A stretch of DNA of 64,000 bases, taken from contig OX437086.1 of assembly GCA_949299565.1 (NCBI GenBank), positions 228,919 through 292,918 on the forward strand, read 5' to 3'. The notes beneath the pieces were generated by a model. It saw only the letters and a list, made by a program, of their open reading frames with translations. It had not been told where the DNA came from and searched no databases. The DNA comes from an uncultured Bacillota bacterium (GTDB lineage Bacteria; Bacillota_I; Bacilli_A; RFN20; CAG-826). A program made the position numbers and the translations under genes. The first letter of the stretch is position 1, and every line of letters begins with the position of its first letter. Positions 1 through 64,000 of this stretch are shown here, one piece after another.

Positions 1-223
1 GAGAAGCGCGTGAAACATCTGACGTATAACCATAAACGCTGCGGAGACCTTTTAAAATTCTTAGGCCAACACCGAACGATTCGCGTTTTATACAAGATTC
101 AACCAATCCGTTTTCAACTCTGAACGATTGAGTGAGAGTTTTTTCATAATAGATTTCCGCATAGTCTCCTCCTGTTTCTAGAGAAGCATTCAAGACATCC
201 AAGGCTATTTTTTTCGTGAGCAT
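1..223 (-). CDS. tldD: TldD-family metalloprotease, N-terminal part only
   Basis: Only the first 74 codons are inside the window; the gene runs off the left edge. The visible N-terminus has the layout of TldD: a GGDYAEIYYE segment at about residues 18-27, then a VENGLVES strand and a GVGLRIL...VYGYTSD segment. TldD pairs with PmbA (TldE) as a zinc-dependent peptidase acting on unfolded or modified peptides; the HExxxH zinc site lies downstream and cannot be seen. The ATG at 223 follows an AAGGAA ribosome site. It is divergent from the gene at 310. The family call is from N-terminal pattern alone, so PmbA is a less likely alternative. Confidence 0.75.
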   Translation of the reverse strand, partial: MLTKKIALDVLNASLETGGDYAEIYYEKTLTQSFRVENGLVESCIKRESFGVGLRILKGLRSVYGYTSDVSRAS

Positions 224-309
224 AAAACTTCCTTTCAACGAAACACGCTAGCACAAATGACGTTTATTTTCACTTTTATTGTTGTCCTTAAGCATATTAA
301 AATATGCAG

Positions 310-912
310 ATGAATTGGCTAGAAAACATCAAAGACATAAATTCGAAGTGGATTTTGCAAAGAAGTTCTTTGTCTAAGGAAGATTTCAAATATATTCTAG
401 CGAGAAAAGGATTTAATGGAGTTTTGCGTGGTTTTTTAACAAAAGAGTATTATAAACGAAAAAAACTCGTGGAAACCGGGGAAATTATTTACGGATATTG
501 CTTCAAAATGTGGTCAAATAGCAAAAAAACGAATGAAGCCGATTTCCCTGTTTGGGTTATTCATTCGCCAATGAGCGTTATCAACGAAAAACCTGAAATT
601 CTTCGCGATACCGCATTCAAATGTTTGGATTTTGCTTCTAAGAACAAAGATTCACATGATAAATTTGCTGACCTTATAAATAAGCCTTTATCCGACACCT
701 TGATGTTTCCTGTCCCCATGGAATGCTCAAACAATCATTTATGCTACTTATCGATTATTGAAAGGAGGGCTTTAAACATGGCCCGTTTCTCCTTAGGCCT
801 CAATCTTTTTATTTCTTCGCCAAGCGTTACGCACGAGATTTTGTTTTTGCCTGACCGCTATTGGAGCGAAGAATTTCGTAATGGCTATGAGCCAGCCGGT
901 TACCCATTATAA
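310..912 (+). CDS. hypothetical protein, about 200 aa
   Basis: I do not recognise this family. The protein is soluble, with no signal peptide or clear membrane segment, and is basic at the N-terminus (Lys/Arg-rich stretch at about residues 30-55). It has scattered Trp and Cys and an odd C-terminus ending in GYEPAGYPL. No Shine-Dalgarno sequence precedes it. The ATG at 310 is preferred over one at 304 because a TAAAAT -10-like box (298-303) ends 6 nt before it, as in other apparent leaderless genes here. The following MBL hydrolase begins 10 nt after its stop, so the two are probably co-transcribed. Confidence 0.6.
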   Translation: MNWLENIKDINSKWILQRSSLSKEDFKYILARKGFNGVLRGFLTKEYYKRKKLVETGEIIYGYCFKMWSNSKKTNEADFPVWVIHSPMSVINEKPEILRDTAFKCLDFASKNKDSHDKFADLINKPLSDTLMFPVPMECSNNHLCYLSIIERRALNMARFSLGLNLFISSPSVTHEILFLPDRYWSEEFRNGYEPAGYPL

Positions 913-922
913 TAAATTAGTT

Positions 923-1531
923 ATGGCACAGCTTTTCTATCAAGGACATTCATCGTTCAGAATCACATCAAATGATGGTTATGTATGCTTTATTGATCCA
1001 TATGCGGGAGTCGGATATCAAACACCGGCCGATTTGGTGCTCATTACACACGAACATTACGATCACAACGATATCTCGCTTATTGTAAAAAAGCCGACCA
1101 CGATTGTTATTAGGGCCGCTGATGCTTTGAAAAACGGCGTTTATCAAACTTTTTTTGAATACGGATTTCATGTGCAAGCAGTTGCTGCTTATAACAAACA
1201 TCACAAAAAAGAAGAATCAGTTGGCTATCTTGTCGATGTTGATGGAATTCGCCTATATCACACGGGCGACACAGGATTAATTCCCGAAATGTCTCTTTTG
1301 AAAGATCAAAAAATTGACTACGCCTTATTGCCGATTGATGGTTTTTATACGATGACGCCGGAAGAAGCGTCTGAGGCTGCTAAAGAAATTCAAGCAAAGC
1401 ACGTCATCGCGATGCATACGCATGTCGGGCGCCTTTTTGACATAACGCAAGCGATGAAATTAAATGTTGCGAACGGAATTTTAATGCGTCCTAACGATTC
1501 GATTGTTTTAGGAAGGTCTAATCATGAATAG
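923..1531 (+). CDS. metal-dependent hydrolase, MBL fold (UPF0173/YtkL-like)
   Basis: This is a metallo-beta-lactamase-fold hydrolase of about 202 residues. The metal site HxHxDH is HEHYDH at residues 43-48, an early Asp (FIDPYAG) follows the first strands, HTGDTG sits near residue 114, and a late His is in the MHTHVG segment. The size and the N-terminal QGHSSFRI pattern match the UPF0173 group, whose substrates are poorly known. An in-frame ATG at 881 would overlap the previous gene by 32 nt. I chose 923 because homologues begin close to the xxGHSxF motif. No good ribosome site is visible for either start. The next gene overlaps its end by 8 nt. Confidence 0.8.
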   Translation: MAQLFYQGHSSFRITSNDGYVCFIDPYAGVGYQTPADLVLITHEHYDHNDISLIVKKPTTIVIRAADALKNGVYQTFFEYGFHVQAVAAYNKHHKKEESVGYLVDVDGIRLYHTGDTGLIPEMSLLKDQKIDYALLPIDGFYTMTPEEASEAAKEIQAKHVIAMHTHVGRLFDITQAMKLNVANGILMRPNDSIVLGRSNHE

Positions 1532-1994
1532 CGCTTCTTTGGTAAGAAAAATAGGCGGATATATTTTTTATTACATTTCAGCCATTCTTTTTTACTATTT
1601 TTCCATAAGCATGGCCCTTCACTTTTATTTGAATGCTTCATCAATGGTTATCAGTGAATTTTTCCCTTTGATATTACGCGCTTGTACATGCTTAATCATT
1701 ATGCTTTTGAGTGAATTTTTCCTTTTGCATTCTAAGGGACCATTGGAATTGAAGTGGTCATCCATTTTCAACATGGCATATCATGGCGTCTACTTTTTAG
1801 CTCTTGTTTTGATCGCGGTTTGGGGGTTTAGCTCAATCTCTGATGGTCAGCTTGATTTTGTTCCGCTTCTTTCGATTTTGCTGCCTCTTTTTATCTTTTC
1901 TCTTTTTCAAATCTTTTTCGGCGCCAAGAATTTTTATCTTTATAAGAAGATTGAAACTGAAGAGAAAAAAATACCCGAGAAAGAAAGCAAATAG
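1524..1994 (+). CDS. small integral membrane protein, unknown function
   Basis: A 156-residue hydrophobic protein with about four predicted membrane helices (roughly residues 10-32, 42-64, 80-102, 112-133) and a charged, Lys/Glu-rich cytoplasmic tail. It starts inside the end of the preceding hydrolase (8-nt overlap, GGAAGG ribosome site at about 1511), so it is probably translated from the same transcript. I know of no family for it. Confidence 0.6.
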   Translation: MNSASLVRKIGGYIFYYISAILFYYFSISMALHFYLNASSMVISEFFPLILRACTCLIIMLLSEFFLLHSKGPLELKWSSIFNMAYHGVYFLALVLIAVWGFSSISDGQLDFVPLLSILLPLFIFSLFQIFFGAKNFYLYKKIETEEKKIPEKESK

Positions 1995-2012
1995 TTCTAC
2001 TCGATGTGGAGA

Positions 2013-2037
2013 TACCCTTTAATAAGGGTATATAATA
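2013..2037 (+). promoter_or_regulatory. promoter of gdpP with overlapping palindrome
   Basis: A perfect inverted repeat, ATACCCTT-taat-AAGGGTAT (2013-2032), overlaps a consensus TATAAT -10 box (2032-2037). The -10 box ends 6 nt before the gdpP ATG, so transcription should begin at or next to the start codon. A protein bound to the palindrome would block RNA polymerase; this is inferred. Confidence 0.5.
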
Positions 2038-2043
2038 CCAAAG

Positions 2044-4071
2044 ATGGTTAAGTTTTTGGCAAAAATACGGTTAGGAGCTTTCATTACAATGCTCCTTGAG
2101 ATGTTGATTGTTATCCTTCTTTTTTGTTTTTGGTTTTTCAATTGGTTTGGGTTCGCTTCAATCGAAGGCGCTGAAATTTATGTTTTCGGCGTTTTTGCCT
2201 TCTTCATTGTCCTAGACATTCTCTTTTTCTGGATTTCTTTCATTCACTTGAATTCGATCAGGCAACGCAACGATTTGGATGCTGCCTCTCTTATCGGCAC
2301 GGATATTCAAGACGCCTATGATTTTGGCCAATTGGGTCTTCTTGTTGTCGACCAAGACAACGTCGTTATTTGGACGAGCAGTCTTTTTCATGACCGCGGG
2401 ATTGATGTTATTGATTCGAATATCTTGACGCTACTACCGCCATTAAAGGAATTATTGAATTCCCCCGCTGATAAAGTAGTCAAAGTCGAATTTAAAGGAC
2501 GGCTTTATGACATCAAATACATCTCTGAAGCAAGACTTTTCATTTTCAAAGATTGTACGGAATACGAGAACGTTTTGAATTATTCAAAGGAACAAGCAAT
2601 CGTTCTTGGTCTCATCACGATTGACAATTATAACGATGTTGCTTCAGACACTGATGAGTCCGCGGATGCTGTCAACCAGGTTCGTTCGTTGATTACTGAT
2701 TATTGTCGTGATTTTGGAGTTCTCCTTCGCCGAGTGAAAAACGACACTTATTTTGCGGTTTGTAATTACGCTTCACTGAAGAAGATGGAAGATGACAAGT
2801 TCACTCTCATCGAAGATGTGCGGGTCGCGATGATGAAAGAGACGACGCCTTTAACTCTTTCGATTGGTTTTGCTTACGATTTCCCGGATGTCGGCAAATT
2901 AAACGAAATGGCTGGCAATGCAATCGATGTAGCTCTTTCTAGAGGCGGCGACCAAGTCGTCGTATCTCAATACGGAGCAGAGTTGCGCTTCTTTGGCGGA
3001 AAAACGACCGCAGTTGAAACAACAAGCAAAATAAAAGTGCGTTCCGTTGCAGACTCCTTAATCTCTTTGATTAAGAGTTCTGGCAATGTTTATGTGATGG
3101 GTCATATCGACATGGATATGGACGCGCTTGGATCGTGCCTCGGAATCGTTGCCATCGCTGATTGGTGCAATAAGAATGCCAAAATAGTTTATAACCCGCG
3201 TTTAGCTGAAAAGAAAGCGCGTTTGGCCTTTCAATCAGCCTTCCCGCGAGAAACGTTTGACAAGATGACAATCTCCCCTGAGGATGCGCTGAATAACATC
3301 AAAAGCACAACTCTTTTGGTAGTGGTTGACGTCGGGGTGCCGGACATGGTTTTGGCCCCCAAAGTTTTAGATAAAGCATCGAAAGTGATTGTCATCGACC
3401 ATCATCGCCGCTCTGATAAATACGTTGAGCGTCCAGTTTTGAATTATGTTGAACCGAGTGCTTCCAGCGCTTCAGAAATCATCGCCGAAATGATCAAATA
3501 CGCGACCGCGAACCCGCGTATCAATTTAAAGCCGGCCTTTGCCACTTTAATGCTGTCCGGGATTTTCCTTGACAGCAACTATTTCAAGAGCAAAAGCACA
3601 GGCATGCGGACATTTGAGGCTGCCGAGATTTTAAAAGAATATGGGGCGGACAACGCGCAAGCGGATGATTATTTGAAGGACGAATACGAAGAATATTCCT
3701 TAATTACAAAGATTATCTCTACGATGGAAACTCCTTCTTATGGCGTTGTCTACTGCACGAGTTCTGATAAGGACATTATTGAGCGAAGCACGATTGCCAA
3801 AGTCGCAAATCAAGTAATGCAGCTTAAAGGAATTAACGCTTGTTTCGTTATCGGGAAAACTGACGATAAAACAATCCGCATGTCTGCTAGAAGTGACGGG
3901 ACAATTAATGTTCAATTACTTTGTGAAAGGATGGGCGGCGGCGGTCATTTCACGATGGCAGCCTGCTTATTTACAAACACAACAGTTGAAGATGTTGCCG
4001 GAATCTTAAAAGACACGTTACATGATTATCTTGATTCAGCACGCAACGTTCCGGCGGGAGGTGAAGTATGA
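2044..4071 (+). CDS. gdpP: cyclic-di-AMP phosphodiesterase GdpP (DHH-DHHA1)
   Basis: Membrane-anchored enzyme that hydrolyses cyclic-di-AMP to pApA and so controls potassium and osmolyte balance and wall stress. At 675 residues it is full length. It has two N-terminal membrane helices (about 10-35, 45-70), a PAS-like region (about 85-165), a degenerate GGDEF domain (about 175-305), a DHH domain with [12 protein letters not shown] near residue 352, VVVDVG, DHHRR near 450 and FLDSNYF, and a C-terminal DHHA1 domain with GGGGH near 631. No Shine-Dalgarno sequence precedes the ATG, which lies 6 nt after a TATAAT box. The stop overlaps the rplI start (ATGA), the normal Bacillota order gdpP-rplI-dnaB. 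Confidence 0.93.
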
Positions 4072-4529
4072 AAGTAATTATGTTGAAAGATGTGAAGGGC
4101 ATCGGCAAAAAAGGCGAAGTAGTCGAAGTCTCTTCTGGCTATGGTGCGAATTTTTTGCTTCCTCGAGGATTGGCTATCATTTCAACTCCAGATGCTCAAA
4201 AGAAACTTGCTAAAAATAACGAATTAGAAAAAGAACGGCAAAAAGAGCTTAAGGCGGAGGCCGAAGAATTGGCCAAGCGCTTAGAGCATATTGATGTTGA
4301 GTTTAAAGCCAAAACCGGAAGCGATGGCCGAATGTTTGGCACAATCTCGCCGAAAGAAATTGAAGAAGGAATGCTTAAACAATGGGGCATCAAGATCGAT
4401 AAAAGAAAATTTATCGACAAATATCCCGCGAACGCATTAGGCTACACGCGCTTAAAAATCGAACTTTATAAAGGGAGCGAAGGCGTTGTAGTCGGGACAG
4501 TCAATGTCCATATTTCCGAGGAGAAATAA
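4068..4529 (+). CDS. rplI: 50S ribosomal protein bL9
   Basis: Ribosomal protein bL9 binds 23S rRNA near the L1 stalk and helps keep the reading frame. The family signature is clear at the N-terminus: [21 protein letters not shown] followed by [13 protein letters not shown]. Next comes a charged connecting helix (about residues 42-75) and the C-terminal domain with GRMFGTIS. It has 153 residues, a few more than the usual 148. Translation is coupled to gdpP through a 4-nt overlap, with GGAGG before the ATG, and its stop overlaps the dnaB start by one base. Confidence 0.95.
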
Positions 4530-6004
4530 TGGATAAAAAAAGTATTCCCGGAAACGTTGACGCTGAGCGAGCAGTCTTAGGCTCAGCGATTATGGATGAT
4601 ACGGCCGCTTCTCTTGTTGTGGCCTCTTTGACTGAGGAGTCATTTTCTGGCAAGGACATGCGCAATATTCTTGTTTTCCGCGCTTTAAAAAATTTGAGCG
4701 AACGGAAAACGGTTATTGAAACAACCTCGATTATCGACGAGCTCATAAACACTAAAACATTAAACGACGCCGGAGGAACTGAATATATTTTTAAACTTGT
4801 CGATGGCGTTATTGATCCTGATAATGTTGATCACTACATCACTATCGTCCAAAATCAGGCTGTTTTGCGTGATTTTTTAAATTGTACTGCAGAAATAGGC
4901 GAGCAATATCAAAATGGTGAAGTTACCGATATTGGCGATTTCATTTCCTCGGCCACGCAAAAATTAGAAGGAATAGCTGCAAGGCGATCTGTCGGCGATT
5001 TCCAAGACGCGTCCGTTTTATCAGAAGCTGTGCGGATTAAAATTGAAAACGAATCTAATTTTGCAAATCGCGGCATCACCGGCGTCGATACTGGATATCG
5101 CCGGCTAAATCTTTATACACATGGCTGGCAAAAAGGAGATTTGATAATTTTAGCGGCTCGTCCTTCCGTCGGAAAAACCGCTTTCGCTTTAAATTTGGCT
5201 TTGAAAGCTACAAAAAGCACGGGTAAGCCAGTCGCTTTCTTCTCGGGCGAAATGAGCAGCGAGCAGGTGATGAAGCGTCTACTTTCAGCGACGGCAATGG
5301 TTAATTCTGAAAGCATTCAGACTGGTCAGTTGAACGCTCGCGACAAACAAAAAATCGCTTCCGGAATTGAAGAACTTAAAAAAACGAAACTTTATTTCGA
5401 TGATACGCCTAATCCGGCGTTAGGCGATATTGTCGTGAAGGCCCGCAAGCTTAAAGCCGCCCACCCCGATCTTTGCCTCATTCTCATTGACTATTTGAAT
5501 ATCATTCGTACCGAGAGCAAAATCGAGAACCGGTCGCTTGAAATAGCACTCATAACAAGCACTTTAAAAGAGATGGCAAGAACGCTTCATGTTCCGGTTA
5601 TCTGCTTATCGCAGCTCAATCGTAACGCTGATGAAAGCGGGACTCCGATGCTTTCGAATTTAAAAGAATCAGGCGCCATCGAGCAGGACGCTGATATTGT
5701 CATGCTGATGTACCGTAAGGATTATTACACTTCACTTGGACAAAAAAGCGGAGCACGCGGGTTCGCAAATAGCGACTTCTCTAAAAAATTAGAAGAAGAT
5801 TTAAAAAACAGCAAAGCGAACAATGAAGACAAAGGAAGCGTCTCAGTCGTCGATATCGCTGTAGCGAAAAATAGAAACGGGCGAACGGGAGTCATTGTTC
5901 TCCTTTTCCAAAAAAGTTATTCGCGTTTTGATAATCCTGCCTTAGAGATGGAGCAGCAGATCGCTGCGGCTGAAGGGCGAGTTTTGGAAGTTGAAGACGA
6001 ATAA
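4529..6004 (+). CDS. dnaB: replicative DNA helicase DnaB
   Basis: Hexameric 5'-3' helicase that unwinds DNA ahead of the replication fork (called DnaC in Bacillus). Residues 1-150 form the N-terminal collar and linker domain. The RecA-type ATPase has Walker A ARPSVGKT at 210-217, the FFSGEMS segment, Walker B LILIDYLNII near 318-327, ICLSQLNR, and the conserved ESGAIEQDADIV motif. It is 491 residues, slightly long for the family, partly from an insert around the AKANNEDKGSV region. The ribosome site GAGGAG lies in the end of rplI. There is no intein. Confidence 0.95.
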   Translation: MDKKSIPGNVDAERAVLGSAIMDDTAASLVVASLTEESFSGKDMRNILVFRALKNLSERKTVIETTSIIDELINTKTLNDAGGTEYIFKLVDGVIDPDNVDHYITIVQNQAVLRDFLNCTAEIGEQYQNGEVTDIGDFISSATQKLEGIAARRSVGDFQDASVLSEAVRIKIENESNFANRGITGVDTGYRRLNLYTHGWQKGDLIILAARPSVGKTAFALNLALKATKSTGKPVAFFSGEMSSEQVMKRLLSATAMVNSESIQTGQLNARDKQKIASGIEELKKTKLYFDDTPNPALGDIVVKARKLKAAHPDLCLILIDYLNIIRTESKIENRSLEIALITSTLKEMARTLHVPVICLSQLNRNADESGTPMLSNLKESGAIEQDADIVMLMYRKDYYTSLGQKSGARGFANSDFSKKLEEDLKNSKANNEDKGSVSVVDIAVAKNRNGRTGVIVLLFQKSYSRFDNPALEMEQQIAAAEGRVLEVEDE

Positions 6005-6759
6005 TGCTGCGTTTTTTGATTGTTGCGAGCGGTTCTAAAGGAAACTGCACTCTTCTAGACGACGGTCATGACGTCATCATGATTGATTGCGGAATCTCTT
6101 GCGCCAAGATAAAAGAAGGGTTTGAGCAATTAGGAAGGACCATGTCTTCTCTTTCCGCTCTATTTATCACTCATGAGCATATCGATCATGTTTTATCTTT
6201 AAAATCTTTCAAAGGTCTTGCACCGATTTATGGCGGACGCGGGACTCCTCTCGAATTTGATTATCAATTAGATGATTTTCAAGAAATAAAGATTGGAAAC
6301 TTTCGCGTTTTAACGCTTCCGACGATGCATGATGCGGCACATCCGCTGGGCTATTTATTTTTTAACGGCGAAGAAAAACTTGTTTATATTACCGACACCG
6401 GATTGCTATCAGACGATGTGTTGAAGCATTTAATGAACGCGGACTTTTATATTTTTGAAAGCAATCACGATTATCGTCTTTTAAAAAGATCGCATCGTCC
6501 AATAGCGCTTATCGAGCGAATTCATTCGGAACACGGGCACCTTTCAAATTTAGAATCTGCTAAATATCTTGCAAACTTAATTGGTCCAAAAACAAAAGAA
6601 GTTATCCTCGCCCATGTTTCTGAAGAATGCAATAGCGACAAGTGCCTATTAGAAACGTTCCATCGGATTTTCCTGAAGAACAATCTTTCGTCTTTTAATT
6701 TCAAGATGGAAATCGCTCGACAATATCTTCCTTTGTTCGGAGGAGATAACGATTTATGA
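6004..6759 (+). CDS. walJ: MBL-fold hydrolase WalJ (YycJ)
   Basis: Metallo-beta-lactamase-fold protein of the YycJ/WalJ family, usually found beside the WalKR two-component system and linked to coordination of cell division with replication, with reported 5'-exonuclease activity. The N-terminal LIVASGSKGNCTLL segment and the metal site HEHIDH (57-62) fit the family, as do YITDTGLL and ESNHD further on. Length 251 is normal. The ATG overlaps the dnaB stop by one base. No walR/walK gene is in this window, so the link to that pathway is by homology only. Confidence 0.85.
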   Translation: MLRFLIVASGSKGNCTLLDDGHDVIMIDCGISCAKIKEGFEQLGRTMSSLSALFITHEHIDHVLSLKSFKGLAPIYGGRGTPLEFDYQLDDFQEIKIGNFRVLTLPTMHDAAHPLGYLFFNGEEKLVYITDTGLLSDDVLKHLMNADFYIFESNHDYRLLKRSHRPIALIERIHSEHGHLSNLESAKYLANLIGPKTKEVILAHVSEECNSDKCLLETFHRIFLKNNLSSFNFKMEIARQYLPLFGGDNDL

Positions 6760-7235
6760 AAATTCGCATTTTGGTAGTTGGCAAACTTAAAGAAGATTAT
6801 TGGCGAGCAGCCATCCAAGAATATCAGAAACGTTTAAAACCATACGCAGAAATCGAAATTGAAGAAGTAAATGACTTGCCGTGCCCTGAAAAATTATCCT
6901 CTAAGGAAGAAGAATTGATTAAAGAAAAAGAAGGAGAACTTCTCCTTCATAAATGGAACGGACAAGGCTGGCCCATCGCGCTTGATATAAAAGGCAAAAA
7001 CTATGATTCGCTCCAATTTAGCGATTTTCTTGTCAAAAGCCTCGAAAGAGGACGAAGTAGTGTCGCTTTCTTTATCGGAGGATCTCTCGGGCTCGGAAAT
7101 AACGTTTTAAATGCCGCGCGGGAAAGAGTTTCCTTCTCACCTTTAACATTTCCTCATCAATTATGTCGCGTTATTTTGTTGGAACAATTGTATCGCTCGT
7201 TTCGAATTCTTAATCACGAGCCGTATCATAAATAA
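6756..7235 (+). CDS. rlmH: 23S rRNA pseudouridine-1915 N3-methyltransferase RlmH
   Basis: SPOUT-class methyltransferase that adds a methyl group to pseudouridine 1915 in helix 69 of 23S rRNA, using S-adenosylmethionine. Diagnostic parts are the N-terminal KIRILVVGKLKEDYW, the SAM-binding knot with FFIGGSLGL near residue 107, and the family's C-terminal tail LLEQLYRSFRILNHEPYHK. It has 159 residues, the normal size. It overlaps walJ by 4 nt (ATGA) after a GGAGGAG site and ends the operon. It faces the HAD gene with only 2 nt between stops, and I see no clear hairpin terminator there. Confidence 0.95.
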   Translation: MKIRILVVGKLKEDYWRAAIQEYQKRLKPYAEIEIEEVNDLPCPEKLSSKEEELIKEKEGELLLHKWNGQGWPIALDIKGKNYDSLQFSDFLVKSLERGRSSVAFFIGGSLGLGNNVLNAARERVSFSPLTFPHQLCRVILLEQLYRSFRILNHEPYHK

Positions 7236-7237
7236 AA

Positions 7238-8032
7238 TTAAATTAATTTGAAGTGCTGCATGGCCTTGGCCCAACCGTCATTATCGATGTCATCAGTAAC
7301 ATAATCAGCAACGGCTTTGGTTTCAGGACGGGCATTTCCCATCGCGATTGAAGTGCCGGTGAACAAAAGCATTTCAATGTCATTGTTGCCATCGCCGATT
7401 GAGAGGGCGTTTTGCGGTCCCCAGCCATAATATTCTAAAACAGCCAAAATTCCTTTGGCTTTATCGCTGTCTTTCGGCATGATATCGACCGCATATTCAT
7501 CCCATCTGGCAGCCTTGCATTCTTTTAAGTGCGGAAGGAATAGCGATTCATCGAAAGCGTCGCAAAAAGCAATCATTTGGTAAACGGTGCGGTCATAGGG
7601 AATCGGAAATTTTCGCGGTTGCGGGAATCTCGTTCCGTATTTTGCATGAGCGTCGATTACGCGGTCGTCGATGAAATTGATATGTCCTTCGCTTTCTTCG
7701 ATTAAAGTTAAACCGAATTTTAAGCGATATGAGAATTTGATCATGGCGTCTACGGTTTCGCGTGGTATTGGGTATTTATAAATGAGAGTGTCGCCGATGA
7801 GAACGCCCGCGCCATTCATCATAATAAGCCCGTCTGGATGGACAATATTGAGAATGCCGGTTTTTCTAATGAGATAGTAATTGCGACCAGAAGAAAGAAA
7901 AACTTTAATCCCACGTCGTTGCAGTTCCTTGAAGGCCGTCAACGCAGATTCGGGGACGCGACCCATCGTGTGGGAAAAAAGAGTTGCATCAATATCGGTG
8001 AAAACAATTTTTATATTTTCTGGTGTCTTCAT
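7238..8032 (-). CDS. Cof-type HAD-superfamily phosphatase
   Basis: Haloacid-dehalogenase-type phosphatase, IIB (Cof/YidA) subgroup, which usually dephosphorylates sugar phosphates, pyridoxal phosphate or flavin mononucleotide. Motif I is FTDIDATLF, with Asp13 as nucleophile and Asp15. Motif II is LSSGR near residue 52. A C2 cap fills roughly 80-185, and the Lys plus GDGNNDIEML of motifs III/IV lie near 192-222. Length 264 is normal. It is transcribed against rlmH. An AGAGG ribosome site lies 5' of the ATG. The true substrate cannot be told from sequence. Confidence 0.88.
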   Translation of the reverse strand: MKTPENIKIVFTDIDATLFSHTMGRVPESALTAFKELQRRGIKVFLSSGRNYYLIRKTGILNIVHPDGLIMMNGAGVLIGDTLIYKYPIPRETVDAMIKFSYRLKFGLTLIEESEGHINFIDDRVIDAHAKYGTRFPQPRKFPIPYDRTVYQMIAFCDAFDESLFLPHLKECKAARWDEYAVDIMPKDSDKAKGILAVLEYYGWGPQNALSIGDGNNDIEMLLFTGTSIAMGNARPETKAVADYVTDDIDNDGWAKAMQHFKLI

Positions 8033-8079
8033 TAATGAGGCCTCTTTAAAATAGTATCATAAATGAGTAGTTTGAAATT

Positions 8080-8415
8080 ATGAAATACGAAGAATTTAAG
8101 AAATATAAGCCATATCCTCAGGAGAATTCTCTTGTGAAAGCCTATCAAGATGAACACGGACATGTTTTTTATGTGGAACCCGGCTTTTATTATGCGCTTG
8201 AAGGGTTTAAAGAAAGAAAAAAAGAAGAATATCCCCGCATTTTAGAGAGAATTTATAGTGAAATTGCCAAATATCCGCTTCTGGTTTTCACCAGCAATTA
8301 TGAAAGTCCGTTTTTTGAAAAAGAAGGCTGTATTTACCGTGAAATTACTGACATTACCGATCCTCTCAATATCTTTGTTGAAGACAAGAGTCGCGGCAGC
8401 GACTATGGTGATTAA
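8080..8415 (+). CDS. hypothetical protein, 111 aa
   Basis: A small soluble protein rich in Tyr, Lys and Glu, with no signal peptide or membrane segment. The sequence suggests a mixed alpha/beta fold, with a KYPLLVFTSNYESPFF strand-loop near residues 66-81 and an acidic tail ending in SDYGD. I recognise no family. It ends 2 nt before the next gene, with which it must be co-transcribed, so its job is probably tied to that dehydrogenase-like protein. Confidence 0.6.
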   Translation: MKYEEFKKYKPYPQENSLVKAYQDEHGHVFYVEPGFYYALEGFKERKKEEYPRILERIYSEIAKYPLLVFTSNYESPFFEKEGCIYREITDITDPLNIFVEDKSRGSDYGD

Positions 8416-8417
8416 TA

Positions 8418-9533
8418 ATGCGCAAAATCCTTTTTCTTTATCCGACGCCCGCTGATGATTTAGAGATCGCCTCTCTTGTTAACGATGGTGGTTATCATCT
8501 GGATCTTCTTTTAAAAAGCGAACCGTCACCTCATTTAACTTCCAACAAAATTTCGATTGTGAAACAAGTTGGAGATTTGAAAGTCTATGATGCGATTTAT
8601 TTAAATTTTTCAAATTATGAATCTAGCGAACGCCTTTTAGACATGCTCGATGCAGAACTTGATAGAAAAAAGTTTTTGTATTTATGCGGTTTGATTTCTC
8701 TTGCAGTTTTAAGAAGGCTGGTCGAGAAAAAGTTCAGGCATCTAGACTGGGGCTATATACCTCCTTTTTCTTTTGATGCAACGCTTGATGACTATCACAA
8801 TCCCTTTTTGCTCGTCATCGGCAGTAATTCTTTAAGCAATTCCAAGCAATACGAAAAAATCAAACGAAAGGTTTTGACAAGAGGCGCGCCTCTTTACGTT
8901 GTATCGCCTTTAGAAGCCTATCTTTTTTCCTTTTCGGAGAATCTTATTTTGAATTTAGAAAAAGATCTCGCTGCTTCTTTAAAACTATATGCTTCACGAG
9001 AACAAATTCCTTTCGATACTATTTTCCGGGCCTTAAAAAGCGACCCATCGCTTCTTTTTTCTCATCGTGAAGCTCACTTTTCTTTATCAATATTTCCAGA
9101 AATTAATGCTTTTTCGTCATTTAGCAAGATTAAAGAGGCTTTTGATGAAAATAGAATGGAGACGCTTGTTTCTTTTTATAAGTGGTGCGTAGGGCAAATA
9201 AAAGACAATAAAATCGCCTTTATTGCAAGCGACGTTAATGAAGAGACTTTTTTCTTATTAGAAAAATTCAAGAGTTCATATGAGATATATTTATGGGCGG
9301 CTAATAAAGATGAGGGGATTAAAATCAAAAAACAATTTCCTTCTTTTCGCGTTTTCTCGGATTTAAAAGAGACGATGCTAAGCGTGAAAGAAATAATTGT
9401 TTTAGATGTGAACGCCTGCTCAAATCTCAATCAAAAAGAAAGGAAGGCTCTTTCTCTCGGGCGTAATTTTTACGCTTTCGAAAAAAGAAATTTGCCTTCC
9501 GAATTCCTTTCAAATTCCAAAACGTTTCTTTGA
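8418..9533 (+). CDS. degenerate UDP-sugar-dehydrogenase-like protein
   Basis: A 371-residue protein I cannot assign firmly. Its order of segments follows UDP-glucose 6-dehydrogenases: an N-terminal Rossmann-like half (KILFLYPT, VYDAIYLNF), a segment resembling the E-x-x-REG...R-x-x-V-G region (SFDATLDDYHNPFLLVIGS), a central helix pattern (SPLEAYLFSFSENLILNLEKDLAASLK, then a LYASREQIPFDTIF segment), and a C-terminal second Rossmann-like half (IAFIASDVNEETFFLLEKF, EIIVLDVN). The glycine loop GxGxxG, the catalytic Cys motif and the invariant Lys of active enzymes are absent. It may be an inactive relative with a binding or regulatory role. Low certainty; plain hypothetical protein is the fallback. 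Confidence 0.5.
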   Translation: MRKILFLYPTPADDLEIASLVNDGGYHLDLLLKSEPSPHLTSNKISIVKQVGDLKVYDAIYLNFSNYESSERLLDMLDAELDRKKFLYLCGLISLAVLRRLVEKKFRHLDWGYIPPFSFDATLDDYHNPFLLVIGSNSLSNSKQYEKIKRKVLTRGAPLYVVSPLEAYLFSFSENLILNLEKDLAASLKLYASREQIPFDTIFRALKSDPSLLFSHREAHFSLSIFPEINAFSSFSKIKEAFDENRMETLVSFYKWCVGQIKDNKIAFIASDVNEETFFLLEKFKSSYEIYLWAANKDEGIKIKKQFPSFRVFSDLKETMLSVKEIIVLDVNACSNLNQKERKALSLGRNFYAFEKRNLPSEFLSNSKTFL

Positions 9534-10703
9534 TTATTTAGGATTATATGGTTTTAAGGAACGGAATGACATCCACATGACGCGCATGCCGAACGTCAAA
9601 ATATAAAGCATTAAGGCCATTCCCGGGATAAGGAAGCCGAAGATTAAAGAAATGATGCCTGGCGTCAGAGAAGCCCAATAAGCAATTTTTTGGCATTCCC
9701 AGAAGGTATAAATTCTAAAGGGGTTATTCTTTCCCCGCGTTACAAAATAGACGACTAAACCTAAAACGAAGTCTAAGATGGCATATACCGCGAAGATGAT
9801 GCCGGTTGTTGACCAGCTGCTAGAAATCTTCAAGGAATTGTAACCCCGATCAAGGAACGATTTCCAAGCAGTGAAGGATTCGTTGATAACGTCGGCATTA
9901 TTGATATCACCCTTAATTGCTGTTCCTTCGTCATTCGTTGTGACGAGTTCAGCAAGTGTTTTTCCTTGGAAAGAAGGATCATCCCAACGGAAGAAACGCG
10001 CTCCGTTATTAGATTCAGTGCCGTTGGGCATTTTATAGATAACGAAACCATCGCGGTTCATGAACAAAGCATTGATAGAGAAAACCGCATCTTCATCATC
10101 GGGATCATCTCCCGGATCGGGATTTTCAAGATGAATTCGGGCGAAGTTTTCTAACGTCATCGAAGTGCTGCTTGAATAATAGGCGGCAAAATCCACGACC
10201 TGAACTTCCGTAATAATCGGAGTGTCGCCTACCGATTCAATGATGCTGCTATCAGAGGAGGTGGTGTCAACCGGTAGTTCTACCTCTTCGCGCGTATAAC
10301 TATGAACGTAGACTGCCTCTTCGCCATAACTGCCATAAGCGTCATTCCAAGTATTGTTAGGATCAGATAATTGGTTGTTTTCAATTCGCAATTCAACGCC
10401 TTTATCTAACATGTCTTGGCCAAAGGCCGTTAACGATGTTTCTAAACTGTAGGTTGGGGAGGCTAACAAGTCACTTCCTTTGGCTTGGAAATTCGCGGTC
10501 ATGATCGGCGTTAAAGCGAGGATCGTCGCACACAAAACGATAAGAACCGCGGCATACCAAGGTTTGTTACGTCCTTCGACGCAATAATCATTCTTGAACA
10601 AGGAAGCAAAAAAGAATTTGATGTTTCCCCAAATGTTTAAAGATTTTTTTGATTTTTGTTTTTTTGGCCCGGAGGTCATATAAGTTTTTTTTGCAGTAGT
10701 CAT
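9534..10703 (-). CDS. membrane protein with large extracellular domain, DUF1189-like
   Basis: A 389-residue protein with a basic cytoplasmic N-terminus (many Lys), one membrane helix (WYAAVLIVLCATILALTPI, about residues 50-68), an acidic extracellular region of roughly 200 residues, then three C-terminal helices (IIFAVYAILDFVLGLVVYFV and the following PGIISLIFGFLIPGMALMLYI region). This one-plus-three topology resembles DUF1189 (MalA-like) proteins but the extracellular part is longer, so the family call is tentative. The ATG at 10703 is preferred over an upstream in-frame start at 10763, whose added residues look like untranslated DNA. The stop abuts that of the preceding gene. Confidence 0.55.
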   Translation of the reverse strand: MTTAKKTYMTSGPKKQKSKKSLNIWGNIKFFFASLFKNDYCVEGRNKPWYAAVLIVLCATILALTPIMTANFQAKGSDLLASPTYSLETSLTAFGQDMLDKGVELRIENNQLSDPNNTWNDAYGSYGEEAVYVHSYTREEVELPVDTTSSDSSIIESVGDTPIITEVQVVDFAAYYSSSTSMTLENFARIHLENPDPGDDPDDEDAVFSINALFMNRDGFVIYKMPNGTESNNGARFFRWDDPSFQGKTLAELVTTNDEGTAIKGDINNADVINESFTAWKSFLDRGYNSLKISSSWSTTGIIFAVYAILDFVLGLVVYFVTRGKNNPFRIYTFWECQKIAYWASLTPGIISLIFGFLIPGMALMLYILTFGMRVMWMSFRSLKPYNPK

Positions 10704-10840
10704 ATTAAAGAAGACCTTAATATAAGGCAAAGAAAGGGTACAACAAATAACAGTTGCATGCAAAGGAAACTCGCGAGCTCTACCAATACAATTTGTAACT
10801 ATTTGCTATTACACAATTTATAAAGATGGTAAGAATGTGC

Positions 10841-10846
10841 TAAAAT
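10841..10846 (+). promoter_or_regulatory. -10 box of the tmRNA promoter
   Basis: TAAAAT lies 31 nt before the mature 5' end of the tmRNA, which leaves room for a short leader removed by RNase P. A weak TTATAA stands 17 nt further upstream as the possible -35 element. Confidence 0.4.
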
Positions 10847-10877
10847 GCTTCTCCTTGGGAAAACCAAGGAAAACAGT

Positions 10878-11276
10878 GGGGCCGTTTTGGCTTTGACGTG
10901 GAATTGATCGGTAAGGACTGCAGTGGCGTGATTAGCCATAAAATCAACAAACAATAACCGACAAACCGAGTTATTTCCATGCGATGCCCACAATGCGGAC
11001 ATCGTACGCTTGCGCTTAATAAGTAGCCCAAGGGTTTCCCTTCTGAGATAAGGGAGCAGCGCGTCCTCCTTTTGGTGGCATCTAACAAAAGATGAGGGCG
11101 TTATATTAGATGCTGGGCACTGAATCTTGGTCTTGATGAGGTGCTAAGAAACAAAGACCTCGCCTTAGAGTCTTGATTGTATTTAACTCTAATGGTTAAA
11201 CATGATGCAGTCTAAACTGTAGACGTCTTTATGCGAGATTTTACGGACAGGGGTTCGAGTCCCCTCGGCTCCACCA
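10878..11276 (+). ncRNA. ssrA: transfer-messenger RNA (tmRNA)
   Basis: tmRNA frees stalled ribosomes and adds a degradation tag to the unfinished protein. The 5' end GGGGCCG pairs with CGGCTCC just before the 3' ACCA, forming the alanine-type acceptor stem. The T arm GGGGTTCGAGTCCCC is perfect and CCA is encoded, so this is a one-piece tmRNA of 399 nt. The tag frame ends at a double stop TAATAA (11017-11022). Reading back to a UAACC|GAC context, like UAGUC|GCA in E. coli, gives a resume codon at 10960 and the 19-residue tag DKPSYFHAMPTMRTSYACA. The tag starts with DK and ends in A-x-A, as in mycoplasmas, instead of LAA. The ends are certain; the resume codon is inferred. Confidence 0.95.
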
Positions 11277-11377
11277 TATTTGTACGACATGCCTGATACG
11301 CTCATACAAAAATTTATAGCTCACCAGTATTAAGACTGATACCTCTTAAGACAGAATATACTCAGGAGGTTTTTATT

Positions 11378-11514
11378 GTGGAAAAGACTAAACCAAAAAG
11401 ATTCACTAATGAATTTAAGCAAAAGTAATTAAGGAACTCTTGAAAGACACTTATAAAGATTATCAATGTCTTAATTATCTCGATATTAGCGCGAACGCTT
11501 CCTTCCCGAATTAA
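11378..11514 (+). pseudogene. remnant of an IS3-type transposase OrfA
   Basis: A GGAGG site and GTG start open a frame reading VEKTKPKRFTNEFKQK, which is the beginning of many IS3/IS150-type OrfA helix-turn-helix proteins. It stops at TAA (11426). A one-base frame change continues the match as KVIKELLKDTYKDYQCLNYLDIS, ending at 11514. No rest of the transposase and no terminal inverted repeats are visible. It lies about 100 nt downstream of ssrA, a favoured site for insertions. The 11277-11549 interval holds nothing else I can support. Confidence 0.45.
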
Positions 11515-11549
11515 AAATCAAAAGTTTTACCCGCTTATTGCATTTTTTA

Positions 11550-13508
11550 TTATAAAGGTAGCACATCACCGTATTGAAGGTTATCAATGCTCATGCCGTT
11601 ATCTAAATAGAAGTGATAGGAAAGTTCTCCTTCGTTTTTAAACTGATAACGGAAAGTTTCCATACCTTTCATTAAGAAAATTTCAATCACTTCATGGTCG
11701 ACAACGATTTCAAAATCAAATTCATTCTCTATAAGAGGTCGATCAAAATAAGCGCCTGTAACAGTATAATCGTAGCTAAAATTATAAGACTCTTCTTCCC
11801 ATGGATAACTTACAAGAACATATTCACCTGTATCGCTTGAGAAAGTGGTTTTGTTCAGTCCGTAGTTATTTTCTGCTTGTAGACGCAAAGTGTGATCACC
11901 AGATTGAATTTCTAGTCTCCACTTTTCACTGTTGTCGTTTTGCCTCGTAGTGTTAATTGTTCCTTTCAAATACTTTCGGCTTCCTGAGATAGGTAAAGTA
12001 ATAAGGCTGTCATTTCCTGAGATTGGCTCTAAAGAGGAAAGGTTTTCTATTTGCTCATAGAATGGAGAATATAGTTTTTGCCGAATCCTACCATCTTCTT
12101 CTAATTCAACTTCTACTGGGATACTAAAACAGCTATACATATTAGAAAGATTGCCTATCATGTATGTTTTTTCATCTCTTTCAAAAAACATTGGAGAATG
12201 GAGACAGCCATGATCGATCGCGTAACTAGTTTGACTTCCGTCAGTATTAGCTTCAAAGGTAATTTTTTCGGAATCATAATCGCCTGTAACATAATGACAA
12301 GTAGAAAAATAGACAGCTTCCTCTTGTTCGCTCACGCTAGCAGTGTATGTAAAACCCTCTTTGTCTCCTATAGAAAAATAATGTGGATTTTCTATTCCAT
12401 AGTAGCCTTGTTCATAAAGTTCCGTTTTGTTAGTGTCTACATCCATTGCATAGATAGAGTCGCCTGACGTAATTAAAAAGCGCTTATTTTCTTCGCTAGA
12501 AGGGAGATAGTAAGGAATATAATAGGATTCAAAATGTTGTTTTATTATCTCTTTACTTTCATAGCGGTCATCTTCGCCGATAAAAACACGATATAAAGTA
12601 TTTCTAGGCATGTCGTTGTAGTAGGCGTAATATCCATCCTCTGTTTTTGTGATCTCACCATAATCTTTTCTTGGATATAAGGATGAGACCGGTTCAGTCC
12701 AGCGCACAAGATCCTCGCTATATGTGACGTATAACCTGCCGTTTTTATTTAAAAATAAGGTATACCCATTTTCGGTAATAAAAAGTTCATGAAAATAATC
12801 AAAAGGAATATAACTTGGGCGATAATGGAAAGTGTCTAAATAATCTTCATCTATAGGAGAGCGATATTCTTTTGTCCAAATTCTATCTTCTAATTCTAAA
12901 TTTCCATTACTCGCTTCTAAAGTTGAGTCTAGAACTAGTTCTGTAAAATAGAGAAAACCATCAATCCATTCACCATCTCCTAGATTGGTTACCACCAATC
13001 TTAATGGTGCATTTAAATACCGCGAAGCGTCCATTTCGTAGCGGTAGCAAAATGTTTCTCCATCAAGGCGGTTGCTATGCTTTAGTTCTATTTGATTAAC
13101 TAGAGTACCATCCTCTTTTAAAAGTTCTATTTTTCCTTTCGCACTATCATTATTTCCTCTTCCTTTCACCATCACGCGGAAGGTAATTCTTCCGTTTTCT
13201 TTCAGTACAAAGGGTGCTGTTTTCATTACGCATTCATTGTTGTTTGAAACAGCATAATAAGGAGAAGTAATGTGATAAAGTTCTCTATATTCGTTTGAGG
13301 TTTCCCGTGTCATAAATCCTTCGACACTTTCCCAACCATTTAAATTATCTTCTTGAAAATCATAATTATGAGAACTTTCACTCGTTTGGAATAGCCCTTC
13401 TATAAATTCACAAGAAGTTAAAGACAGCAATGAAACAAAGCAAAAGGAGATAGGGAAGAAGGCACGAAGTATACCTCTTGTTATATTTTTCTTTCCATTT
13501 CTTTTCAT
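11550..13508 (-). CDS. GH32-like lipoprotein lacking the catalytic motifs
   Basis: A secreted lipoprotein of 652 residues with signal peptide and lipobox LTSC near residue 34. A beta-rich N-terminal module (about 45-195) may bind carbohydrate. The middle follows a five-bladed GH32 fructosidase (FHYRPSYIPFDYFHELF, TLFLNKNG, SEDLVRWTEP), and the C-terminus ends in a GH32C-type sandwich (FEIVVDHEVIEIFLMKG). The nucleophile motif WMNDPNG is replaced by an IPFDYFHE stretch, RDP seems replaced by ENP, and the EC acid/base by HSP, so hydrolysis is doubtful. It may bind fructan or another glycan at the cell surface. The ATG at 13508 gives a proper signal peptide; a TTG at 13544 is also in frame. It stands alone. 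Confidence 0.65.
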   Translation of the reverse strand: MKRNGKKNITRGILRAFFPISFCFVSLLSLTSCEFIEGLFQTSESSHNYDFQEDNLNGWESVEGFMTRETSNEYRELYHITSPYYAVSNNNECVMKTAPFVLKENGRITFRVMVKGRGNNDSAKGKIELLKEDGTLVNQIELKHSNRLDGETFCYRYEMDASRYLNAPLRLVVTNLGDGEWIDGFLYFTELVLDSTLEASNGNLELEDRIWTKEYRSPIDEDYLDTFHYRPSYIPFDYFHELFITENGYTLFLNKNGRLYVTYSEDLVRWTEPVSSLYPRKDYGEITKTEDGYYAYYNDMPRNTLYRVFIGEDDRYESKEIIKQHFESYYIPYYLPSSEENKRFLITSGDSIYAMDVDTNKTELYEQGYYGIENPHYFSIGDKEGFTYTASVSEQEEAVYFSTCHYVTGDYDSEKITFEANTDGSQTSYAIDHGCLHSPMFFERDEKTYMIGNLSNMYSCFSIPVEVELEEDGRIRQKLYSPFYEQIENLSSLEPISGNDSLITLPISGSRKYLKGTINTTRQNDNSEKWRLEIQSGDHTLRLQAENNYGLNKTTFSSDTGEYVLVSYPWEEESYNFSYDYTVTGAYFDRPLIENEFDFEIVVDHEVIEIFLMKGMETFRYQFKNEGELSYHFYLDNGMSIDNLQYGDVLPL

Positions 13509-13603
13509 CAAAGAAAATATTCCAAAAAGAAGAAAAAATAGCAAGTATAGAAAAACATTGATATATAAGGCATGTTATTGCTTCCATCCAGAAGGAGTGA
13601 TTT

Positions 13604-14016
13604 ATGGTTATGAATCGCAGTATTAGGATGGCTTAATGCCACGTCTACAAACGATGAACGAGAATTATAAAGTTCGCGGACTTCGTTTTGTTGGAGGTTA
13701 TAGCATGTGCTTATCTGGTTGTTCTAGTTCTTGCTTCTCAGGCGATATTCTTGGTCGCTAAACAGAAGAAAGAAATTAGAAGAAGGTTCTTCTTCTCCTC
13801 TTCCTGTTTCTTACGTAGTGAATGAGACTGCAAAAATCCTACACTCTGGTTATCAAAAGGCTGTTTTTATCGAAATGAAACATCTTCCGTTCCTATGAGC
13901 GAAGAAGAAATTGAAAGACGGTTCATTTCTTTTCTAGATTATAAGCACACTCTATTGAGCAAAATGCCACCGTCGCTTGACGTGATTTTTTGCAGTGAAC
14001 AAGTTTCTAAGCAATT
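13604..14016 (+). pseudogene. broken gene, possibly a LacI-type regulator remnant
   Basis: A good ribosome site (AGAAGGAG, 13591-13598) precedes an ATG whose frame stops after 10 codons. Further fragments lie in shifting frames: one at 13636-13761, another reading LPVSYVVNETAKILHSGYQKAVFI (about 13800-13870), and a third starting MSEEEIERRFISFLDYKHT near 13896 and running on through SLDVIFCSEQVSKQ. The second and third recall the effector domain of LacI-family repressors, where P-V-x-x-V and G-x-x-x-x-x-F-I motifs are followed by an R-x-x-G-F-like helix. Several stops and frame changes make an intact product impossible. This interval of about 500 bases has no other gene. Confidence 0.3.
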
Positions 14017-14727
14017 TTATTCATAATATCCGATTGTGACGGAACGGATAAAAAGACGCGATTTTCCTTGTAACGTTTTTAAACTCACGCTTGAGGTCGG
14101 AGAGGTCAATTCTTCTTCAACTATTTTTGTGTTGTCGAGCGTTAAATCGCTTAAATCGATCGCTTGTTCGTTTAATGTAAAAGCAAAGTCTTCATCATAA
14201 GAATACGTATCGTTGTAACTGATGTATTTTGAATAGCCCTCCAGTTCCACGCTGATGAAGGAAATTGTTTGGCATTCAAAATTTATGGTCAGTTCCCCTC
14301 CGTAGCTGCCAGAACCGAGCGTGAAATACGGATGTGGCGCAGCATCCTTGCTTTCTTTAACTTGAATATAGCAATTTTCAACTATTAGGTTTTCAGCGAT
14401 GAGAGAACCGTTGCTATTGATAGCGTCTAACAATTCATCAATGTTATCTTGAAAACGATAACCAGATGAATAGCCTTCAAAGCAATCGAGGTTGATGGTC
14501 GTGTATTGCATTTCTTGCGGAAGAGAGGATTCGCTTGAAGACTCGCTTGAGGAAGATGACGAGGAACTTTCGCTAGAAGATGATTCTTCCTTGCTGCTAC
14601 TTTCTTGACTGCTTGTGATATCGCTTGAAGAGGAATCAACGATAGTCGAAGAGGTGCTGCTTGTAATATTTTCTCCGCAAGAAAAAAGAAGCGGAAGGAG
14701 AGTTAAAACTAATAATCGCTTTTTCAT
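14017..14727 (-). CDS. lipoprotein with long Ser-rich spacer, unknown function
   Basis: A 236-residue lipoprotein. The signal peptide MKKRLLVLTLLPLLFSC ends in lipobox LFSC (Cys17). A spacer of mostly Ser with Glu, Thr and Asp follows up to about residue 75, which would hold the folded part away from the membrane. The remaining 160 residues look all-beta (YFTLGSGSYGGELTINFE, then a FISVELEGYS strand), possibly a carbohydrate-binding-type sandwich. I recognise no family. No ribosome site is visible; the ATG at 14727 is chosen because it gives the standard signal peptide. It lies just downstream of the hxlR-type regulator on the same strand and may be co-transcribed with it. Confidence 0.65.
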   Translation of the reverse strand: MKKRLLVLTLLPLLFSCGENITSSTSSTIVDSSSSDITSSQESSSKEESSSSESSSSSSSSESSSESSLPQEMQYTTINLDCFEGYSSGYRFQDNIDELLDAINSNGSLIAENLIVENCYIQVKESKDAAPHPYFTLGSGSYGGELTINFECQTISFISVELEGYSKYISYNDTYSYDEDFAFTLNEQAIDLSDLTLDNTKIVEEELTSPTSSVSLKTLQGKSRLFIRSVTIGYYE

Positions 14728-14762
14728 AATTATATTGAAGCACAACGAAGGCTAATCATTAA

Positions 14763-15086
14763 TTAAATGTTGGCTTTGAGGTATTCTCCCCACTCATACA
14801 TTGAAGCGATAACCGGTTTTAACGTCTTTCCTAATTCTGTTAGAGAATATTCCACTTTAGGAGGAACAACAGGGTAAACTTCGCGATGAACAATACCGTC
14901 GCGTTCTAATTCTCGTAGTTGTTGTGTCAGCATTTTTTGCGTTACGTTGTGCAATGATTTTTTAAGTTCGCTGAAACGTTTAGTTCCATTGAATAAATCG
15001 CGCAAAATCAAAACCTTCCATTTATCGCCAATAATGGTGAGAGTTGTTTCTACTGGACAGGCTGGCAAATTCTTTTTTTCGATCAT
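14763..15086 (-). CDS. HxlR-family winged-helix transcriptional regulator
   Basis: A 107-residue DNA-binding protein of the HxlR group, whose members sense reactive aldehydes, quinones, disulfide stress or other signals. The N-terminal conserved Cys is Cys10 ([20 protein letters not shown]), which is the redox-sensing residue in characterised relatives. The helix-turn-helix is [25 protein letters not shown] and the wing is [19 protein letters not shown]. It is divergent from the macrodomain-SirTM operon, and a perfect palindrome lies in the shared promoter region. It very probably represses itself and perhaps that operon; the signal is not known. Confidence 0.9.
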
Positions 15087-15100
15087 AAATATCTCAAAAC

Positions 15101-15118
15101 AGTATCTTTTAAGATACT
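15101..15118. promoter_or_regulatory. palindromic operator between hxlR-type gene and macro-sirTM
   Basis: AGTATCTTTTAAGATACT is a perfect inverted repeat (8-bp arms around TT) 14 nt upstream of the regulator's start codon and about 68 nt upstream of the macrodomain start. It is the best-formed symmetrical site in the 99-nt divergent region and the likely binding site of the HxlR-type dimer. Binding itself is inferred. Confidence 0.55.
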
Positions 15119-15185
15119 ATACAACAATTAAGTGCGTACTTTTTAATATTGAATCTTTATTTACCATATATTGAGGAGACCGAAT

Positions 15186-15947
15186 ATGGATGAAGATTTA
15201 GTGTGGTGCATAAATTATCTTAAAAACATAAACCATCTTACTGAGGAAATTCATTTAACTCCCGAACTGGCCTTAAGAGCGTTGATGAATATTACAATGC
15301 CTCTTTCTTTAAGTGATGAATTTTATGAAAGACAAGACAAAATTTTAAAAAGACTTATAAGCCGAAAAGAAACAATTGACGTTGAGAATTTAGAAGAAAT
15401 CAGGCCACATATCTCGATAGTGAAATCTGACATTGTCTCTCTTAAAGCTGATGCGATTGTCGATGCTGGAAATGAAAAGTTATTAGGTTGTTTCCTGCCT
15501 TTACACGGTTGCGTCGACAACGCGATTCATTCTTTCGCTGGATTAGAAGTAAGAAGAGATCTTTTAAAAATGATGGAAAGGCAAGGACATGATGAAGCGT
15601 GCGGTCTAGTTAAAGTTACCAAGGGCTATAATCTTCAAGCCAAATACATTTTTCATACAGTCGGACCTCAGATCATTCATCGCGTTAATGAGAAAAACGA
15701 GAGAGATTTGAAGAGTTCTTATCTATCATGTTTAAAAAAGGCGGATGAAATGCATCTAAAAAGCCTGGTTTTCCCATCAATTTCGACAGGAATTTATGGA
15801 TATCCAATTGAAAAAGCCTGTAAAATCGCGATTAATGTCACGAAAAACTATCTTTTAAATTCCAAGATCAAACGTGTAGTTTTCGATCTTTTTTCTCAAG
15901 GTGATTACAATGTCTACTTTGATGCAATTAAAGAAAGCTATCGATGA
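15186..15947 (+). CDS. zinc-containing macrodomain, protein-ADP-ribose hydrolase
   Basis: Macrodomain protein of the type encoded beside SirTM sirtuins; known relatives in Staphylococcus aureus and Streptococcus remove mono-ADP-ribose from proteins. After about 70 residues of helical extension, the ligand-binding core has ADAIVDAGNEKLLG, the zinc-binding CFLPLHGC loop (Cys102, His107, Cys109), VDNAIHSFAG, FHTVGP and the phosphate loop SISTGIYGYPI. Length 253 is typical for this subgroup. Start 15186 follows a GAGGAG site; an in-frame start at 15171 lacks one. The sirtuin gene begins inside its last 38 nt, so the two are translationally linked. It should reverse the modification made by its partner. 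Confidence 0.9.
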   Translation: MDEDLVWCINYLKNINHLTEEIHLTPELALRALMNITMPLSLSDEFYERQDKILKRLISRKETIDVENLEEIRPHISIVKSDIVSLKADAIVDAGNEKLLGCFLPLHGCVDNAIHSFAGLEVRRDLLKMMERQGHDEACGLVKVTKGYNLQAKYIFHTVGPQIIHRVNEKNERDLKSSYLSCLKKADEMHLKSLVFPSISTGIYGYPIEKACKIAINVTKNYLLNSKIKRVVFDLFSQGDYNVYFDAIKESYR

Positions 15948-16782
15948 ATCTGAGGCGCTTGTCATCGGAGCGGGGGCAGGTTTATCAACAGCCGCAGGCT
16001 TTGAATATGGAGGCTCATTCTTTTTAAAATACTTTCGTTATATGCACGATTTATACGGTTATGAAGACATGTATTCAGCTGGTTTTCATGATTTTAGCTC
16101 TAGTGAAGAGAAGTGGGGGTATTGGAGCAAAGCCATCTATCTAAATAGATATCAAAGAGGTCCGCAAAAATTGTATTTGGAACTTAAAAAGTTGTTGGCT
16201 GATAAAAATTATTTCATCATTACCACAAACGTTGATCATCAATTTCAGTTAGCGGGCTTTGACAAAGAAAGACTTCATTACACACAAGGTGATTATGGAC
16301 TTTTTCAATGCTCCGTGCCTTGTCACCAATTGACATATGATAATCAGACACAAATTTTGGAAATGATTCAAAACATTGATCCGATAACGCACAAAATACC
16401 CTCTTTTTTAGTTCCGCGTTGCCCGATATGCGGAAGCGAAATGGAGACGAACCTTCGCGTCGATGAACGCTTTGTTGAAGATAAAGGATGGCATGAAGCA
16501 CGGAAACGCTACCTTAGATTTTTAGAAGACAATCACAATAAGAAGGTTCTCTTTCTTGAGATAGGAGTCGGGTTTAATACACCGGGCATCATCAAATATC
16601 CTTTTTGGCAGATGATGATAGAAAACCCAAAATCCGTCTACGCTTGTTTAAACCACGAAACATCACATTTTCCGAGAGAAATTGAGGAACGCACGATTTT
16701 TATTAAGAACGACATTAAAGAAACACTGGAATTTATGTTATCTATTACCAGTTTTAAAGAAACGACAGGCAATTCCTGTTGA
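15910..16782 (+). CDS. SirTM-class sirtuin, protein ADP-ribosyltransferase
   Basis: Sirtuin-fold NAD-dependent enzyme of the SirTM class, which attaches ADP-ribose to a target instead of deacetylating it. Visible are the NAD loop GAGAGLSTAAG (20-30), TTNVDHQF with Asn107, and YTQGDYG, where Gln126 stands in the place of the catalytic His of ordinary sirtuins, the hallmark of this class. Four cysteines (134, 138, 171, 174) form a zinc site. Length is 290 residues. AAGGTG precedes the ATG at 15910. In known operons the target is a GcvH-like lipoyl carrier (GcvH-L) made with LplA2; neither gene is present here, so the target is unknown. Operon with the macrodomain gene. Confidence 0.9.
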   Translation: MSTLMQLKKAIDESEALVIGAGAGLSTAAGFEYGGSFFLKYFRYMHDLYGYEDMYSAGFHDFSSSEEKWGYWSKAIYLNRYQRGPQKLYLELKKLLADKNYFIITTNVDHQFQLAGFDKERLHYTQGDYGLFQCSVPCHQLTYDNQTQILEMIQNIDPITHKIPSFLVPRCPICGSEMETNLRVDERFVEDKGWHEARKRYLRFLEDNHNKKVLFLEIGVGFNTPGIIKYPFWQMMIENPKSVYACLNHETSHFPREIEERTIFIKNDIKETLEFMLSITSFKETTGNSC

Positions 16783-16912
16783 TTGCAATTATTAAAATCG
16801 CTAGATGCTAACGATATTTAGGATAATTTGTAAATAAAAGCAAAAAAAATAAAAAAATTCTTGAAACTCTTTTGTTGAACTATATATTGCGCCTATGAAG
16901 GAGATTTTAGAA

Positions 16913-18283
16913 ATGAAAAAACAATTTTTGCTCATTGGCAGCTCCACTTTTTTGCTTCTAGCAGGGTGCAACGGAGCGACAACATCGTCCCCGGTTTCTT
17001 CACCTGATGAAAGTTCAGAAGAAACGATTTCAAGCATCAGTGAAGAAGAACGTCTTGCCTCCGCTTTGTCAGCCTTGGGTGGATCCATTCGTCTAGAAGG
17101 AACCTCAGACTGGGCTCGCGAATTTCCCAATCCCTATTACTTATTGAACAACAACGATTTCACAAACGAAGACGTGATAAACATCACGCCTACAGCCTTT
17201 CAAGCCACTTATGATCGCGTTGTATCCGCCGAAGAAGATCCGGTCAGCGATCAACGTCTCGCCTATAAAAATGATGAAGGTTTAGCCTGCACAACATATG
17301 TTGCTTATGATGGTTCAACGCAGCTGACTCCTATCATAAACGATGGCGAGAGTTCGCTTTTCAGTGATGATTACGCGAATCCGTTTGCTTTTTTAACGGT
17401 TGATGATTTAGTTCCTACAGATGGCGGTTATAGCGTTTCCGGAGATTGGGCTTTAAAATTCTCTCACGTCGTTTTTGGGGAGAATTATAGTGGTTCGCTT
17501 CTTTTAACTCTCAATGAAGACGGGACTTCTTTTACCTCTATCCAAGGGAGTTTGAGCGCGCTTGAAGATTTTGTGAGCACCGGCGTTTATACCAAAGTTC
17601 AAATTGATGTGACTTTTACTTACACAATTAGTTATGAGCCCACAATCGATAGAAACGAATTTATCGGAACTGAAGATCAAACTCTTCAAGCGGTTTTAGA
17701 TAAGATGGCTGATGGCTTCGTCTTCTCAATTCTTTCCGATGGAGATGTGAGTTTGTCCACTTATTTTGACGGCGACAGCGCTCTTTTCCAAATGATGATG
17801 CCCGGTGCGACTGAAGCAAATTATTTTGATATGTATTTATATCCGAATGCTGAAGGAACAATGGATTTAGCGTGGTGCAACATGGATGAAAATACATATG
17901 AACTCTACTGGGAAGAAAACGACCCATCATACACTGAAATGTATTTTGAAAAGGTCGACTATGGATTTTTGACGGGAGATATTGTTGGTCTTTCTTCCAC
18001 GGTTTTCACTCTTGGCACAGATAATCTATATCATCCAGTGGAGGGCGCTCTCCGATATATAGGGAGTATCATCCCTGGCATCTATGATGCATTAGGTTTA
18101 ACAAGTTATGATGATTTCCGTTACCAATGCACGTCGATGACGTTGAATATGGTTGATGAAACGACATTAGAAATGGATTTTCAATCTAGTTACGGAAGTC
18201 CGACCGTGACAACCGTCAGCGCTTCTTTCCGTTTCTCAGAAATTGGAACAGCGACTCTTCCTTATACTCCGACTCTCCCTTAA
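16913..18283 (+). CDS. large lipoprotein of unknown function
   Basis: A 456-residue lipoprotein with signal peptide MKKQFLLIGSSTFLLLAGC (Cys19) and a short Ser/Glu/Thr spacer (about 20-45). The body is acidic and strongly beta-patterned, with many Tyr, Thr, Asp and Ser. Two regions with a similar tone (about 60-245 and 265-450) may be repeated domains, but I cannot prove a repeat by eye. I recognise no family. A TATATT -10 box (about 16880) and a GAAGGAG ribosome site precede the ATG at 16913. It has its own promoter, so it need not belong to the upstream sirtuin operon. Confidence 0.7.
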   Translation: MKKQFLLIGSSTFLLLAGCNGATTSSPVSSPDESSEETISSISEEERLASALSALGGSIRLEGTSDWAREFPNPYYLLNNNDFTNEDVINITPTAFQATYDRVVSAEEDPVSDQRLAYKNDEGLACTTYVAYDGSTQLTPIINDGESSLFSDDYANPFAFLTVDDLVPTDGGYSVSGDWALKFSHVVFGENYSGSLLLTLNEDGTSFTSIQGSLSALEDFVSTGVYTKVQIDVTFTYTISYEPTIDRNEFIGTEDQTLQAVLDKMADGFVFSILSDGDVSLSTYFDGDSALFQMMMPGATEANYFDMYLYPNAEGTMDLAWCNMDENTYELYWEENDPSYTEMYFEKVDYGFLTGDIVGLSSTVFTLGTDNLYHPVEGALRYIGSIIPGIYDALGLTSYDDFRYQCTSMTLNMVDETTLEMDFQSSYGSPTVTTVSASFRFSEIGTATLPYTPTLP

Positions 18284-18367
18284 GAAATAAAAAAGTTAAG
18301 TTGGAGCACACTATAAGATAGAAAAGCTTTTTTCTACGTGCCATATTGATTAAAGACGGAGGTTTTT

Positions 18368-19369
18368 ATGAACGAAAAGAAAATTTCTGGAACTGGCGGT
18401 GACCATTATCTTCCTTATGAGGAGCGGGCCGGAAATGAGTCGATTGTTTATTTCACACGCGACTTGTCTTCAGCTGGCTTAGAAAAAATCTATCAAAAAA
18501 TTTCGAGTGAGATTAGAGGACGAGTAGCAATCAAGCTTCATACCGGCGAGCCTCACGGACCAAACATCATCCCTCATGCTTGGGTTGAAAATTTGGTCAA
18601 AAAAGAACTGCCGAATGCTCATATCGTTGAAACCAACACCTATTATGAAGGCGGACGTTATGTGACAGAAGACCATCGCAAAACATTAGCCATCAATGGT
18701 TGGGATTTTTGCCCCGTTGACATAACTGATGAAGATGGAGTTGCCTATCTCCCAATCAAAAACGGAAAGTGGTTTAAAGAAATGGCGGTAGGACAAAACC
18801 TTCTCAACTACGATTCGCTTTTGGTGCTTACGCATTTTAAAGGACATGCGATGGGCGGTTTTGGCGGCTCTGACAAAAACATCGGAATCGGTTGCGCTGA
18901 TGGGCGAATCGGCAAAGCAATGATTCACACTATCCCCGGTTCTTCTAATATGTGGAGTATTGCGCAAGAGGAATTTATGGAGCGGATGACAGAATCAGCC
19001 AAAGCGATCGTCGATCATTTTGCTCCTCATATCAGTTTCATCAATGTCTTACGCAATATGTCCGTCTCTTGCGACTGCGAAGGCGTTGCGGCAGAGCCTG
19101 TTGTTACGCCAAACATTGGCATCCTCGCTTCTTTAGACATTTTGGCGATTGATCAAGCTTCCGTAGATCTTGTCTACGCTTTGAAAGAAGATGAGCGGCA
19201 TGCTCTTGTGGAGCGAATCGAATCGCGACACGGTCTCCGTCAGTTGACTTATATGAAGGAATTAGGAATGGGCAACGATCGTTATGTTCTCATCGATTTA
19301 GATAACGATGAAAAGCGTATTCTTCCTTCGTTTGCAGTCAAAGACGTCAAGCCCTTCGTTAAAGACTAA
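18368..19369 (+). CDS. DUF362 domain protein
   Basis: A 333-residue protein of the DUF362 family. Family members are often described as iron-sulfur related, but no member's reaction is clear enough to transfer. Visible hallmarks are VAIKLHTGEP near residue 56, ETNTYYEGGRYVTEDHRKT near 87-105, and the glycine-rich HFKGHAMGGFGGSDKNIGIGCA stretch near 157-178. No ferredoxin-type Cys cluster follows. The C-terminal part has CDCEGVAAEPVVTPNIGILAS. The GGAGG site lies 5 nt before the ATG. A terminator follows the stop, so it is monocistronic. Confidence 0.85.
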   Translation: MNEKKISGTGGDHYLPYEERAGNESIVYFTRDLSSAGLEKIYQKISSEIRGRVAIKLHTGEPHGPNIIPHAWVENLVKKELPNAHIVETNTYYEGGRYVTEDHRKTLAINGWDFCPVDITDEDGVAYLPIKNGKWFKEMAVGQNLLNYDSLLVLTHFKGHAMGGFGGSDKNIGIGCADGRIGKAMIHTIPGSSNMWSIAQEEFMERMTESAKAIVDHFAPHISFINVLRNMSVSCDCEGVAAEPVVTPNIGILASLDILAIDQASVDLVYALKEDERHALVERIESRHGLRQLTYMKELGMGNDRYVLIDLDNDEKRILPSFAVKDVKPFVKD

Positions 19370-19383
19370 GAAAGCAGAATTAC

Positions 19384-19412
19384 AAGCGTCTCTAAAAATG
19401 GAGACGCTTTTT
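19384..19412 (+). terminator. Rho-independent terminator after the DUF362 gene
   Basis: An AGCGTCTC / GAGACGCT stem with a short A-rich loop is followed directly by a run of T. It separates the DUF362 gene from the small membrane protein gene. Confidence 0.85.
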
Positions 19413-19457
19413 TACTAGTTTAAAAGGCGTAAAATAAAAAATAGGAGGAAAGAGAAA

Positions 19458-19871
19458 ATGATCAGTCGCTTGATTCACATTATCTTTCATTTGGGGAAAG
19501 TCTTAACTGCAAACGGCAAAAGGCGTTTTTGGTATTCTTTATATCACATCATTTTGATGGCGATTGCTTGCGGTCTTTTTTACTACGCTTATTGGTTCGT
19601 TAGTTACAACGAAATCATTCTCGAAACATCGGGACTTGGAATTTACGTCGGTTATATCATTGCGATGATTGTAGCAGCAATCGTCGGTTTATATTGCGTC
19701 ATCGAGGGCGTGTTAGCCCAGGTTGTGACTTTTATCACGTCGTTTATTGGAATCTTCATCCCGGAACAGCATCTCTTTAACTTCTTAGCTTTCCTTATAT
19801 CTGGCGCGACTGTGGCTGTTTTAGGGTATGTGGTTTATTACATTGTGATGAACACAGGACTTATTGCTTAA
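19458..19871 (+). CDS. small integral membrane protein, unknown function
   Basis: A 137-residue protein with about four membrane helices: YHIILMAIACGLFYYAYWFV, IYVGYIIAMIVAAIVGLYCVI, LAQVVTFITSFIGIFI and FLISGATVAVLGYVVYYIVM. A short basic N-terminus suggests it begins in the cytoplasm. I recognise no family. A TAAAAT -10 box (about 19431) and a GGAGGAAAG ribosome site precede the ATG, so it has its own transcript, ended by the bidirectional terminator after it. Confidence 0.65.
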   Translation: MISRLIHIIFHLGKVLTANGKRRFWYSLYHIILMAIACGLFYYAYWFVSYNEIILETSGLGIYVGYIIAMIVAAIVGLYCVIEGVLAQVVTFITSFIGIFIPEQHLFNFLAFLISGATVAVLGYVVYYIVMNTGLIA

Positions 19872-19890
19872 TTAAAAACGAGAAATAAAA

Positions 19891-19912
19891 AACGGCTGGA
19901 GTTCCAGCCGTT
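19891..19912. terminator. bidirectional terminator between membrane protein gene and eno
   Basis: A perfect 10-bp stem AACGGCTGGA / TCCAGCCGTT with a GT centre is followed by TTTT on the plus strand. It is preceded by AAATAAAA, which gives the U-run on the minus strand. It can end both the upstream gene and the convergent eno transcript. Confidence 0.85.
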
Positions 19913-19930
19913 TTATTATCTCAACTTTTC

Positions 19931-21295
<1,365 letters not shown>

Positions 21296-21392
21296 AACAT
21301 ACTCTTCGTTCTTCTCTACAAGCGAGTATGGAAATCTAATGATTGCGGGATAAAACGCAAAAAGAGAACAAAAAAGTGTATAATCAAAAGGC

Positions 21393-22328
21393 ATGAATGA
21401 ACGTTTGATTTACGCACGTTATTTTCTCAAAAACCTGCCAGGCGCTTTGAATGAACGCTTGTTTCATCATTCTCGCAAGATAGAAGGTTTTTCCGGCGAG
21501 AAGCTATTGTTAAAAGAAGGAGCTTCAATAATTGAAAAAGCTATTCTTGATGAAAAACCATGTGCGCTTATTCGTCTTGGCGGCTCTGAACTGAGCGGTC
21601 TTAACGGATACGAGAAAAAAAGGCTAGGTTTTAAAAAGAGTTATAAGGAAAAGACGCGTTGGGCAATGCAAGTCAGAGCGGGTTATTATCCCACTGATGA
21701 TGAGAGCTTGGACCAATATGCGGTGAAATTATTGAAAACAGCCTCTGAAGCTGATTTATTCGCGGTAATGGCCTTTCACATGGAGGATTATTTTATTGCC
21801 CGTTATTTTTCACATCTTAAGCGTCTCAATTCAATGTCTTTGGAACCGCTTTTGGGCTTTTATACGCATGCTTTAGCAGGGAAAAACGTCTTGGTTATCA
21901 CCTCGTTTCCTGCTGAAGTAAAAGAACAATATGCAAAAAAAGACAAGCTTTTTGTAGGCAATAATTCGATTTTGCCGTCGTTTAACTTAGAAGTTATCAA
22001 AGCCCCGTCTTCAAACGGAGAACGTAAACAATTTATGGATGTCAGCTTTTTTGCTGAATTAGAGAAAACGAAAGAAAAAATGAAAGCTTCAAAGGCGGAA
22101 ATTGTTTTGATTGCTGCCGGAGCTTATAGTCCGTTTCTTGCTGTTGAGGCCAAAAGAGAAGGAAAAGTAGGTCTTCAGATTGGCGGATCTTTACAAACAC
22201 TATTTGGTATTATCGGAAAAAGATGGGAAAATAGAGAACATGTTAAGCGATGGATTAATGACTCTTGGATTCATCCGCGGCAAAAGATAGTTGGTTATGA
22301 AAAAATCGACGGGGGAGCTTACTGGTGA
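21393..22328 (+). CDS. GT-D-like glycosyltransferase-family protein of a polysaccharide cluster
   Basis: A 311-residue soluble protein. ALIRLGGSELSGLNG (about 57-71) resembles the IRxGDGE start of GT-D-fold (DUF1792-type) glycosyltransferases, and IVLIAAGAYSPFLAVEAKREGKVGLQIGGSLQTLFGI near the end resembles their conserved C-terminal half. The Asp of the usual RxGDGE motif is Gly-Ser-Glu here, so activity is uncertain. It is first in the cluster, 8 nt after a TATAAT box and without a ribosome site, and it overlaps the polymerase-like gene by 4 nt. Sugar substrate unknown. Confidence 0.6.
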   Translation: MNERLIYARYFLKNLPGALNERLFHHSRKIEGFSGEKLLLKEGASIIEKAILDEKPCALIRLGGSELSGLNGYEKKRLGFKKSYKEKTRWAMQVRAGYYPTDDESLDQYAVKLLKTASEADLFAVMAFHMEDYFIARYFSHLKRLNSMSLEPLLGFYTHALAGKNVLVITSFPAEVKEQYAKKDKLFVGNNSILPSFNLEVIKAPSSNGERKQFMDVSFFAELEKTKEKMKASKAEIVLIAAGAYSPFLAVEAKREGKVGLQIGGSLQTLFGIIGKRWENREHVKRWINDSWIHPRQKIVGYEKIDGGAYW

Positions 22329-23767
22329 AAAGTAAAGTGCGGTTACCGAAAGGAAAAGAGTGGTTGTCGCTTTTCCTTTATCTATTCATTTTTCTATTAG
22401 GGTTCGACTTTTTAGGTTCAAGCAATAACTTGATTTTCTTAGCCTTTGGGCTCCTTTTGCTCATTGTTTTTGTTTTCTTTCATAATCAAAAGGAAAAGAA
22501 AGAGGAAACAAAAGAAGCACTCATTCTAATTGTTCCCTTTTTGATTTTTGCTATTTTCATCTCCTTTTCTAATTTTTGGTTCCATTTGTATGACGGATCT
22601 ATCGTTACGAGTTTAGCGTCCTTCGTTTACATGAATTCAATTTTCTTCTTAGGATATGTTAGTTCTAAGCATCAAGAGATTAAGGGGCGTTATCTCCTTT
22701 TCGCTTTCATGAGTGGGATTTTCCTTTTAACTCTTGTTTCATATCTTGCCATGATTTCTTCATACGGCTTTTTTCATCCGTGGATTCATCGCGGTGAAGT
22801 TTATTACTACGACGGCATCGCTTATTCATTAGCTGATGAAACCTTAATGCTTTATGGATTTCAACTTGAGACCATGAGTGTAGAGTATGCGCTTCTTCCG
22901 CCTTTTCTCCTTGCTTCTTCCTTATTCGCGTTATTTTTCGTTTCGCTAAAGAAAGATAAATCGCTTTTCATCTTCCTTTTGATAAACGGAGCGTTTGGAT
23001 TTTGGGTTCTGCTCAACTATTTTGAGAAATATTCTCTTCTTCTTTTCCTTGTTTTAGGTGTTATTTGTCTTCTTGTTCGCCTTTTCTATCATCCGAAGGA
23101 AAAAATTAAACGTTACGAAAAAATCAGTTATTGGACAGTCGTTGGCGTCCTCTTTTGCCTTTTGACGATGGTTTTCGTGATTGCTCTTTTAGGAAACGAT
23201 GTTTATTTAAGCAATAGCGTCATTCGTTTAATTTTCGATAATGGTCGTTTGATGCATCCGATAAATTCAATCATTAATGCGGCTGGTGGCTTTAATGGTA
23301 ATCGTGGATTTTTATCTTCCTTACTCGGCCTCCTTTTTGGTCTTAATCCATATATCGATTCGTATAACGGGGGACTTCAATTTTCCTATTCCTATTTCGG
23401 CTTCCCTAATAATGACATCGTGAGTTGGAACAATTTAAATTTAAGGTCTTTTGAATTCATGGTTTTTCAAGAAGGCGGAATCTTCGCCTTCCTTTCTTTC
23501 GTGAGTTTAATTTTTGTTGCCGTCTATCTTTTACGAAAGAAAATTGTTACTTTCCACGACCGTAACTTCTATAGTGTTTTAACGATTATTCTTTTCACTT
23601 ATCTATGCTATCAAACGTTGTCCGCGGATAATTTCCCTCTTATCCGCTCATCGCTTTCTTATATCAGCGCATTTCACCTTAATTCTTTCTTTCTTGGTAT
23701 CGTTTTCTTCTTATCCTACGGCGCGCGAAGGAAAGACCTTGATGCAATGACGGAGGCTACAAAATGA
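22325..23767 (+). CDS. Wzy/O-antigen-ligase-like polysaccharide membrane protein
   Basis: A 480-residue membrane protein with about ten to twelve hydrophobic segments and long extracellular loops in the second half, for example around residues 290-375 with the INSIINAAGGFNGNRGFL and LNPYIDSYNGGLQFSYSYFG regions. This topology fits polymerases or ligases that act on lipid-linked sugar chains outside the membrane. There is no sharp sequence signature, so the call rests on topology and on its neighbours. It starts with GTG, overlapping the previous gene (GTGA), and overlaps the following lipoprotein gene by 4 nt. Confidence 0.65.
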   Translation: MKSKVRLPKGKEWLSLFLYLFIFLLGFDFLGSSNNLIFLAFGLLLLIVFVFFHNQKEKKEETKEALILIVPFLIFAIFISFSNFWFHLYDGSIVTSLASFVYMNSIFFLGYVSSKHQEIKGRYLLFAFMSGIFLLTLVSYLAMISSYGFFHPWIHRGEVYYYDGIAYSLADETLMLYGFQLETMSVEYALLPPFLLASSLFALFFVSLKKDKSLFIFLLINGAFGFWVLLNYFEKYSLLLFLVLGVICLLVRLFYHPKEKIKRYEKISYWTVVGVLFCLLTMVFVIALLGNDVYLSNSVIRLIFDNGRLMHPINSIINAAGGFNGNRGFLSSLLGLLFGLNPYIDSYNGGLQFSYSYFGFPNNDIVSWNNLNLRSFEFMVFQEGGIFAFLSFVSLIFVAVYLLRKKIVTFHDRNFYSVLTIILFTYLCYQTLSADNFPLIRSSLSYISAFHLNSFFLGIVFFLSYGARRKDLDAMTEATK

Positions 23768-24672
23768 AAAAGAAGATTAGTTTAATATTCATCGCGTGTT
23801 CATTTTTTGCCCTCACGTCTTGCTTTTCTCGCATCAATGAAACATTTGATTCGGGAGAATATTTAAATGGAGAAATAGGAGACCTTTATTACCATCGTTC
23901 CGACTTTTCTGACGTGACTTCATTAGGCGAGACCACAATTGATTCTTCTCTATATTGGAACGGCATCTGCTTTGGTGACTATACTTCAACTTTAGAAGGA
24001 TATAACGATCATCAAGGCTTAAATAGTAGGGCTCCCGAAGTGTTGAATTATCGAATGCCGAATGGCGAGATTGTCACTTTAGATGAAGCCACATACACGA
24101 TCGACGATCAGCCGAACGCTTCTTCCTTTATCGGACGAGATTTCGGGCGTACGAAGTGTTTGGCTGAAATTTCCGATGATTTTAAAAAAGCGGGAATTGT
24201 TTCTAAATTGTATGATGGACAACTCCTTTGTTACACTCATCACTCTGAAGCTTTCCTTTGCCTTGATCAAAACGGAATTAATTTCTCATTCCCCAAAACG
24301 ATGGAAGAAGGAGAAACTGTTCTTTTCGTTTTGAGAGGAGGATCGAATATCGGAACTAGAAGACAAGTTGTTTTGGATTTGAACTTAGAGTTTTTCTACG
24401 AAGAGGCAGGGAACGTTGTCTCTTACAAAGTGATCGCGGACGATGTTTATATTCCGACCGATGCCGGCGGCGACTTCCCGACTTTCTTTGGCTTTTCTTT
24501 AGAGGAAGCGGGCTTGTCATCTAAAGGTATCATCGGAGTTGGATTATCTTTCTCAGATTTCCGGGATTTAAGTTTTGACGGAGAAGAAAGCATATTAGAT
24601 GATGAAAAAGATGGCAATCACTTCGGACTGCTCACTTATGAAATAATGTTTCCGGATTCTACTTGGAATTAG
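23764..24672 (+). CDS. lipoprotein in polysaccharide cluster, unknown function
   Basis: A 302-residue lipoprotein with signal peptide KKKISLIFIACSFFALTSC (Cys20). There is no Ser-rich spacer, unlike the other lipoproteins here. The mature part is acidic, rich in Tyr, Phe, Asp and Gly, and reads as beta-strands separated by loops. I recognise no family. Its ATGA overlap with the Wzy-like gene shows it is made with it, so it probably helps handle or anchor the surface polymer. Its 3' end overlaps the convergent ATP-grasp gene by 14 nt. Confidence 0.65.
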   Translation: MKKKISLIFIACSFFALTSCFSRINETFDSGEYLNGEIGDLYYHRSDFSDVTSLGETTIDSSLYWNGICFGDYTSTLEGYNDHQGLNSRAPEVLNYRMPNGEIVTLDEATYTIDDQPNASSFIGRDFGRTKCLAEISDDFKKAGIVSKLYDGQLLCYTHHSEAFLCLDQNGINFSFPKTMEEGETVLFVLRGGSNIGTRRQVVLDLNLEFFYEEAGNVVSYKVIADDVYIPTDAGGDFPTFFGFSLEEAGLSSKGIIGVGLSFSDFRDLSFDGEESILDDEKDGNHFGLLTYEIMFPDSTWN

Positions 24673-25573
24673 GTAGATACTCGCTTATATCCAGCCATTC
24701 TCCTTGTTCAAAATCAGCCTCATCATCGTCGAAACGGAGAGTTCCTTTCGCGGGTGTGAAGGTAAATTCGTTGAAATAAATATGGTTGTTGATATCGAAG
24801 AAATCGATGCGGACGAAAGGGAAAGGTTTCGCTAAAGTCTCAGCCACATAAATCATTTCTTGAAAATTATCGGGTCTCGTAGGTGGTATTTGACTGGCAG
24901 TCCAGCCATTGAATTGAGAAGCAGGGAAGGGCGACCAGTCAATGTAGAATTGGTTGTAATGGATATCCTTTCCGCGACCCACGACGACATAAAGATTTTT
25001 GGCTTTTCCGTTGAAGCAATGAATTTTATATTCAATCGGAAGTTCACTTTCGCCAAGGCGTTTTTCAATAATTAGTTGGCGAGCGACAGCGCTATAATGA
25101 CGTTCTAATGTCAATTCACCATAGTCAGTTTGAAGCCATTTTTCGATTTTGTTTGAAGCTTCTCGATGATTTATTTTATCTTTATCGTCCACTAAATAGT
25201 TGAAACCAGAAGCGTGATTGCATTTAATGATGAAAGAACGAGGCAGGCGCTCGAAATGAATGTCAGCGTAATGACGATAAGGCCCCCACGCCGGAATCAA
25301 ATAATCTTGAAAGCCGTGATTGCGGACATAATCGCGCCCGCCGAAACGAGAAGCGCAATAAGAGACTAATGGCATTTTCGGATAAACAAAGAGACGCAAA
25401 TATTGCAATTTTTCAGTATAGCGAACCGGTTTTTGAAGATTTAAGCGATGATGTGTAATGTAGCGATATTGTCCCTTTACAAAGGTTACCGGCGCGCATT
25501 TTTTAAGGATTTTGGCAAAAGGATAAACGAAAGCCCGTTTGATTTTATTTTCGTGGAGATTCGGATTGGCCAT
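24659..25573 (-). CDS. TupA-like ATP-grasp protein, polysaccharide biosynthesis
   Basis: A 304-residue protein of the ATP-grasp TupA family; TupA makes the teichuronopeptide of alkaliphilic bacilli, and relatives occur in many exopolysaccharide clusters. Conserved parts are PVRYTEKLQYLRLF, the PRSFIIKCNHASGFNYLV segment with Lys and His, QLIIEKRLGE (ATP-binding strand), PIEYKIHCFNGKAKNLYVVVGR and VRIDFFDINNHIYFNEFTFTPAKG with the metal-binding Asp, Asn and Glu. It probably joins an amino acid or amine to a sugar chain. The ATG at 25573 lies just past the stop of the upstream gene; a TTG at 25597 would overlap it. Confidence 0.85.
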   Translation of the reverse strand: MANPNLHENKIKRAFVYPFAKILKKCAPVTFVKGQYRYITHHRLNLQKPVRYTEKLQYLRLFVYPKMPLVSYCASRFGGRDYVRNHGFQDYLIPAWGPYRHYADIHFERLPRSFIIKCNHASGFNYLVDDKDKINHREASNKIEKWLQTDYGELTLERHYSAVARQLIIEKRLGESELPIEYKIHCFNGKAKNLYVVVGRGKDIHYNQFYIDWSPFPASQFNGWTASQIPPTRPDNFQEMIYVAETLAKPFPFVRIDFFDINNHIYFNEFTFTPAKGTLRFDDDEADFEQGEWLDISEYLPNSK

Positions 25574-25580
25574 ATCGAAA

Positions 25581-26711
25581 TTATAGTTCCTTCTCAAAAA
25601 CTGGAAATGTCTCCGTTAAAAAAAGGTGGATCTTTTCACTGAGTGCCTTATTTCCGTAAAGAGAAATTAAGCGTTCCCTCCCTTCGTTTATTAAAAGGTT
25701 ATTAAGGCTCCCGTTTTCTTGATGCGCATTTAAAAAAGTTAAAAAGTCTTCTTCTTTATCGCCCTTCAACCAATTTATGTCATCAGGAAATAGAGAAAAG
25801 AATGTTTCTTCATATGTTGAAAGAATCTTTTTTGCGTAATGGACATCTTCCATCAATTTAGAGGGGAACGACTCTCTTGCTAGATTTTCTTGATAGGGGC
25901 GAGGATTGATCACTAATTCAGCGTTCTTTAAATATTTAAGATGTTCCATCCGCGAGAGGAGACCTAAATATTTAAGGCGATGAGGATTTTTATTTGCCAA
26001 ATTTAATAGCTCGGAAGAAATGAAGGACCCCGAGAAGAAGAGAGGAATTTTAATAGAACTTTTCAAATACGCGGAAGCGAAGGTATAAAAGCCGAAGCGT
26101 TCCCTTAGATTCCCGCCATAATACAAATATGATTCATCAGTATTTTCAACATCTGACATCGCTTCTTCATCAAGCAAACCCGGGAATATTAATGATGGTT
26201 TCTCTTTAATCGCAAGTCCTTCTTTTAAAGACAACGTCGCATCTGCATATTTGAGATCATTTTGATATTTTCTCGCTAAAAAACCCGGGAAATTTGTGAT
26301 ATTTCGCGGATTATCCGTCATTACATAAATCAATGCCAAACGATATTTCTTTTTTAAATAGATTGCGGTTTTCCTTAAAGTGTAATTCAAGGGATCTAAC
26401 AAAATGAGGTCGATGTTTTCTATTAACTCGCGTGCGATAGTTTTGGTTTCTTGAAGACGAGGCATCTTATATGGTCCGATATGAAATAACGGATATTGAA
26501 CGTAATGAAAAAGTTCGCTATCGAGCAAACGGTAGGGCTTTGTCTTAGTGGGAACAAGCGAAAGGACATTCACTTCCTCAAGGCTTGAAAGAACTTTGAT
26601 GAGGCGCGTATGAAAATTTTGATTAGATGGATTTATCAACAGATAGCCTTTCTTTAGAAGAAAGTTATAATCCTCTTCCTTAATCGCGTTGGTCAAATAA
26701 AGAATTTTCAT
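25581..26711 (-). CDS. GT-B-fold glycosyltransferase
   Basis: A 376-residue glycosyltransferase with two Rossmann-like halves. The N-terminal half begins KILYLTNAIKEEDYNFLL and contains a DLILLDPLNYTLRKTAIYLKK segment. The C-terminal half has YYGGNLRERFGF (nucleotide-binding strand), RLKYLGLLSRMEHLKYLKNAELVINPRP, and ESFPSKLMEDVHYAK, where the Glu-Ser-Phe-Pro-Ser-Lys stretch matches the donor-binding E-x7-E region of GT4-type enzymes. The sugar is unknown. Its 5' end overlaps the previous glycosyltransferase by 32 nt and its 3' end abuts the TupA-like gene, so the three form one operon. Confidence 0.8.
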   Translation of the reverse strand: MKILYLTNAIKEEDYNFLLKKGYLLINPSNQNFHTRLIKVLSSLEEVNVLSLVPTKTKPYRLLDSELFHYVQYPLFHIGPYKMPRLQETKTIARELIENIDLILLDPLNYTLRKTAIYLKKKYRLALIYVMTDNPRNITNFPGFLARKYQNDLKYADATLSLKEGLAIKEKPSLIFPGLLDEEAMSDVENTDESYLYYGGNLRERFGFYTFASAYLKSSIKIPLFFSGSFISSELLNLANKNPHRLKYLGLLSRMEHLKYLKNAELVINPRPYQENLARESFPSKLMEDVHYAKKILSTYEETFFSLFPDDINWLKGDKEEDFLTFLNAHQENGSLNNLLINEGRERLISLYGNKALSEKIHLFLTETFPVFEKEL

Positions 26712-27804
26712 TGTTCATAAATTCCTCAAAGACGGAAAGATGGGCTCGAACAGTCTCTTCGATTGTATATTTTCTTGCTGTCGAGAGACAAGACTCATAA
26801 TTAGAAGTCGTGAAAGGATAATTGAGGGCCTCTAATAACGATTCTTTTTTATTGAAATCAACGAAGAAGCCAGTCTCTTTATTTTTTAGAAGAGCGAGGC
26901 TCGCGTTCGCGTGAAGCGAGGCAATAACTGGAGTTCCTTGCGATAAAGATTCATTGACGACATGACCATAGATGTCATCGTTTGAGGGGAAAAGAGAAAG
27001 AGTCGCCAAAGAAAAAAGGCGGAGAATTTCTTCGTGTTTTTGAAACGGTAATAATTGAACATTTGTTAGATTATGTGAGGCGATGAGTTTGCGATATTTT
27101 TTCTCTAGCGGCCCGCCTCCGACAAGTAACAAAAGCGAATCTTTTGGCATCAAAGTCCAAAAATTGATCAAAGGTTCGAGATTTTTGCGAGCGATAAAAG
27201 AAGAGACTGTTAAATAAAGTTTTTTGAAAGGAAGTTTTAAATCTTTAAGACCTTTAAGTTTCTCCTCTGCACTTAAAGGCTTTTCAAGAATCTCATCGGC
27301 GAAAAGCGTCGAATAAGGGAAAAGCCGTATTTTTTCTTTTTGCGCGCCATAGAAAGTCAAATAATCCGCACTTCTTTCATCGGGCGCTAAATAGAGCCGC
27401 GCACCAGGAATCATCGTTTGTTTCATCTTTCTTATCAATGGCAATTCCTTCTTTTTCGCGCGGCCTCCGTTGATTGCAAAAATATAAGGAATTCTCTCCT
27501 TTTTCAGCTTTCTAATGAAGGACATCTCAGTGAAACTGCTCCAGCCGTTTATCACCACAATATCCGGCTCAATATCTTTATAATAACGATATGGATGCCC
27601 CCCCAAATTATTGCGGTTCCCAAGCGGTATCCCCTTCAATTGGATAGAAGTATAGTTGCTTGGTTTTTCGTTATAAAAAGAAGCGAATCTCTCATTTTCT
27701 TTTTTTCGTTCTAGAAGAACGTATAGTTCGCTTTCTTTCCCAAGTTCATTCCAAAAATTCACCTTATATGGAGCGGGGTGCAAGAAGAGATAAAGGATTC
27801 GCAT
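26680..27804 (-). CDS. glycosyltransferase family 4 protein
   Basis: A 374-residue retaining GT-B glycosyltransferase. The N-terminus MRILYLFLHPAPYKVNFWNEL is typical; PDIVVINGWSSFTEM lies in the acceptor half. The donor half has YLTVSSFIARKNLEPLI, LLLVGGGPLEKKYRKLI, VQLLPFQKHEEILRLFSLATLSLFPSNDDIYGHVVNESLSQGTPVIAS, the last being the donor-binding loop with the catalytic Glu pair region. ATG 27804 is chosen because it gives the standard start and lies 6 nt after a minus-strand TATAAT box (27816-27811). An upstream in-frame start at 27885 would run into ung. It is the first gene of the minus-strand operon. Confidence 0.85.
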   Translation of the reverse strand: MRILYLFLHPAPYKVNFWNELGKESELYVLLERKKENERFASFYNEKPSNYTSIQLKGIPLGNRNNLGGHPYRYYKDIEPDIVVINGWSSFTEMSFIRKLKKERIPYIFAINGGRAKKKELPLIRKMKQTMIPGARLYLAPDERSADYLTFYGAQKEKIRLFPYSTLFADEILEKPLSAEEKLKGLKDLKLPFKKLYLTVSSFIARKNLEPLINFWTLMPKDSLLLLVGGGPLEKKYRKLIASHNLTNVQLLPFQKHEEILRLFSLATLSLFPSNDDIYGHVVNESLSQGTPVIASLHANASLALLKNKETGFFVDFNKKESLLEALNYPFTTSNYESCLSTARKYTIEETVRAHLSVFEEFMNNENSLFDQRD

Positions 27805-27810
27805 ATGCGC

Positions 27811-27840
27811 ATTATAATCTAATGACAAAATGTTTATAAT
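27811..27840. promoter_or_regulatory. back-to-back -10 boxes of the GT4 gene and ung
   Basis: TATAAT on the minus strand (27816-27811) lies 6 nt before the GT4 ATG at 27804. TATAAT on the plus strand (27835-27840) lies 7 nt before the ung ATG at 27848. Neither gene has a ribosome site, and no good -35 hexamer stands 17 nt upstream of either. Both transcripts should be leaderless or nearly so. Confidence 0.5.
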
Positions 27841-27847
27841 TGGCAAT

Positions 27848-28513
27848 ATGTTACGAGACTGGGAAACTTTGTTTAAGCGTGTCAAGAATCGTCCATATTC
27901 GCGTTCTTTGCATGAATTTTTAGAGAAAGAATACCAGAACGAAATTGTTTATCCGCCGCGCAGCATGATTTTTCAGGCTTTCAAATATACGAATCCTTCC
28001 ACTCTTAAAGCGGTGATTATCGGCCAAGATCCATACCATAATCCAGGGGAGGCGATGGGTCTTTCCTTCTCGGTTCCAAACGGCACAACGATACCGCCTT
28101 CTCTTCAAAACATTTATCAAGAGATTGAAAATGATCTCAATCTCCATCTCAATAAAGAGAAGGGCGACTTAAGTATATGGGCTCGGCAAGGAGTTCTTTT
28201 GCTCAATGCTTATTTGACTGTTCGCGCCCATCAACCATTAAGTCACGCTAAAGAGGAATATCGTCTCTTTTTAGAAGATGTTCTTCGTTATTTAGAAGAG
28301 CAGAAACAGCCGCTGGTTTATTTTTTATGGGGCAGTTTTGCTAGAAGCTATAAGAAATTTATCTATAATCCCAAACACCTAGTTTTAGAAAGTGTTCATC
28401 CTTCGCCTTTATCCGCCAATCGGGGCGGATGGTTTAATCAGCACCAATTCTCGCGCTGCAATCAATTTTTGCTAGAACATGATGTTTCGCCGATTGACTG
28501 GCGCAACGAATAA
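27848..28513 (+). CDS. ung: uracil-DNA glycosylase
   Basis: Family 1 uracil-DNA glycosylase, which removes uracil from DNA as the first step of base excision repair. The active-site water-activating motif is VIIGQDPYHNPGEAMGLSFSVP (about residues 57-78), with the catalytic Asp in GQDPYH. The uracil-recognition Asn is in GVLLLNAYLTV, and the DNA minor-groove loop is HPSPLSANRGG with the catalytic His. Its 221 residues are normal size. The ATG at 27848 is preferred over one at 27830 because the latter would lie inside the promoter. Confidence 0.95.
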   Translation: MLRDWETLFKRVKNRPYSRSLHEFLEKEYQNEIVYPPRSMIFQAFKYTNPSTLKAVIIGQDPYHNPGEAMGLSFSVPNGTTIPPSLQNIYQEIENDLNLHLNKEKGDLSIWARQGVLLLNAYLTVRAHQPLSHAKEEYRLFLEDVLRYLEEQKQPLVYFLWGSFARSYKKFIYNPKHLVLESVHPSPLSANRGGWFNQHQFSRCNQFLLEHDVSPIDWRNE

Positions 28514-28526
28514 TCATAGGCTTATA

Positions 28527-28614
28527 GACGTCCGGAGCTTCACCTTTGAGGCTGAGAGGAACCTAAACGGAGGTTCGACGGCACCTGATCCAGGTAATGC
28601 TGGCGGAGGTAATC
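28527..28614 (+). promoter_or_regulatory. TPP riboswitch aptamer (THI box)
   Basis: The two conserved halves of the thiamine-pyrophosphate aptamer are present in order: GGCTGAGAG (28550-28558, pyrimidine-sensing side) and CCTGATCCAGG followed by TAATGCTGGCGGAGGTAA (28584-28612, pyrophosphate-sensing side). It sits directly upstream of a thiamine transporter gene. The right side of the aptamer includes CGGAGG (28604-28609), which can pair with CCTCCG (28630-28635) in the expression platform. The aptamer boundaries are approximate. Confidence 0.95.
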
Positions 28615-28628
28615 GCTTTTCTTGCTGT

Positions 28629-28654
28629 GCCTCCGAGAGATTGGAGGCTTTTTT
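28629..28654 (+). terminator. expression platform of the TPP riboswitch: hairpin that hides the ribosome site
   Basis: GCCTCC (28629-28634) pairs with GGAGGC (28643-28648) over an 8-nt loop, followed by six T. This can act as an intrinsic terminator. The right arm is also the only ribosome site (GGAGG, 7 nt before the ATG at 28655), so the same hairpin can block translation. Thiamine pyrophosphate should favour this closed state. Confidence 0.8.
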
Positions 28655-29764
28655 ATGGATGAAGAAAAGAAAGAAGTCGAAGCATCTTCATTGTCCGTTC
28701 AAGGGGAAAAAGTGAAGAAATGGTTAGCTGATCATTTATGGATTATTGCGTTAGTTACTAGTTTCTTTATCTTCTTGTCTTTGGCGATGCCGATTTTCAC
28801 TTCCCATCCCGTGAGTGTAACGCCCATCGAAGACGGCTATTTGATAAGTGAGGCTGGAGAGCGTTTAGATGTTTATGCTGACGCCTTTTTTAACCTCGGA
28901 GGGAATTACCCCGTTCTTATCATTTATCTATTAGTCATCATCGGAATTGTTTTCGTCGGTTTAGCGCATTTGAAATCTGATTTAGGGGTTGCTGCTAGTT
29001 TAATTTTCCTTGTCTCTGGGATCCTCTTTCTTATTTCCAATAGCCTTTTTGATTTAGGGAATAGTTGGCATTTTTTAGACGCCAATGCGATTTATAATGG
29101 CGATTACGCCATTTTCTCGCAAACTGCCGGGACTGAGCTTTATGCGGGGGCAGTCATCGGTGCTGTTTTCTCTTTTTTGGCTGCCATTTTGTCATTTGTT
29201 TGTGCTTCTAAAAAAGAGACGTTTTCTGTCGCAAATTTGACGGAAATTGCAGTTTTTTCAGCGCTTGCTATCGCTCTTCAATTCATCAAGATTGAAATCG
29301 GTGCCACTGGAGGATCAATCAACCTCGGTTTAATTCCGTTATTTTTCATCGCTCTTCGTCATGGACCAGTTAAGGGCTTCTTTGCCAGCGCTTTTGTTTA
29401 CGGAATTATCACTTGCGTGACGGACGGCTATGGATTTTATACCTACCCGCTCGATTATTTGGTTGGTTATGGTGGAGTGGCAGTTTTGGGTTTTGCTAGA
29501 CAATACGTCTTTAGAAAAGATAAAGATTCTACGGTTCCCGGTTTCTTCATCATTACTGGAGGAGTGATCATAGCTACTTTGATTCGTTATGTTGGTTCAA
29601 CAACTTCTTCAATGGTCAATTATGGCTATGGCTTCATCGATGCGCTTGTTTATAACGGGGTTTACATTCCAGTTACAGGGGCTATTTCTTTAGCGGCGAT
29701 GTTGTTATTATATCCGGCTATCGGACGCTTGAATCGTCTTTTCCCGCCTAAGAACGCTTTTTGA
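28655..29764 (+). CDS. thiT: thiamine ECF-transporter S component ThiT with extra N-terminal membrane domain
   Basis: Membrane protein that binds thiamine for import with the shared ECF energy-coupling module. The C-terminal part (about residues 190-365) is ThiT-like: LTEIAVFSALAIALQF, the GGSINLGLIPLFFIALRHGPVKGFFASAFVYGI segment, and a TYPLDYLVGYGGVAVLGFAR segment with the conserved D-Y-x(2-3)-G pattern. The first 185 residues, with a Lys/Glu-rich tip and four added helices, are not part of the usual 180-residue ThiT. A TPP riboswitch and SD-hiding hairpin precede the ATG. Other ECF genes are not nearby. The function is secure from the domain plus riboswitch; the extension's role is unknown. 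Confidence 0.88.
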   Translation: MDEEKKEVEASSLSVQGEKVKKWLADHLWIIALVTSFFIFLSLAMPIFTSHPVSVTPIEDGYLISEAGERLDVYADAFFNLGGNYPVLIIYLLVIIGIVFVGLAHLKSDLGVAASLIFLVSGILFLISNSLFDLGNSWHFLDANAIYNGDYAIFSQTAGTELYAGAVIGAVFSFLAAILSFVCASKKETFSVANLTEIAVFSALAIALQFIKIEIGATGGSINLGLIPLFFIALRHGPVKGFFASAFVYGIITCVTDGYGFYTYPLDYLVGYGGVAVLGFARQYVFRKDKDSTVPGFFIITGGVIIATLIRYVGSTTSSMVNYGYGFIDALVYNGVYIPVTGAISLAAMLLLYPAIGRLNRLFPPKNAF

Positions 29765-29843
29765 TTCCTTTTATTGAAATATTTTTAGTCAGTTTTTCCT
29801 CTCTTTGTGGTAGAGTGCTTTTAGCCTAGGAAAAAGGAAAACT

Positions 29844-31091
29844 ATGAACGACGAAACAAAAGAAAAATTAGAAAACAAAGAAAAAGCTATAAGCGAAGAA
29901 ACATCTATCGAAGATGCTGATTTTAATGTGGTGGGAGAGCAAGATTCTAACGAAAAGAAAGAAGATGTTGCTCTCGATGATTTCGCGGATACGCAGAAAG
30001 TAGAAGAAACTCCGAAAGAAGCGGAAACAGTAGCTCCGCAAGAAACAAAAGAGGAAGAAGGCATTAACGTCTATAAAGAAGAAGAGACAGTGGCTGCTAA
30101 AGAAGAAGCGGTCGCGGCCGAAGAGTTACGGGACAAAAAAGGCCGTGTCATCGGCGTTAAATATGCCTATCCCAATCAAAAATTAGAAGATATTGAGAAG
30201 TCTCGGGCTAAATTCTATAGCTACTATAAAAAGCAAAACACGATTAAATGGTTAGTGACGGGCATTTGTTTGCTCATCATTATCATCGGTTGGATTGTAC
30301 CGAATTACATTCCTTATTTCGCGACTGAGCCAGGGAACGCTTATACAATTTGGATGGTTCTCGGAATTACGGTGGTGGCAGTCATCGTTTTAGCGGTCTA
30401 TAGCATTTTGATGAAGAGAAAACTCAATGCGGCCCTTTCAAATTATTTCCAGTCCTATTACGAAGATAATGATGCTTTCGTGTTTGGCGACTTAGTAACC
30501 GATAAGCGCGGGAGCGTCGATGATAAACTTCAAGAATCTCTTTTTAACGGGGCTAACCTGTATAAGGATGTCATCAAAGTCGGAAGCCGCAATTGCATTG
30601 AATTTAAATATCGCGGACGTCTCTGCGTTTTCGCTGATGCGGCCGCGCAAATTAAAGGTCCTAAAGCTCTGCAAACCGTTTTCCTCGGTAAGTTTTTTAC
30701 GATTTCTAATGATTACAATGGTCCGGATTTTTTGATTTATCGGAAGGGCAACAAACGCGCGTTGCCGCCGACGACGTTAGATCGTTATCCTCTTTTTGAG
30801 GATAGCAAATTGATGGTCATTTATGGTCCGAAAGAAATAAAACGTTACTTAACAAAAGAAGTCCGTGATGCCTTAAATGCTTTCCAAACCAACGCCACAT
30901 TGGTGGATGTTTCAATCTCCGTTAGAGCTGGCAGAACTTATGTGGCTCTCGGCTATGAAGACGATTTGATGGTAATGCCTCTTGAGAAGCCTTTTAATCC
31001 GAATCCGACATTGCAGCATCAAGAGGACATGAAAAAGGTTTTCAATTTCGTCGATGCTTTGGATTTTGCGATTTCTCGCCGCAAGCATTGA
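29844..31091 (+). CDS. DUF3137-like membrane protein with long acidic N-terminus
   Basis: A 415-residue protein. Residues 1-110 are very rich in Glu, Lys and Ala and are probably disordered or coiled. Two membrane helices follow: WLVTGICLLIIIIGWIVPNYI (about 135-155) and IWMVLGITVVAVIVLAVYSIL (about 170-190). The cytoplasmic C-terminal part resembles DUF3137 proteins, with FLGKFFTISNDYNG, TLDRYPLFEDSKLMVIYG and VDVSISVRAGRTYVAL. The function of that family is unknown. An AAGGAAAA site precedes the ATG. The DUF402 gene begins inside its stop, so they are one operon. Confidence 0.6.
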   Translation: MNDETKEKLENKEKAISEETSIEDADFNVVGEQDSNEKKEDVALDDFADTQKVEETPKEAETVAPQETKEEEGINVYKEEETVAAKEEAVAAEELRDKKGRVIGVKYAYPNQKLEDIEKSRAKFYSYYKKQNTIKWLVTGICLLIIIIGWIVPNYIPYFATEPGNAYTIWMVLGITVVAVIVLAVYSILMKRKLNAALSNYFQSYYEDNDAFVFGDLVTDKRGSVDDKLQESLFNGANLYKDVIKVGSRNCIEFKYRGRLCVFADAAAQIKGPKALQTVFLGKFFTISNDYNGPDFLIYRKGNKRALPPTTLDRYPLFEDSKLMVIYGPKEIKRYLTKEVRDALNAFQTNATLVDVSISVRAGRTYVALGYEDDLMVMPLEKPFNPNPTLQHQEDMKKVFNFVDALDFAISRRKH

Positions 31092-31711
31092 AACTCTTAA
31101 CAGATATTCTTTATCCCACCGCGCAAGTAGTTTATGATGGCGTGGTGGGATTTTCCTTAAAAGACGAAAAACGTAAATTTCAACTTCAGTGGCGGGTTGT
31201 TCGTGCTTATAAGCACGACGGCTCTTTTCATCGCGAATGGTCTCCGGCTTTCTTAGTGGAGGAGACTCCGGAATATTGGGCTTTAGCGAGCCGTGAATCG
31301 CTTGTCATTGAAGACAATGGCCGCAGTTGGATTACGAAAGAACAAGCCGTCTTCTATTTATTTAAAAAGAAGTGGGCCAACGTTATTGCGATGAAAAAGA
31401 AAGACGGAATTTGTTATTACGCAAATGTCGCTACTCCGACAATCTCTGATCAAGGAATTCTTAAATACATCGATTATGATCTAGATGTCAAACTCTATCC
31501 GAATAAGACAACGCGTTTCTTAGATGAAAAAGAATTCAATTCGCATCAAAAACTTTATGGGTATTCAAAAGAACTTTCTGATCGTTGCAATCTGGCTAAG
31601 CAAAGCTTAGAAAGCGATATGCTGGAGGGCAAATTTCCTTTCCAAGATCAAAAATTCTTTGAACTATTCAATAAATTCGAAGAAACCGTGGCTTATAAAG
31701 AATCAACGTGA
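31088..31711 (+). CDS. DUF402 domain protein, possible nucleotide phosphatase
   Basis: A 207-residue protein with a DUF402 domain in its second half: WANVIAMKKKDGICYYANVATPT, then ILKYIDYDLDVKLYPN and TRFLDEKEFNSHQKLYGY. The Tyr-Ile-Asp-Tyr-Asp-Leu-Asp stretch and the Leu-Asp-Glu-x-Glu-Phe stretch carry the acidic metal ligands. Some DUF402 proteins hydrolyse nucleoside di- and triphosphates or bind RNA as part of FAU-1/RNase AM; which applies here is not known. The start is TTG at 31088, overlapping the TGA of the previous gene. The 3' end overlaps the convergent reductase gene by 9 nt. Confidence 0.8.
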   Translation: MKLLTDILYPTAQVVYDGVVGFSLKDEKRKFQLQWRVVRAYKHDGSFHREWSPAFLVEETPEYWALASRESLVIEDNGRSWITKEQAVFYLFKKKWANVIAMKKKDGICYYANVATPTISDQGILKYIDYDLDVKLYPNKTTRFLDEKEFNSHQKLYGYSKELSDRCNLAKQSLESDMLEGKFPFQDQKFFELFNKFEETVAYKEST

Positions 31712-32623
31712 CCGTCGTTCTTCTAGCGCCTTAATCAAATTTTTGATTTCTTCTAAAGCTGGCGCGACGCGTTTGGCACGATTGCTCATGAAAGCAACAT
31801 CGCCTACAGCGAAAATGTTTTTATCAATCTCTTGATTTTCGTCTACTAATAATCCGAATCCTTTCGGCGTTTGCGGCAAGTTGAAAGTTGAAGGCGAGGG
31901 TATTTGCCCGTAATTGACAAGGAGATAATCGCAGGGCAGTTTGATTAAAGAACTGTCTTCAACGTTTCTGATGGTGACGGCCTCTACTTTCTTTTTTTTG
32001 ATAATCAATTGATACGGAACATACGGAACATGGATAGTGACGTTCGCGTTTTCAATCGTGGTCACGTCGCCCCTAAATTCTCTTCTTCGATGGACAAGAT
32101 GCGTTTCAGAAGCGAGAGTCGAAAGTCTTTTCGCCCAATCCAAGGCTGAATCTCCGCCTCCAAAAACAACAACTCTCTTATTTTTAAGAGGAGCAAGGTC
32201 ATGAACTGCATAGAGAATATTCGTTGCCGCGTCTTCTCCTTCTAAACCTAAAGGGCGGGGGCGATAAGACCCTAGACCCGTGACAATGACAACAAAGAAA
32301 AATTTTTCTTCTTTTCCGTTTTTTAGACGAAGAATAAATTCATCGCCTTGTCTTTCGATCGTTTCGACGAAAGAATCAAGAAAGAGATTATTGGAATCTA
32401 TTTCCGAGAGAATTGTGTCAATCAGCTCTTTTGCAGTCATCGGCGGATAACCGGGGACATCATTAACAGGCTTTTCTGGATATGTTTTAGTCATTTGTCC
32501 TCCGAAAAGTCCCGATGCCTCGAAGAGAACATAACTAAAATGATGTTTTTCTAATTCTTTGGCTAGCAATAAGCCGACAGGGCCTCCCCCGATAATTGCG
32601 ACTTCTTTTGTTTTTTCGCTCAT
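31703..32623 (-). CDS. ferredoxin/flavodoxin-NADP+ reductase, YumC type
   Basis: A 306-residue FAD- and NADPH-binding protein with the thioredoxin-reductase fold. The FAD motif is VAIIGGGPVGLLLAKELEK (residues 8-26), the NADP motif VVVFGGGDSALDWAKRL near 149, the basic VHRRREFRG segment gives NADPH preference, and the second FAD site is IFAVGDVAFM near 265. The CxxC of thioredoxin reductase is missing, which points to type 2 ferredoxin/flavodoxin-NADP+ reductases that move electrons between NADPH and small iron-sulfur or flavin proteins. It is divergent from tsaE. No ferredoxin gene is in the window. Confidence 0.85.
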   Translation of the reverse strand: MSEKTKEVAIIGGGPVGLLLAKELEKHHFSYVLFEASGLFGGQMTKTYPEKPVNDVPGYPPMTAKELIDTILSEIDSNNLFLDSFVETIERQGDEFILRLKNGKEEKFFFVVIVTGLGSYRPRPLGLEGEDAATNILYAVHDLAPLKNKRVVVFGGGDSALDWAKRLSTLASETHLVHRRREFRGDVTTIENANVTIHVPYVPYQLIIKKKKVEAVTIRNVEDSSLIKLPCDYLLVNYGQIPSPSTFNLPQTPKGFGLLVDENQEIDKNIFAVGDVAFMSNRAKRVAPALEEIKNLIKALEERRSR

Positions 32624-32672
32624 GAAATGATTTTGTAGTGACGAAGCGTATAATGCAACTTGAAGTAGACTT

Positions 32673-33140
32673 ATGGAATTTAAATTTTATTCAGACGGCG
32701 TTAACGACACCTACACCTTGGCTAAGCTTCTGGCTCCTAATTTGCAAATTGGCGATGTTTTGTTGCTTAAAGGTGATTTAGGGGCGGGAAAAACAACTTT
32801 TGTGAAGGGTTTAGGACTCTCTTTCGGCGTGAAGGGAGAAATTCAGTCGCCAACCTTCAATATTCTTAAATGTTATTTTGAATCCACGCCTCCTTTGTAT
32901 CACATCGATGCTTATAGATTGGAAGGGCAAAACATCGATATCGGCTTAGATGAATGGATCGGCACCGACGGCATAACAGTCATCGAATGGCCGCAATACA
33001 TTGAGCCTCTCTTGCCGAAAGAGACTCTTTCGTTAGTCTTTCATCGCTTAGGTGATAAGGAACGGGAAATCACGCTCCTTAGCGATAGCCCTCATTACGA
33101 TGAAATCGTTCGTAAAATCCAAGGAGAAATAAATGCTTAG
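32673..33140 (+). CDS. tsaE: tRNA t6A modification ATPase TsaE
   Basis: ATPase needed by the TsaBD complex to make N6-threonylcarbamoyladenosine at position 37 of ANN-decoding tRNAs. Walker A is LLKGDLGAGKTTFVKGLG (about 31-48), followed by SPTFNI and YHIDAYRL, and the Walker B-like GITVIEWPQYIE. Length 155 is normal. A TATAAT box (32650-32655) marks a promoter with a short leader. It is the first gene of tsaE-tsaB-rimI-tsaD, all overlapping or touching. The TsaC/YwlC gene is not in the window. Confidence 0.93.
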   Translation: MEFKFYSDGVNDTYTLAKLLAPNLQIGDVLLLKGDLGAGKTTFVKGLGLSFGVKGEIQSPTFNILKCYFESTPPLYHIDAYRLEGQNIDIGLDEWIGTDGITVIEWPQYIEPLLPKETLSLVFHRLGDKEREITLLSDSPHYDEIVRKIQGEINA

Positions 33141-33738
33141 ATTGTTATTAGATTCTAGTCAAAACGCTCTATATGTTGCTTTGTCGCGCGACGCGACAAT
33201 CATCGATCGAATAGTTGATACGACTCCTCATCGTCAAAGCGAACTTCTGGTGGCGAAAATCGATGAACTTTTAAAACGAAACAAAATCGAGGCTCATAAT
33301 ATTGAAGGCGTCGTAGTTACTAAAGGACCCGGATCGTATACGGGAGTTCGCTTAGCTTTGACGGTCGCTAAAGTCATGAGCATTGTTCTCAACATCCCTC
33401 TTTATTTAGTTTCGACCTTGCGCAGCTACGCCGACAAAGAAAAAACGACGATAACCTTAATGAATGCGCGGGCAGGACGAAGCTATTTTGCTGTATATCA
33501 AGGCAAAAAAGCTTTGATTGAAGACTGTATTTTAAATAATGATGAGGTTTTCCTTTTCATTAAAGAACATCCCGATTATTTATTGAGCGGCGATTTAAAA
33601 TATTTAAATCTCAACCCTTCTTTTTCCTTACCGCTCATTGAAAATTTAGCTTTAGCGGACGCTGAAGATTTATGCCCTAATTCTTTAAAAGCCGCTCCGG
33701 TTTATTTGAAAGGCACAGCCAGCATCTATGGTAATTAG
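33133..33738 (+). CDS. tsaB: tRNA t6A modification protein TsaB
   Basis: Inactive TsaD relative that forms the heterodimer core of the t6A-making complex. The N-terminal ASKHA half has LRLLLDSSQNALYVALSRD and the family signature GVVVTKGPGSYTGVRLALTVAK (about 59-80). The C-terminal half is shorter and diverged, giving 201 residues, somewhat below the usual 220-240. The start overlaps the end of tsaE by 8 nt, with AAGGAG before it, and its stop overlaps rimI by 11 nt. Confidence 0.92.
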   Translation: MLRLLLDSSQNALYVALSRDATIIDRIVDTTPHRQSELLVAKIDELLKRNKIEAHNIEGVVVTKGPGSYTGVRLALTVAKVMSIVLNIPLYLVSTLRSYADKEKTTITLMNARAGRSYFAVYQGKKALIEDCILNNDEVFLFIKEHPDYLLSGDLKYLNLNPSFSLPLIENLALADAEDLCPNSLKAAPVYLKGTASIYGN

Positions 33739-34171
33739 AAGAGCCACGAAAGATGATGCAATCGCGATTGCGAATCTAGAGAAAGAGGCGTTTTCCGATC
33801 CTTGGCCGCTCAAACAAATTATTTACGAATTAGAAGAAAACCCTTGTTCGCGAGTCTTATTGTCCTTATCAGAAGAAGGGGAAACGGTTGGCTATCTCGA
33901 CTATATGGTGACCTTTGATTCTTCAACTATCAATCGTTTGGCGGTTGCTTCTTCCTTTCGTCAACAAGGAGTGGCAACTGCGCTTCTTATAGAGATGTTT
34001 GAAGACTTAAAAAAAGAAGAGGAACCAGTTAGTTATTCGACATTAGAAGTACGATTATCTAATCAAAAAGCCCGTAAACTTTATGAAAAAGTCGGATACC
34101 ATTTCATTGTTATGAAGAAGAAATACTATGATGACGGCGAGGACGCTTGTTATTTAGTGAAGGAGTTATAA
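33728..34171 (+). CDS. rimI: ribosomal protein bS18 alanine N-acetyltransferase RimI
   Basis: GNAT-fold acetyltransferase of the RimI type, which acetylates the N-terminal Ala of ribosomal protein bS18. Features are IRRATKDDAIAIANLEKEAFSDPWPLKQI at the N-terminus, NRLAVASSFRQQGVATALLIEMF with the acetyl-CoA loop R-x-x-G-x-A, and LEVRLSNQKARKLYEKVGYHFI near the end. Length 147 is normal. It sits between tsaB and tsaD as in many Bacillota and ends exactly where tsaD begins. GNAT proteins can have other targets, but context favours RimI. Confidence 0.9.
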   Translation: MVIRRATKDDAIAIANLEKEAFSDPWPLKQIIYELEENPCSRVLLSLSEEGETVGYLDYMVTFDSSTINRLAVASSFRQQGVATALLIEMFEDLKKEEEPVSYSTLEVRLSNQKARKLYEKVGYHFIVMKKKYYDDGEDACYLVKEL

Positions 34172-35185
34172 ATGGCAAAGATTTTAGGGATTGAATCAAG
34201 TTGTGACGAAACGGCTGCAGCGGTTATTGTCGATGGCGTGCTCAAATCGAATATTATTTCTTCACAAGCGAGCATACATGCTCAATATGGCGGCGTCATG
34301 CCGGAGATTGCTTCGCGTCTTCACGTTGAAAATATCGGTGTTGTCTTAAAAGAGGCGATTGCTCAAAGCGGCGTAACTTATGAGGAATTAGATGCAATTG
34401 CCGTGACGCGAGGGCCGGGCCTCATCGGATCTTTACATGTCGGGCTCCAAGCCGCGAAAACTTTAGCGCTTCTTTACAAGAAGCCTTTGATTCCCGTTCA
34501 TCACTTAGCGGGACACATTTACGCTAACGAATTTGTTGGTGAATTTCATTATCCGTTACTTGCTCTGGTTGTCAGCGGCGGCAATACCGAAATCGTTTAT
34601 ATGAAAGAGCCGTTATCTTTTGAAATTATCGGAGAGACGAAAGACGACGCAGTCGGCGAGTGCTTCGATAAAGTTGCCCGCGTTTTAGGACTTCCGTATC
34701 CCGGTGGCCTTCCGATTGATCGTCTAGGACAAGAAGGAAAAGACACTTATCCTTTGCCAGAGCCGCTTAAAGGACAAAAAACTTACGATTTTTCATATTC
34801 AGGTCTTAAGACTGGCGTTTTAAATCTCGTCAATCACTTGAAAGAAAAGAGCGAAGAAATTCGTTTGAATGATTTATGCCGTTCTTTTGAAGAGAAAGCC
34901 TTAACTCCGCTTGTAGAAAAAACGATGAAGGCGGCGAAAGAATATAAAGTGCGACAAGTCATCATTGCGGGAGGAGTTTCTGCGAATACACTTCTTAGAG
35001 CAAAGATTAAAGAAGCGGCCATGAAGAGAAATCTTGAGGTCTTGATTCCTCCGCTTTGGTGCACGACTGATAACGCGGCGATGATTGCTAAAGTTGGAGA
35101 AAAATTATATTCAGAAAAACTTTTCGCTCCTCTTACATTAGGCGTTGATCCGAATTGGCTGCTCAAGGATTTTCGCTCTTTCTAA
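34172..35185 (+). CDS. tsaD: tRNA N6-threonylcarbamoyltransferase TsaD
   Basis: Catalytic subunit that moves the threonylcarbamoyl group onto A37 of tRNA. The protein is 337 residues, with the ASKHA start ILGIESSCDETAAAVI, the metal-binding HHLAGHIYANE (His111 and His115), LVVSGGNTEIVYM, DDAVGECFDKVARVLGLPYPGG, and the C-terminal GGVSANTLLR and TDNAAMIA segments with the third ligand Asp. An AAGGAG site is in the end of rimI. The stop is followed by the asnS promoter, so it ends the t6A operon. Confidence 0.96.
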   Translation: MAKILGIESSCDETAAAVIVDGVLKSNIISSQASIHAQYGGVMPEIASRLHVENIGVVLKEAIAQSGVTYEELDAIAVTRGPGLIGSLHVGLQAAKTLALLYKKPLIPVHHLAGHIYANEFVGEFHYPLLALVVSGGNTEIVYMKEPLSFEIIGETKDDAVGECFDKVARVLGLPYPGGLPIDRLGQEGKDTYPLPEPLKGQKTYDFSYSGLKTGVLNLVNHLKEKSEEIRLNDLCRSFEEKALTPLVEKTMKAAKEYKVRQVIIAGGVSANTLLRAKIKEAAMKRNLEVLIPPLWCTTDNAAMIAKVGEKLYSEKLFAPLTLGVDPNWLLKDFRSF

Positions 35186-35212
35186 TCTAAACGTTTAGAA
35201 ATCTTATATAAT
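35186..35212 (+). promoter_or_regulatory. asnS promoter with perfect palindrome
   Basis: TCTAAACGTTTAGA (35186-35199) is a perfect 14-bp palindrome directly upstream of a TATAAT -10 box (35207-35212) and covers where the -35 element would lie. AAGGAG precedes the asnS ATG. The palindrome is a likely operator for an unknown regulator. The leader is too short for a T-box. Confidence 0.5.
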
Positions 35213-35240
35213 AGGCAACGTTATAAGGAGTGCGCAGTTT

Positions 35241-36608
35241 ATGGCCATCGAAGTGAAAAAACTCTTCGACAACTTGAAAGACTCTAAGTTAGTTGAAGGC
35301 GAAGAAATTGAAGTTTCTGGATGGGTAAAAACGAATCGTCCTTCTGGGCAGATCGGTTTCCTTGAACTTCATGATGGGACGTGTTTTAAGTCTCTGCAAG
35401 TCGTCTATGATCCAACGAAAGCTGATGATGTTGCACACTTCAGGACCGGGGCCGCAATAATCGTTCGCGGTGTTTTACACTTAACACCAGAACTTAAACA
35501 GCCGTTTGAACTACATTTATCAAATGCGACTTTGGTCGGCGATGTCGATGATGATTATCCGCTTCAAAAGAAGCGCGCCAGTTTTGAATTTCTCCGGGAA
35601 CAAGCTCATTTGCGTCCGCGTGCGAATACTTTCCAAGCAGTTTATCGCATCCGCTCAGTTTTGGCGATGGCAATTCATACCTTCTTTCAAGAGCATGGTT
35701 TTGTTTATGTTCATACGCCGATTATTACCGGCAACGATGCAGAAGGAGCGGGACAAGTTTTTACAGTGGCAACAGAAGGGAAAAATCCTTATACCGATTT
35801 CTTCGGTTGCCGAGCTTCCTTAACTGTCTCGGGTCAACTTCATGTCGAGCCGTTTGCGTTGGCTTTTAAGAACGTTTATACATTTGGCCCGACTTTCCGG
35901 GCTGAGAAGAGCAATACTACGCGTCACGCTTCTGAATTTTGGATGATTGAGCCAGAGCTTGCTTTTGCTCATCTAGAGGAAGACATGGAATGTATTGAAA
36001 AGATGCTCAAATTCTGCCTCCAATATGTTTTAGAACATTGTCCGGACGAGATGATGTTCTGCGAGAAATTTATCGCGCCCGGCCTTTTAGAAAAATTGAA
36101 TCATGTCCTTAAATCATCCTTCCAACGCATGACGTATACAGAAGCTATTGAGATTTTGAAGAAAGCTGTGCAAAACAGCCATAAATTTGTCGTTAACGAG
36201 ATTAATTGGGGGATGGATTTACAGTCAGAGCATGAGCGGTATCTTACTGAAGAAGTCGCGAAGGGACCGTTATTCCTTACCGATTATCCAAAAGAAATCA
36301 AAGCTTTCTACATGAAGAACAATCCCGATGGGAAAACCGTTGCCGCTTGTGACTTATTAGTGCCGGGCGAAGGGGAGATTGTCGGAGGTTCAGAACGGGA
36401 AGTTCGTTATGATGTCTTGAAAGAAAAAATGGAGAAAGCTGGCAATGAAGAGGGTCTCAAGTGGTATCTTGATCTCCGGAGATTCGGTTCAGCTCCTCAC
36501 GCTGGTTTTGGCCTTGGCTTTGATCGTTTCCTCATGTATATCACTGGTATAAACAATATTCGTGATGTTCAGCCTTACCCGCGGACATCGAATGCCTTAA
36601 AATATTAA
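35241..36608 (+). CDS. asnS: asparagine-tRNA ligase
   Basis: Class IIb aminoacyl-tRNA synthetase that charges tRNA-Asn. The OB-fold anticodon-binding domain (about 1-110) contains EEIEVSGWVKTNRPSGQIGFLELHDGTCFKSLQVV. The catalytic domain has motif 1 (VHTPIITGNDAEGAG), the SLTVSGQLHVEPFA segment, motif 2 (FGPTFRAEKSNTTRHASEFWMIEPE) and motif 3 (GFGLGFDRFLMYITG). Its 455 residues are normal. The VTGNDAEGAGxxF and TVSGQL patterns separate it from aspartyl enzymes. As AsnRS is present, the GatCAB in this window is most needed for Gln-tRNA. A small membrane-protein gene overlaps its stop. Confidence 0.94.
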   Translation: MAIEVKKLFDNLKDSKLVEGEEIEVSGWVKTNRPSGQIGFLELHDGTCFKSLQVVYDPTKADDVAHFRTGAAIIVRGVLHLTPELKQPFELHLSNATLVGDVDDDYPLQKKRASFEFLREQAHLRPRANTFQAVYRIRSVLAMAIHTFFQEHGFVYVHTPIITGNDAEGAGQVFTVATEGKNPYTDFFGCRASLTVSGQLHVEPFALAFKNVYTFGPTFRAEKSNTTRHASEFWMIEPELAFAHLEEDMECIEKMLKFCLQYVLEHCPDEMMFCEKFIAPGLLEKLNHVLKSSFQRMTYTEAIEILKKAVQNSHKFVVNEINWGMDLQSEHERYLTEEVAKGPLFLTDYPKEIKAFYMKNNPDGKTVAACDLLVPGEGEIVGGSEREVRYDVLKEKMEKAGNEEGLKWYLDLRRFGSAPHAGFGLGFDRFLMYITGINNIRDVQPYPRTSNALKY

Positions 36609-36778
36609 TGTCTATGGATAACGACGCCTTAAGCAATTTAGAAAATGCTAAAAACGCCCGTGAAGTTTTAGCCCGCAAGACATTGGCTCGCAAGCGTTTA
36701 TTTTATGTTTTGATTGCTTTAGATATCCTTGTGGCAATTCTTTTGATTGTCGCAATCCTTGATCTTTTTATTTACTGA
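36608..36778 (+). CDS. small membrane protein, 56 aa, coupled to asnS
   Basis: A short gene whose ATG overlaps the asnS stop (TAATG). The product has a polar, charged N-terminal half (residues 1-30, with NLENAKNAREVLARKTLARKR likely helical) and one membrane helix, LFYVLIALDILVAILLIVAILDLFI (31-55). The positive charges before the helix predict the N-terminus inside. I know of no family. The TAATG overlap and the clean amphipathic-plus-helix plan argue it is real. Its last 7 nt overlap the stop of the convergent membrane protein. Confidence 0.6.
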   Translation: MSMDNDALSNLENAKNAREVLARKTLARKRLFYVLIALDILVAILLIVAILDLFIY

Positions 36779-37476
36779 GTTTTTTGTTCGTTATTATCTA
36801 AATTTCTATTGGCTTTTTTGATTTCTTCTTGTTTAGCTTCGGTTTTTAAATCGTCGTAGTAGTTAAAACCTTCAAGGGTCTTTTTAAAGACTGTTTTCAT
36901 TCGCTTATTGATTTGCAACTCTCGAACGATAAAGGCTTGCGCGGTAATCAAATAGTAGATGAGCGAAATAATGAAAAGCGGAATAAGAATATAGGAAGCC
37001 CAATATTCATTGACCCAATGAGGAGTGTTGATTAAAGGAGGCCATTGAGCCAAAAGCGTGAGACCGAAGAAATTAGCAAAATTATCGGGATTTCCCCAAT
37101 CCCATTGATACAAGAGGCTGCCGAAACGTTCAAAATGATTGAGCGTCCAAAGGCCCGTCACGCCCGAATAGATAAGATAAAATAAAAGCGTTATGAGCGA
37201 TAACAATAGAGGAATGCTTGCCTCTTTAAACCAGAGACGAACATTCTTTTTTTGCCCGTATTTTTTAAGTTGTTCAGGAGTTTTTATTACGCGGTAAACA
37301 CAAACGTCGTGGAGTTCGCGGTCCATCTTTTTTTGGAAAAAGGAGTTGAGCGCTCTGATTGCCATTCCTATAAGGGCGAGAAGAATAAAAAGAATGATGA
37401 TGATTACGAGCAAAATAACAATCAATTTCCGGTCGTTATCATTGATGCTGGCTAATAAAAACAGTGAGTTATTCAT
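36772..37476 (-). CDS. membrane protein of unknown function, 234 aa
   Basis: A protein with an N-terminal membrane helix (KLIVILLVIIIILFILLALIGMAIRAL, about 17-43), a basic linker, then helices at about 83-105 (LLLSLITLLFYLIYSGVTG) and 165-190 (WASYILIPLFIISLIYYLITAQAF), and a charged Lys/Glu/Asn-rich tail. The second loop with several Trp (LYQWDWGNPDNFANFF) faces the other side. I recognise no family. It is the last of three minus-strand genes and overlaps the end of the preceding one by 8 nt. Confidence 0.6.
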   Translation of the reverse strand: MNNSLFLLASINDNDRKLIVILLVIIIILFILLALIGMAIRALNSFFQKKMDRELHDVCVYRVIKTPEQLKKYGQKKNVRLWFKEASIPLLLSLITLLFYLIYSGVTGLWTLNHFERFGSLLYQWDWGNPDNFANFFGLTLLAQWPPLINTPHWVNEYWASYILIPLFIISLIYYLITAQAFIVRELQINKRMKTVFKKTLEGFNYYDDLKTEAKQEEIKKANRNLDNNEQKTQ

Positions 37477-37993
37477 CTTTTTGATCCTGGATGCTTTCTA
37501 TTTCTTCTTTCACTTCGCTTGGCGGAAGCTCAAGGATGTTTTCTTTTTCTATTTTATTCGCGGCTAAGGCTTTCCTTTCTTCTAACATTTTCAAATATTC
37601 TTCCGCGTCCATCATTCTCGGAGGAAGCTGTTGGTTATTTAGATTTTGATAGGGTGGGAGACTTACGTTGGGATTAGGGAAGCTATTTGGAGAATTCGTG
37701 TAATAATTCTGCTGGATATAGACATTAGAAACGCTTGGTTCCGCTTTTTCTTTCGGAGTTTCTTTCGGCAATTCTTCTTTCAGACGTTCTTCTTCAATTT
37801 GCTTGACCAACAAATCTTCTTCTAACGTCGGGAAAATTTTTTCACCGCGAAAGAAACGAATTAAGCTCCTGAAGAGAACAAAAATATAAATAAAGAGACC
37901 AGCGACCGCGCCTAAGGCCAATATCGCGAGCAACAGGGGGAGAAGGAAGATATAGACGAGTCCGAGACCGAAATTGCGGAGGAATTTACCCAT
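37469..37993 (-). CDS. membrane-anchored protein with disordered tail, 174 aa
   Basis: A protein with one long or two short membrane helices at the N-terminus (LGLVYIFLLPLLLAILALGAVAGLFIYIFVLFRSLI, about 10-45), followed by a polar cytoplasmic part. The latter has a Glu/Lys-rich helix (about 55-85), an Asn/Pro/Gln/Tyr-rich stretch (IQQNYYTNSPNSFPNPN and the following residues, about 95-125), and a Glu/Lys-rich end. The composition suggests a scaffold or assembly role, but I cannot name a family. It is linked by overlap to the next gene and by a 9-nt gap to the one before. Confidence 0.6.
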   Translation of the reverse strand: MGKFLRNFGLGLVYIFLLPLLLAILALGAVAGLFIYIFVLFRSLIRFFRGEKIFPTLEEDLLVKQIEEERLKEELPKETPKEKAEPSVSNVYIQQNYYTNSPNSFPNPNVSLPPYQNLNNQQLPPRMMDAEEYLKMLEERKALAANKIEKENILELPPSEVKEEIESIQDQKDE

Positions 37994-38002
37994 AATTAGA
38001 TT

Positions 38003-38917
38003 TTATTCTTCTTTTTTACTTCTTGGTATCCTTCTTCGAATAATCGCGTGAAGAAGATTGAGGAGCGAGAATGCAAGGGGAAAAAGAGCAAAAAGAGTTA
38101 AAGATAGTGCCTCTCCATAAAAACCATGCAATAAAGTGAAAGCGTAAAAGCTGATGACAATGAGAATGGTGAGAGTAAAAAAATAAAAGAAACGAGGACG
38201 TTCTACTTCTAAGAAACTGATGATTCCGAAATAAAGCGCTAAACCAAGGAAGAAAAAGCCAGTTGAAACGTCTAAAAAGACAATACCCAAAGAAAACGAT
38301 GAAGCAAGAATCGCTATTGAAGAATAGAGACAATAGCTCCTTTTAAAGGAGAAATTGATCTGAACTTTTTTATGCCAGAGAGTCAAAAACAAATAAGAGA
38401 TTGATGATATAAACAAAGAATAAGCAAAAAGGAAAAGAGGAACTAAAGCTTGAATGTTTTTGATTTCAGCGATTCCTAAAAAATTCAAAAAGAGAAGTAA
38501 GAAATCTACGCCGCTTAATAAATTCGTTATTTGAAGACCAAGCCAACTGGAAAACGAGAACACAATGCTTATAAGTGCGAGAGTCAATCCTAGATGCCAC
38601 TTGATTTTAAAAAGGTAACCGGACAATGAGCCGGAGATGAGACCGGGAATTAAAAAGAAAAGAAGAGAGGCAATATCCGAAAATCCGCATAAAAAAACTA
38701 ACGCTAAAGAGGAAGAAAGATAGAGAGGAATGTATTTTGATCTTATAAGAAAACTGAAAATCGTCGCTAACGAGGAAGAAAAAAGAAGAGCAACCAAAGA
38801 GAAAAAAGGAATGTATGCAGAACCGAGGGCGAGGATGCCCATTAGGGCAGCTCCGATGGCGATAAATGATATGTTAGCAGGCAAAGAAGAATCTAAACGC
38901 GAGAAATTCATCGCCAT
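38003..38917 (-). CDS. polytopic membrane protein, 304 aa, unknown function
   Basis: A hydrophobic protein with about eight to nine membrane helices across its length and a basic C-terminal end (RRRIPRSKKEE). The start at 38917 gives MAMNFSRLDSS; the second Met at 38911 is also possible. A CATAAT -10-like box lies about 7 nt before 38911, which would make that one the leaderless start. There is no signature I recognise; the size and plan recall DUF2232-type and ECF S-like proteins, but I would not assign either. It is divergent from pcrA and is the first gene of the three-gene minus operon. Confidence 0.6.
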   Translation of the reverse strand: MAMNFSRLDSSLPANISFIAIGAALMGILALGSAYIPFFSLVALLFSSSLATIFSFLIRSKYIPLYLSSSLALVFLCGFSDIASLLFFLIPGLISGSLSGYLFKIKWHLGLTLALISIVFSFSSWLGLQITNLLSGVDFLLLFLNFLGIAEIKNIQALVPLFLFAYSLFISSISYLFLTLWHKKVQINFSFKRSYCLYSSIAILASSFSLGIVFLDVSTGFFFLGLALYFGIISFLEVERPRFFYFFTLTILIVISFYAFTLLHGFYGEALSLTLFALFPLAFSLLNLLHAIIRRRIPRSKKEE

Positions 38918-38988
38918 AATTATGACATTGGATAATTTTCTTGTCTTCGGAAGAAAGAAAAGCAAATTTCCGTGCTATGATTTGGCGT

Positions 38989-43283
<4,295 letters not shown>

Positions 43284-43355
43284 AATCGTTCGTAACCTTC
43301 CTTTTATTTCTAAATCAAGATATGATACTTTCCTAAGACGAAAGGGGGAGAAAAA

Positions 43356-43814
43356 ATGAAAAATGAATTAGCCCCCATTGCTCTAGCGCTTTCTGAATAT
43401 GAGGAGGAAGACAAGCCCCTCACGCTCAATTTGAAAAGCGTGCGCGAGAATCTAGATTTTCCTTTAAATAACATCGATGATTGGAGTCAAGAAACTAGTT
43501 CTTTGACTTTAGAGGAAGCGCCCTCTTGGACGTTCTCTTTAAGCGGCGAACAAATGCTTTCAATCGATCCTAAAATTTTGAAGGACGAATTCCCTTCTTC
43601 TAGCGATTTTGCTTTGGAGGAAGAGGATTCTCTGGAAATTAAAAACATTTATAACAACCCCTCGTTTGAAAAGTCATTCGCGGTTTCTTCACGCATGAGA
43701 AAAAATTCGAAAACGAAGAAAGAAAACATCTATAGCGAAACTAGCTCTTGGGACCATCAAGGAAATCAAATTCCCGACGTCATCGATTATCTCTATCATA
43801 AAGAAGAAAACTGA
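43356..43814 (+). CDS. acidic low-complexity protein between ligA and gatC
   Basis: A 152-residue protein of strongly acidic, Ser/Glu/Asp/Leu-rich composition, with no signal peptide, membrane helix or clear domain. A basic patch (SRMRKNSKTKKEN, about 111-123) comes near the end, followed by a more ordered tail HQGNQIPDVIDYLYHKEEN. It looks mostly disordered with short linear motifs. In this position some Bacillota carry the lipoprotein CamS; this one has no lipobox and I see no resemblance. A TATGATAC -10 region and a GGGGGAG site precede the ATG, so it is probably real and expressed on its own. Confidence 0.55.
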   Translation: MKNELAPIALALSEYEEEDKPLTLNLKSVRENLDFPLNNIDDWSQETSSLTLEEAPSWTFSLSGEQMLSIDPKILKDEFPSSSDFALEEEDSLEIKNIYNNPSFEKSFAVSSRMRKNSKTKKENIYSETSSWDHQGNQIPDVIDYLYHKEEN

Positions 43815-43858
43815 ATGCCTTTTTGCTATACTTTAGCAGGATAAAGGGCCGGAAAAAG

Positions 43859-44155
43859 ATGAAGAAAGTTACAATGGATGTCTTAAAGGATGCCGCGCGG
43901 CGTCTTCTTTTTGACATGAGCGAAGAAGAATATCAAACGCTTTATGAAGAATTCGATATTTTAAGCAAGCTGATGGAAAAGATGGGTGAGGTTGAAGGGA
44001 TTGATTCTTGTGAACCGATGACGTTCCCTTTTTCCGTTGAGACTGATTATCTCCGTGAGGATTCTCCTGTTGAGCCGTTAAAAGTCGCGGACGTTTTAAA
44101 AAACGCCGGTGACACTAAAGATCAACAAATACGGGTGCCGAGGGTTGTACAATGA
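43859..44155 (+). CDS. gatC: Glu-tRNA(Gln)/Asp-tRNA(Asn) amidotransferase subunit C
   Basis: Small structural subunit that wraps around GatA and GatB. The protein is about 98 residues: a helical N-terminal part (VTMDVLKDAARRLLFDMSEEEYQTLYEEFDILSKLMEKM) typical of GatC, then GIDSCEPMTFPF, and a C-terminal LREDSPVEPLKVADVLKNAGDTKDQQIRVPRVV. ATG 43859 gives the family length; an in-frame start at 43823 lies in the promoter, where TATACT is at about 43828. Its stop overlaps gatA (ATGA). The group gatC-gatA-gatB is complete. Confidence 0.92.
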   Translation: MKKVTMDVLKDAARRLLFDMSEEEYQTLYEEFDILSKLMEKMGEVEGIDSCEPMTFPFSVETDYLREDSPVEPLKVADVLKNAGDTKDQQIRVPRVVQ

Positions 44156-45618
44156 GTTTTTTAGATTTATCGATCAGAGAAATTCACGAAGCGCTTCTTG
44201 AAGGAAAAGTTACGCCTCTTGAATTGACGAAAGAAGCTTTAGAACGGGCGAAAGCGAATAAAGACAACGCCTTTGAAAAAATACTTGAAGAAGAGGCACT
44301 TTCCTTCGCTAAATCGTTAGGCCCAATAGAAAAGGACAATTTGCTTTTCGGCATTCCTTTTGTCGCGAAAGACAATTTTTCAACCGAAGGAATTGAGACG
44401 ACGGCTTCCTCAAACATTTTAAATGGTTACGTTCCTCTTTTTGATGCGACAGCGATTGCTAAATTAAAGGAACATAAAGCAGTTTTGATCGGCAAAACGA
44501 CACTCGATGAATTGGCGATGGGCGGGACAGGAACTTCTGGGCATCTCGGTTATACCTACAATCCGTATGATCCAACTCATACGCGAGAAGTTGGCGGTTC
44601 TTCGTGCGGAAGCGCGGCAGCGGTTGCAGCTGGTATTGTGCCTTTCGCTTTAGGGAGCGATACCGGCGACTCAGTTCGGAAACCCGCTTCTTTGGCAGGT
44701 CTGGTCGGTTTTAAACCAACTTGGGGACGCATTTCACGTTGGGGACTTTTCCCATTCGCTCCATCATTAGACACCGTAGCCTATTTCACTCGTTATGTGG
44801 ATGACGCTTCAATTCTTCTAAACGTTCTTGCCGGGCGCGATGAAAAAGATTCAACCTCAAGCACAAAAACTGTCGAAGATTATTCTCCGAGCGAAACGCC
44901 ATCTTTAGCGGGCAAAAGGATTGCGGTCTTAAAAGAGATCAACGATTCTTTGATCGATGAAGAAAATAGACAGAAATTCAACGATTCTTTAAAAGAGATG
45001 GAAAAAGAAGGAGCGTATTTAGAAACCATTGAATTCGGACGTGAACTTCTCGAATCTCTCTATGCTTCTTATATTGTCATCAGTTCAGCGGAAGCGACCT
45101 CGAACAACGCAAACCTCGATGGTTTGAAGTTCGGCCCCCGCGGAGAGGGCAAAACTTATAGCGAAGCGATGATGGACGCGCGGACAAAAGGTTTTTCGAC
45201 TCTCATTAAAAGACGGTTTGTGATCGGTTCTTATTCCTTGATGCGCGAGAATCGCGAAGAACTCTTTTTAAGAGCGCAGAGGTGCCGAGCAAAAGTCACT
45301 TCGCGTTTGGGAGAAATTTTAAAAGATTTCGATTTCATTTATGCTCCAGCCACTCCGTCTATTGCTCCACGTTTCAATGAAACAAGCGATAAATTGTCTG
45401 CGCTTTCTCTTATTGCCGACAATCACTTGGTTTTAGGCAATTTTGCGGGTCTCCCGTCGATTACGATTCCTTTATTTTTAGAGAACGGGATGCCGATAGG
45501 CGTCAATTTAACGGGCAGAGCTTTTGAAGAAAAAGAATTGTTGAACGCCGCGAAGGCGTTAGAAAACATCACCGGCTTAAAAGGCTTATCGATTAGAATG
45601 AAAGGAGAACTGAAATGA
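44152..45618 (+). CDS. gatA: Glu-tRNA(Gln)/Asp-tRNA(Asn) amidotransferase subunit A
   Basis: Amidase-signature enzyme that frees ammonia from glutamine for the amidation of misacylated tRNA. The Ser-cisSer-Lys triad fits Lys73 (FVAKDNF), Ser150 (VGGSSCGSAA) and Ser174 (GSDTGDSVRKPAS). The usual motif is GSDTGGSIRQPA, so Gly173 is Asp here and Gln177 is Lys, a mild departure beside the nucleophile. The rest is conserved (GRISRWGLFPFAPSLDTVAYFTR, then YAPATPSIAPR, NFAGLPSITIP and GMPIGVNLTG). Length 488 is normal. It overlaps gatB by 4 nt. AsnRS elsewhere in the window suggests the complex mainly serves Gln-tRNA. Confidence 0.95.
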   Translation: MSFLDLSIREIHEALLEGKVTPLELTKEALERAKANKDNAFEKILEEEALSFAKSLGPIEKDNLLFGIPFVAKDNFSTEGIETTASSNILNGYVPLFDATAIAKLKEHKAVLIGKTTLDELAMGGTGTSGHLGYTYNPYDPTHTREVGGSSCGSAAAVAAGIVPFALGSDTGDSVRKPASLAGLVGFKPTWGRISRWGLFPFAPSLDTVAYFTRYVDDASILLNVLAGRDEKDSTSSTKTVEDYSPSETPSLAGKRIAVLKEINDSLIDEENRQKFNDSLKEMEKEGAYLETIEFGRELLESLYASYIVISSAEATSNNANLDGLKFGPRGEGKTYSEAMMDARTKGFSTLIKRRFVIGSYSLMRENREELFLRAQRCRAKVTSRLGEILKDFDFIYAPATPSIAPRFNETSDKLSALSLIADNHLVLGNFAGLPSITIPLFLENGMPIGVNLTGRAFEEKELLNAAKALENITGLKGLSIRMKGELK

Positions 45619-47045
45619 ATTTTGAAGCAGTCATCGGTTTAGAAATTCATGTGGAGATGAAAACAAAATCTAAGATGTTTTCCGGTGCTCCTGTAAGTTT
45701 TGCCAAAGAGCCGAATAGCGAAGTGACATTTTTAGACATGGGCTTTCCGGGCACGATGCCGAGCGTCAATAAAGAAGCGGTGATCAACGCGATTCGGGTC
45801 GCGCATGCGCTTCATATGGAAATTGATCGATATGTGCGTTTTGACCGAAAAAATTATTTTTATGCTGATTTGCCGAAGGGTTATCAGATAACGCAACAAT
45901 TTCATCCAATCGGAAAGAATGGTTATTTAGACATTGAAGAGAAAAACGGCGAAATCAAAAGAATTCCGATTGAACGCATCCATATGGAGGAGGATACCTG
46001 CAAGCAACTTCATTTTCCCGATTGCACTCTTTTAGACTACAACCGGGCGGGTGTTCCGCTGGTGGAAATTGTCTCTTTGCCCGCGATTCGTAACGGCTAT
46101 GAAGCCATGAAATATGTGGAAGGCATCCGCAATATCGTCGTCTACTCCAATACGAGCGACGGCAAGATGGAGGAAGGGTCGTTACGCTGCGACGTCAACA
46201 TTTCTTTAAGGCCTTACGGACAAAAGGAATTCGGCACCAAAGTCGAAATTAAAAACCTCAATTCCTTGAAGAATATTCAGGAGGCTATCGATTACGAAGC
46301 GAAGCGGCAAGCTTCTATCCTTCTTTCCGGAGGTTTTATTCAACAAGAAACTCGAAGGTTTGATGAAAATAGCGGAAAAACAGTTCTCATGCGTGTCAAA
46401 ACCGATGCGGTTGATTATAAATATTTTCCAGAGCCCAACATTACGCCAATCGTTTTGAGTGAAGAATTTGTTTCTGACGCCATAAAGACTTGCCCCGAAT
46501 TATATGATGCGAAAAAGGCCAGGTTTTTAGCAAAAGGATTAAGCGAGAACGACGTTGAAATAATTTTAGCGAATCCATCGATGGCTTCTTTCTTCGATCA
46601 AGCTTCTAAAGAAAATAAAAACGCGAAAATCATTGCCAATTTCCTCATTGTCGAGATCAACGCTTATCTCAATAAAAAGAATCTCAAAATTGAGGATTTA
46701 TCGCTTGAGCCTTCAAAACTTGGAGAGATTGCCAATTATCAGGCTCAAGGACTAACACATAAACAGTGCGCGGATATTTTGAATTTGGTTTTAGAAAAAC
46801 AAATTGAACCTCAAGAAGCAAAAAAAGAACTCAAGATTGTCGAACAAGTGCGCGATGAAGAAACATTGCTGCCCTTAGTTCAAAAAATCATTGAGGACAA
46901 TCAGCAGTCCGTTAATGATTATCTCAACGGCAAGGATCGAGCATTGGGTTATCTGGTCGGGCAAGCGATGAAAGTTTCTCGAGGAAAGGCTAATCCAGCG
47001 ATTGTTTCTAAACTTATCGTTGAAGAGATCAAGAAAAAAGTATGA
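45615..47045 (+). CDS. gatB: Glu-tRNA(Gln)/Asp-tRNA(Asn) amidotransferase subunit B
   Basis: tRNA-binding kinase-like subunit that phosphorylates Glu- or Asp-tRNA and then amidates it. Family marks are EAVIGLEIHVEMKTKSKMFSG at the start, NYFYADLPKGYQITQ, HMEEDTCKQLH, DYNRAGVPLVEIVS, EGSLRCDVNISL, and GTKVEIKNLNSLKNIQEAIDYE. The GatB/YqeY helical domain follows from about residue 330. It has 476 residues, normal. It overlaps both gatA and the following DUF1836 gene by 4 nt, so translation is coupled along the row. Confidence 0.96.
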   Translation: MNFEAVIGLEIHVEMKTKSKMFSGAPVSFAKEPNSEVTFLDMGFPGTMPSVNKEAVINAIRVAHALHMEIDRYVRFDRKNYFYADLPKGYQITQQFHPIGKNGYLDIEEKNGEIKRIPIERIHMEEDTCKQLHFPDCTLLDYNRAGVPLVEIVSLPAIRNGYEAMKYVEGIRNIVVYSNTSDGKMEEGSLRCDVNISLRPYGQKEFGTKVEIKNLNSLKNIQEAIDYEAKRQASILLSGGFIQQETRRFDENSGKTVLMRVKTDAVDYKYFPEPNITPIVLSEEFVSDAIKTCPELYDAKKARFLAKGLSENDVEIILANPSMASFFDQASKENKNAKIIANFLIVEINAYLNKKNLKIEDLSLEPSKLGEIANYQAQGLTHKQCADILNLVLEKQIEPQEAKKELKIVEQVRDEETLLPLVQKIIEDNQQSVNDYLNGKDRALGYLVGQAMKVSRGKANPAIVSKLIVEEIKKKV

Positions 47046-47755
47046 AACAAGAAGTTGAGAAGTTGAAGCAGTGGCTCGATGAATTGGAAAATTTGTCGTT
47101 GCCGTCTTATGAGGAACTACCATCGATTCCTCTTTACATGGATCAAGTTGTTTCTTATGTGAATGACAATTTATCTTCGCTCGGCAAAGAGACTTTGACG
47201 CCTTTTATGGTCAACAATTACGTGAAGGCGGATATTATCAAGGAACCGGTCAACAAGAAATACAATCGTGACCAAGTCGGTCATCTTCTAGCGATTACCG
47301 CTTTAAAAACAACGCTCAATATGGGAGAAATCTCGCTTCTGATTGAGATGGACTGTAAAGAAAATGAAACCAAAGACACGCTTTATAGTTTCTTCCGACA
47401 AAAGTTTGAAGAATTGTCGCATCAAATCGGGCTTGATGTCGGAGAAAAGATGGCGAAATTAGCGGACGAATACGAAAACGCGAACGAAGACAAAAAAAGC
47501 GAAATAAAAAAAGAACTTTATCAAAAAACCGCTTCTCTATCTTTAGAATTGGCTATCAAATCCGGGATATATGAGAGGATCGCTAAAGCATTGATTTCTG
47601 GGATTGGGCTTGATGCGTTAGGCGAAGACAGTGGAGAAATGGTCTTTCAAGAACCAGCAAATAACAAAAAAGAGAAGAAAGAGGCGAAACGCCTGGCTTC
47701 TTATAAAGAAAAAAGAAAAGAACAGAATAAGAAAAACAACAAAAAGGAGAAATAA
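47042..47755 (+). CDS. DUF1836 protein, putative helix-turn-helix regulator
   Basis: A 237-residue protein with a DUF1836 domain: SIPLYMDQVVSYVNDNLSSLGKETLTPFMVNNYVKADIIKEPVNKKYNRDQVGHLLAI, which has a MerR-like helix-turn-helix layout (learning-the-site pattern SxxTxxxVNNYVKxxLI). A helical middle part follows, then a Lys/Glu-rich tail (KKEKKEAKRLASYKEKRKEQNKK) that is basic and probably disordered. The target is unknown. It overlaps gatB by 4 nt and is followed 2 nt later by galE. Confidence 0.82.
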   Translation: MKQEVEKLKQWLDELENLSLPSYEELPSIPLYMDQVVSYVNDNLSSLGKETLTPFMVNNYVKADIIKEPVNKKYNRDQVGHLLAITALKTTLNMGEISLLIEMDCKENETKDTLYSFFRQKFEELSHQIGLDVGEKMAKLADEYENANEDKKSEIKKELYQKTASLSLELAIKSGIYERIAKALISGIGLDALGEDSGEMVFQEPANNKKEKKEAKRLASYKEKRKEQNKKNNKKEK

Positions 47756-47757
47756 CG

Positions 47758-48774
47758 ATGAAAGAGGTTTTAGTAACCGGCGGACTTGGTTTTATCGGAA
47801 GCGAAACAGTTGTCACGCTCATCGAGCATGGGTATCACCCGGTTATTGTCGATGATTGTTCTAATGCGAAAGAAGCAGTGCTTGAACGCATTGAGACGAT
47901 CACGGGTTTTAAGCCAAGTTTCTATAAAATCGATATTCGTGATCATCAGAAATTACATGAGGTTTTTAAGGAGCATTCTTTCTTCGCCGTTCTTCATTTT
48001 GCTGGTTTTAAAGCGGTCGGAGAATCAGTGCAAAAACCGCTTGAATATTACGAAAACAATTTAGGAGGGGCTTTGTCTCTTCTGCGTTTAATGAAGGAAT
48101 TTATGGTTAAAAACCTTATTTTTTCTTCCTCCGCCACTGTCTACGGAAATCCGACGGAGTTGCCGCTACTAGAAACGATGGAACGGAAAGAAGCCACGAA
48201 TCCTTATGGCGAAACCAAAATCATGATTGAAAGAATTTCAGAGGATTATGTAAAAGCGAACCCCGAATGGAATGTGATTCTTTTACGATATTTCAATCCA
48301 ATCGGTGCGCATCCTTCATCGCTACTAGGAGAAGATCCTCAAGGAATTCCGAATAACTTGCTTCCTTATGTAAGCCAAGTGGCTATCGGAAAAAGAGATC
48401 ATTTGACCGTTTTTGGAAATGATTACGATACGCCCGATGGCACTTGCATCCGTGATTATCTTCATGTTTTGGATTTGGCGGAAGGCCATGTCGCGGCATT
48501 AAAAAAGATAGAGGAAAAGCCAGGGCTTGAGATTTATAACTTAGGCACTGGACACGGAAGTTCCGTCCTTGAAATCATTCGAGCATATGAAGAGGCGACG
48601 GGATTAAAAATTCCTTATGAGATTGGTCCTCGAAGAGCGGGGGACGTCCCGGTTTGCTATGCTGGCGTTGAGAAAGCGAAAAAAGAATTGCATTGGGAAG
48701 CCAAGCGGAGTTTGAAGGATGCTTGCTTAGACGCTTATAACTTTCAAAAGCGGAATCCGGACGGGATTAAATAA
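47758..48774 (+). CDS. galE: UDP-glucose 4-epimerase
   Basis: Interconverts UDP-glucose and UDP-galactose with bound NAD, providing galactose for surface sugars or entry of galactose into metabolism. The short-chain dehydrogenase fold has the glycine loop VTGGLGFIGSETV at the N-terminus, HFAGFKAVGESVQKPLEYYENNLGG, the catalytic Ser in FSSSATVYG, Tyr and Lys in NPYGETK, RYFNPIGAHPSSLLGEDP, and GTCIRDYLHVLDLAEGH. The 338 residues are normal. AAGGAG lies in the end of the DUF1836 gene. It likely feeds the polysaccharide clusters here; specificity for N-acetyl forms cannot be judged. Confidence 0.93.
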   Translation: MKEVLVTGGLGFIGSETVVTLIEHGYHPVIVDDCSNAKEAVLERIETITGFKPSFYKIDIRDHQKLHEVFKEHSFFAVLHFAGFKAVGESVQKPLEYYENNLGGALSLLRLMKEFMVKNLIFSSSATVYGNPTELPLLETMERKEATNPYGETKIMIERISEDYVKANPEWNVILLRYFNPIGAHPSSLLGEDPQGIPNNLLPYVSQVAIGKRDHLTVFGNDYDTPDGTCIRDYLHVLDLAEGHVAALKKIEEKPGLEIYNLGTGHGSSVLEIIRAYEEATGLKIPYEIGPRRAGDVPVCYAGVEKAKKELHWEAKRSLKDACLDAYNFQKRNPDGIK

Positions 48775-48859
48775 CTGATAACTTTTTTGCGCATTTTGCA
48801 ATTTTTTAGTCAATCGACCAACTGAGGCCTTTAAGTATTTTTTTAGCGATTTCTTTTAC

Positions 48860-48891
48860 TATAATGTTGATTGATAAAAGGAGGCAAAGAG
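48860..48891 (+). promoter_or_regulatory. promoter -10 box and ribosome site of the iron alcohol dehydrogenase
   Basis: TATAAT at 48860-48865 is followed by a leader of about 20 nt containing AAAGGAGG, a strong Shine-Dalgarno sequence, 7 nt before the ATG at 48892. This gene is a contrast to the apparent leaderless ones. The rest of the 48775-48859 gap shows no further element. Confidence 0.55.
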
Positions 48892-50040
48892 ATGGCCTAT
48901 AGATTCAATCTCAATGAAACAAGTTTCCATGGTTATGGCGCGATTGAGGCGATTCCTGAAGAAATTGTCAAACGCGGATTCAAAAAAGGACTTATCTGCA
49001 CGGATGAAAGCCTTGTGAAATTTAAGGTTGTTGAAAAAGTAACGACCCTTTTGGACAAGGCAAATTTGGCATATGAAGTCTATGACAAGATTAAACCGAA
49101 CCCAACGATCGAAAACGTGAAGGAAGGTGTTGCCGCTTTCAAAGCAGCCGGTGCGGATTATATCTTGGCAATTGGCGGTGGTTCTTCGATGGATACTGCC
49201 AAAGCAATCGGCATCATCATTACGAATCCGGAATTCAGTGATGTGCGTTCCTTAGAGGGCACCGCTCCTACCAAATATCCATGCGCACCAATCATCGCAG
49301 TCCCAACAACGGCTGGTACTGCTGCCGAAGTTACAATCAACTACGTTATTACCGATGAAGAAAAGCATCGTAAATTCGTCTGTGTTGATCCTAACGACAT
49401 GCCGATTATCGCTGTCGTTGACCCGACGATGATGTCCTCAATGCCAAAGGGTTTGACCGCAGCCACCGGAATGGATGCTTTGACTCACGCAATCGAAGGC
49501 TATATCACCAAAGGAGCTTGGGCTCTCTCCGATATGTTCCACATCGAGGCGATCAGAATCATTTCTCATAACATTGAGAAGGCTGTCAACAACGAGAAAG
49601 ACGGCCGTGAAGCGATGGCGCTCGGACAATACATTGCCGGCATGGGCTTCTCCAATGTTGGTTTAGGACTTGTCCACGCGATGGCGCACCCGTTGAGCGC
49701 TCTTTATGACACTCCGCATGGTGTTGCTTGTTCAATTCTTTTGCCGACCGTCATGCGTTTCAACGCTCCTTATACAGGCGAGAAATATCGTAATATTGCC
49801 GCTGCGATGGGCGTTAAGGATACTGACAAGATGAGCGAGGAAGAATATCGGAAAGCAGCGTGTGACGCTGTTCAAAATCTTTCTTTAGCTGTTGGGATTC
49901 CCGCCAATCTCAAGGGTATCGTCAAAGAGAGCGATCTTTCGTTCTTAGCCGACAGCGCTTTGGCAGATGCTTGCTATCCTGGTAACCCGACCGAGGTAAC
50001 TAAAGAGCAAGTCATCGCGATTTATAAGTCGCTTCTCTAA
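48892..50040 (+). CDS. iron-containing alcohol dehydrogenase
   Basis: Type III alcohol dehydrogenase of 382 residues, related to lactaldehyde reductase (FucO) and 1,3-propanediol or butanol dehydrogenases. It interconverts alcohols and aldehydes with NAD(P). The cofactor part has ILAIGGGSSMDTAKAIGI. Metal ligands are in MDALTHAIEGYI (Asp, His) and GLVHAMAHPLSALYDTPHGVACSILLP (two His). The codon bias looks optimised, with many GCC/GGC/ATC codons, which hints at high expression. ATG 48892 has a strong ribosome site; an upstream start at 48871 does not. A terminator follows. The actual alcohol is unknown, lactaldehyde being possible given the rhamnosidase-like gene nearby. Confidence 0.9.
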   Translation: MAYRFNLNETSFHGYGAIEAIPEEIVKRGFKKGLICTDESLVKFKVVEKVTTLLDKANLAYEVYDKIKPNPTIENVKEGVAAFKAAGADYILAIGGGSSMDTAKAIGIIITNPEFSDVRSLEGTAPTKYPCAPIIAVPTTAGTAAEVTINYVITDEEKHRKFVCVDPNDMPIIAVVDPTMMSSMPKGLTAATGMDALTHAIEGYITKGAWALSDMFHIEAIRIISHNIEKAVNNEKDGREAMALGQYIAGMGFSNVGLGLVHAMAHPLSALYDTPHGVACSILLPTVMRFNAPYTGEKYRNIAAAMGVKDTDKMSEEEYRKAACDAVQNLSLAVGIPANLKGIVKESDLSFLADSALADACYPGNPTEVTKEQVIAIYKSLL

Positions 50041-50061
50041 TTAGAACAAATCTAATTTCAT

Positions 50062-50090
50062 AAGCAGGTCTTGAAGGCCTGCTTTTTCTT
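50062..50090 (+). terminator. Rho-independent terminator after the alcohol dehydrogenase gene
   Basis: AAGCAGG and CCTGCTT form a stem around a TCTTGAAGG loop, followed by TTTCTTTT. Confidence 0.85.
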
Positions 50091-50135
50091 TTATCTTCTT
50101 GTAGTAAACTTAATATGAAGAGCAAGGAAAACGTT

Positions 50136-51035
50136 ATGGAAATTTTTGAGGTCAAACTTTCAAATGGTGATTCTTTAAAAGGACGGAGCTTTTTAAGCAA
50201 AAACGCCAGAGCAAACCTCCTGATTATGACAGGAATGTGCGAGCACGCGACGCGTTATGAAGACTTCGCTTCTTTTCTTAATGAAAAAGGGATTTCAGTC
50301 GATGTTTTAGATGCCTATGGGCAGGGTTTAAATGTCGATGATTTAAGTAAATTAGGCCGCTGGAAAAAAGGCGATTTCATGCGAAATGTTGAAGCAGCGC
50401 ATCTGCACATCGAAACTTTAAAAAAGACAACCGGACTTCCTACATACATTCTAGGTCATTCGATGGGTTCGTTTATGACGCAGGCTTTTTTATGTGAATA
50501 CCCTCACGATGTTGAACGGGCAATCATTATGTCAAGCATGGGGCCGGCGAAACTTTTGATGAAAAGCGGTTCTTTCTTGGCGAAATTAATAGTTCATCGA
50601 AACAACTGGGAGAAAGATGCAAAGTTATTGCATGCCTTATCGCTAGGAAGTTATTCGCGAGCAATCAAGAATAGAAAAACAACGGAAGATTGGCTTTCAT
50701 ATAACGAAGAGAACGTTAAAAAATATATCAATGATCCTTATTGCCATTACCGCAACAGCAATGGTTTTTATCGTGTCTTCCTCCAGGCAATGGCTCACCT
50801 ATGGGATCAAAAGAAGATTAAAAAATTGAATCCACAGACCGAAGTTCTCATTGTTGGCGGTGACAGCGATCCTCTCTCGCATAACGGGAAGTCGCTTTAC
50901 AAATTAAAGAAAATGTATGAGAAAAAGGGCCTTAATGTAGATTTACATATTTATGAGAGAATGCGTCATGAAATTTTAAATGAAGATAAACATCTCGATG
51001 TCTATAACGCGATTGCCGATTTTCTCTTAGTCTAA
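50136..51035 (+). CDS. alpha/beta hydrolase, monoacylglycerol-lipase-like
   Basis: Serine hydrolase of the S33/lysophospholipase-monoglyceride lipase group, 299 residues. The oxyanion region is LLIMTGMCEHATRYEDFA, the nucleophile elbow is YILGHSMGSFM, the catalytic Asp is in VLIVGGDSDPLSHNGK, and the His is in ERMRHEILNE. There is no signal peptide, so it acts in the cytoplasm or on the inner membrane face. ATG 50136 follows AAGGAA; an in-frame ATG at 50115 has no ribosome site. It stands alone between a terminator and the G9 tract. The substrate is probably a glyceride or other ester. Confidence 0.85.
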   Translation: MEIFEVKLSNGDSLKGRSFLSKNARANLLIMTGMCEHATRYEDFASFLNEKGISVDVLDAYGQGLNVDDLSKLGRWKKGDFMRNVEAAHLHIETLKKTTGLPTYILGHSMGSFMTQAFLCEYPHDVERAIIMSSMGPAKLLMKSGSFLAKLIVHRNNWEKDAKLLHALSLGSYSRAIKNRKTTEDWLSYNEENVKKYINDPYCHYRNSNGFYRVFLQAMAHLWDQKKIKKLNPQTEVLIVGGDSDPLSHNGKSLYKLKKMYEKKGLNVDLHIYERMRHEILNEDKHLDVYNAIADFLLV

Positions 51036-51054
51036 CTTCTCTTCTTGAATTTCA

Positions 51055-51063
51055 GGGGGGGGG
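51055..51063 (+). repeat. homopolymer tract of nine G upstream of the second polysaccharide cluster
   Basis: Nine consecutive G on the plus strand end 20 nt before a TACAAA -10-like box (51084-51089) of the Wzy-like gene. The tract therefore lies just upstream of, or in, the -35 zone. Such a run is rare in A+T-rich DNA and prone to slippage, so promoter strength could vary between cells. Confidence 0.7.
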
Positions 51064-51098
51064 CTTATCATCGATAATATACCTACAAATTCTTGTCC

Positions 51099-53258
51099 AT
51101 GATGGTAAAATCTATGCAAATGGGATATAAAAGTCGCGAAAATACATCGTTGTACAATCCACTTAAAGGCTTTGTTTTACAGCCCCGTCCCTATTTGTTC
51201 AGTTACATTCTTTTTCTTTTTCTTGTTCTTGCAACTTCCTTTTTGGTCGCGAACTGCATGTTCTTCTCTTCCGATCCTTATGTGCCGTTCAAGAACAATG
51301 AATTCTTTTTAATGGCAAGCGTCGACGTAATTTTGATTGTCTTGATTTTCGTTTTTGCCTACAAGCAATTTAAGATTACGCCTAAGTGGTGGTTACTTAT
51401 ATTATTCCTCACAATGCTCGCTTCTGGAGGGGTAGCGGTTTTTTTGCCATCAACCATTGTAAATCCCGAGAACGGGATTTCTTTTTCGATTTCGCTCATC
51501 GATGGTTTTCGAAGCTTCGTGCTTCTTTTTTGTTCGTTGTTAACCATCTATCTCCTTCTCGCTTATCTACCGCGTATGGTGCGAGGAATAGAAGGCTTTC
51601 GTTCAGTTTTTCGAATCATCATCGTGCTCGCGTTGGTGGCTTGCGTTTTTTCTTATAGCACGGAATATGAATCCTATGCTCAAATCTTTCAGGGTTTAGG
51701 GTGGGAAGCGGATATCTATATCGGGAGCTTTTTTAAGAACCCCAATCCTTATTCTTTTTTGCTTTTGCTTGGGATTCTTAGCCTCATTTACTTAGAGGCC
51801 AAACGTCCGAGTTTTTGGCACTGGATTTTCATCTTTTTTTTCATGGCCAATCAATGTTTAATCAATTCACGAACTTCGCTTTTACTTTCCGCTTTTGCTT
51901 TTATTTCTGCCTTTATTTGGCATATTGCTCGCTCGTTTCGCTCTCATCGAGTTCGTTCATCGATCTTTTTAACTTTTGGAATTGTGATTTTTATTTTTCT
52001 CGCCCTCACCCCTTTATATTTATACCTTGATTTGATGCCGAAATTTTCCTCTTATGTCATTCATCTAGTGGAGCAATTTTTTGTCGATTCAAACGGCAAT
52101 GTTCCAAGCCACATTTTTTCTGGACGTCTAAAAATTTCTTTAGATGTCATCAATCTTCTTTTAGCGAATCCTCTACATTTTGTTTTTGGTTTCGGAATTT
52201 ATACTTCGACAATAGTTTTGGATGCCAGTTTTGAAAAACACTTACCGATTGACGTCTTGCCAATTAAGGTTTTGAGCGACGGCGGTCTCATCATGCTTAT
52301 CCTCGATATTGTTCTTTGGGCTTATGTTTTTGTTTTGATTGTCAAACGCGCACGGAAAAGGAGCAGCTATGCTTTTCCAGCCTTCCTAGCTTTTTTCCTT
52401 TTCGCATTTCGTGCATTGATGGAGGCTGATGATTTTATTCGGCCCAATATTATGGGAATTTTCATGTTGCTTCTAACAGCTATTCCGATTTCAGCCGAGC
52501 GATATGGCGAAGTCACGAAAACAGATTTCATTTATGATGATCGAAAGTTCTTAGATCAGCAGGGGATTTTAGAGGTTTCAAGCGTCAGAAAAAATTTGCC
52601 GCTTATCTCTCTTTGGTCCTTCCCGCTTATCGCTTATCTTTTGGCTTTATGGCCTTCTTTAAGCCAAATGTCTAATTGCTACCTTTTTGATAGTCCTTAC
52701 TATTGGGGATCTTTGGCAGCGCTTCTCTTCTTTTTGCCATACCAAGTCGCGGTCGTAAACGAGGCCTTCCTTCATAAAAAGTATCTCATTGCTTGTTTAG
52801 AAGTTCTTCTTGTGATTTTTTCGTGGCTGAATGTTCTTTTGCTGGCCTTTTTTATCGATAGCAATTGGGCGTTGCTGATTGCTTCTTTAACAGCAGTTTC
52901 TTTGCTCCTCTTGTGGCTTCTTTCTTATTTATCAAATTCTGGTCCTCAACCTAATGAAATAGGGCGTTATTTCTTGCGCTTTGTCATTCCGTGTTTTTTG
53001 CTTTTCATTGGCGGTTTTGCTGGTTGTCGTTTCTTTGCTCCTCTTCCGATTTCTTATTATGTCCTTGTTCTTTTCCTTGTTCTTTCAGTTTCTCTGCTTC
53101 TTATTTTCTCCTTCAATGAGATGGCGCTTTTACCGCGTCTTACATTCTCGTTAGAACGTTTCTATTTTGTTTTGCAAACGAAAATGAATATTCGGACGCA
53201 AAAAATATATAAAAAACGTTTAGGCCCGAAAGCGAAGAATGTAAAATATAGGTCATGA
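51099..53258 (+). CDS. Wzy-like polysaccharide polymerase, large membrane protein
   Basis: A membrane protein of about 719 residues with perhaps fifteen or more hydrophobic helices. A central soluble loop (about residues 310-370, YLYLDLMPKFSSYVIHLVEQFFVDSNGNVPSHIFSGRLKIS) and the IKVLSDGGLIMLI segment match the O-antigen ligase/Wzy polymerase type, where Arg in G-R-x and an Asp/Gly-rich loop are common. The C-terminal 250 residues add another block of helices and a basic tail. The start is uncertain: ATG at 51099, TTG at 51093 or ATG at 51114. None has a ribosome site. It overlaps the next gene by 4 nt (ATGA). Confidence 0.7.
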   Translation: MMVKSMQMGYKSRENTSLYNPLKGFVLQPRPYLFSYILFLFLVLATSFLVANCMFFSSDPYVPFKNNEFFLMASVDVILIVLIFVFAYKQFKITPKWWLLILFLTMLASGGVAVFLPSTIVNPENGISFSISLIDGFRSFVLLFCSLLTIYLLLAYLPRMVRGIEGFRSVFRIIIVLALVACVFSYSTEYESYAQIFQGLGWEADIYIGSFFKNPNPYSFLLLLGILSLIYLEAKRPSFWHWIFIFFFMANQCLINSRTSLLLSAFAFISAFIWHIARSFRSHRVRSSIFLTFGIVIFIFLALTPLYLYLDLMPKFSSYVIHLVEQFFVDSNGNVPSHIFSGRLKISLDVINLLLANPLHFVFGFGIYTSTIVLDASFEKHLPIDVLPIKVLSDGGLIMLILDIVLWAYVFVLIVKRARKRSSYAFPAFLAFFLFAFRALMEADDFIRPNIMGIFMLLLTAIPISAERYGEVTKTDFIYDDRKFLDQQGILEVSSVRKNLPLISLWSFPLIAYLLALWPSLSQMSNCYLFDSPYYWGSLAALLFFLPYQVAVVNEAFLHKKYLIACLEVLLVIFSWLNVLLLAFFIDSNWALLIASLTAVSLLLLWLLSYLSNSGPQPNEIGRYFLRFVIPCFLLFIGGFAGCRFFAPLPISYYVLVLFLVLSVSLLLIFSFNEMALLPRLTFSLERFYFVLQTKMNIRTQKIYKKRLGPKAKNVKYRS

Positions 53259-54265
53259 TTAGAGGGACGCAACTAAAAATTTCTCAGCAAAATCTTGAAA
53301 GTTGTGATCTTGATTTTTCTTTTGAAAATGGTGTTCATCTTTTGAAAAATCAAGAAAAAGACCTTCTTAGTTTTTTAAGATTTGATTTTAGTTCTCTTGC
53401 TTCCGGAAGCTTCTTTGTCGATGAACAGTTATTCGATAAAAATTCAGTTTTTTCAGAACATTTTTTCCTTTTTGACGTGAGCCTTAAAGGCTATTTTTCT
53501 GCCAAGTTTGTTTTTTGCACGGATCAAGCATCGCGCGTACAAAAAGAAGCGCAAGAGATTCTTTTAAGTTATCGCGGCGCATTTCTAAAGGAGGGACCTG
53601 AACGCGAGAAGCACCTTAAATCGCTTTTAGCTGATTTAAAAAAGTGCGGGCTTCTTTATTTGCTTTTAAATTTTCATGATCAAGACACTTATCGCAATCA
53701 AAACAGTTGGCTTCGTGTTTTTAACAAAAGAGATGATTTAATGTTTTTTGTTATCGATGATGTCAAAAAAAGAAGAATTAAAAATCTCCACACGCATTTC
53801 TTTTTTGATAAAACTTTCACGCTTGGAGATTTTCTTCACTATAGCCCGTCTTTCTTTTTCTTCGATGCAGTTTTTCTTATTGTCTCTATTTTGGCCTATA
53901 TTCTGAGTTTCGTTCTTTTTAGAGACGGAAGCCAGCCTTTAGCGATTCTTGGCGTTTTCTTTGCAACAATCGCCCTTTTCTTTTTTGAGATCAACATTTC
54001 ATATTTCGAAGAGGAAGTTTATCCGTTTTTCATAAGAAAAAAGGACGAAGTTCTCGCTTGTTTTTTATTAGCGGTTTTGAATCTTGCTTCTTCGTTATTA
54101 GCGGGACTCATCATTTATTTGATTGGGAACTTAGGAATTTTCAGTACTGGCAACTTTTCAACAACTTTGATCATCGAAGTTTCTTTAACTTTCGGACTCT
54201 TATCTTTTCTTTTACCTTTCTTACCCTTTTTCTTTTCTTTTCTGAAGGTCAAACATGGATCGTAA
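53255..54265 (+). CDS. membrane protein with degenerate ABC-ATPase-like N-terminus
   Basis: A 336-residue protein. The first 190 residues recall an ABC-transporter ATPase in outline: SFENGVHLLKNQEKDLLSFL takes the place of the G-x-G-K-S/T Walker A region, then SGSFFVDEQLFDKN resembles the SGxIxxDGxxL strand, and THFFFDKTFTLGD the terminal strand. The Walker A Lys, the LSGGQ signature and Walker B are all missing. The second part has four membrane helices (about 200-222, 226-244, 263-290, 300-330). It may be a structural partner of the flippase. It overlaps the genes on both sides, by 4 and 11 nt. The ABC link is tentative. Confidence 0.5.
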   Translation: MIRGTQLKISQQNLESCDLDFSFENGVHLLKNQEKDLLSFLRFDFSSLASGSFFVDEQLFDKNSVFSEHFFLFDVSLKGYFSAKFVFCTDQASRVQKEAQEILLSYRGAFLKEGPEREKHLKSLLADLKKCGLLYLLLNFHDQDTYRNQNSWLRVFNKRDDLMFFVIDDVKKRRIKNLHTHFFFDKTFTLGDFLHYSPSFFFFDAVFLIVSILAYILSFVLFRDGSQPLAILGVFFATIALFFFEINISYFEEEVYPFFIRKKDEVLACFLLAVLNLASSLLAGLIIYLIGNLGIFSTGNFSTTLIIEVSLTFGLLSFLLPFLPFFFSFLKVKHGS

Positions 54266-55784
54266 GAAGGGCTTGCTCAATGTCGGTTTCGCAATCTTCT
54301 TTCGCCTCATTGGTCTTATTTTGAATTTCTTTGCTCTCAGAGCTTTGATACATAGTTTCGGAGTGGAATACCAAGGATATAACACCCTTTTCAATAGTTT
54401 AATGAGTATCTTGGCTCTTGCTGAATTAGGTTTCGCGGGCGGGATTGCTTTCTCGCTTTATGAGCCGATTGTTCACGATGACAAAAGGAAAGTCAGCGCG
54501 CTTTATCATTATTTGAAGCGGATTTATTTTTGGGTCGCTTTAGCGATTTTGGCGCTTGGAATTTTTTTAATTCCCTTTCTTTCATTTTTTAGCGGCGTTT
54601 CAGAATTGCCTAACGAAGTTATTTTTGCCTACCTTTTCTATGTTTTATCTTCCTCCGGCGTCTATTTCTTTTCCGCCAAATCGACGCTTATTTCAGCTTA
54701 TAAGGACAACTACAAACGTGATTTTGCCTCCTCAAGCGGACTTATCGTCCAGCATCTATTGCAGATTGTCTTCGTCTATTTTTGTCATTCTTATCTTCTT
54801 TTCGCTTGCGCGGGTCTCATTGGAATTTTATTGCAGGCATTGATTGTTAATTGTTTCGTTAAGCATGACCATAAAGAAATCTTAAAATTGCCTGCGACTC
54901 TCGGCGAAGAAGAAAAAAGAACGCTTTGGAATTTTGTGAAAGCCACGCTTTTTCATCGGGTCGGGAATGTAGCGATCAACATGAGTGACAGCCTTGTCAT
55001 TTCGATTTTTTTGTCGTTGGCGTCCCTAGGCTATTATGCGAATTACAATACGATCGCCATGGCGTTAGTGACGACAATCGGGAGTGCTTTCTCCTCTTTA
55101 GCCTCAATCATCGGGCATAGTTTCTATCAAAACGATAAAAAGAAGTTCAAACATTATTTCAACATCTTGATGGTTTTAAGTTTTTCGATTGCCGGCGTGA
55201 TTTTCTTAGGTTATGCCGGGGCCGCGAATTCTTTCGTCAATTTATTTTATGGGGCGGAATATCGAATCAGCACCCTTGTTCTCTTTTTAATTTCTCTCCT
55301 CTCTTTCTTTAAACTCTTGTTATACGCAATTACAGCTTTCAAAGATGCGACGGGGGTCTTTTATCAAGAACGTTTTGTCCCTTTGTTGGTTGCCTTTCTT
55401 AATATCATCTTTAAAGTTCTCCTTGCCAGCACTTATGGAATCGAAGCGATTCTTTCAGTGAACATTGTGACTTTCGCCCTTATTTTCTTGCCGCTTTCCT
55501 TCTATTACCTTTATCGATATGCCTTCCAACAAAAGGCAGATTTATTTTTAGGAAAATTGTTATTGTTTATTCTCATTTTCGCCGGCTTTCTGATTCTAAC
55601 TTTGTATTTAGAGAATCTCTTCGTTTTCGACCCGCTTCCTAAATTTTTCATCTTCGGCTTCTTCGGTGTGTTTTTGGCGCTTCTCAATGCTTTATTGCTT
55701 TTTCTTTCAGAGGGTTCAACGCGAAATTGGTTTAAAAATCTCTATAGAAAGAAAAGAAGTCGCGCTTCCTCTTCTAAAAAGTAA
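54255..55784 (+). CDS. polysaccharide flippase, Wzx/MOP type
   Basis: A 509-residue membrane protein with about twelve to fourteen helices, of the MOP flippase superfamily that turns lipid-linked oligosaccharides to the outer face of the membrane. The N-terminal KGLLNVGFAIFFRLIGLILNFFALRALIHSFGVEYQGYNTLFNSLMSILALAELGFAGGIAFSLYEP is typical, as is the internal repeat-like TLWNFVKATLFHRVGNVAINMSDSLVISIFLSLASLGYYANYNTI in the middle. The basic tail RKKRSRASSSKK is cytoplasmic. It overlaps the preceding gene by 11 nt and precedes a glycosyltransferase, so it belongs to the same surface-polymer pathway. Confidence 0.88.
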   Translation: MDRKKGLLNVGFAIFFRLIGLILNFFALRALIHSFGVEYQGYNTLFNSLMSILALAELGFAGGIAFSLYEPIVHDDKRKVSALYHYLKRIYFWVALAILALGIFLIPFLSFFSGVSELPNEVIFAYLFYVLSSSGVYFFSAKSTLISAYKDNYKRDFASSSGLIVQHLLQIVFVYFCHSYLLFACAGLIGILLQALIVNCFVKHDHKEILKLPATLGEEEKRTLWNFVKATLFHRVGNVAINMSDSLVISIFLSLASLGYYANYNTIAMALVTTIGSAFSSLASIIGHSFYQNDKKKFKHYFNILMVLSFSIAGVIFLGYAGAANSFVNLFYGAEYRISTLVLFLISLLSFFKLLLYAITAFKDATGVFYQERFVPLLVAFLNIIFKVLLASTYGIEAILSVNIVTFALIFLPLSFYYLYRYAFQQKADLFLGKLLLFILIFAGFLILTLYLENLFVFDPLPKFFIFGFFGVFLALLNALLLFLSEGSTRNWFKNLYRKKRSRASSSKK

Positions 55785-55816
55785 AGAAAAATGGTTAATA
55801 TATTGGCAGTGTTTTC

Positions 55817-57028
55817 ATGAAAATCCTCTTTATATGTGCAAAATATAGTCCCGAGAGTTTTTCCTCCGGAATTGTAGCGCGCGAACTACAAAAGGCCGGA
55901 CATCAAGTGACGGTGATTACCGGCCGTCCGGCTCGTAATTTCGCTTTGTTTGATAAACGCTATAAACATTTGAAAAAAGAAGTGATTGACGGAGTCACCG
56001 TTTATCGGGTGCATGAACATATTAGAAAACCGCGAATGCTGTCGCGCCTTTTGAATTACTGGACTTTATCGGCCTACATCTATTCAAAGGTTCATCGTTT
56101 GAAAGAGGATTTTGACATCGTTTTTTCTTATTCGCTTTCGCCGGTTTTTCTTTTAAAGGCTGGCAACTATTATGCGCATAAGCATCATATACCGCATTTA
56201 GTTTATGCCCTCGACCAGTGGCCGGAATCGCTTGTAGCTTCTAGCTACGCGACGAGGCGTTCTTGGATTTATAAATGCCTCTTCCGTCTTTCAAAAAAGC
56301 TTTATCGAGAGGCCTCTTTGATTGCTGTTTCTTCAGAATCGCAAATCTCTTATTTCCGTGATGTTTTAGGACTTCATGATTTATCGATGCGCGTTATTCG
56401 TCAACCGCTTCTTCAAAACGAAATCTCCTATAAATCATCTAGTTATGATGATCAAAAGTTCCATCTTCTTTATTGTGGATCCTGCACGACTTATGGACGA
56501 TTAGACATGCTTTTAGAAGCAATCGCGAAAGTAAATGATCCGCGTTTGATTCTTGACGTAGTAGGGGATGGCACGACCTTATATGCCCTTAAAGAAGAGA
56601 GCAAACGTTTAAATTTAAATGATCGCGTTCAGTTTTATGGGCGTTTACCGATCGATGAAACGATACCCTTTTATGAGAAGTGCGACGCGATTTATATTTC
56701 GATGTACGACAATAGCTACACGACAAAGATGATTCCGCAGAAACTCGGAGAATCGCTCAACGTCGGCAAGCCGATTTTGGCAATGATTCAAGGCGACGGA
56801 CAAAAGCTTTTGAAGAAGGCCGGCGGCAGCGTTTTGGTCTCACAAACGGTGGAAGGAATTGCGAAAGGCTTAAGAAAAATTCTCGCCATGTCAAAGGAAG
56901 AATTGAAAAAATGCGGGGAAATGAATCTTGAATATTTTCAAAATTCACAAGAGTTTTCTTTAAAGCGAATCATGAATGATTTTGAAGAAACATTATTGGA
57001 TTTAGCAAACAAAAAGAGTGAAAAATAG
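55817..57028 (+). CDS. glycosyltransferase family 4 protein
   Basis: A 403-residue retaining GT-B glycosyltransferase of the WcaI/WbuB-like group. The N-terminus MKILFICAKYSPESFSSGIVARELQKAGHQVTVITGRP has the acceptor-side glycine-rich loop. Other parts are HIPHLVYALDQWPESL, KFHLLYCGSCTTYGRLDMLLEA, LILDVVGDGTTLYALKEESK, VQFYGRLPIDETIPFYEKCDAIYISMYDN and the donor-binding TKMIPQKLGESLNVGKPILAM. A TATATT box lies 15 nt or so before the ATG and there is no ribosome site. It probably adds a sugar to the polymer handled by the flippase upstream. Confidence 0.88.
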   Translation: MKILFICAKYSPESFSSGIVARELQKAGHQVTVITGRPARNFALFDKRYKHLKKEVIDGVTVYRVHEHIRKPRMLSRLLNYWTLSAYIYSKVHRLKEDFDIVFSYSLSPVFLLKAGNYYAHKHHIPHLVYALDQWPESLVASSYATRRSWIYKCLFRLSKKLYREASLIAVSSESQISYFRDVLGLHDLSMRVIRQPLLQNEISYKSSSYDDQKFHLLYCGSCTTYGRLDMLLEAIAKVNDPRLILDVVGDGTTLYALKEESKRLNLNDRVQFYGRLPIDETIPFYEKCDAIYISMYDNSYTTKMIPQKLGESLNVGKPILAMIQGDGQKLLKKAGGSVLVSQTVEGIAKGLRKILAMSKEELKKCGEMNLEYFQNSQEFSLKRIMNDFEETLLDLANKKSEK

Positions 57029-57092
57029 ATTGTGCATTTTGCATTATCGTGAGCAAGCGAAAAATGGCTAGCAGTTTCTCTTCATCTGTACC

Positions 57093-57098
57093 TACAAT
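57093..57098 (+). promoter_or_regulatory. -10 box of the GH78-like gene
   Basis: TACAAT ends 6 nt before the ATG at 57105, with no ribosome site. It is part of TACCTACAA (57089-57097), which is also found upstream of the Wzy-like gene (51080-51088). Confidence 0.4.
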
Positions 57099-57104
57099 CA
57101 ACTT

Positions 57105-59426
57105 ATGAAAAAGAAAATGTTTTTAAAGGCTAAGCCGATCTTCCTTCGCGATTTTTCAAAGGAAGAAATGAATACTTCCTTGCTCTTTGTCGCTGACTTC
57201 TTGAAGGCTCCTCGCCTCAAACTGCGAATAAGCGCTTTCACATGCTATCAAATTTATTTAAATGGTCATTTCATCCATTATGGACCGGCCAGAAGCGCTT
57301 ATCAGATAGCGAAAGTTGATACTTTGACTTTGCCGTCTGCCTTTCTTCAGGAGAAGAATCGTCTGACAATTGTCTATTCTTATTACAACTGCAAAACCTA
57401 TACACGCGTCAACGACAAGCCGTTTTTTATCGCCGAGATTTTAAGCGGCGATCAAGTTATCGCTCATAGCGATGTCGATGGCGATTTTGTTTGTTATCGC
57501 AATAGCGATCGTGCGCAGAAAGTCATTCGTTATTCTTATCAACGAGAATTTTCTGAAGCTTATCATTTTGATAGCAAGGTGTTAGAAGCGCTTCAAACGT
57601 ATGGAAGTCCGCTTCCCTTCAAGAAAGAGGCTCTGGCGGTTCAAAAAGCTCCGACTTTTGAGAAAAGGAAAGTGCCGTCCTCACATTATGCCTATCTTGC
57701 TTTTTCCGCTATCGAAAGAGGCAAATTCACTTTTGACGAAACGTTACCAATTTATGACGATCGTTATATCCACGCGGATTTCCTCGGTGTTTTCCCCGTT
57801 GAAAGTTGGGAATTAGATACCAATAAGCTATTTTCACAGATTGTATACGAAGCGAAGGAATTGAATGAAACCTCGCTTCTTAAAACGCATGAATTCATGA
57901 CATATGAAACCTCGATTACGAGAACTGGCTTTATCCACGTTTCTTTGAACGTCAAAGAAGAAAGCGTCCTTCATCTAACCTTTGACGAAATGATTCAAAA
58001 AGGAGAAAAAGCTCTTTTCCTTGATTATAAGCGCGATACAACGCATAACATTGTCACTTATCGTTTAAAACCCGGGCATTATGAACTTTTGACTTTTGAA
58101 CCTTATGTTTTGCGTTTCTTGCGCTTGAACGTTGAAGTCGGCGAGGTTGAGATTTTGAAGACAGGACTCGTTATCCTCGAGAATCCGAACATTTGGCGCG
58201 CGAGCCTCACTAGCGAGAATCAAGATTTAAATCGTCTCTTCATCAGCGCTCAAGCCACTTTAGCGCCCAACGCTTTAGATCTTTTAACTGATTGTCCGTC
58301 TCGTGAACGTTCGGGCTGGTTGTGCGACACCTATTTTTCTGGGCGCGCTGAAGGATTATTGGATGGTGAGGGCAATGTAGAGGAGGCCTTCCTTGACAAT
58401 TATTCGCATTACGTCAATCTCGGCGAACAACCAGAAGGAATGATTCCGATGTGTTATCCGGCCGATTATGGCGACAAAGGTTATATCGTGAACTGGGCCA
58501 TGTTCCTTTTCCTTGAACTTGGTTGGTATAAGAGACGTTATGGTGGAGCCAAACTTATAAAAGTTTTGCGTCCTTATGCTTTTGATTTCCTCGCTTGGTG
58601 TCAACGCTTTGAAAACGAAGACGGACTTATCGAAGATCCTGAAGGCTCGATTTTCGTTGAGTGGAGCGAGGCTAACGGGCTTGATTCCATTTGCGGAGTC
58701 AATTTCCCGACGAATTTCCTTTATGGACGGTTCCTTGTGGAAATCGGCTCTTTATACGAGAGGAAGGACTTGTTAGAAAAAGGACGTCACGTCTTAGAAG
58801 TGTCGAGAAAAATGTCCTATGACGGGCAGTTCTTCCACGATAACGCGACGCGAGATTCAAACGGCAAACTTCAATTGACGAACAGGCTCTGTGAGACGAC
58901 AGAATATTACGCCTTCCATTTCCTCGATTTGAAGAAAAAAGATTACCCGGAACTTTATGAATATATGCTCAAGGAATATGGGCCATTCCATGTTCACAAT
59001 GATCCCTTGTTTAAGAGCAACATGTTCATCGGCGATTATCTCCGTCTTGTTGTTCTTTTGGATAACGGCGATTATCAAACGGCCTTTGAAGAAGCAAAGC
59101 ACCTATTCTTGCCGATGATTGATATTTCCGGAACGATTTGGGAATACGATACGACGTATGGTTCTTTGACGCATGCGTTTGCGGGATATTTGGCTAACGT
59201 TCTAGTCGAGATTGTTTCAGGCATCAAATGGATCTCCAAAACAAAAAAAGAGATTCATCTTTCTTCATATGAACCTCTCGATATCGCGTATGAATTGAAA
59301 TTACCGCTCGATGAAACGCACGTTTTGATCGTTCATAAGAGCAAGGGCGAAAAACCGGAATTTATCGTCCCCGATGGTTATAAATTAATCCGCGATGATA
59401 ATTTCAGTTCCGCTTTCCCGGAATAG
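57105..59426 (+). CDS. GH78-like glycoside hydrolase (alpha-L-rhamnosidase family)
   Basis: A 773-residue cytoplasmic enzyme (no signal peptide). The first 350 residues are beta-rich accessory domains, with a family-like ISAFTCYQIYLNGHFIHYGPAR segment near 42-63 matching the first domain of bacterial rhamnosidases. The (alpha/alpha)6 barrel begins near 370 and has the diagnostic LLTDCPSRERSGWLCDTYFSGRAE motif, then YPADYGDKGYIVNWAMFLFLELGWYKRRYG and VEWSEANG. The last part is a small beta-domain. Family members cleave alpha-rhamnosides, or sometimes other sugars, so specificity is open. It overlaps the convergent DeoR gene by 42 nt at the 3' ends. Confidence 0.85.
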   Translation: MKKKMFLKAKPIFLRDFSKEEMNTSLLFVADFLKAPRLKLRISAFTCYQIYLNGHFIHYGPARSAYQIAKVDTLTLPSAFLQEKNRLTIVYSYYNCKTYTRVNDKPFFIAEILSGDQVIAHSDVDGDFVCYRNSDRAQKVIRYSYQREFSEAYHFDSKVLEALQTYGSPLPFKKEALAVQKAPTFEKRKVPSSHYAYLAFSAIERGKFTFDETLPIYDDRYIHADFLGVFPVESWELDTNKLFSQIVYEAKELNETSLLKTHEFMTYETSITRTGFIHVSLNVKEESVLHLTFDEMIQKGEKALFLDYKRDTTHNIVTYRLKPGHYELLTFEPYVLRFLRLNVEVGEVEILKTGLVILENPNIWRASLTSENQDLNRLFISAQATLAPNALDLLTDCPSRERSGWLCDTYFSGRAEGLLDGEGNVEEAFLDNYSHYVNLGEQPEGMIPMCYPADYGDKGYIVNWAMFLFLELGWYKRRYGGAKLIKVLRPYAFDFLAWCQRFENEDGLIEDPEGSIFVEWSEANGLDSICGVNFPTNFLYGRFLVEIGSLYERKDLLEKGRHVLEVSRKMSYDGQFFHDNATRDSNGKLQLTNRLCETTEYYAFHFLDLKKKDYPELYEYMLKEYGPFHVHNDPLFKSNMFIGDYLRLVVLLDNGDYQTAFEEAKHLFLPMIDISGTIWEYDTTYGSLTHAFAGYLANVLVEIVSGIKWISKTKKEIHLSSYEPLDIAYELKLPLDETHVLIVHKSKGEKPEFIVPDGYKLIRDDNFSSAFPE

Positions 59427-60149
59427 CCTTTCGTATTTCTCGGGTAACGGCATATCGCTGATGACGACGTTGATGTCTCTAAAAGAGCAAGTAGTAGCGA
59501 CAAAAGAAACATCGAGCTTTGTGTGATCAATCATCAAAACTCGGAGGCGTGATCTTTTTAGCATTTGTTGCTTAGCATGGGCTTGTTCGACTGTTCCCTC
59601 GGTAGGGCCGTTTGCCAAATCAAGACCGTGACAAGAAAAGAAGAAAACATCGGAGTTGAAAGACTGGACGAATTGAGCGGCATCGCCTCCGATGCTTGAA
59701 GCCGCTTTAGCTTGCACTAATCCTCCGCAGATGTAGGTCTGGCATTTAGCGCTCATCGAAAGATGCAAAGCGCTTTCGAGCGAATTGGTGATGATCGTGC
59801 AATCATTGATTTTAGCGATGTGCGGAACTAAGTACCCGACAGTGGTTGAACTATCAAGAAAATAAGAACCGCCTTCTGTTAAAAATCGAGCAGCAGCGGC
59901 AGCGATTCTTCTTTTTTCGGGAGCGTTTGTTTGCTTTCTGACGAGAGATGAAATCTCGCCTGAAGTGTCATTTAAACAGGAGGCGCCTCCGCGTACGCGG
60001 TGAACTAGACCAGATTGTTCAAGATAATTTAAGTCGCGGCGAATTGTCGCCTGAGAAGCGAAACAAGACTTGGCTAATTCCTCTACAGAAACATAATTTC
60101 GTTCCTTGATGATGCTCAGAATTTGATTTTGGCGTTCATCAGTGATCAT
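59385..60149 (-). CDS. DeoR-family transcriptional repressor
   Basis: A 254-residue sugar-responsive repressor. The N-terminal winged helix-turn-helix is ERQNQILSIIKERNYVSVEELAKSCFASQATIRRDLNYLEQSGLVHRVRGGAS, the DeoR signature. The C-terminal DeoRC domain has the phosphosugar-binding YFLDSSTTVGYLVPHI, TIITNSLESALHLS and MIDHTKLDVSFVATTCSF segments. The inducer is probably a sugar phosphate. ATG 60149 follows GGAG at 4-6 nt spacing; a longer in-frame start at 60173 lacks a site. It is divergent from the uptake locus and convergent with the GH78-like gene, which suggests that it controls both. Confidence 0.92.
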   Translation of the reverse strand: MITDERQNQILSIIKERNYVSVEELAKSCFASQATIRRDLNYLEQSGLVHRVRGGASCLNDTSGEISSLVRKQTNAPEKRRIAAAAARFLTEGGSYFLDSSTTVGYLVPHIAKINDCTIITNSLESALHLSMSAKCQTYICGGLVQAKAASSIGGDAAQFVQSFNSDVFFFSCHGLDLANGPTEGTVEQAHAKQQMLKRSRLRVLMIDHTKLDVSFVATTCSFRDINVVISDMPLPEKYERLFRESGTEIIIAD

Positions 60150-60165
60150 AAATGCTCCTTTACAT

Positions 60166-60319
60166 TTGTTCATTTGTGCGCAAAGCAGAAGAAGATAATG
60201 ATGCTTTTTGCAAGTTTTAGACCTTTTTGCGAGGAAATTATTGCGCGATTTTGCTCAAAAATCAATATTCTTGTCATTTTGGCGCGCGATATTGACAAAA
60301 AATGAGCGAAAATGAACAA
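60166..60319. promoter_or_regulatory. divergent control region of the DeoR gene and the uptake locus
   Basis: The 10-mer AAATGAACAA occurs twice: on the minus strand at 60175-60166, in the leader of the DeoR gene, and on the plus strand at 60310-60319, where it overlaps the -10 region of the SGNH-lipoprotein promoter (TTGACA at 60292-60297 as -35, AACAAT near 60315 as -10). Just before the second copy a related AAATGAGCGA is spaced by 10 nt. These are the best candidates for DeoR operators; binding is inferred. Confidence 0.45.
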
Positions 60320-60329
60320 TACTCACGTA

Positions 60330-60341
60330 GAAAGCGCTTTC
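60330..60341. promoter_or_regulatory. palindrome GAAAGCGCTTTC, cre/LacI-type operator candidate
   Basis: A perfect 12-bp palindrome with a central CG lies right after the predicted transcription start of the uptake locus. It has the core of catabolite-responsive elements and other LacI-family operators, in which AAxCGxTT is central, but the outer TG/CA of a full cre are not matched on both sides. It may give catabolite or sugar-specific control. Confidence 0.5.
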
Positions 60342-60369
60342 AGTTTGGAAGCGTTTTTGGAGGAGAAAG

Positions 60370-61689
60370 ATGAAACAATTTACGCGTTTTATGTCTACTC
60401 TCGCGTGCGCTCTCGTCAGTGTTGGTTTTTTGGCTAGTTGCGGTGGCGGTGGTACTTCAACTACTTCAGATCAGACGAGCGTTCCTGACTCATCCTCCTC
60501 GGAGCCAATTGATATGGATAAATTTCCTAATTATGTCGAAAATATTGACGACCTTGAATATTCCTTCTATGACGATCAAAGAGATGAGCCCTTCTATTGG
60601 GGCAACGTCATCTATAACGAAACCGCGATGTTCCGCGTTCAAGAAGATGGGCGCGTCGTTGCCAAATTAGCTTTCAAGCCTCTGAAAATTGTTTCTGTGC
60701 GCGATTATACGCACGAAGTCGAATATGTTGAGGGCGTTGATTACACGATTGACGAAGATGGTAATCTTGTTCTAACTGAAAATTCCAGCATCAAATATTG
60801 GACAGAAGAACAATTAGTTGGTCAAAACATTCCAGCTCCTTATGTTAAGGTTGACAGCACTGCTCTTGGCAATACCGCCACTGACTATTATGTTTGGAGC
60901 GGCGTCTCTGTTTATACTGAGTCTGATTTCTTCTATGGGCATCAAGTCCACGTCACTTATGCCTATGACATCAACAATCTTGATCTCAGCAAATACCCGT
61001 CTTATGAGACCAGCGCCAATCTTGTGAATGTGCGCGGGAAATTAGAAGCGGGTGAGGATCTTAAGATGGTCGTCATCGGCGATTCGATTTCTGAAGGATG
61101 CTCATCGTCTGGACATTTCGGGCATGCTCCGAACATGCCGCCTTTCGTTGACCTTTTCTCAAGCGCCCTTGGCTTAGCCTATGGCGTGAATGTGACAACC
61201 ATCAATCGTTCAATCGGTGGCACAACATCTGATGATACAGCTTCTCAAGAAAGTAGAATTCAAGCCATCATCAACCAAAACCCCGATTTGCTTATGATTC
61301 ACTATGGCACGAACGATTTAGGCGCCAACACTTCAAAGAATCGTTTCAAAGACAATATCGAATACATCATTGAACAAATCCAAGAAGCGCTGCCAAATTG
61401 CGATATAGTTCTTCTTTCGCCTGTTTGCCCGCATCCTTCGATTTATGATTACACTCGTTTAGCCGATTATGGTGAGGCGTTGGCTGAATTATCAGAGGAC
61501 ATGACGGTTGCCGGTGAACGCGGTGTTGCTTATGTTGATATGACAACGGCTTACCAAACCTATTTTGCGAACAAAACCTATCTAGATCTCACCGCAAACG
61601 GCATCAACCATCCAAACGATTTCGGACATCGTTTGTATACACAATGCTTGCTTGGCGCTTTCGTTGATCCAGCCAAGAAATTTAGTTGA
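60370..61689 (+). CDS. SGNH/GDSL-type esterase lipoprotein
   Basis: A 439-residue lipoprotein with signal peptide ending in LASC (about residue 24), a Gly/Thr/Ser spacer, a beta-rich domain (about 50-215, with FRVQEDGRVVAKLAFKPLKIVSVRDYTHEVEYVEGVDYTIDEDG), and an SGNH hydrolase domain. Catalytic blocks are VVIGDSISEG (Ser239), GGTTSDD, MIHYGTNDLG (Asn315) and the final NGINHPNDFGH (His414). It probably removes acetyl or other ester groups from extracellular glycans before uptake. The GGAGGAG site is good. It is the first gene of the uptake operon, under the DeoR-type control region. Confidence 0.88.
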   Translation: MKQFTRFMSTLACALVSVGFLASCGGGGTSTTSDQTSVPDSSSSEPIDMDKFPNYVENIDDLEYSFYDDQRDEPFYWGNVIYNETAMFRVQEDGRVVAKLAFKPLKIVSVRDYTHEVEYVEGVDYTIDEDGNLVLTENSSIKYWTEEQLVGQNIPAPYVKVDSTALGNTATDYYVWSGVSVYTESDFFYGHQVHVTYAYDINNLDLSKYPSYETSANLVNVRGKLEAGEDLKMVVIGDSISEGCSSSGHFGHAPNMPPFVDLFSSALGLAYGVNVTTINRSIGGTTSDDTASQESRIQAIINQNPDLLMIHYGTNDLGANTSKNRFKDNIEYIIEQIQEALPNCDIVLLSPVCPHPSIYDYTRLADYGEALAELSEDMTVAGERGVAYVDMTTAYQTYFANKTYLDLTANGINHPNDFGHRLYTQCLLGAFVDPAKKFS

Positions 61690-61730
61690 GGATTCAATTG
61701 GGTTTATTAACTCAAAGGAGGATAAAAAAT

Positions 61731-63131
61731 ATGAATAAGAAAGTACTTCTTATGCCAGCGGCGCTTGTCGCTTTGCTTGGTGTCTCACTCACTAGTTGCG
61801 GAGGAGGGGGCACTGGCGGTACTTCAACATCGACAGGACCGATTTCGACTGGACCAGTAGATATCTCTCTTCCATCGCTCGTTGAAGGCGAGCTCAGCAT
61901 TTTGGTTCCAACAGGAAATGCTTATGAAACCGAAATTATCAATCGTGTTTTCGAAGATGTTTTCCAGCTCAAATATCCGAACGTTACTCTCCAAATTCAA
62001 TATGTAACGGTTACGTCTTACGAAACAACGATTGCGAACATGATCGTGGCTGGTAACCTTCCAGACATCATTTGGACGAACACTCCCGAATACTTATTCC
62101 TTATTCAAAGAAATGTTGCGGAGCCTCTAGACGGCTATATCGCCGCTAGCGAGGAAGCTGGTGACTTTGATTTCGATCAAGATTTCAAGACATCATACTT
62201 CGATATGTGTTCTCTCAACGGCAATTATTACGTTGTTCCACGCTGCGCTGACTGCGTTGTTACATTTGTTAACAACGAACTCTTAGAAACAGCCGGCGTT
62301 GATATGGATCTCATTAAGAATGGCTGGACATGGGCTGATTTCATTGAGTGCTGCCGTCAGTACAAAGAATGGCTTTTAAACAATGGCACCGATGATGATG
62401 ATGCTTATTATTGTGTTGACGCTAACCTTACGGGCTGGGGTTCGGTTTCTTATCCGATGCTCCGCAGCATGGGTGGAGATGTTCTTAACCCGGATGGCAG
62501 TATTGCTCTTGATTCTCAAGCGGCGCTTGACACCATCGAACTTATCCGTGGATTGACAGAGCCTGGCTATGCTGTTACTTCTGGCGTCACTTCAGTTAAC
62601 AGTTTTGAAAGCGGCACAACGCCATTCATCTTCCAGAGCGCTCCGTTCTCTCATTATGACAATCGTGCTGCTCTCAACGGCAAAATCGATCTTTGCACCT
62701 TCCCGCTTATCACAGGCGAAGGAACGCCATCGACTCCAAAAATCGGTGGTGGCGTTGCCGGTTACACAATCAACAAAAATTCACCAGATAAAGTCTTAGC
62801 GTGGCAATTCTTGAACGCTCTCATTTCACACGATGGTCAAGAAGCCATGGCGCGTGGCGGTTTGAATAGCGCTCCGATCAGAACAGATATGAACGACTAT
62901 ACAACCGAAACGTGGGGTGAAGGATATGAACATATCAATCTCCAAGCCTACCTTGAATTTGATCAATACAAAATCACTGAAGAATATCTCGGATATGTTG
63001 CTCCAGAGTATATGTCAGATCTTCAATTAAATTTCTCCGACTTTATCGCTGACGCTACTCAACGTAGAAAAACTCCGGAAGAAGTTGTTGCCGACGCTGT
63101 TGATGCCATTGAAGAAACTCTTAGCCGGTAA
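61731..63131 (+). CDS. ABC transporter sugar-binding lipoprotein
   Basis: Extracellular solute-binding protein (family 1), 466 residues. The signal peptide MNKKVLLMPAALVALLGVSLTSC is followed by a Gly/Ser/Thr spacer. The mature protein has ELSILVPTGNAYETEIINRVFEDVF (domain I), NMIVAGNLPDIIWTNTPEYLF, EPLDGYIAASEEAG, DCVVTFVNNELLETAGVDM with WTWADFIECCRQ, and VAGYTINKNSPDKVLAWQFLNALIS; all are typical of oligosaccharide-binding proteins. It delivers sugar to the permease encoded next. ATG 61731 has an AAAGGAGG site; an in-frame start at 61686 overlaps the previous gene. The N-terminal sugar specificity cannot be told. Confidence 0.93.
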   Translation: MNKKVLLMPAALVALLGVSLTSCGGGGTGGTSTSTGPISTGPVDISLPSLVEGELSILVPTGNAYETEIINRVFEDVFQLKYPNVTLQIQYVTVTSYETTIANMIVAGNLPDIIWTNTPEYLFLIQRNVAEPLDGYIAASEEAGDFDFDQDFKTSYFDMCSLNGNYYVVPRCADCVVTFVNNELLETAGVDMDLIKNGWTWADFIECCRQYKEWLLNNGTDDDDAYYCVDANLTGWGSVSYPMLRSMGGDVLNPDGSIALDSQAALDTIELIRGLTEPGYAVTSGVTSVNSFESGTTPFIFQSAPFSHYDNRAALNGKIDLCTFPLITGEGTPSTPKIGGGVAGYTINKNSPDKVLAWQFLNALISHDGQEAMARGGLNSAPIRTDMNDYTTETWGEGYEHINLQAYLEFDQYKITEEYLGYVAPEYMSDLQLNFSDFIADATQRRKTPEEVVADAVDAIEETLSR

Positions 63132-63150
63132 TTGTTTTGGTTAATTCATT

Positions 63151-64000
63151 ATGGTTACCGCCGAGAAAAACTTAGAGTCAACTTCTAAAGAAGGCAAGAA
63201 AGGTTTTCTCCCTTCCTTCCTTGCCTTCTTCAAGAAGGGCTCCAAACAGCAACAAGTTGCTAAGCTCCCGAAGCGGCGCATGAGCCCTGGGGCCAAAAAA
63301 CAAAATATCGCTGGATGGCTTTTTGCGACACCTCTTATTTTGGGTTTGATTCTCTTTACAGCCGTTCCAATGATTTGGTCTTTGGTCCTTTCTTTTAAGG
63401 AATATAGTCCAGGAAGCGCTGATTATTGGGTTGGCTTTGCGAATTACATTACGATTTTCACCAACGATCGCGAGATGGGGCAGGTCGTTATCAACACGAT
63501 TATCTATACATTTTGCAGCGTCCCTTTGAACCTTTGCTTGTCGTATTTCTTAGCCTTATTGGTCAACAATACGCACCGATTCACAAAGGTGTTCCGTGTC
63601 TTATATTATCTCCCATGCGTTATTCCTGCTGTTGTTTCGGGCTTATTGTGGAAGGATATTACAGACACGACTGTTGGTATCTTCAATAAGATTCTCTCGA
63701 TATTCGGAATTCCGGCTTTCTCTTGGTTTCAAGAAGCAAGCACTTCGATGGTCTCACTTCTCATCATGAATCTTTGGAATATTGGTGGCGGTATGATTCT
63801 TTGGCTTTCAGCTTTCAAGAACATTCCTCAAAGCCTTTACGAGGCTGCTAAGATCGATGGAGCGAATCGCTTCCAACGTTTCGTTCACATTACGATTCCG
63901 ATGTCAACGCCGATTATCTTCTTTAATCTTGTAACTTCAATCATTGGATCTTTGCAATTTAACGGTACTCTTGTCATTGCTCCGCGTGGAGGACGTGGCG
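63151..64000 (+). CDS. sugar ABC transporter permease (MalF/UgpA type), 3' end outside window
   Basis: The first 283 codons of a membrane-spanning permease are present. An unusual Lys/Ser-rich cytoplasmic start (about 50 residues) precedes NIAGWLFATPLILGLILFTAVPMIWSLVLSF, the conserved first helix of CUT1 permeases. Then come NTIIYTFCSVPLNLCLSYFLALLVN, YYLPCVIPAVVSGLLWKDI, and the coupling EAA motif YEAAKIDGANRFQRFVHITIPMSTPIIFF, which contacts the ATPase. It lies 19 nt after the binding protein. The second permease is expected beyond the window. The ATPase is often encoded elsewhere as a shared MsmX-type subunit. Confidence 0.92.
   Translation, partial: MVTAEKNLESTSKEGKKGFLPSFLAFFKKGSKQQQVAKLPKRRMSPGAKKQNIAGWLFATPLILGLILFTAVPMIWSLVLSFKEYSPGSADYWVGFANYITIFTNDREMGQVVINTIIYTFCSVPLNLCLSYFLALLVNNTHRFTKVFRVLYYLPCVIPAVVSGLLWKDITDTTVGIFNKILSIFGIPAFSWFQEASTSMVSLLIMNLWNIGGGMILWLSAFKNIPQSLYEAAKIDGANRFQRFVHITIPMSTPIIFFNLVTSIIGSLQFNGTLVIAPRGGRG

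Follow-up and report, generated by a model that had tools for sequence, protein, structure and literature searches.

The commonest length of tmRNA tags is 10 amino acids, as given in the accessible part of the 2025 tmRNA database paper (PMC11915505). In the accessible part of a comparative study of tmRNA (PMC1168896), helix 5 is described together with a weak helix close to the resume codon, and no hairpin within the frame is mentioned. Among the closest described systems are those of Mycoplasma and Mesoplasma, where Lon reads an extended tag (Gur and Sauer 2008; Ge and Karzai 2009, as cited in excerpts of PMC9382460 and PMC3985003). According to an excerpt of the former, a review, it is Lon that recognizes the long tag in Mycoplasma, which lacks ClpXP. 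The locus studied here lies in the window, that is, the whole 64,000-nucleotide stretch of DNA analysed, and has the following features.

10878..11276, + strand: tmRNA (ssrA) gene, one piece, CCA encoded (ARAGORN and Rfam RF00023)
10955..10959, + strand: resume context TAACC, directly 5' of the resume codon (sequence; similar context in relatives)
10960..11019, + strand: tag reading frame DKPSYFHAMPTMRTSYACA plus TAA (ARAGORN; relatives; nonsynonymous/synonymous contrast of 0.235 in the genus)
10980..11006, + strand: hairpin within the tag frame, codons 7-16 (covariation, RNAalifold, shuffles)
11007..11013, + strand: helix 5, 5' arm, made up of the third base of the Tyr codon plus the Ala and Cys codons, with T11011 bulged
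11056..11061, + strand: helix 5, 3' arm, GCAGCG (sequence; pairing in relatives)

The preliminary description had placed a tmRNA at 10878-11276 and derived the tag DKPSYFHAMPTMRTSYACA from a double stop and the UAACC/GAC context, and both claims are borne out by the sequence, by the relatives and by two programs. ARAGORN calls exactly this interval on the + strand, with the same tag and two stops, and RF00023, a model that contains no pseudoknots, is covered in full, from position 1 to 374, at 121.1 bits (E 8.4e-47; gathering score 47). This is the sole tmRNA above the cut-off in the genome, which consists of one contig of 1,061,998 bases, is 99.98% complete and also encodes SmpB (G000:C1:314638-315048, a frame of 159 aa). 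Read from the sequence, the acceptor stem is GGGGCCG/CGGCTCC with a G.U third pair, and CCA is encoded. The resume codon GAC stands at 10960, and the stops, TAA at 11017 and a second TAA at 11020-11022, are located in the helix 5 loop. The tag has 19 residues and ends in SYACA.

Two neighbouring observations concern other parts of the window. Just 3' of the tmRNA, a short frame at 11378-11428 (VEKTKPKRFTNEFKQK, then a stop) resembles by eye the start of an IS3-type transposase and is probably the remnant of an insertion close to the 3' end of the tmRNA. At 15171-16782 lie adjacent genes for what we take, by eye, to be macrodomain-like and Sir2-like proteins, presumably as in known ADP-ribosylation operons.

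We surveyed 145 related genomes for tmRNA; 144 gave a match, 119 of them above the cut-off, and one tag was read in each of these 119, of which 116 belong to the order. The context rule overruled the ARAGORN frame in G007, G039, G050 and G070 and supplied the tag at 16 loci where ARAGORN made no call; in two f8 genomes (G093 and G108) the resume codon AAC is unsure. Within the order the resume contexts are TAACT (63 tags), TATCT (18), TAAAT (17), CAAGT (8) and six others (10 together); TAACC is found only in the window tmRNA. A double stop closes 9 of the 116 tags and is hence not general. The 31 tags of the genus are 17-20 aa long. Other genera of its family, f1, have tags of 16-19 aa like DNSYMRAPRAQSLCLA or short ones like GNRNQLAFAA, those of f5 have 17-21 aa, with Cys within the last three positions in 15 of 17, and those of f2, f3, f4, f6 and f8 have 9-13 aa; none was read in f7.

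Some genomes carry further tmRNA genes, and two such loci were left unread. In G007, of the same genus, a second tmRNA-like gene of 292 nt (L128:4894-5185; 53 bits) lies 12 kb from the normal one. Its acceptor stem has a G.U third pair, no clear tag frame is seen by eye, a phage match was looked for and not found, and it may be a decoy or a degenerate copy. G098 has two tmRNA genes above the cut-off (L054); in the second, the 5' part has diverged and the tag frame is unclear. At class level, the tags of f27, which has ClpP, and of f34, where none of the genomes read has it, have in common a long core of about N[MVI]FG..[RQ][AN]V that lies in a hairpin (L300, L301, L303, L309, L313).

The length of the window tag appears to stem from an extra RNA hairpin within its reading frame, at 10980-11006; this hairpin abuts helix 5 and encodes about AMPTMRTSY. 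The outer stem joins 10980-10985 to 11001-11006 and the inner pairs lie within 10987-10999, two of the consensus inner pairs being broken in the window sequence. Many long-tag frames form such a hairpin 5' of helix 5. A gapless alignment (A3) was made of 14 unique genus frames of equal tail length, drawn from the 31 tagged genomes: of its 154 helix cells, 93.5% are paired (a share reached by 0 of 500 shuffles), both sides have changed in 5 of the 11 pairs (equalled by 1 of 500 shuffles) and the covariation score is 0.191 against 0.058 (reached by 0 of 500 shuffles; slid versions at most 0.142), counts that are helped both by the helix string having been taken from one alignment row and by the relatedness of the rows. 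RNAalifold proposes nearly the same helix on A3 unprompted. In the alignment A1, which holds 26 of the 50 unique long f1 frames, 80.9% of positions pair and the covariation score is 0.232, each with 0 of 500 shuffles; pairs changed on both sides are not exceptional there (65 of 500 shuffles), and RNAalifold missed the hairpin on this gapped alignment. A further alignment, A2, was left out, as it placed gaps within the hairpin of three rows. One covarying pair links the third base of a conserved Ser codon (TCG/TCC) to the 5' arm of the hairpin.

Folding energies speak in the same direction with varying force. The window hairpin is only modestly better than its shuffles (z -1.87 for 10975-11012 and -1.35 for 10960-11010), and the whole tag frame of the window shows no significant folding (z -0.24; synonymous recoding p 0.17). 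Over whole long-tag frames the mean z is -0.62 against synonymous recoding and -0.95 against dinucleotide shuffles, with 10 and 11 of 67, respectively, singly below 0.05; the 36 short frames have no folding signal (mean z +0.49 and +0.27). When the last three codons, which form the helix 5 arm, were omitted, a choice made after the weak whole-frame result, every one of the 18 long-tag genera of f1 folded more stably than its dinucleotide shuffles (mean z -1.93, Wilcoxon 3.8e-6). It took this omission, and the covariation, to bring the signal out clearly. The signal so obtained is weaker in f5 (mean z -0.91, 4/4 genera negative) and weak in Mollicutes (mean z -0.67, 12/15 negative), a name that we give to G144 and its relatives on the basis of the Mesoplasma florum tag. 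Overall, 46 of 52 groups are negative, and the other six are two f8 genomes with tags of 13 aa, one f27 genus and three Mollicute genera; the ARAGORN tag of G272 was dropped from this genus test as misread.

These results allow the speculation, held with more doubt than conviction, that the covarying hairpin which adjoins helix 5 within the tag frame represents an undescribed tmRNA element, inserted several times among relatives of Bacilli (in f1, f5, Mollicutes, f27, f34 and f36), each time lengthening the tag and making it code for both RNA fold and degron. In the literature searched, part of which was available as excerpts, we found neither a printed description of a hairpin in a tmRNA tag frame nor tmRNA tags of this kind or in these groups. 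Were repeated insertion true, the recurrent P-[AST]-[MF] motifs (raw counts: 13 of 17 tags in f5 and 7 of 31 in the genus; P-[AST]-[MFY] in 21 of 29 Mollicute tags) would reflect a shared hairpin geometry or a shared preference of Lon.

A Cys in the next-to-last position is unusual among textbook tags, as the preliminary description remarked. This remark does not extend to the genus, where 18 of the 31 tags end in ACA, 7 in AAA and 6 in ARA. The 5' arm of helix 5 reads CGCT, bulged T, GC, and pairs with the downstream GCAGCG. A strict GCAGC partner is present downstream in 17 of the 30 listed tags with Tyr, the 13 rows without it being left out of the count; among these 17, TAC goes with GCAGCG in 11 and TAT with GCAGCA in 5, with one exception (G028). 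Because the Tyr codon covaries with its partner in this way, TGC appears to be held by pairing, so that helix 5 would seem to account for the Cys codon as well. Tags ending in Cys itself (AAC, ACC, ACAC) occur repeatedly in f5 and also in one genus of f3 (L012, L027, L033, L059, L071, L075, L076, L094, L121); by eye, their TGC derives from the GCTGC motif of helix 5 read in a shifted register.

The search of the genome for clpX, clpP and lon that had been proposed as a check found ClpX and ClpP absent and Lon present. There is no ClpP match (PF00574), and the best ClpX match, at 26 bits, is far below the cut-off of 370.75. No HslU was found among the AAA_2 matches either; the only strong one is a ClpB-like protein (705 aa open frame), and HslU is therefore apparently absent. 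Lon is encoded by an open frame of 786 aa (TIGR00763, 894 bits) and FtsH by one of 728 aa (753 bits). Across the 145 genomes, Lon occurs in 129 and SmpB in 133, the genome of the window included, and ClpP in 39. ClpX exceeds the cut-off in three, two of them outside the order and the third fused to an unrelated enzyme on a chimeric-looking contig; no credible ClpX was found in the 142 genomes of the order, some of which are incomplete. Since many of the relatives' genomes are incomplete (down to 61%), single gene absences in them carry little weight. Uncultured orders of this kind have been described (PMC10868615, available in part), and the order surveyed here may be one of them, RFN20. Among 24 named records that contain a related Lon, 22 bear the label Bacilli, Bacillales, Erysipelotrichaceae, Erysipelotrichia or Firmicutes, the other two being a Fusibacter and a Bacteroidales record, and five titles name rumen, omasum or horse faeces.

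In three f1 genomes (G002, G018 and, by eye, G046) a divergent ClpP stands beside a type IV coupling protein and is, for this reason, probably not the housekeeping enzyme; in G066 the stretch read shows no coupling protein. At L238:2338-4582, L239:4115-6527 and L241:994-4020, all in genomes without ClpX, such a divergent ClpP-like peptidase adjoins a VirD4/TraG-type coupling ATPase. The peptidase of L241 is a tandem pair, the first member of which lacks the AASM serine motif; a similar tandem pair occurs at L240:245-1333, where the 4.5 kb read include no coupling protein. The ClpP-like/coupling ATPase pair may represent a mobile element or an unusual partnership of ATPase and peptidase.

With ClpX, ClpP and apparently HslU absent and Lon present, Lon would be the likeliest reader of the tag, by analogy with Mycoplasma. 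The main reader could also be FtsH, with Lon clearing unfolded proteins only: FtsH is present in this genome, and in E. coli it degrades membrane-associated tmRNA-tagged proteins (PMC3985003, in the part available). We regard this as unlikely, however, as FtsH is membrane-bound and Mycoplasma, likewise without ClpXP, uses Lon for its long tag (PMC9382460, in the part available). The reading that we favour, and consider probable, is that this tmRNA, with SmpB, adds a 19-residue tag that is likely read by Lon, that the tag is long by virtue of the in-frame hairpin, and that its residues answer to two demands. SmpB-tmRNA is predicted to rescue ribosomes stalled at mRNA ends; translation of the frame from 10960 would then pass the hairpin and helix 5 and end with release at the double stop. 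To judge from the protease set and the Mycoplasma analogy, the tagged proteins would most likely be degraded by Lon, with FtsH perhaps as a second reader. The hairpin may aid folding of the tmRNA or its passage, and helix 5 would encode the Tyr-Ala-Cys end of the tag. Because hairpin and helix 5 encode parts of the tag, its internal residues and its Cys would be set by RNA pairing together with the degradation signal.

Another explanation of the length is that long tags arose as a consequence of ClpXP loss, with Lon taking over, as proposed for Mycoplasma, of which this order would be a parallel case. In one direction the counts within the order agree with it. Of the tagged genomes, 22 have a strong ClpP, every one of them with a short tag, and all 76 long tags belong to genomes with no ClpP match (65) or with a divergent, partial or weak one (11, beside 1 short tag), G046 (201.8 bits) having been assigned to the weak group after it was seen beside a coupling protein. 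Mollicute-side genomes also fit, with ClpP in 0 of 60 and 23-31 aa in the 29 tags read (1 of 30 loci gave none). On the other side, 17 tagged genomes of the order without a ClpP match have short tags, and in the wider class the rule fails both ways. The ClpP-bearing f27 has tags of 21-23 aa in 4 of 7 read, and one of 7 tags in f24, also with ClpP, has 16 aa; 12 tags read in f26, f29 and f31, all ClpP-less, have 8-10 aa, as have the ClpP-less genomes read in f9 and f25. ClpP loss as the cause of long tags thus holds in one direction within the order and is rejected class-wide, where long tags occur without it and it occurs without long tags. A tree-based test on independent pairs in the order was not significant (2-3 of 7 pairs differ in tag length, median p 0.5), all differing pairs lying in the expected direction. 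We consider the explanation by ClpXP loss rather improbable.

A tree of Lon, built by a quick method with no mixture model, bears on the history of the tags; in it the row of G018 was mis-extracted and has a very long branch, and the joining of G143 and G144 is flagged as a long-branch meeting. The families f8, f6, f2 and f4, all short-tagged, branch first in the order, f5 groups with f3 (SH-aLRT 97), and long tags arose at least twice within the order (f1 and f5), apart from Mollicutes, whose single row falls outside the order on the flagged long branch. The idea of a tag system between those of Bacilli and Mollicutes is thus not supported: the first-branching families are short-tagged, the long tags of f1 and f5 are separate and the Mollicute row lies outside.

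The tag may, alternatively, no longer be a degron, ribosome release being the selected function and the peptide being dictated by the fold of the RNA. The wide drift of tag ends in the order (ACA, ARA, AAA, CLA, AAC, ACC) and the position of the Cys codon in a paired arm agree with this. Nevertheless, the tag peptide is still under constraint. The nonsynonymous/synonymous contrast amounts to 0.235 for the genus, 0.124 for the RAPRA group and 0.182 for f5, values close to the 0.197 of the relatives' short tags, although the protein-based alignment from which they come favours low values and constraint on the RNA acts too. Moreover, the start DNSYMRAPRAQ is near-invariant over many genera, and a pair swap in the hairpin of these RAPRA tags is synonymous. 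We accordingly hold a purely RNA-dictated peptide to be quite improbable. That the tag frame is misread and translation resumes elsewhere can practically be dismissed: ARAGORN picked another frame in four relatives (those overruled above) and none at 16 loci, but the comparison with related tmRNAs that the preliminary description called for gave a conserved context and alignable peptides in the same, predicted frame for the 31 genus tags, which makes another frame unlikely.

A second, largely uncultured clade in which ClpX was not found and the tag is changed offers independent cases for testing the idea that ClpXP loss changed the Mycoplasma tags, and this first class-wide look speaks against its simple form. 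The extended tags seem to be built around an RNA hairpin, and tag sequences would therefore not be pure protease signals. Tags ending in Cys or YACA, with the matching Lon, would also be new orthogonal degrons, if they work.

A long-tag tmRNA in a bacterium without ClpXP is already known from Mycoplasma. As far as the literature searched goes, part of it in excerpts, what is new is the clade, the YACA, CLA and AAC ends, the co-occurrence of such tags with an order-wide lack of ClpX, and a tag frame that holds a covarying hairpin. The preliminary description placed the tag system between those of Bacilli and Mollicutes and named Lon as the reader of mycoplasma tags. The absence of ClpX and ClpP, the presence of an intact Lon and a long tag ending in A-x-A are shared with Mycoplasma, and Mollicute frames, too, often fold into a hairpin, with a weak mean signal. 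The DK start does not support the likeness: DN opens 25 of the 31 genus tags and DK only that of the window genome, so that this resemblance is probably due to chance. The two systems also differ in that the window tag ends in YACA, not in NYAFA or ALAA, has 19 residues against 23-31 and is of separate origin on the Lon tree. Mycoplasma-type tags can be recognized by a length above about 20 aa and an NYAFA or similar end, and the window tag has 19 aa and SYACA. With the short tags of the GN..AFAA type in ClpP-bearing families of the same order it shares the kind of resume context and the tmRNA body, and it differs from these tags of 9-13 aa, whose frames have no folding signal. Compared with one-piece bacterial tmRNA in general (RF00023), it is set apart by a tag of 19 residues instead of the commonest 10 and by an extra hairpin that its tag frame forms ahead of helix 5; in its full match to the model, tRNA-like ends, CCA, resume context, stops in the helix 5 loop and accompanying SmpB, it is a tmRNA like any other.
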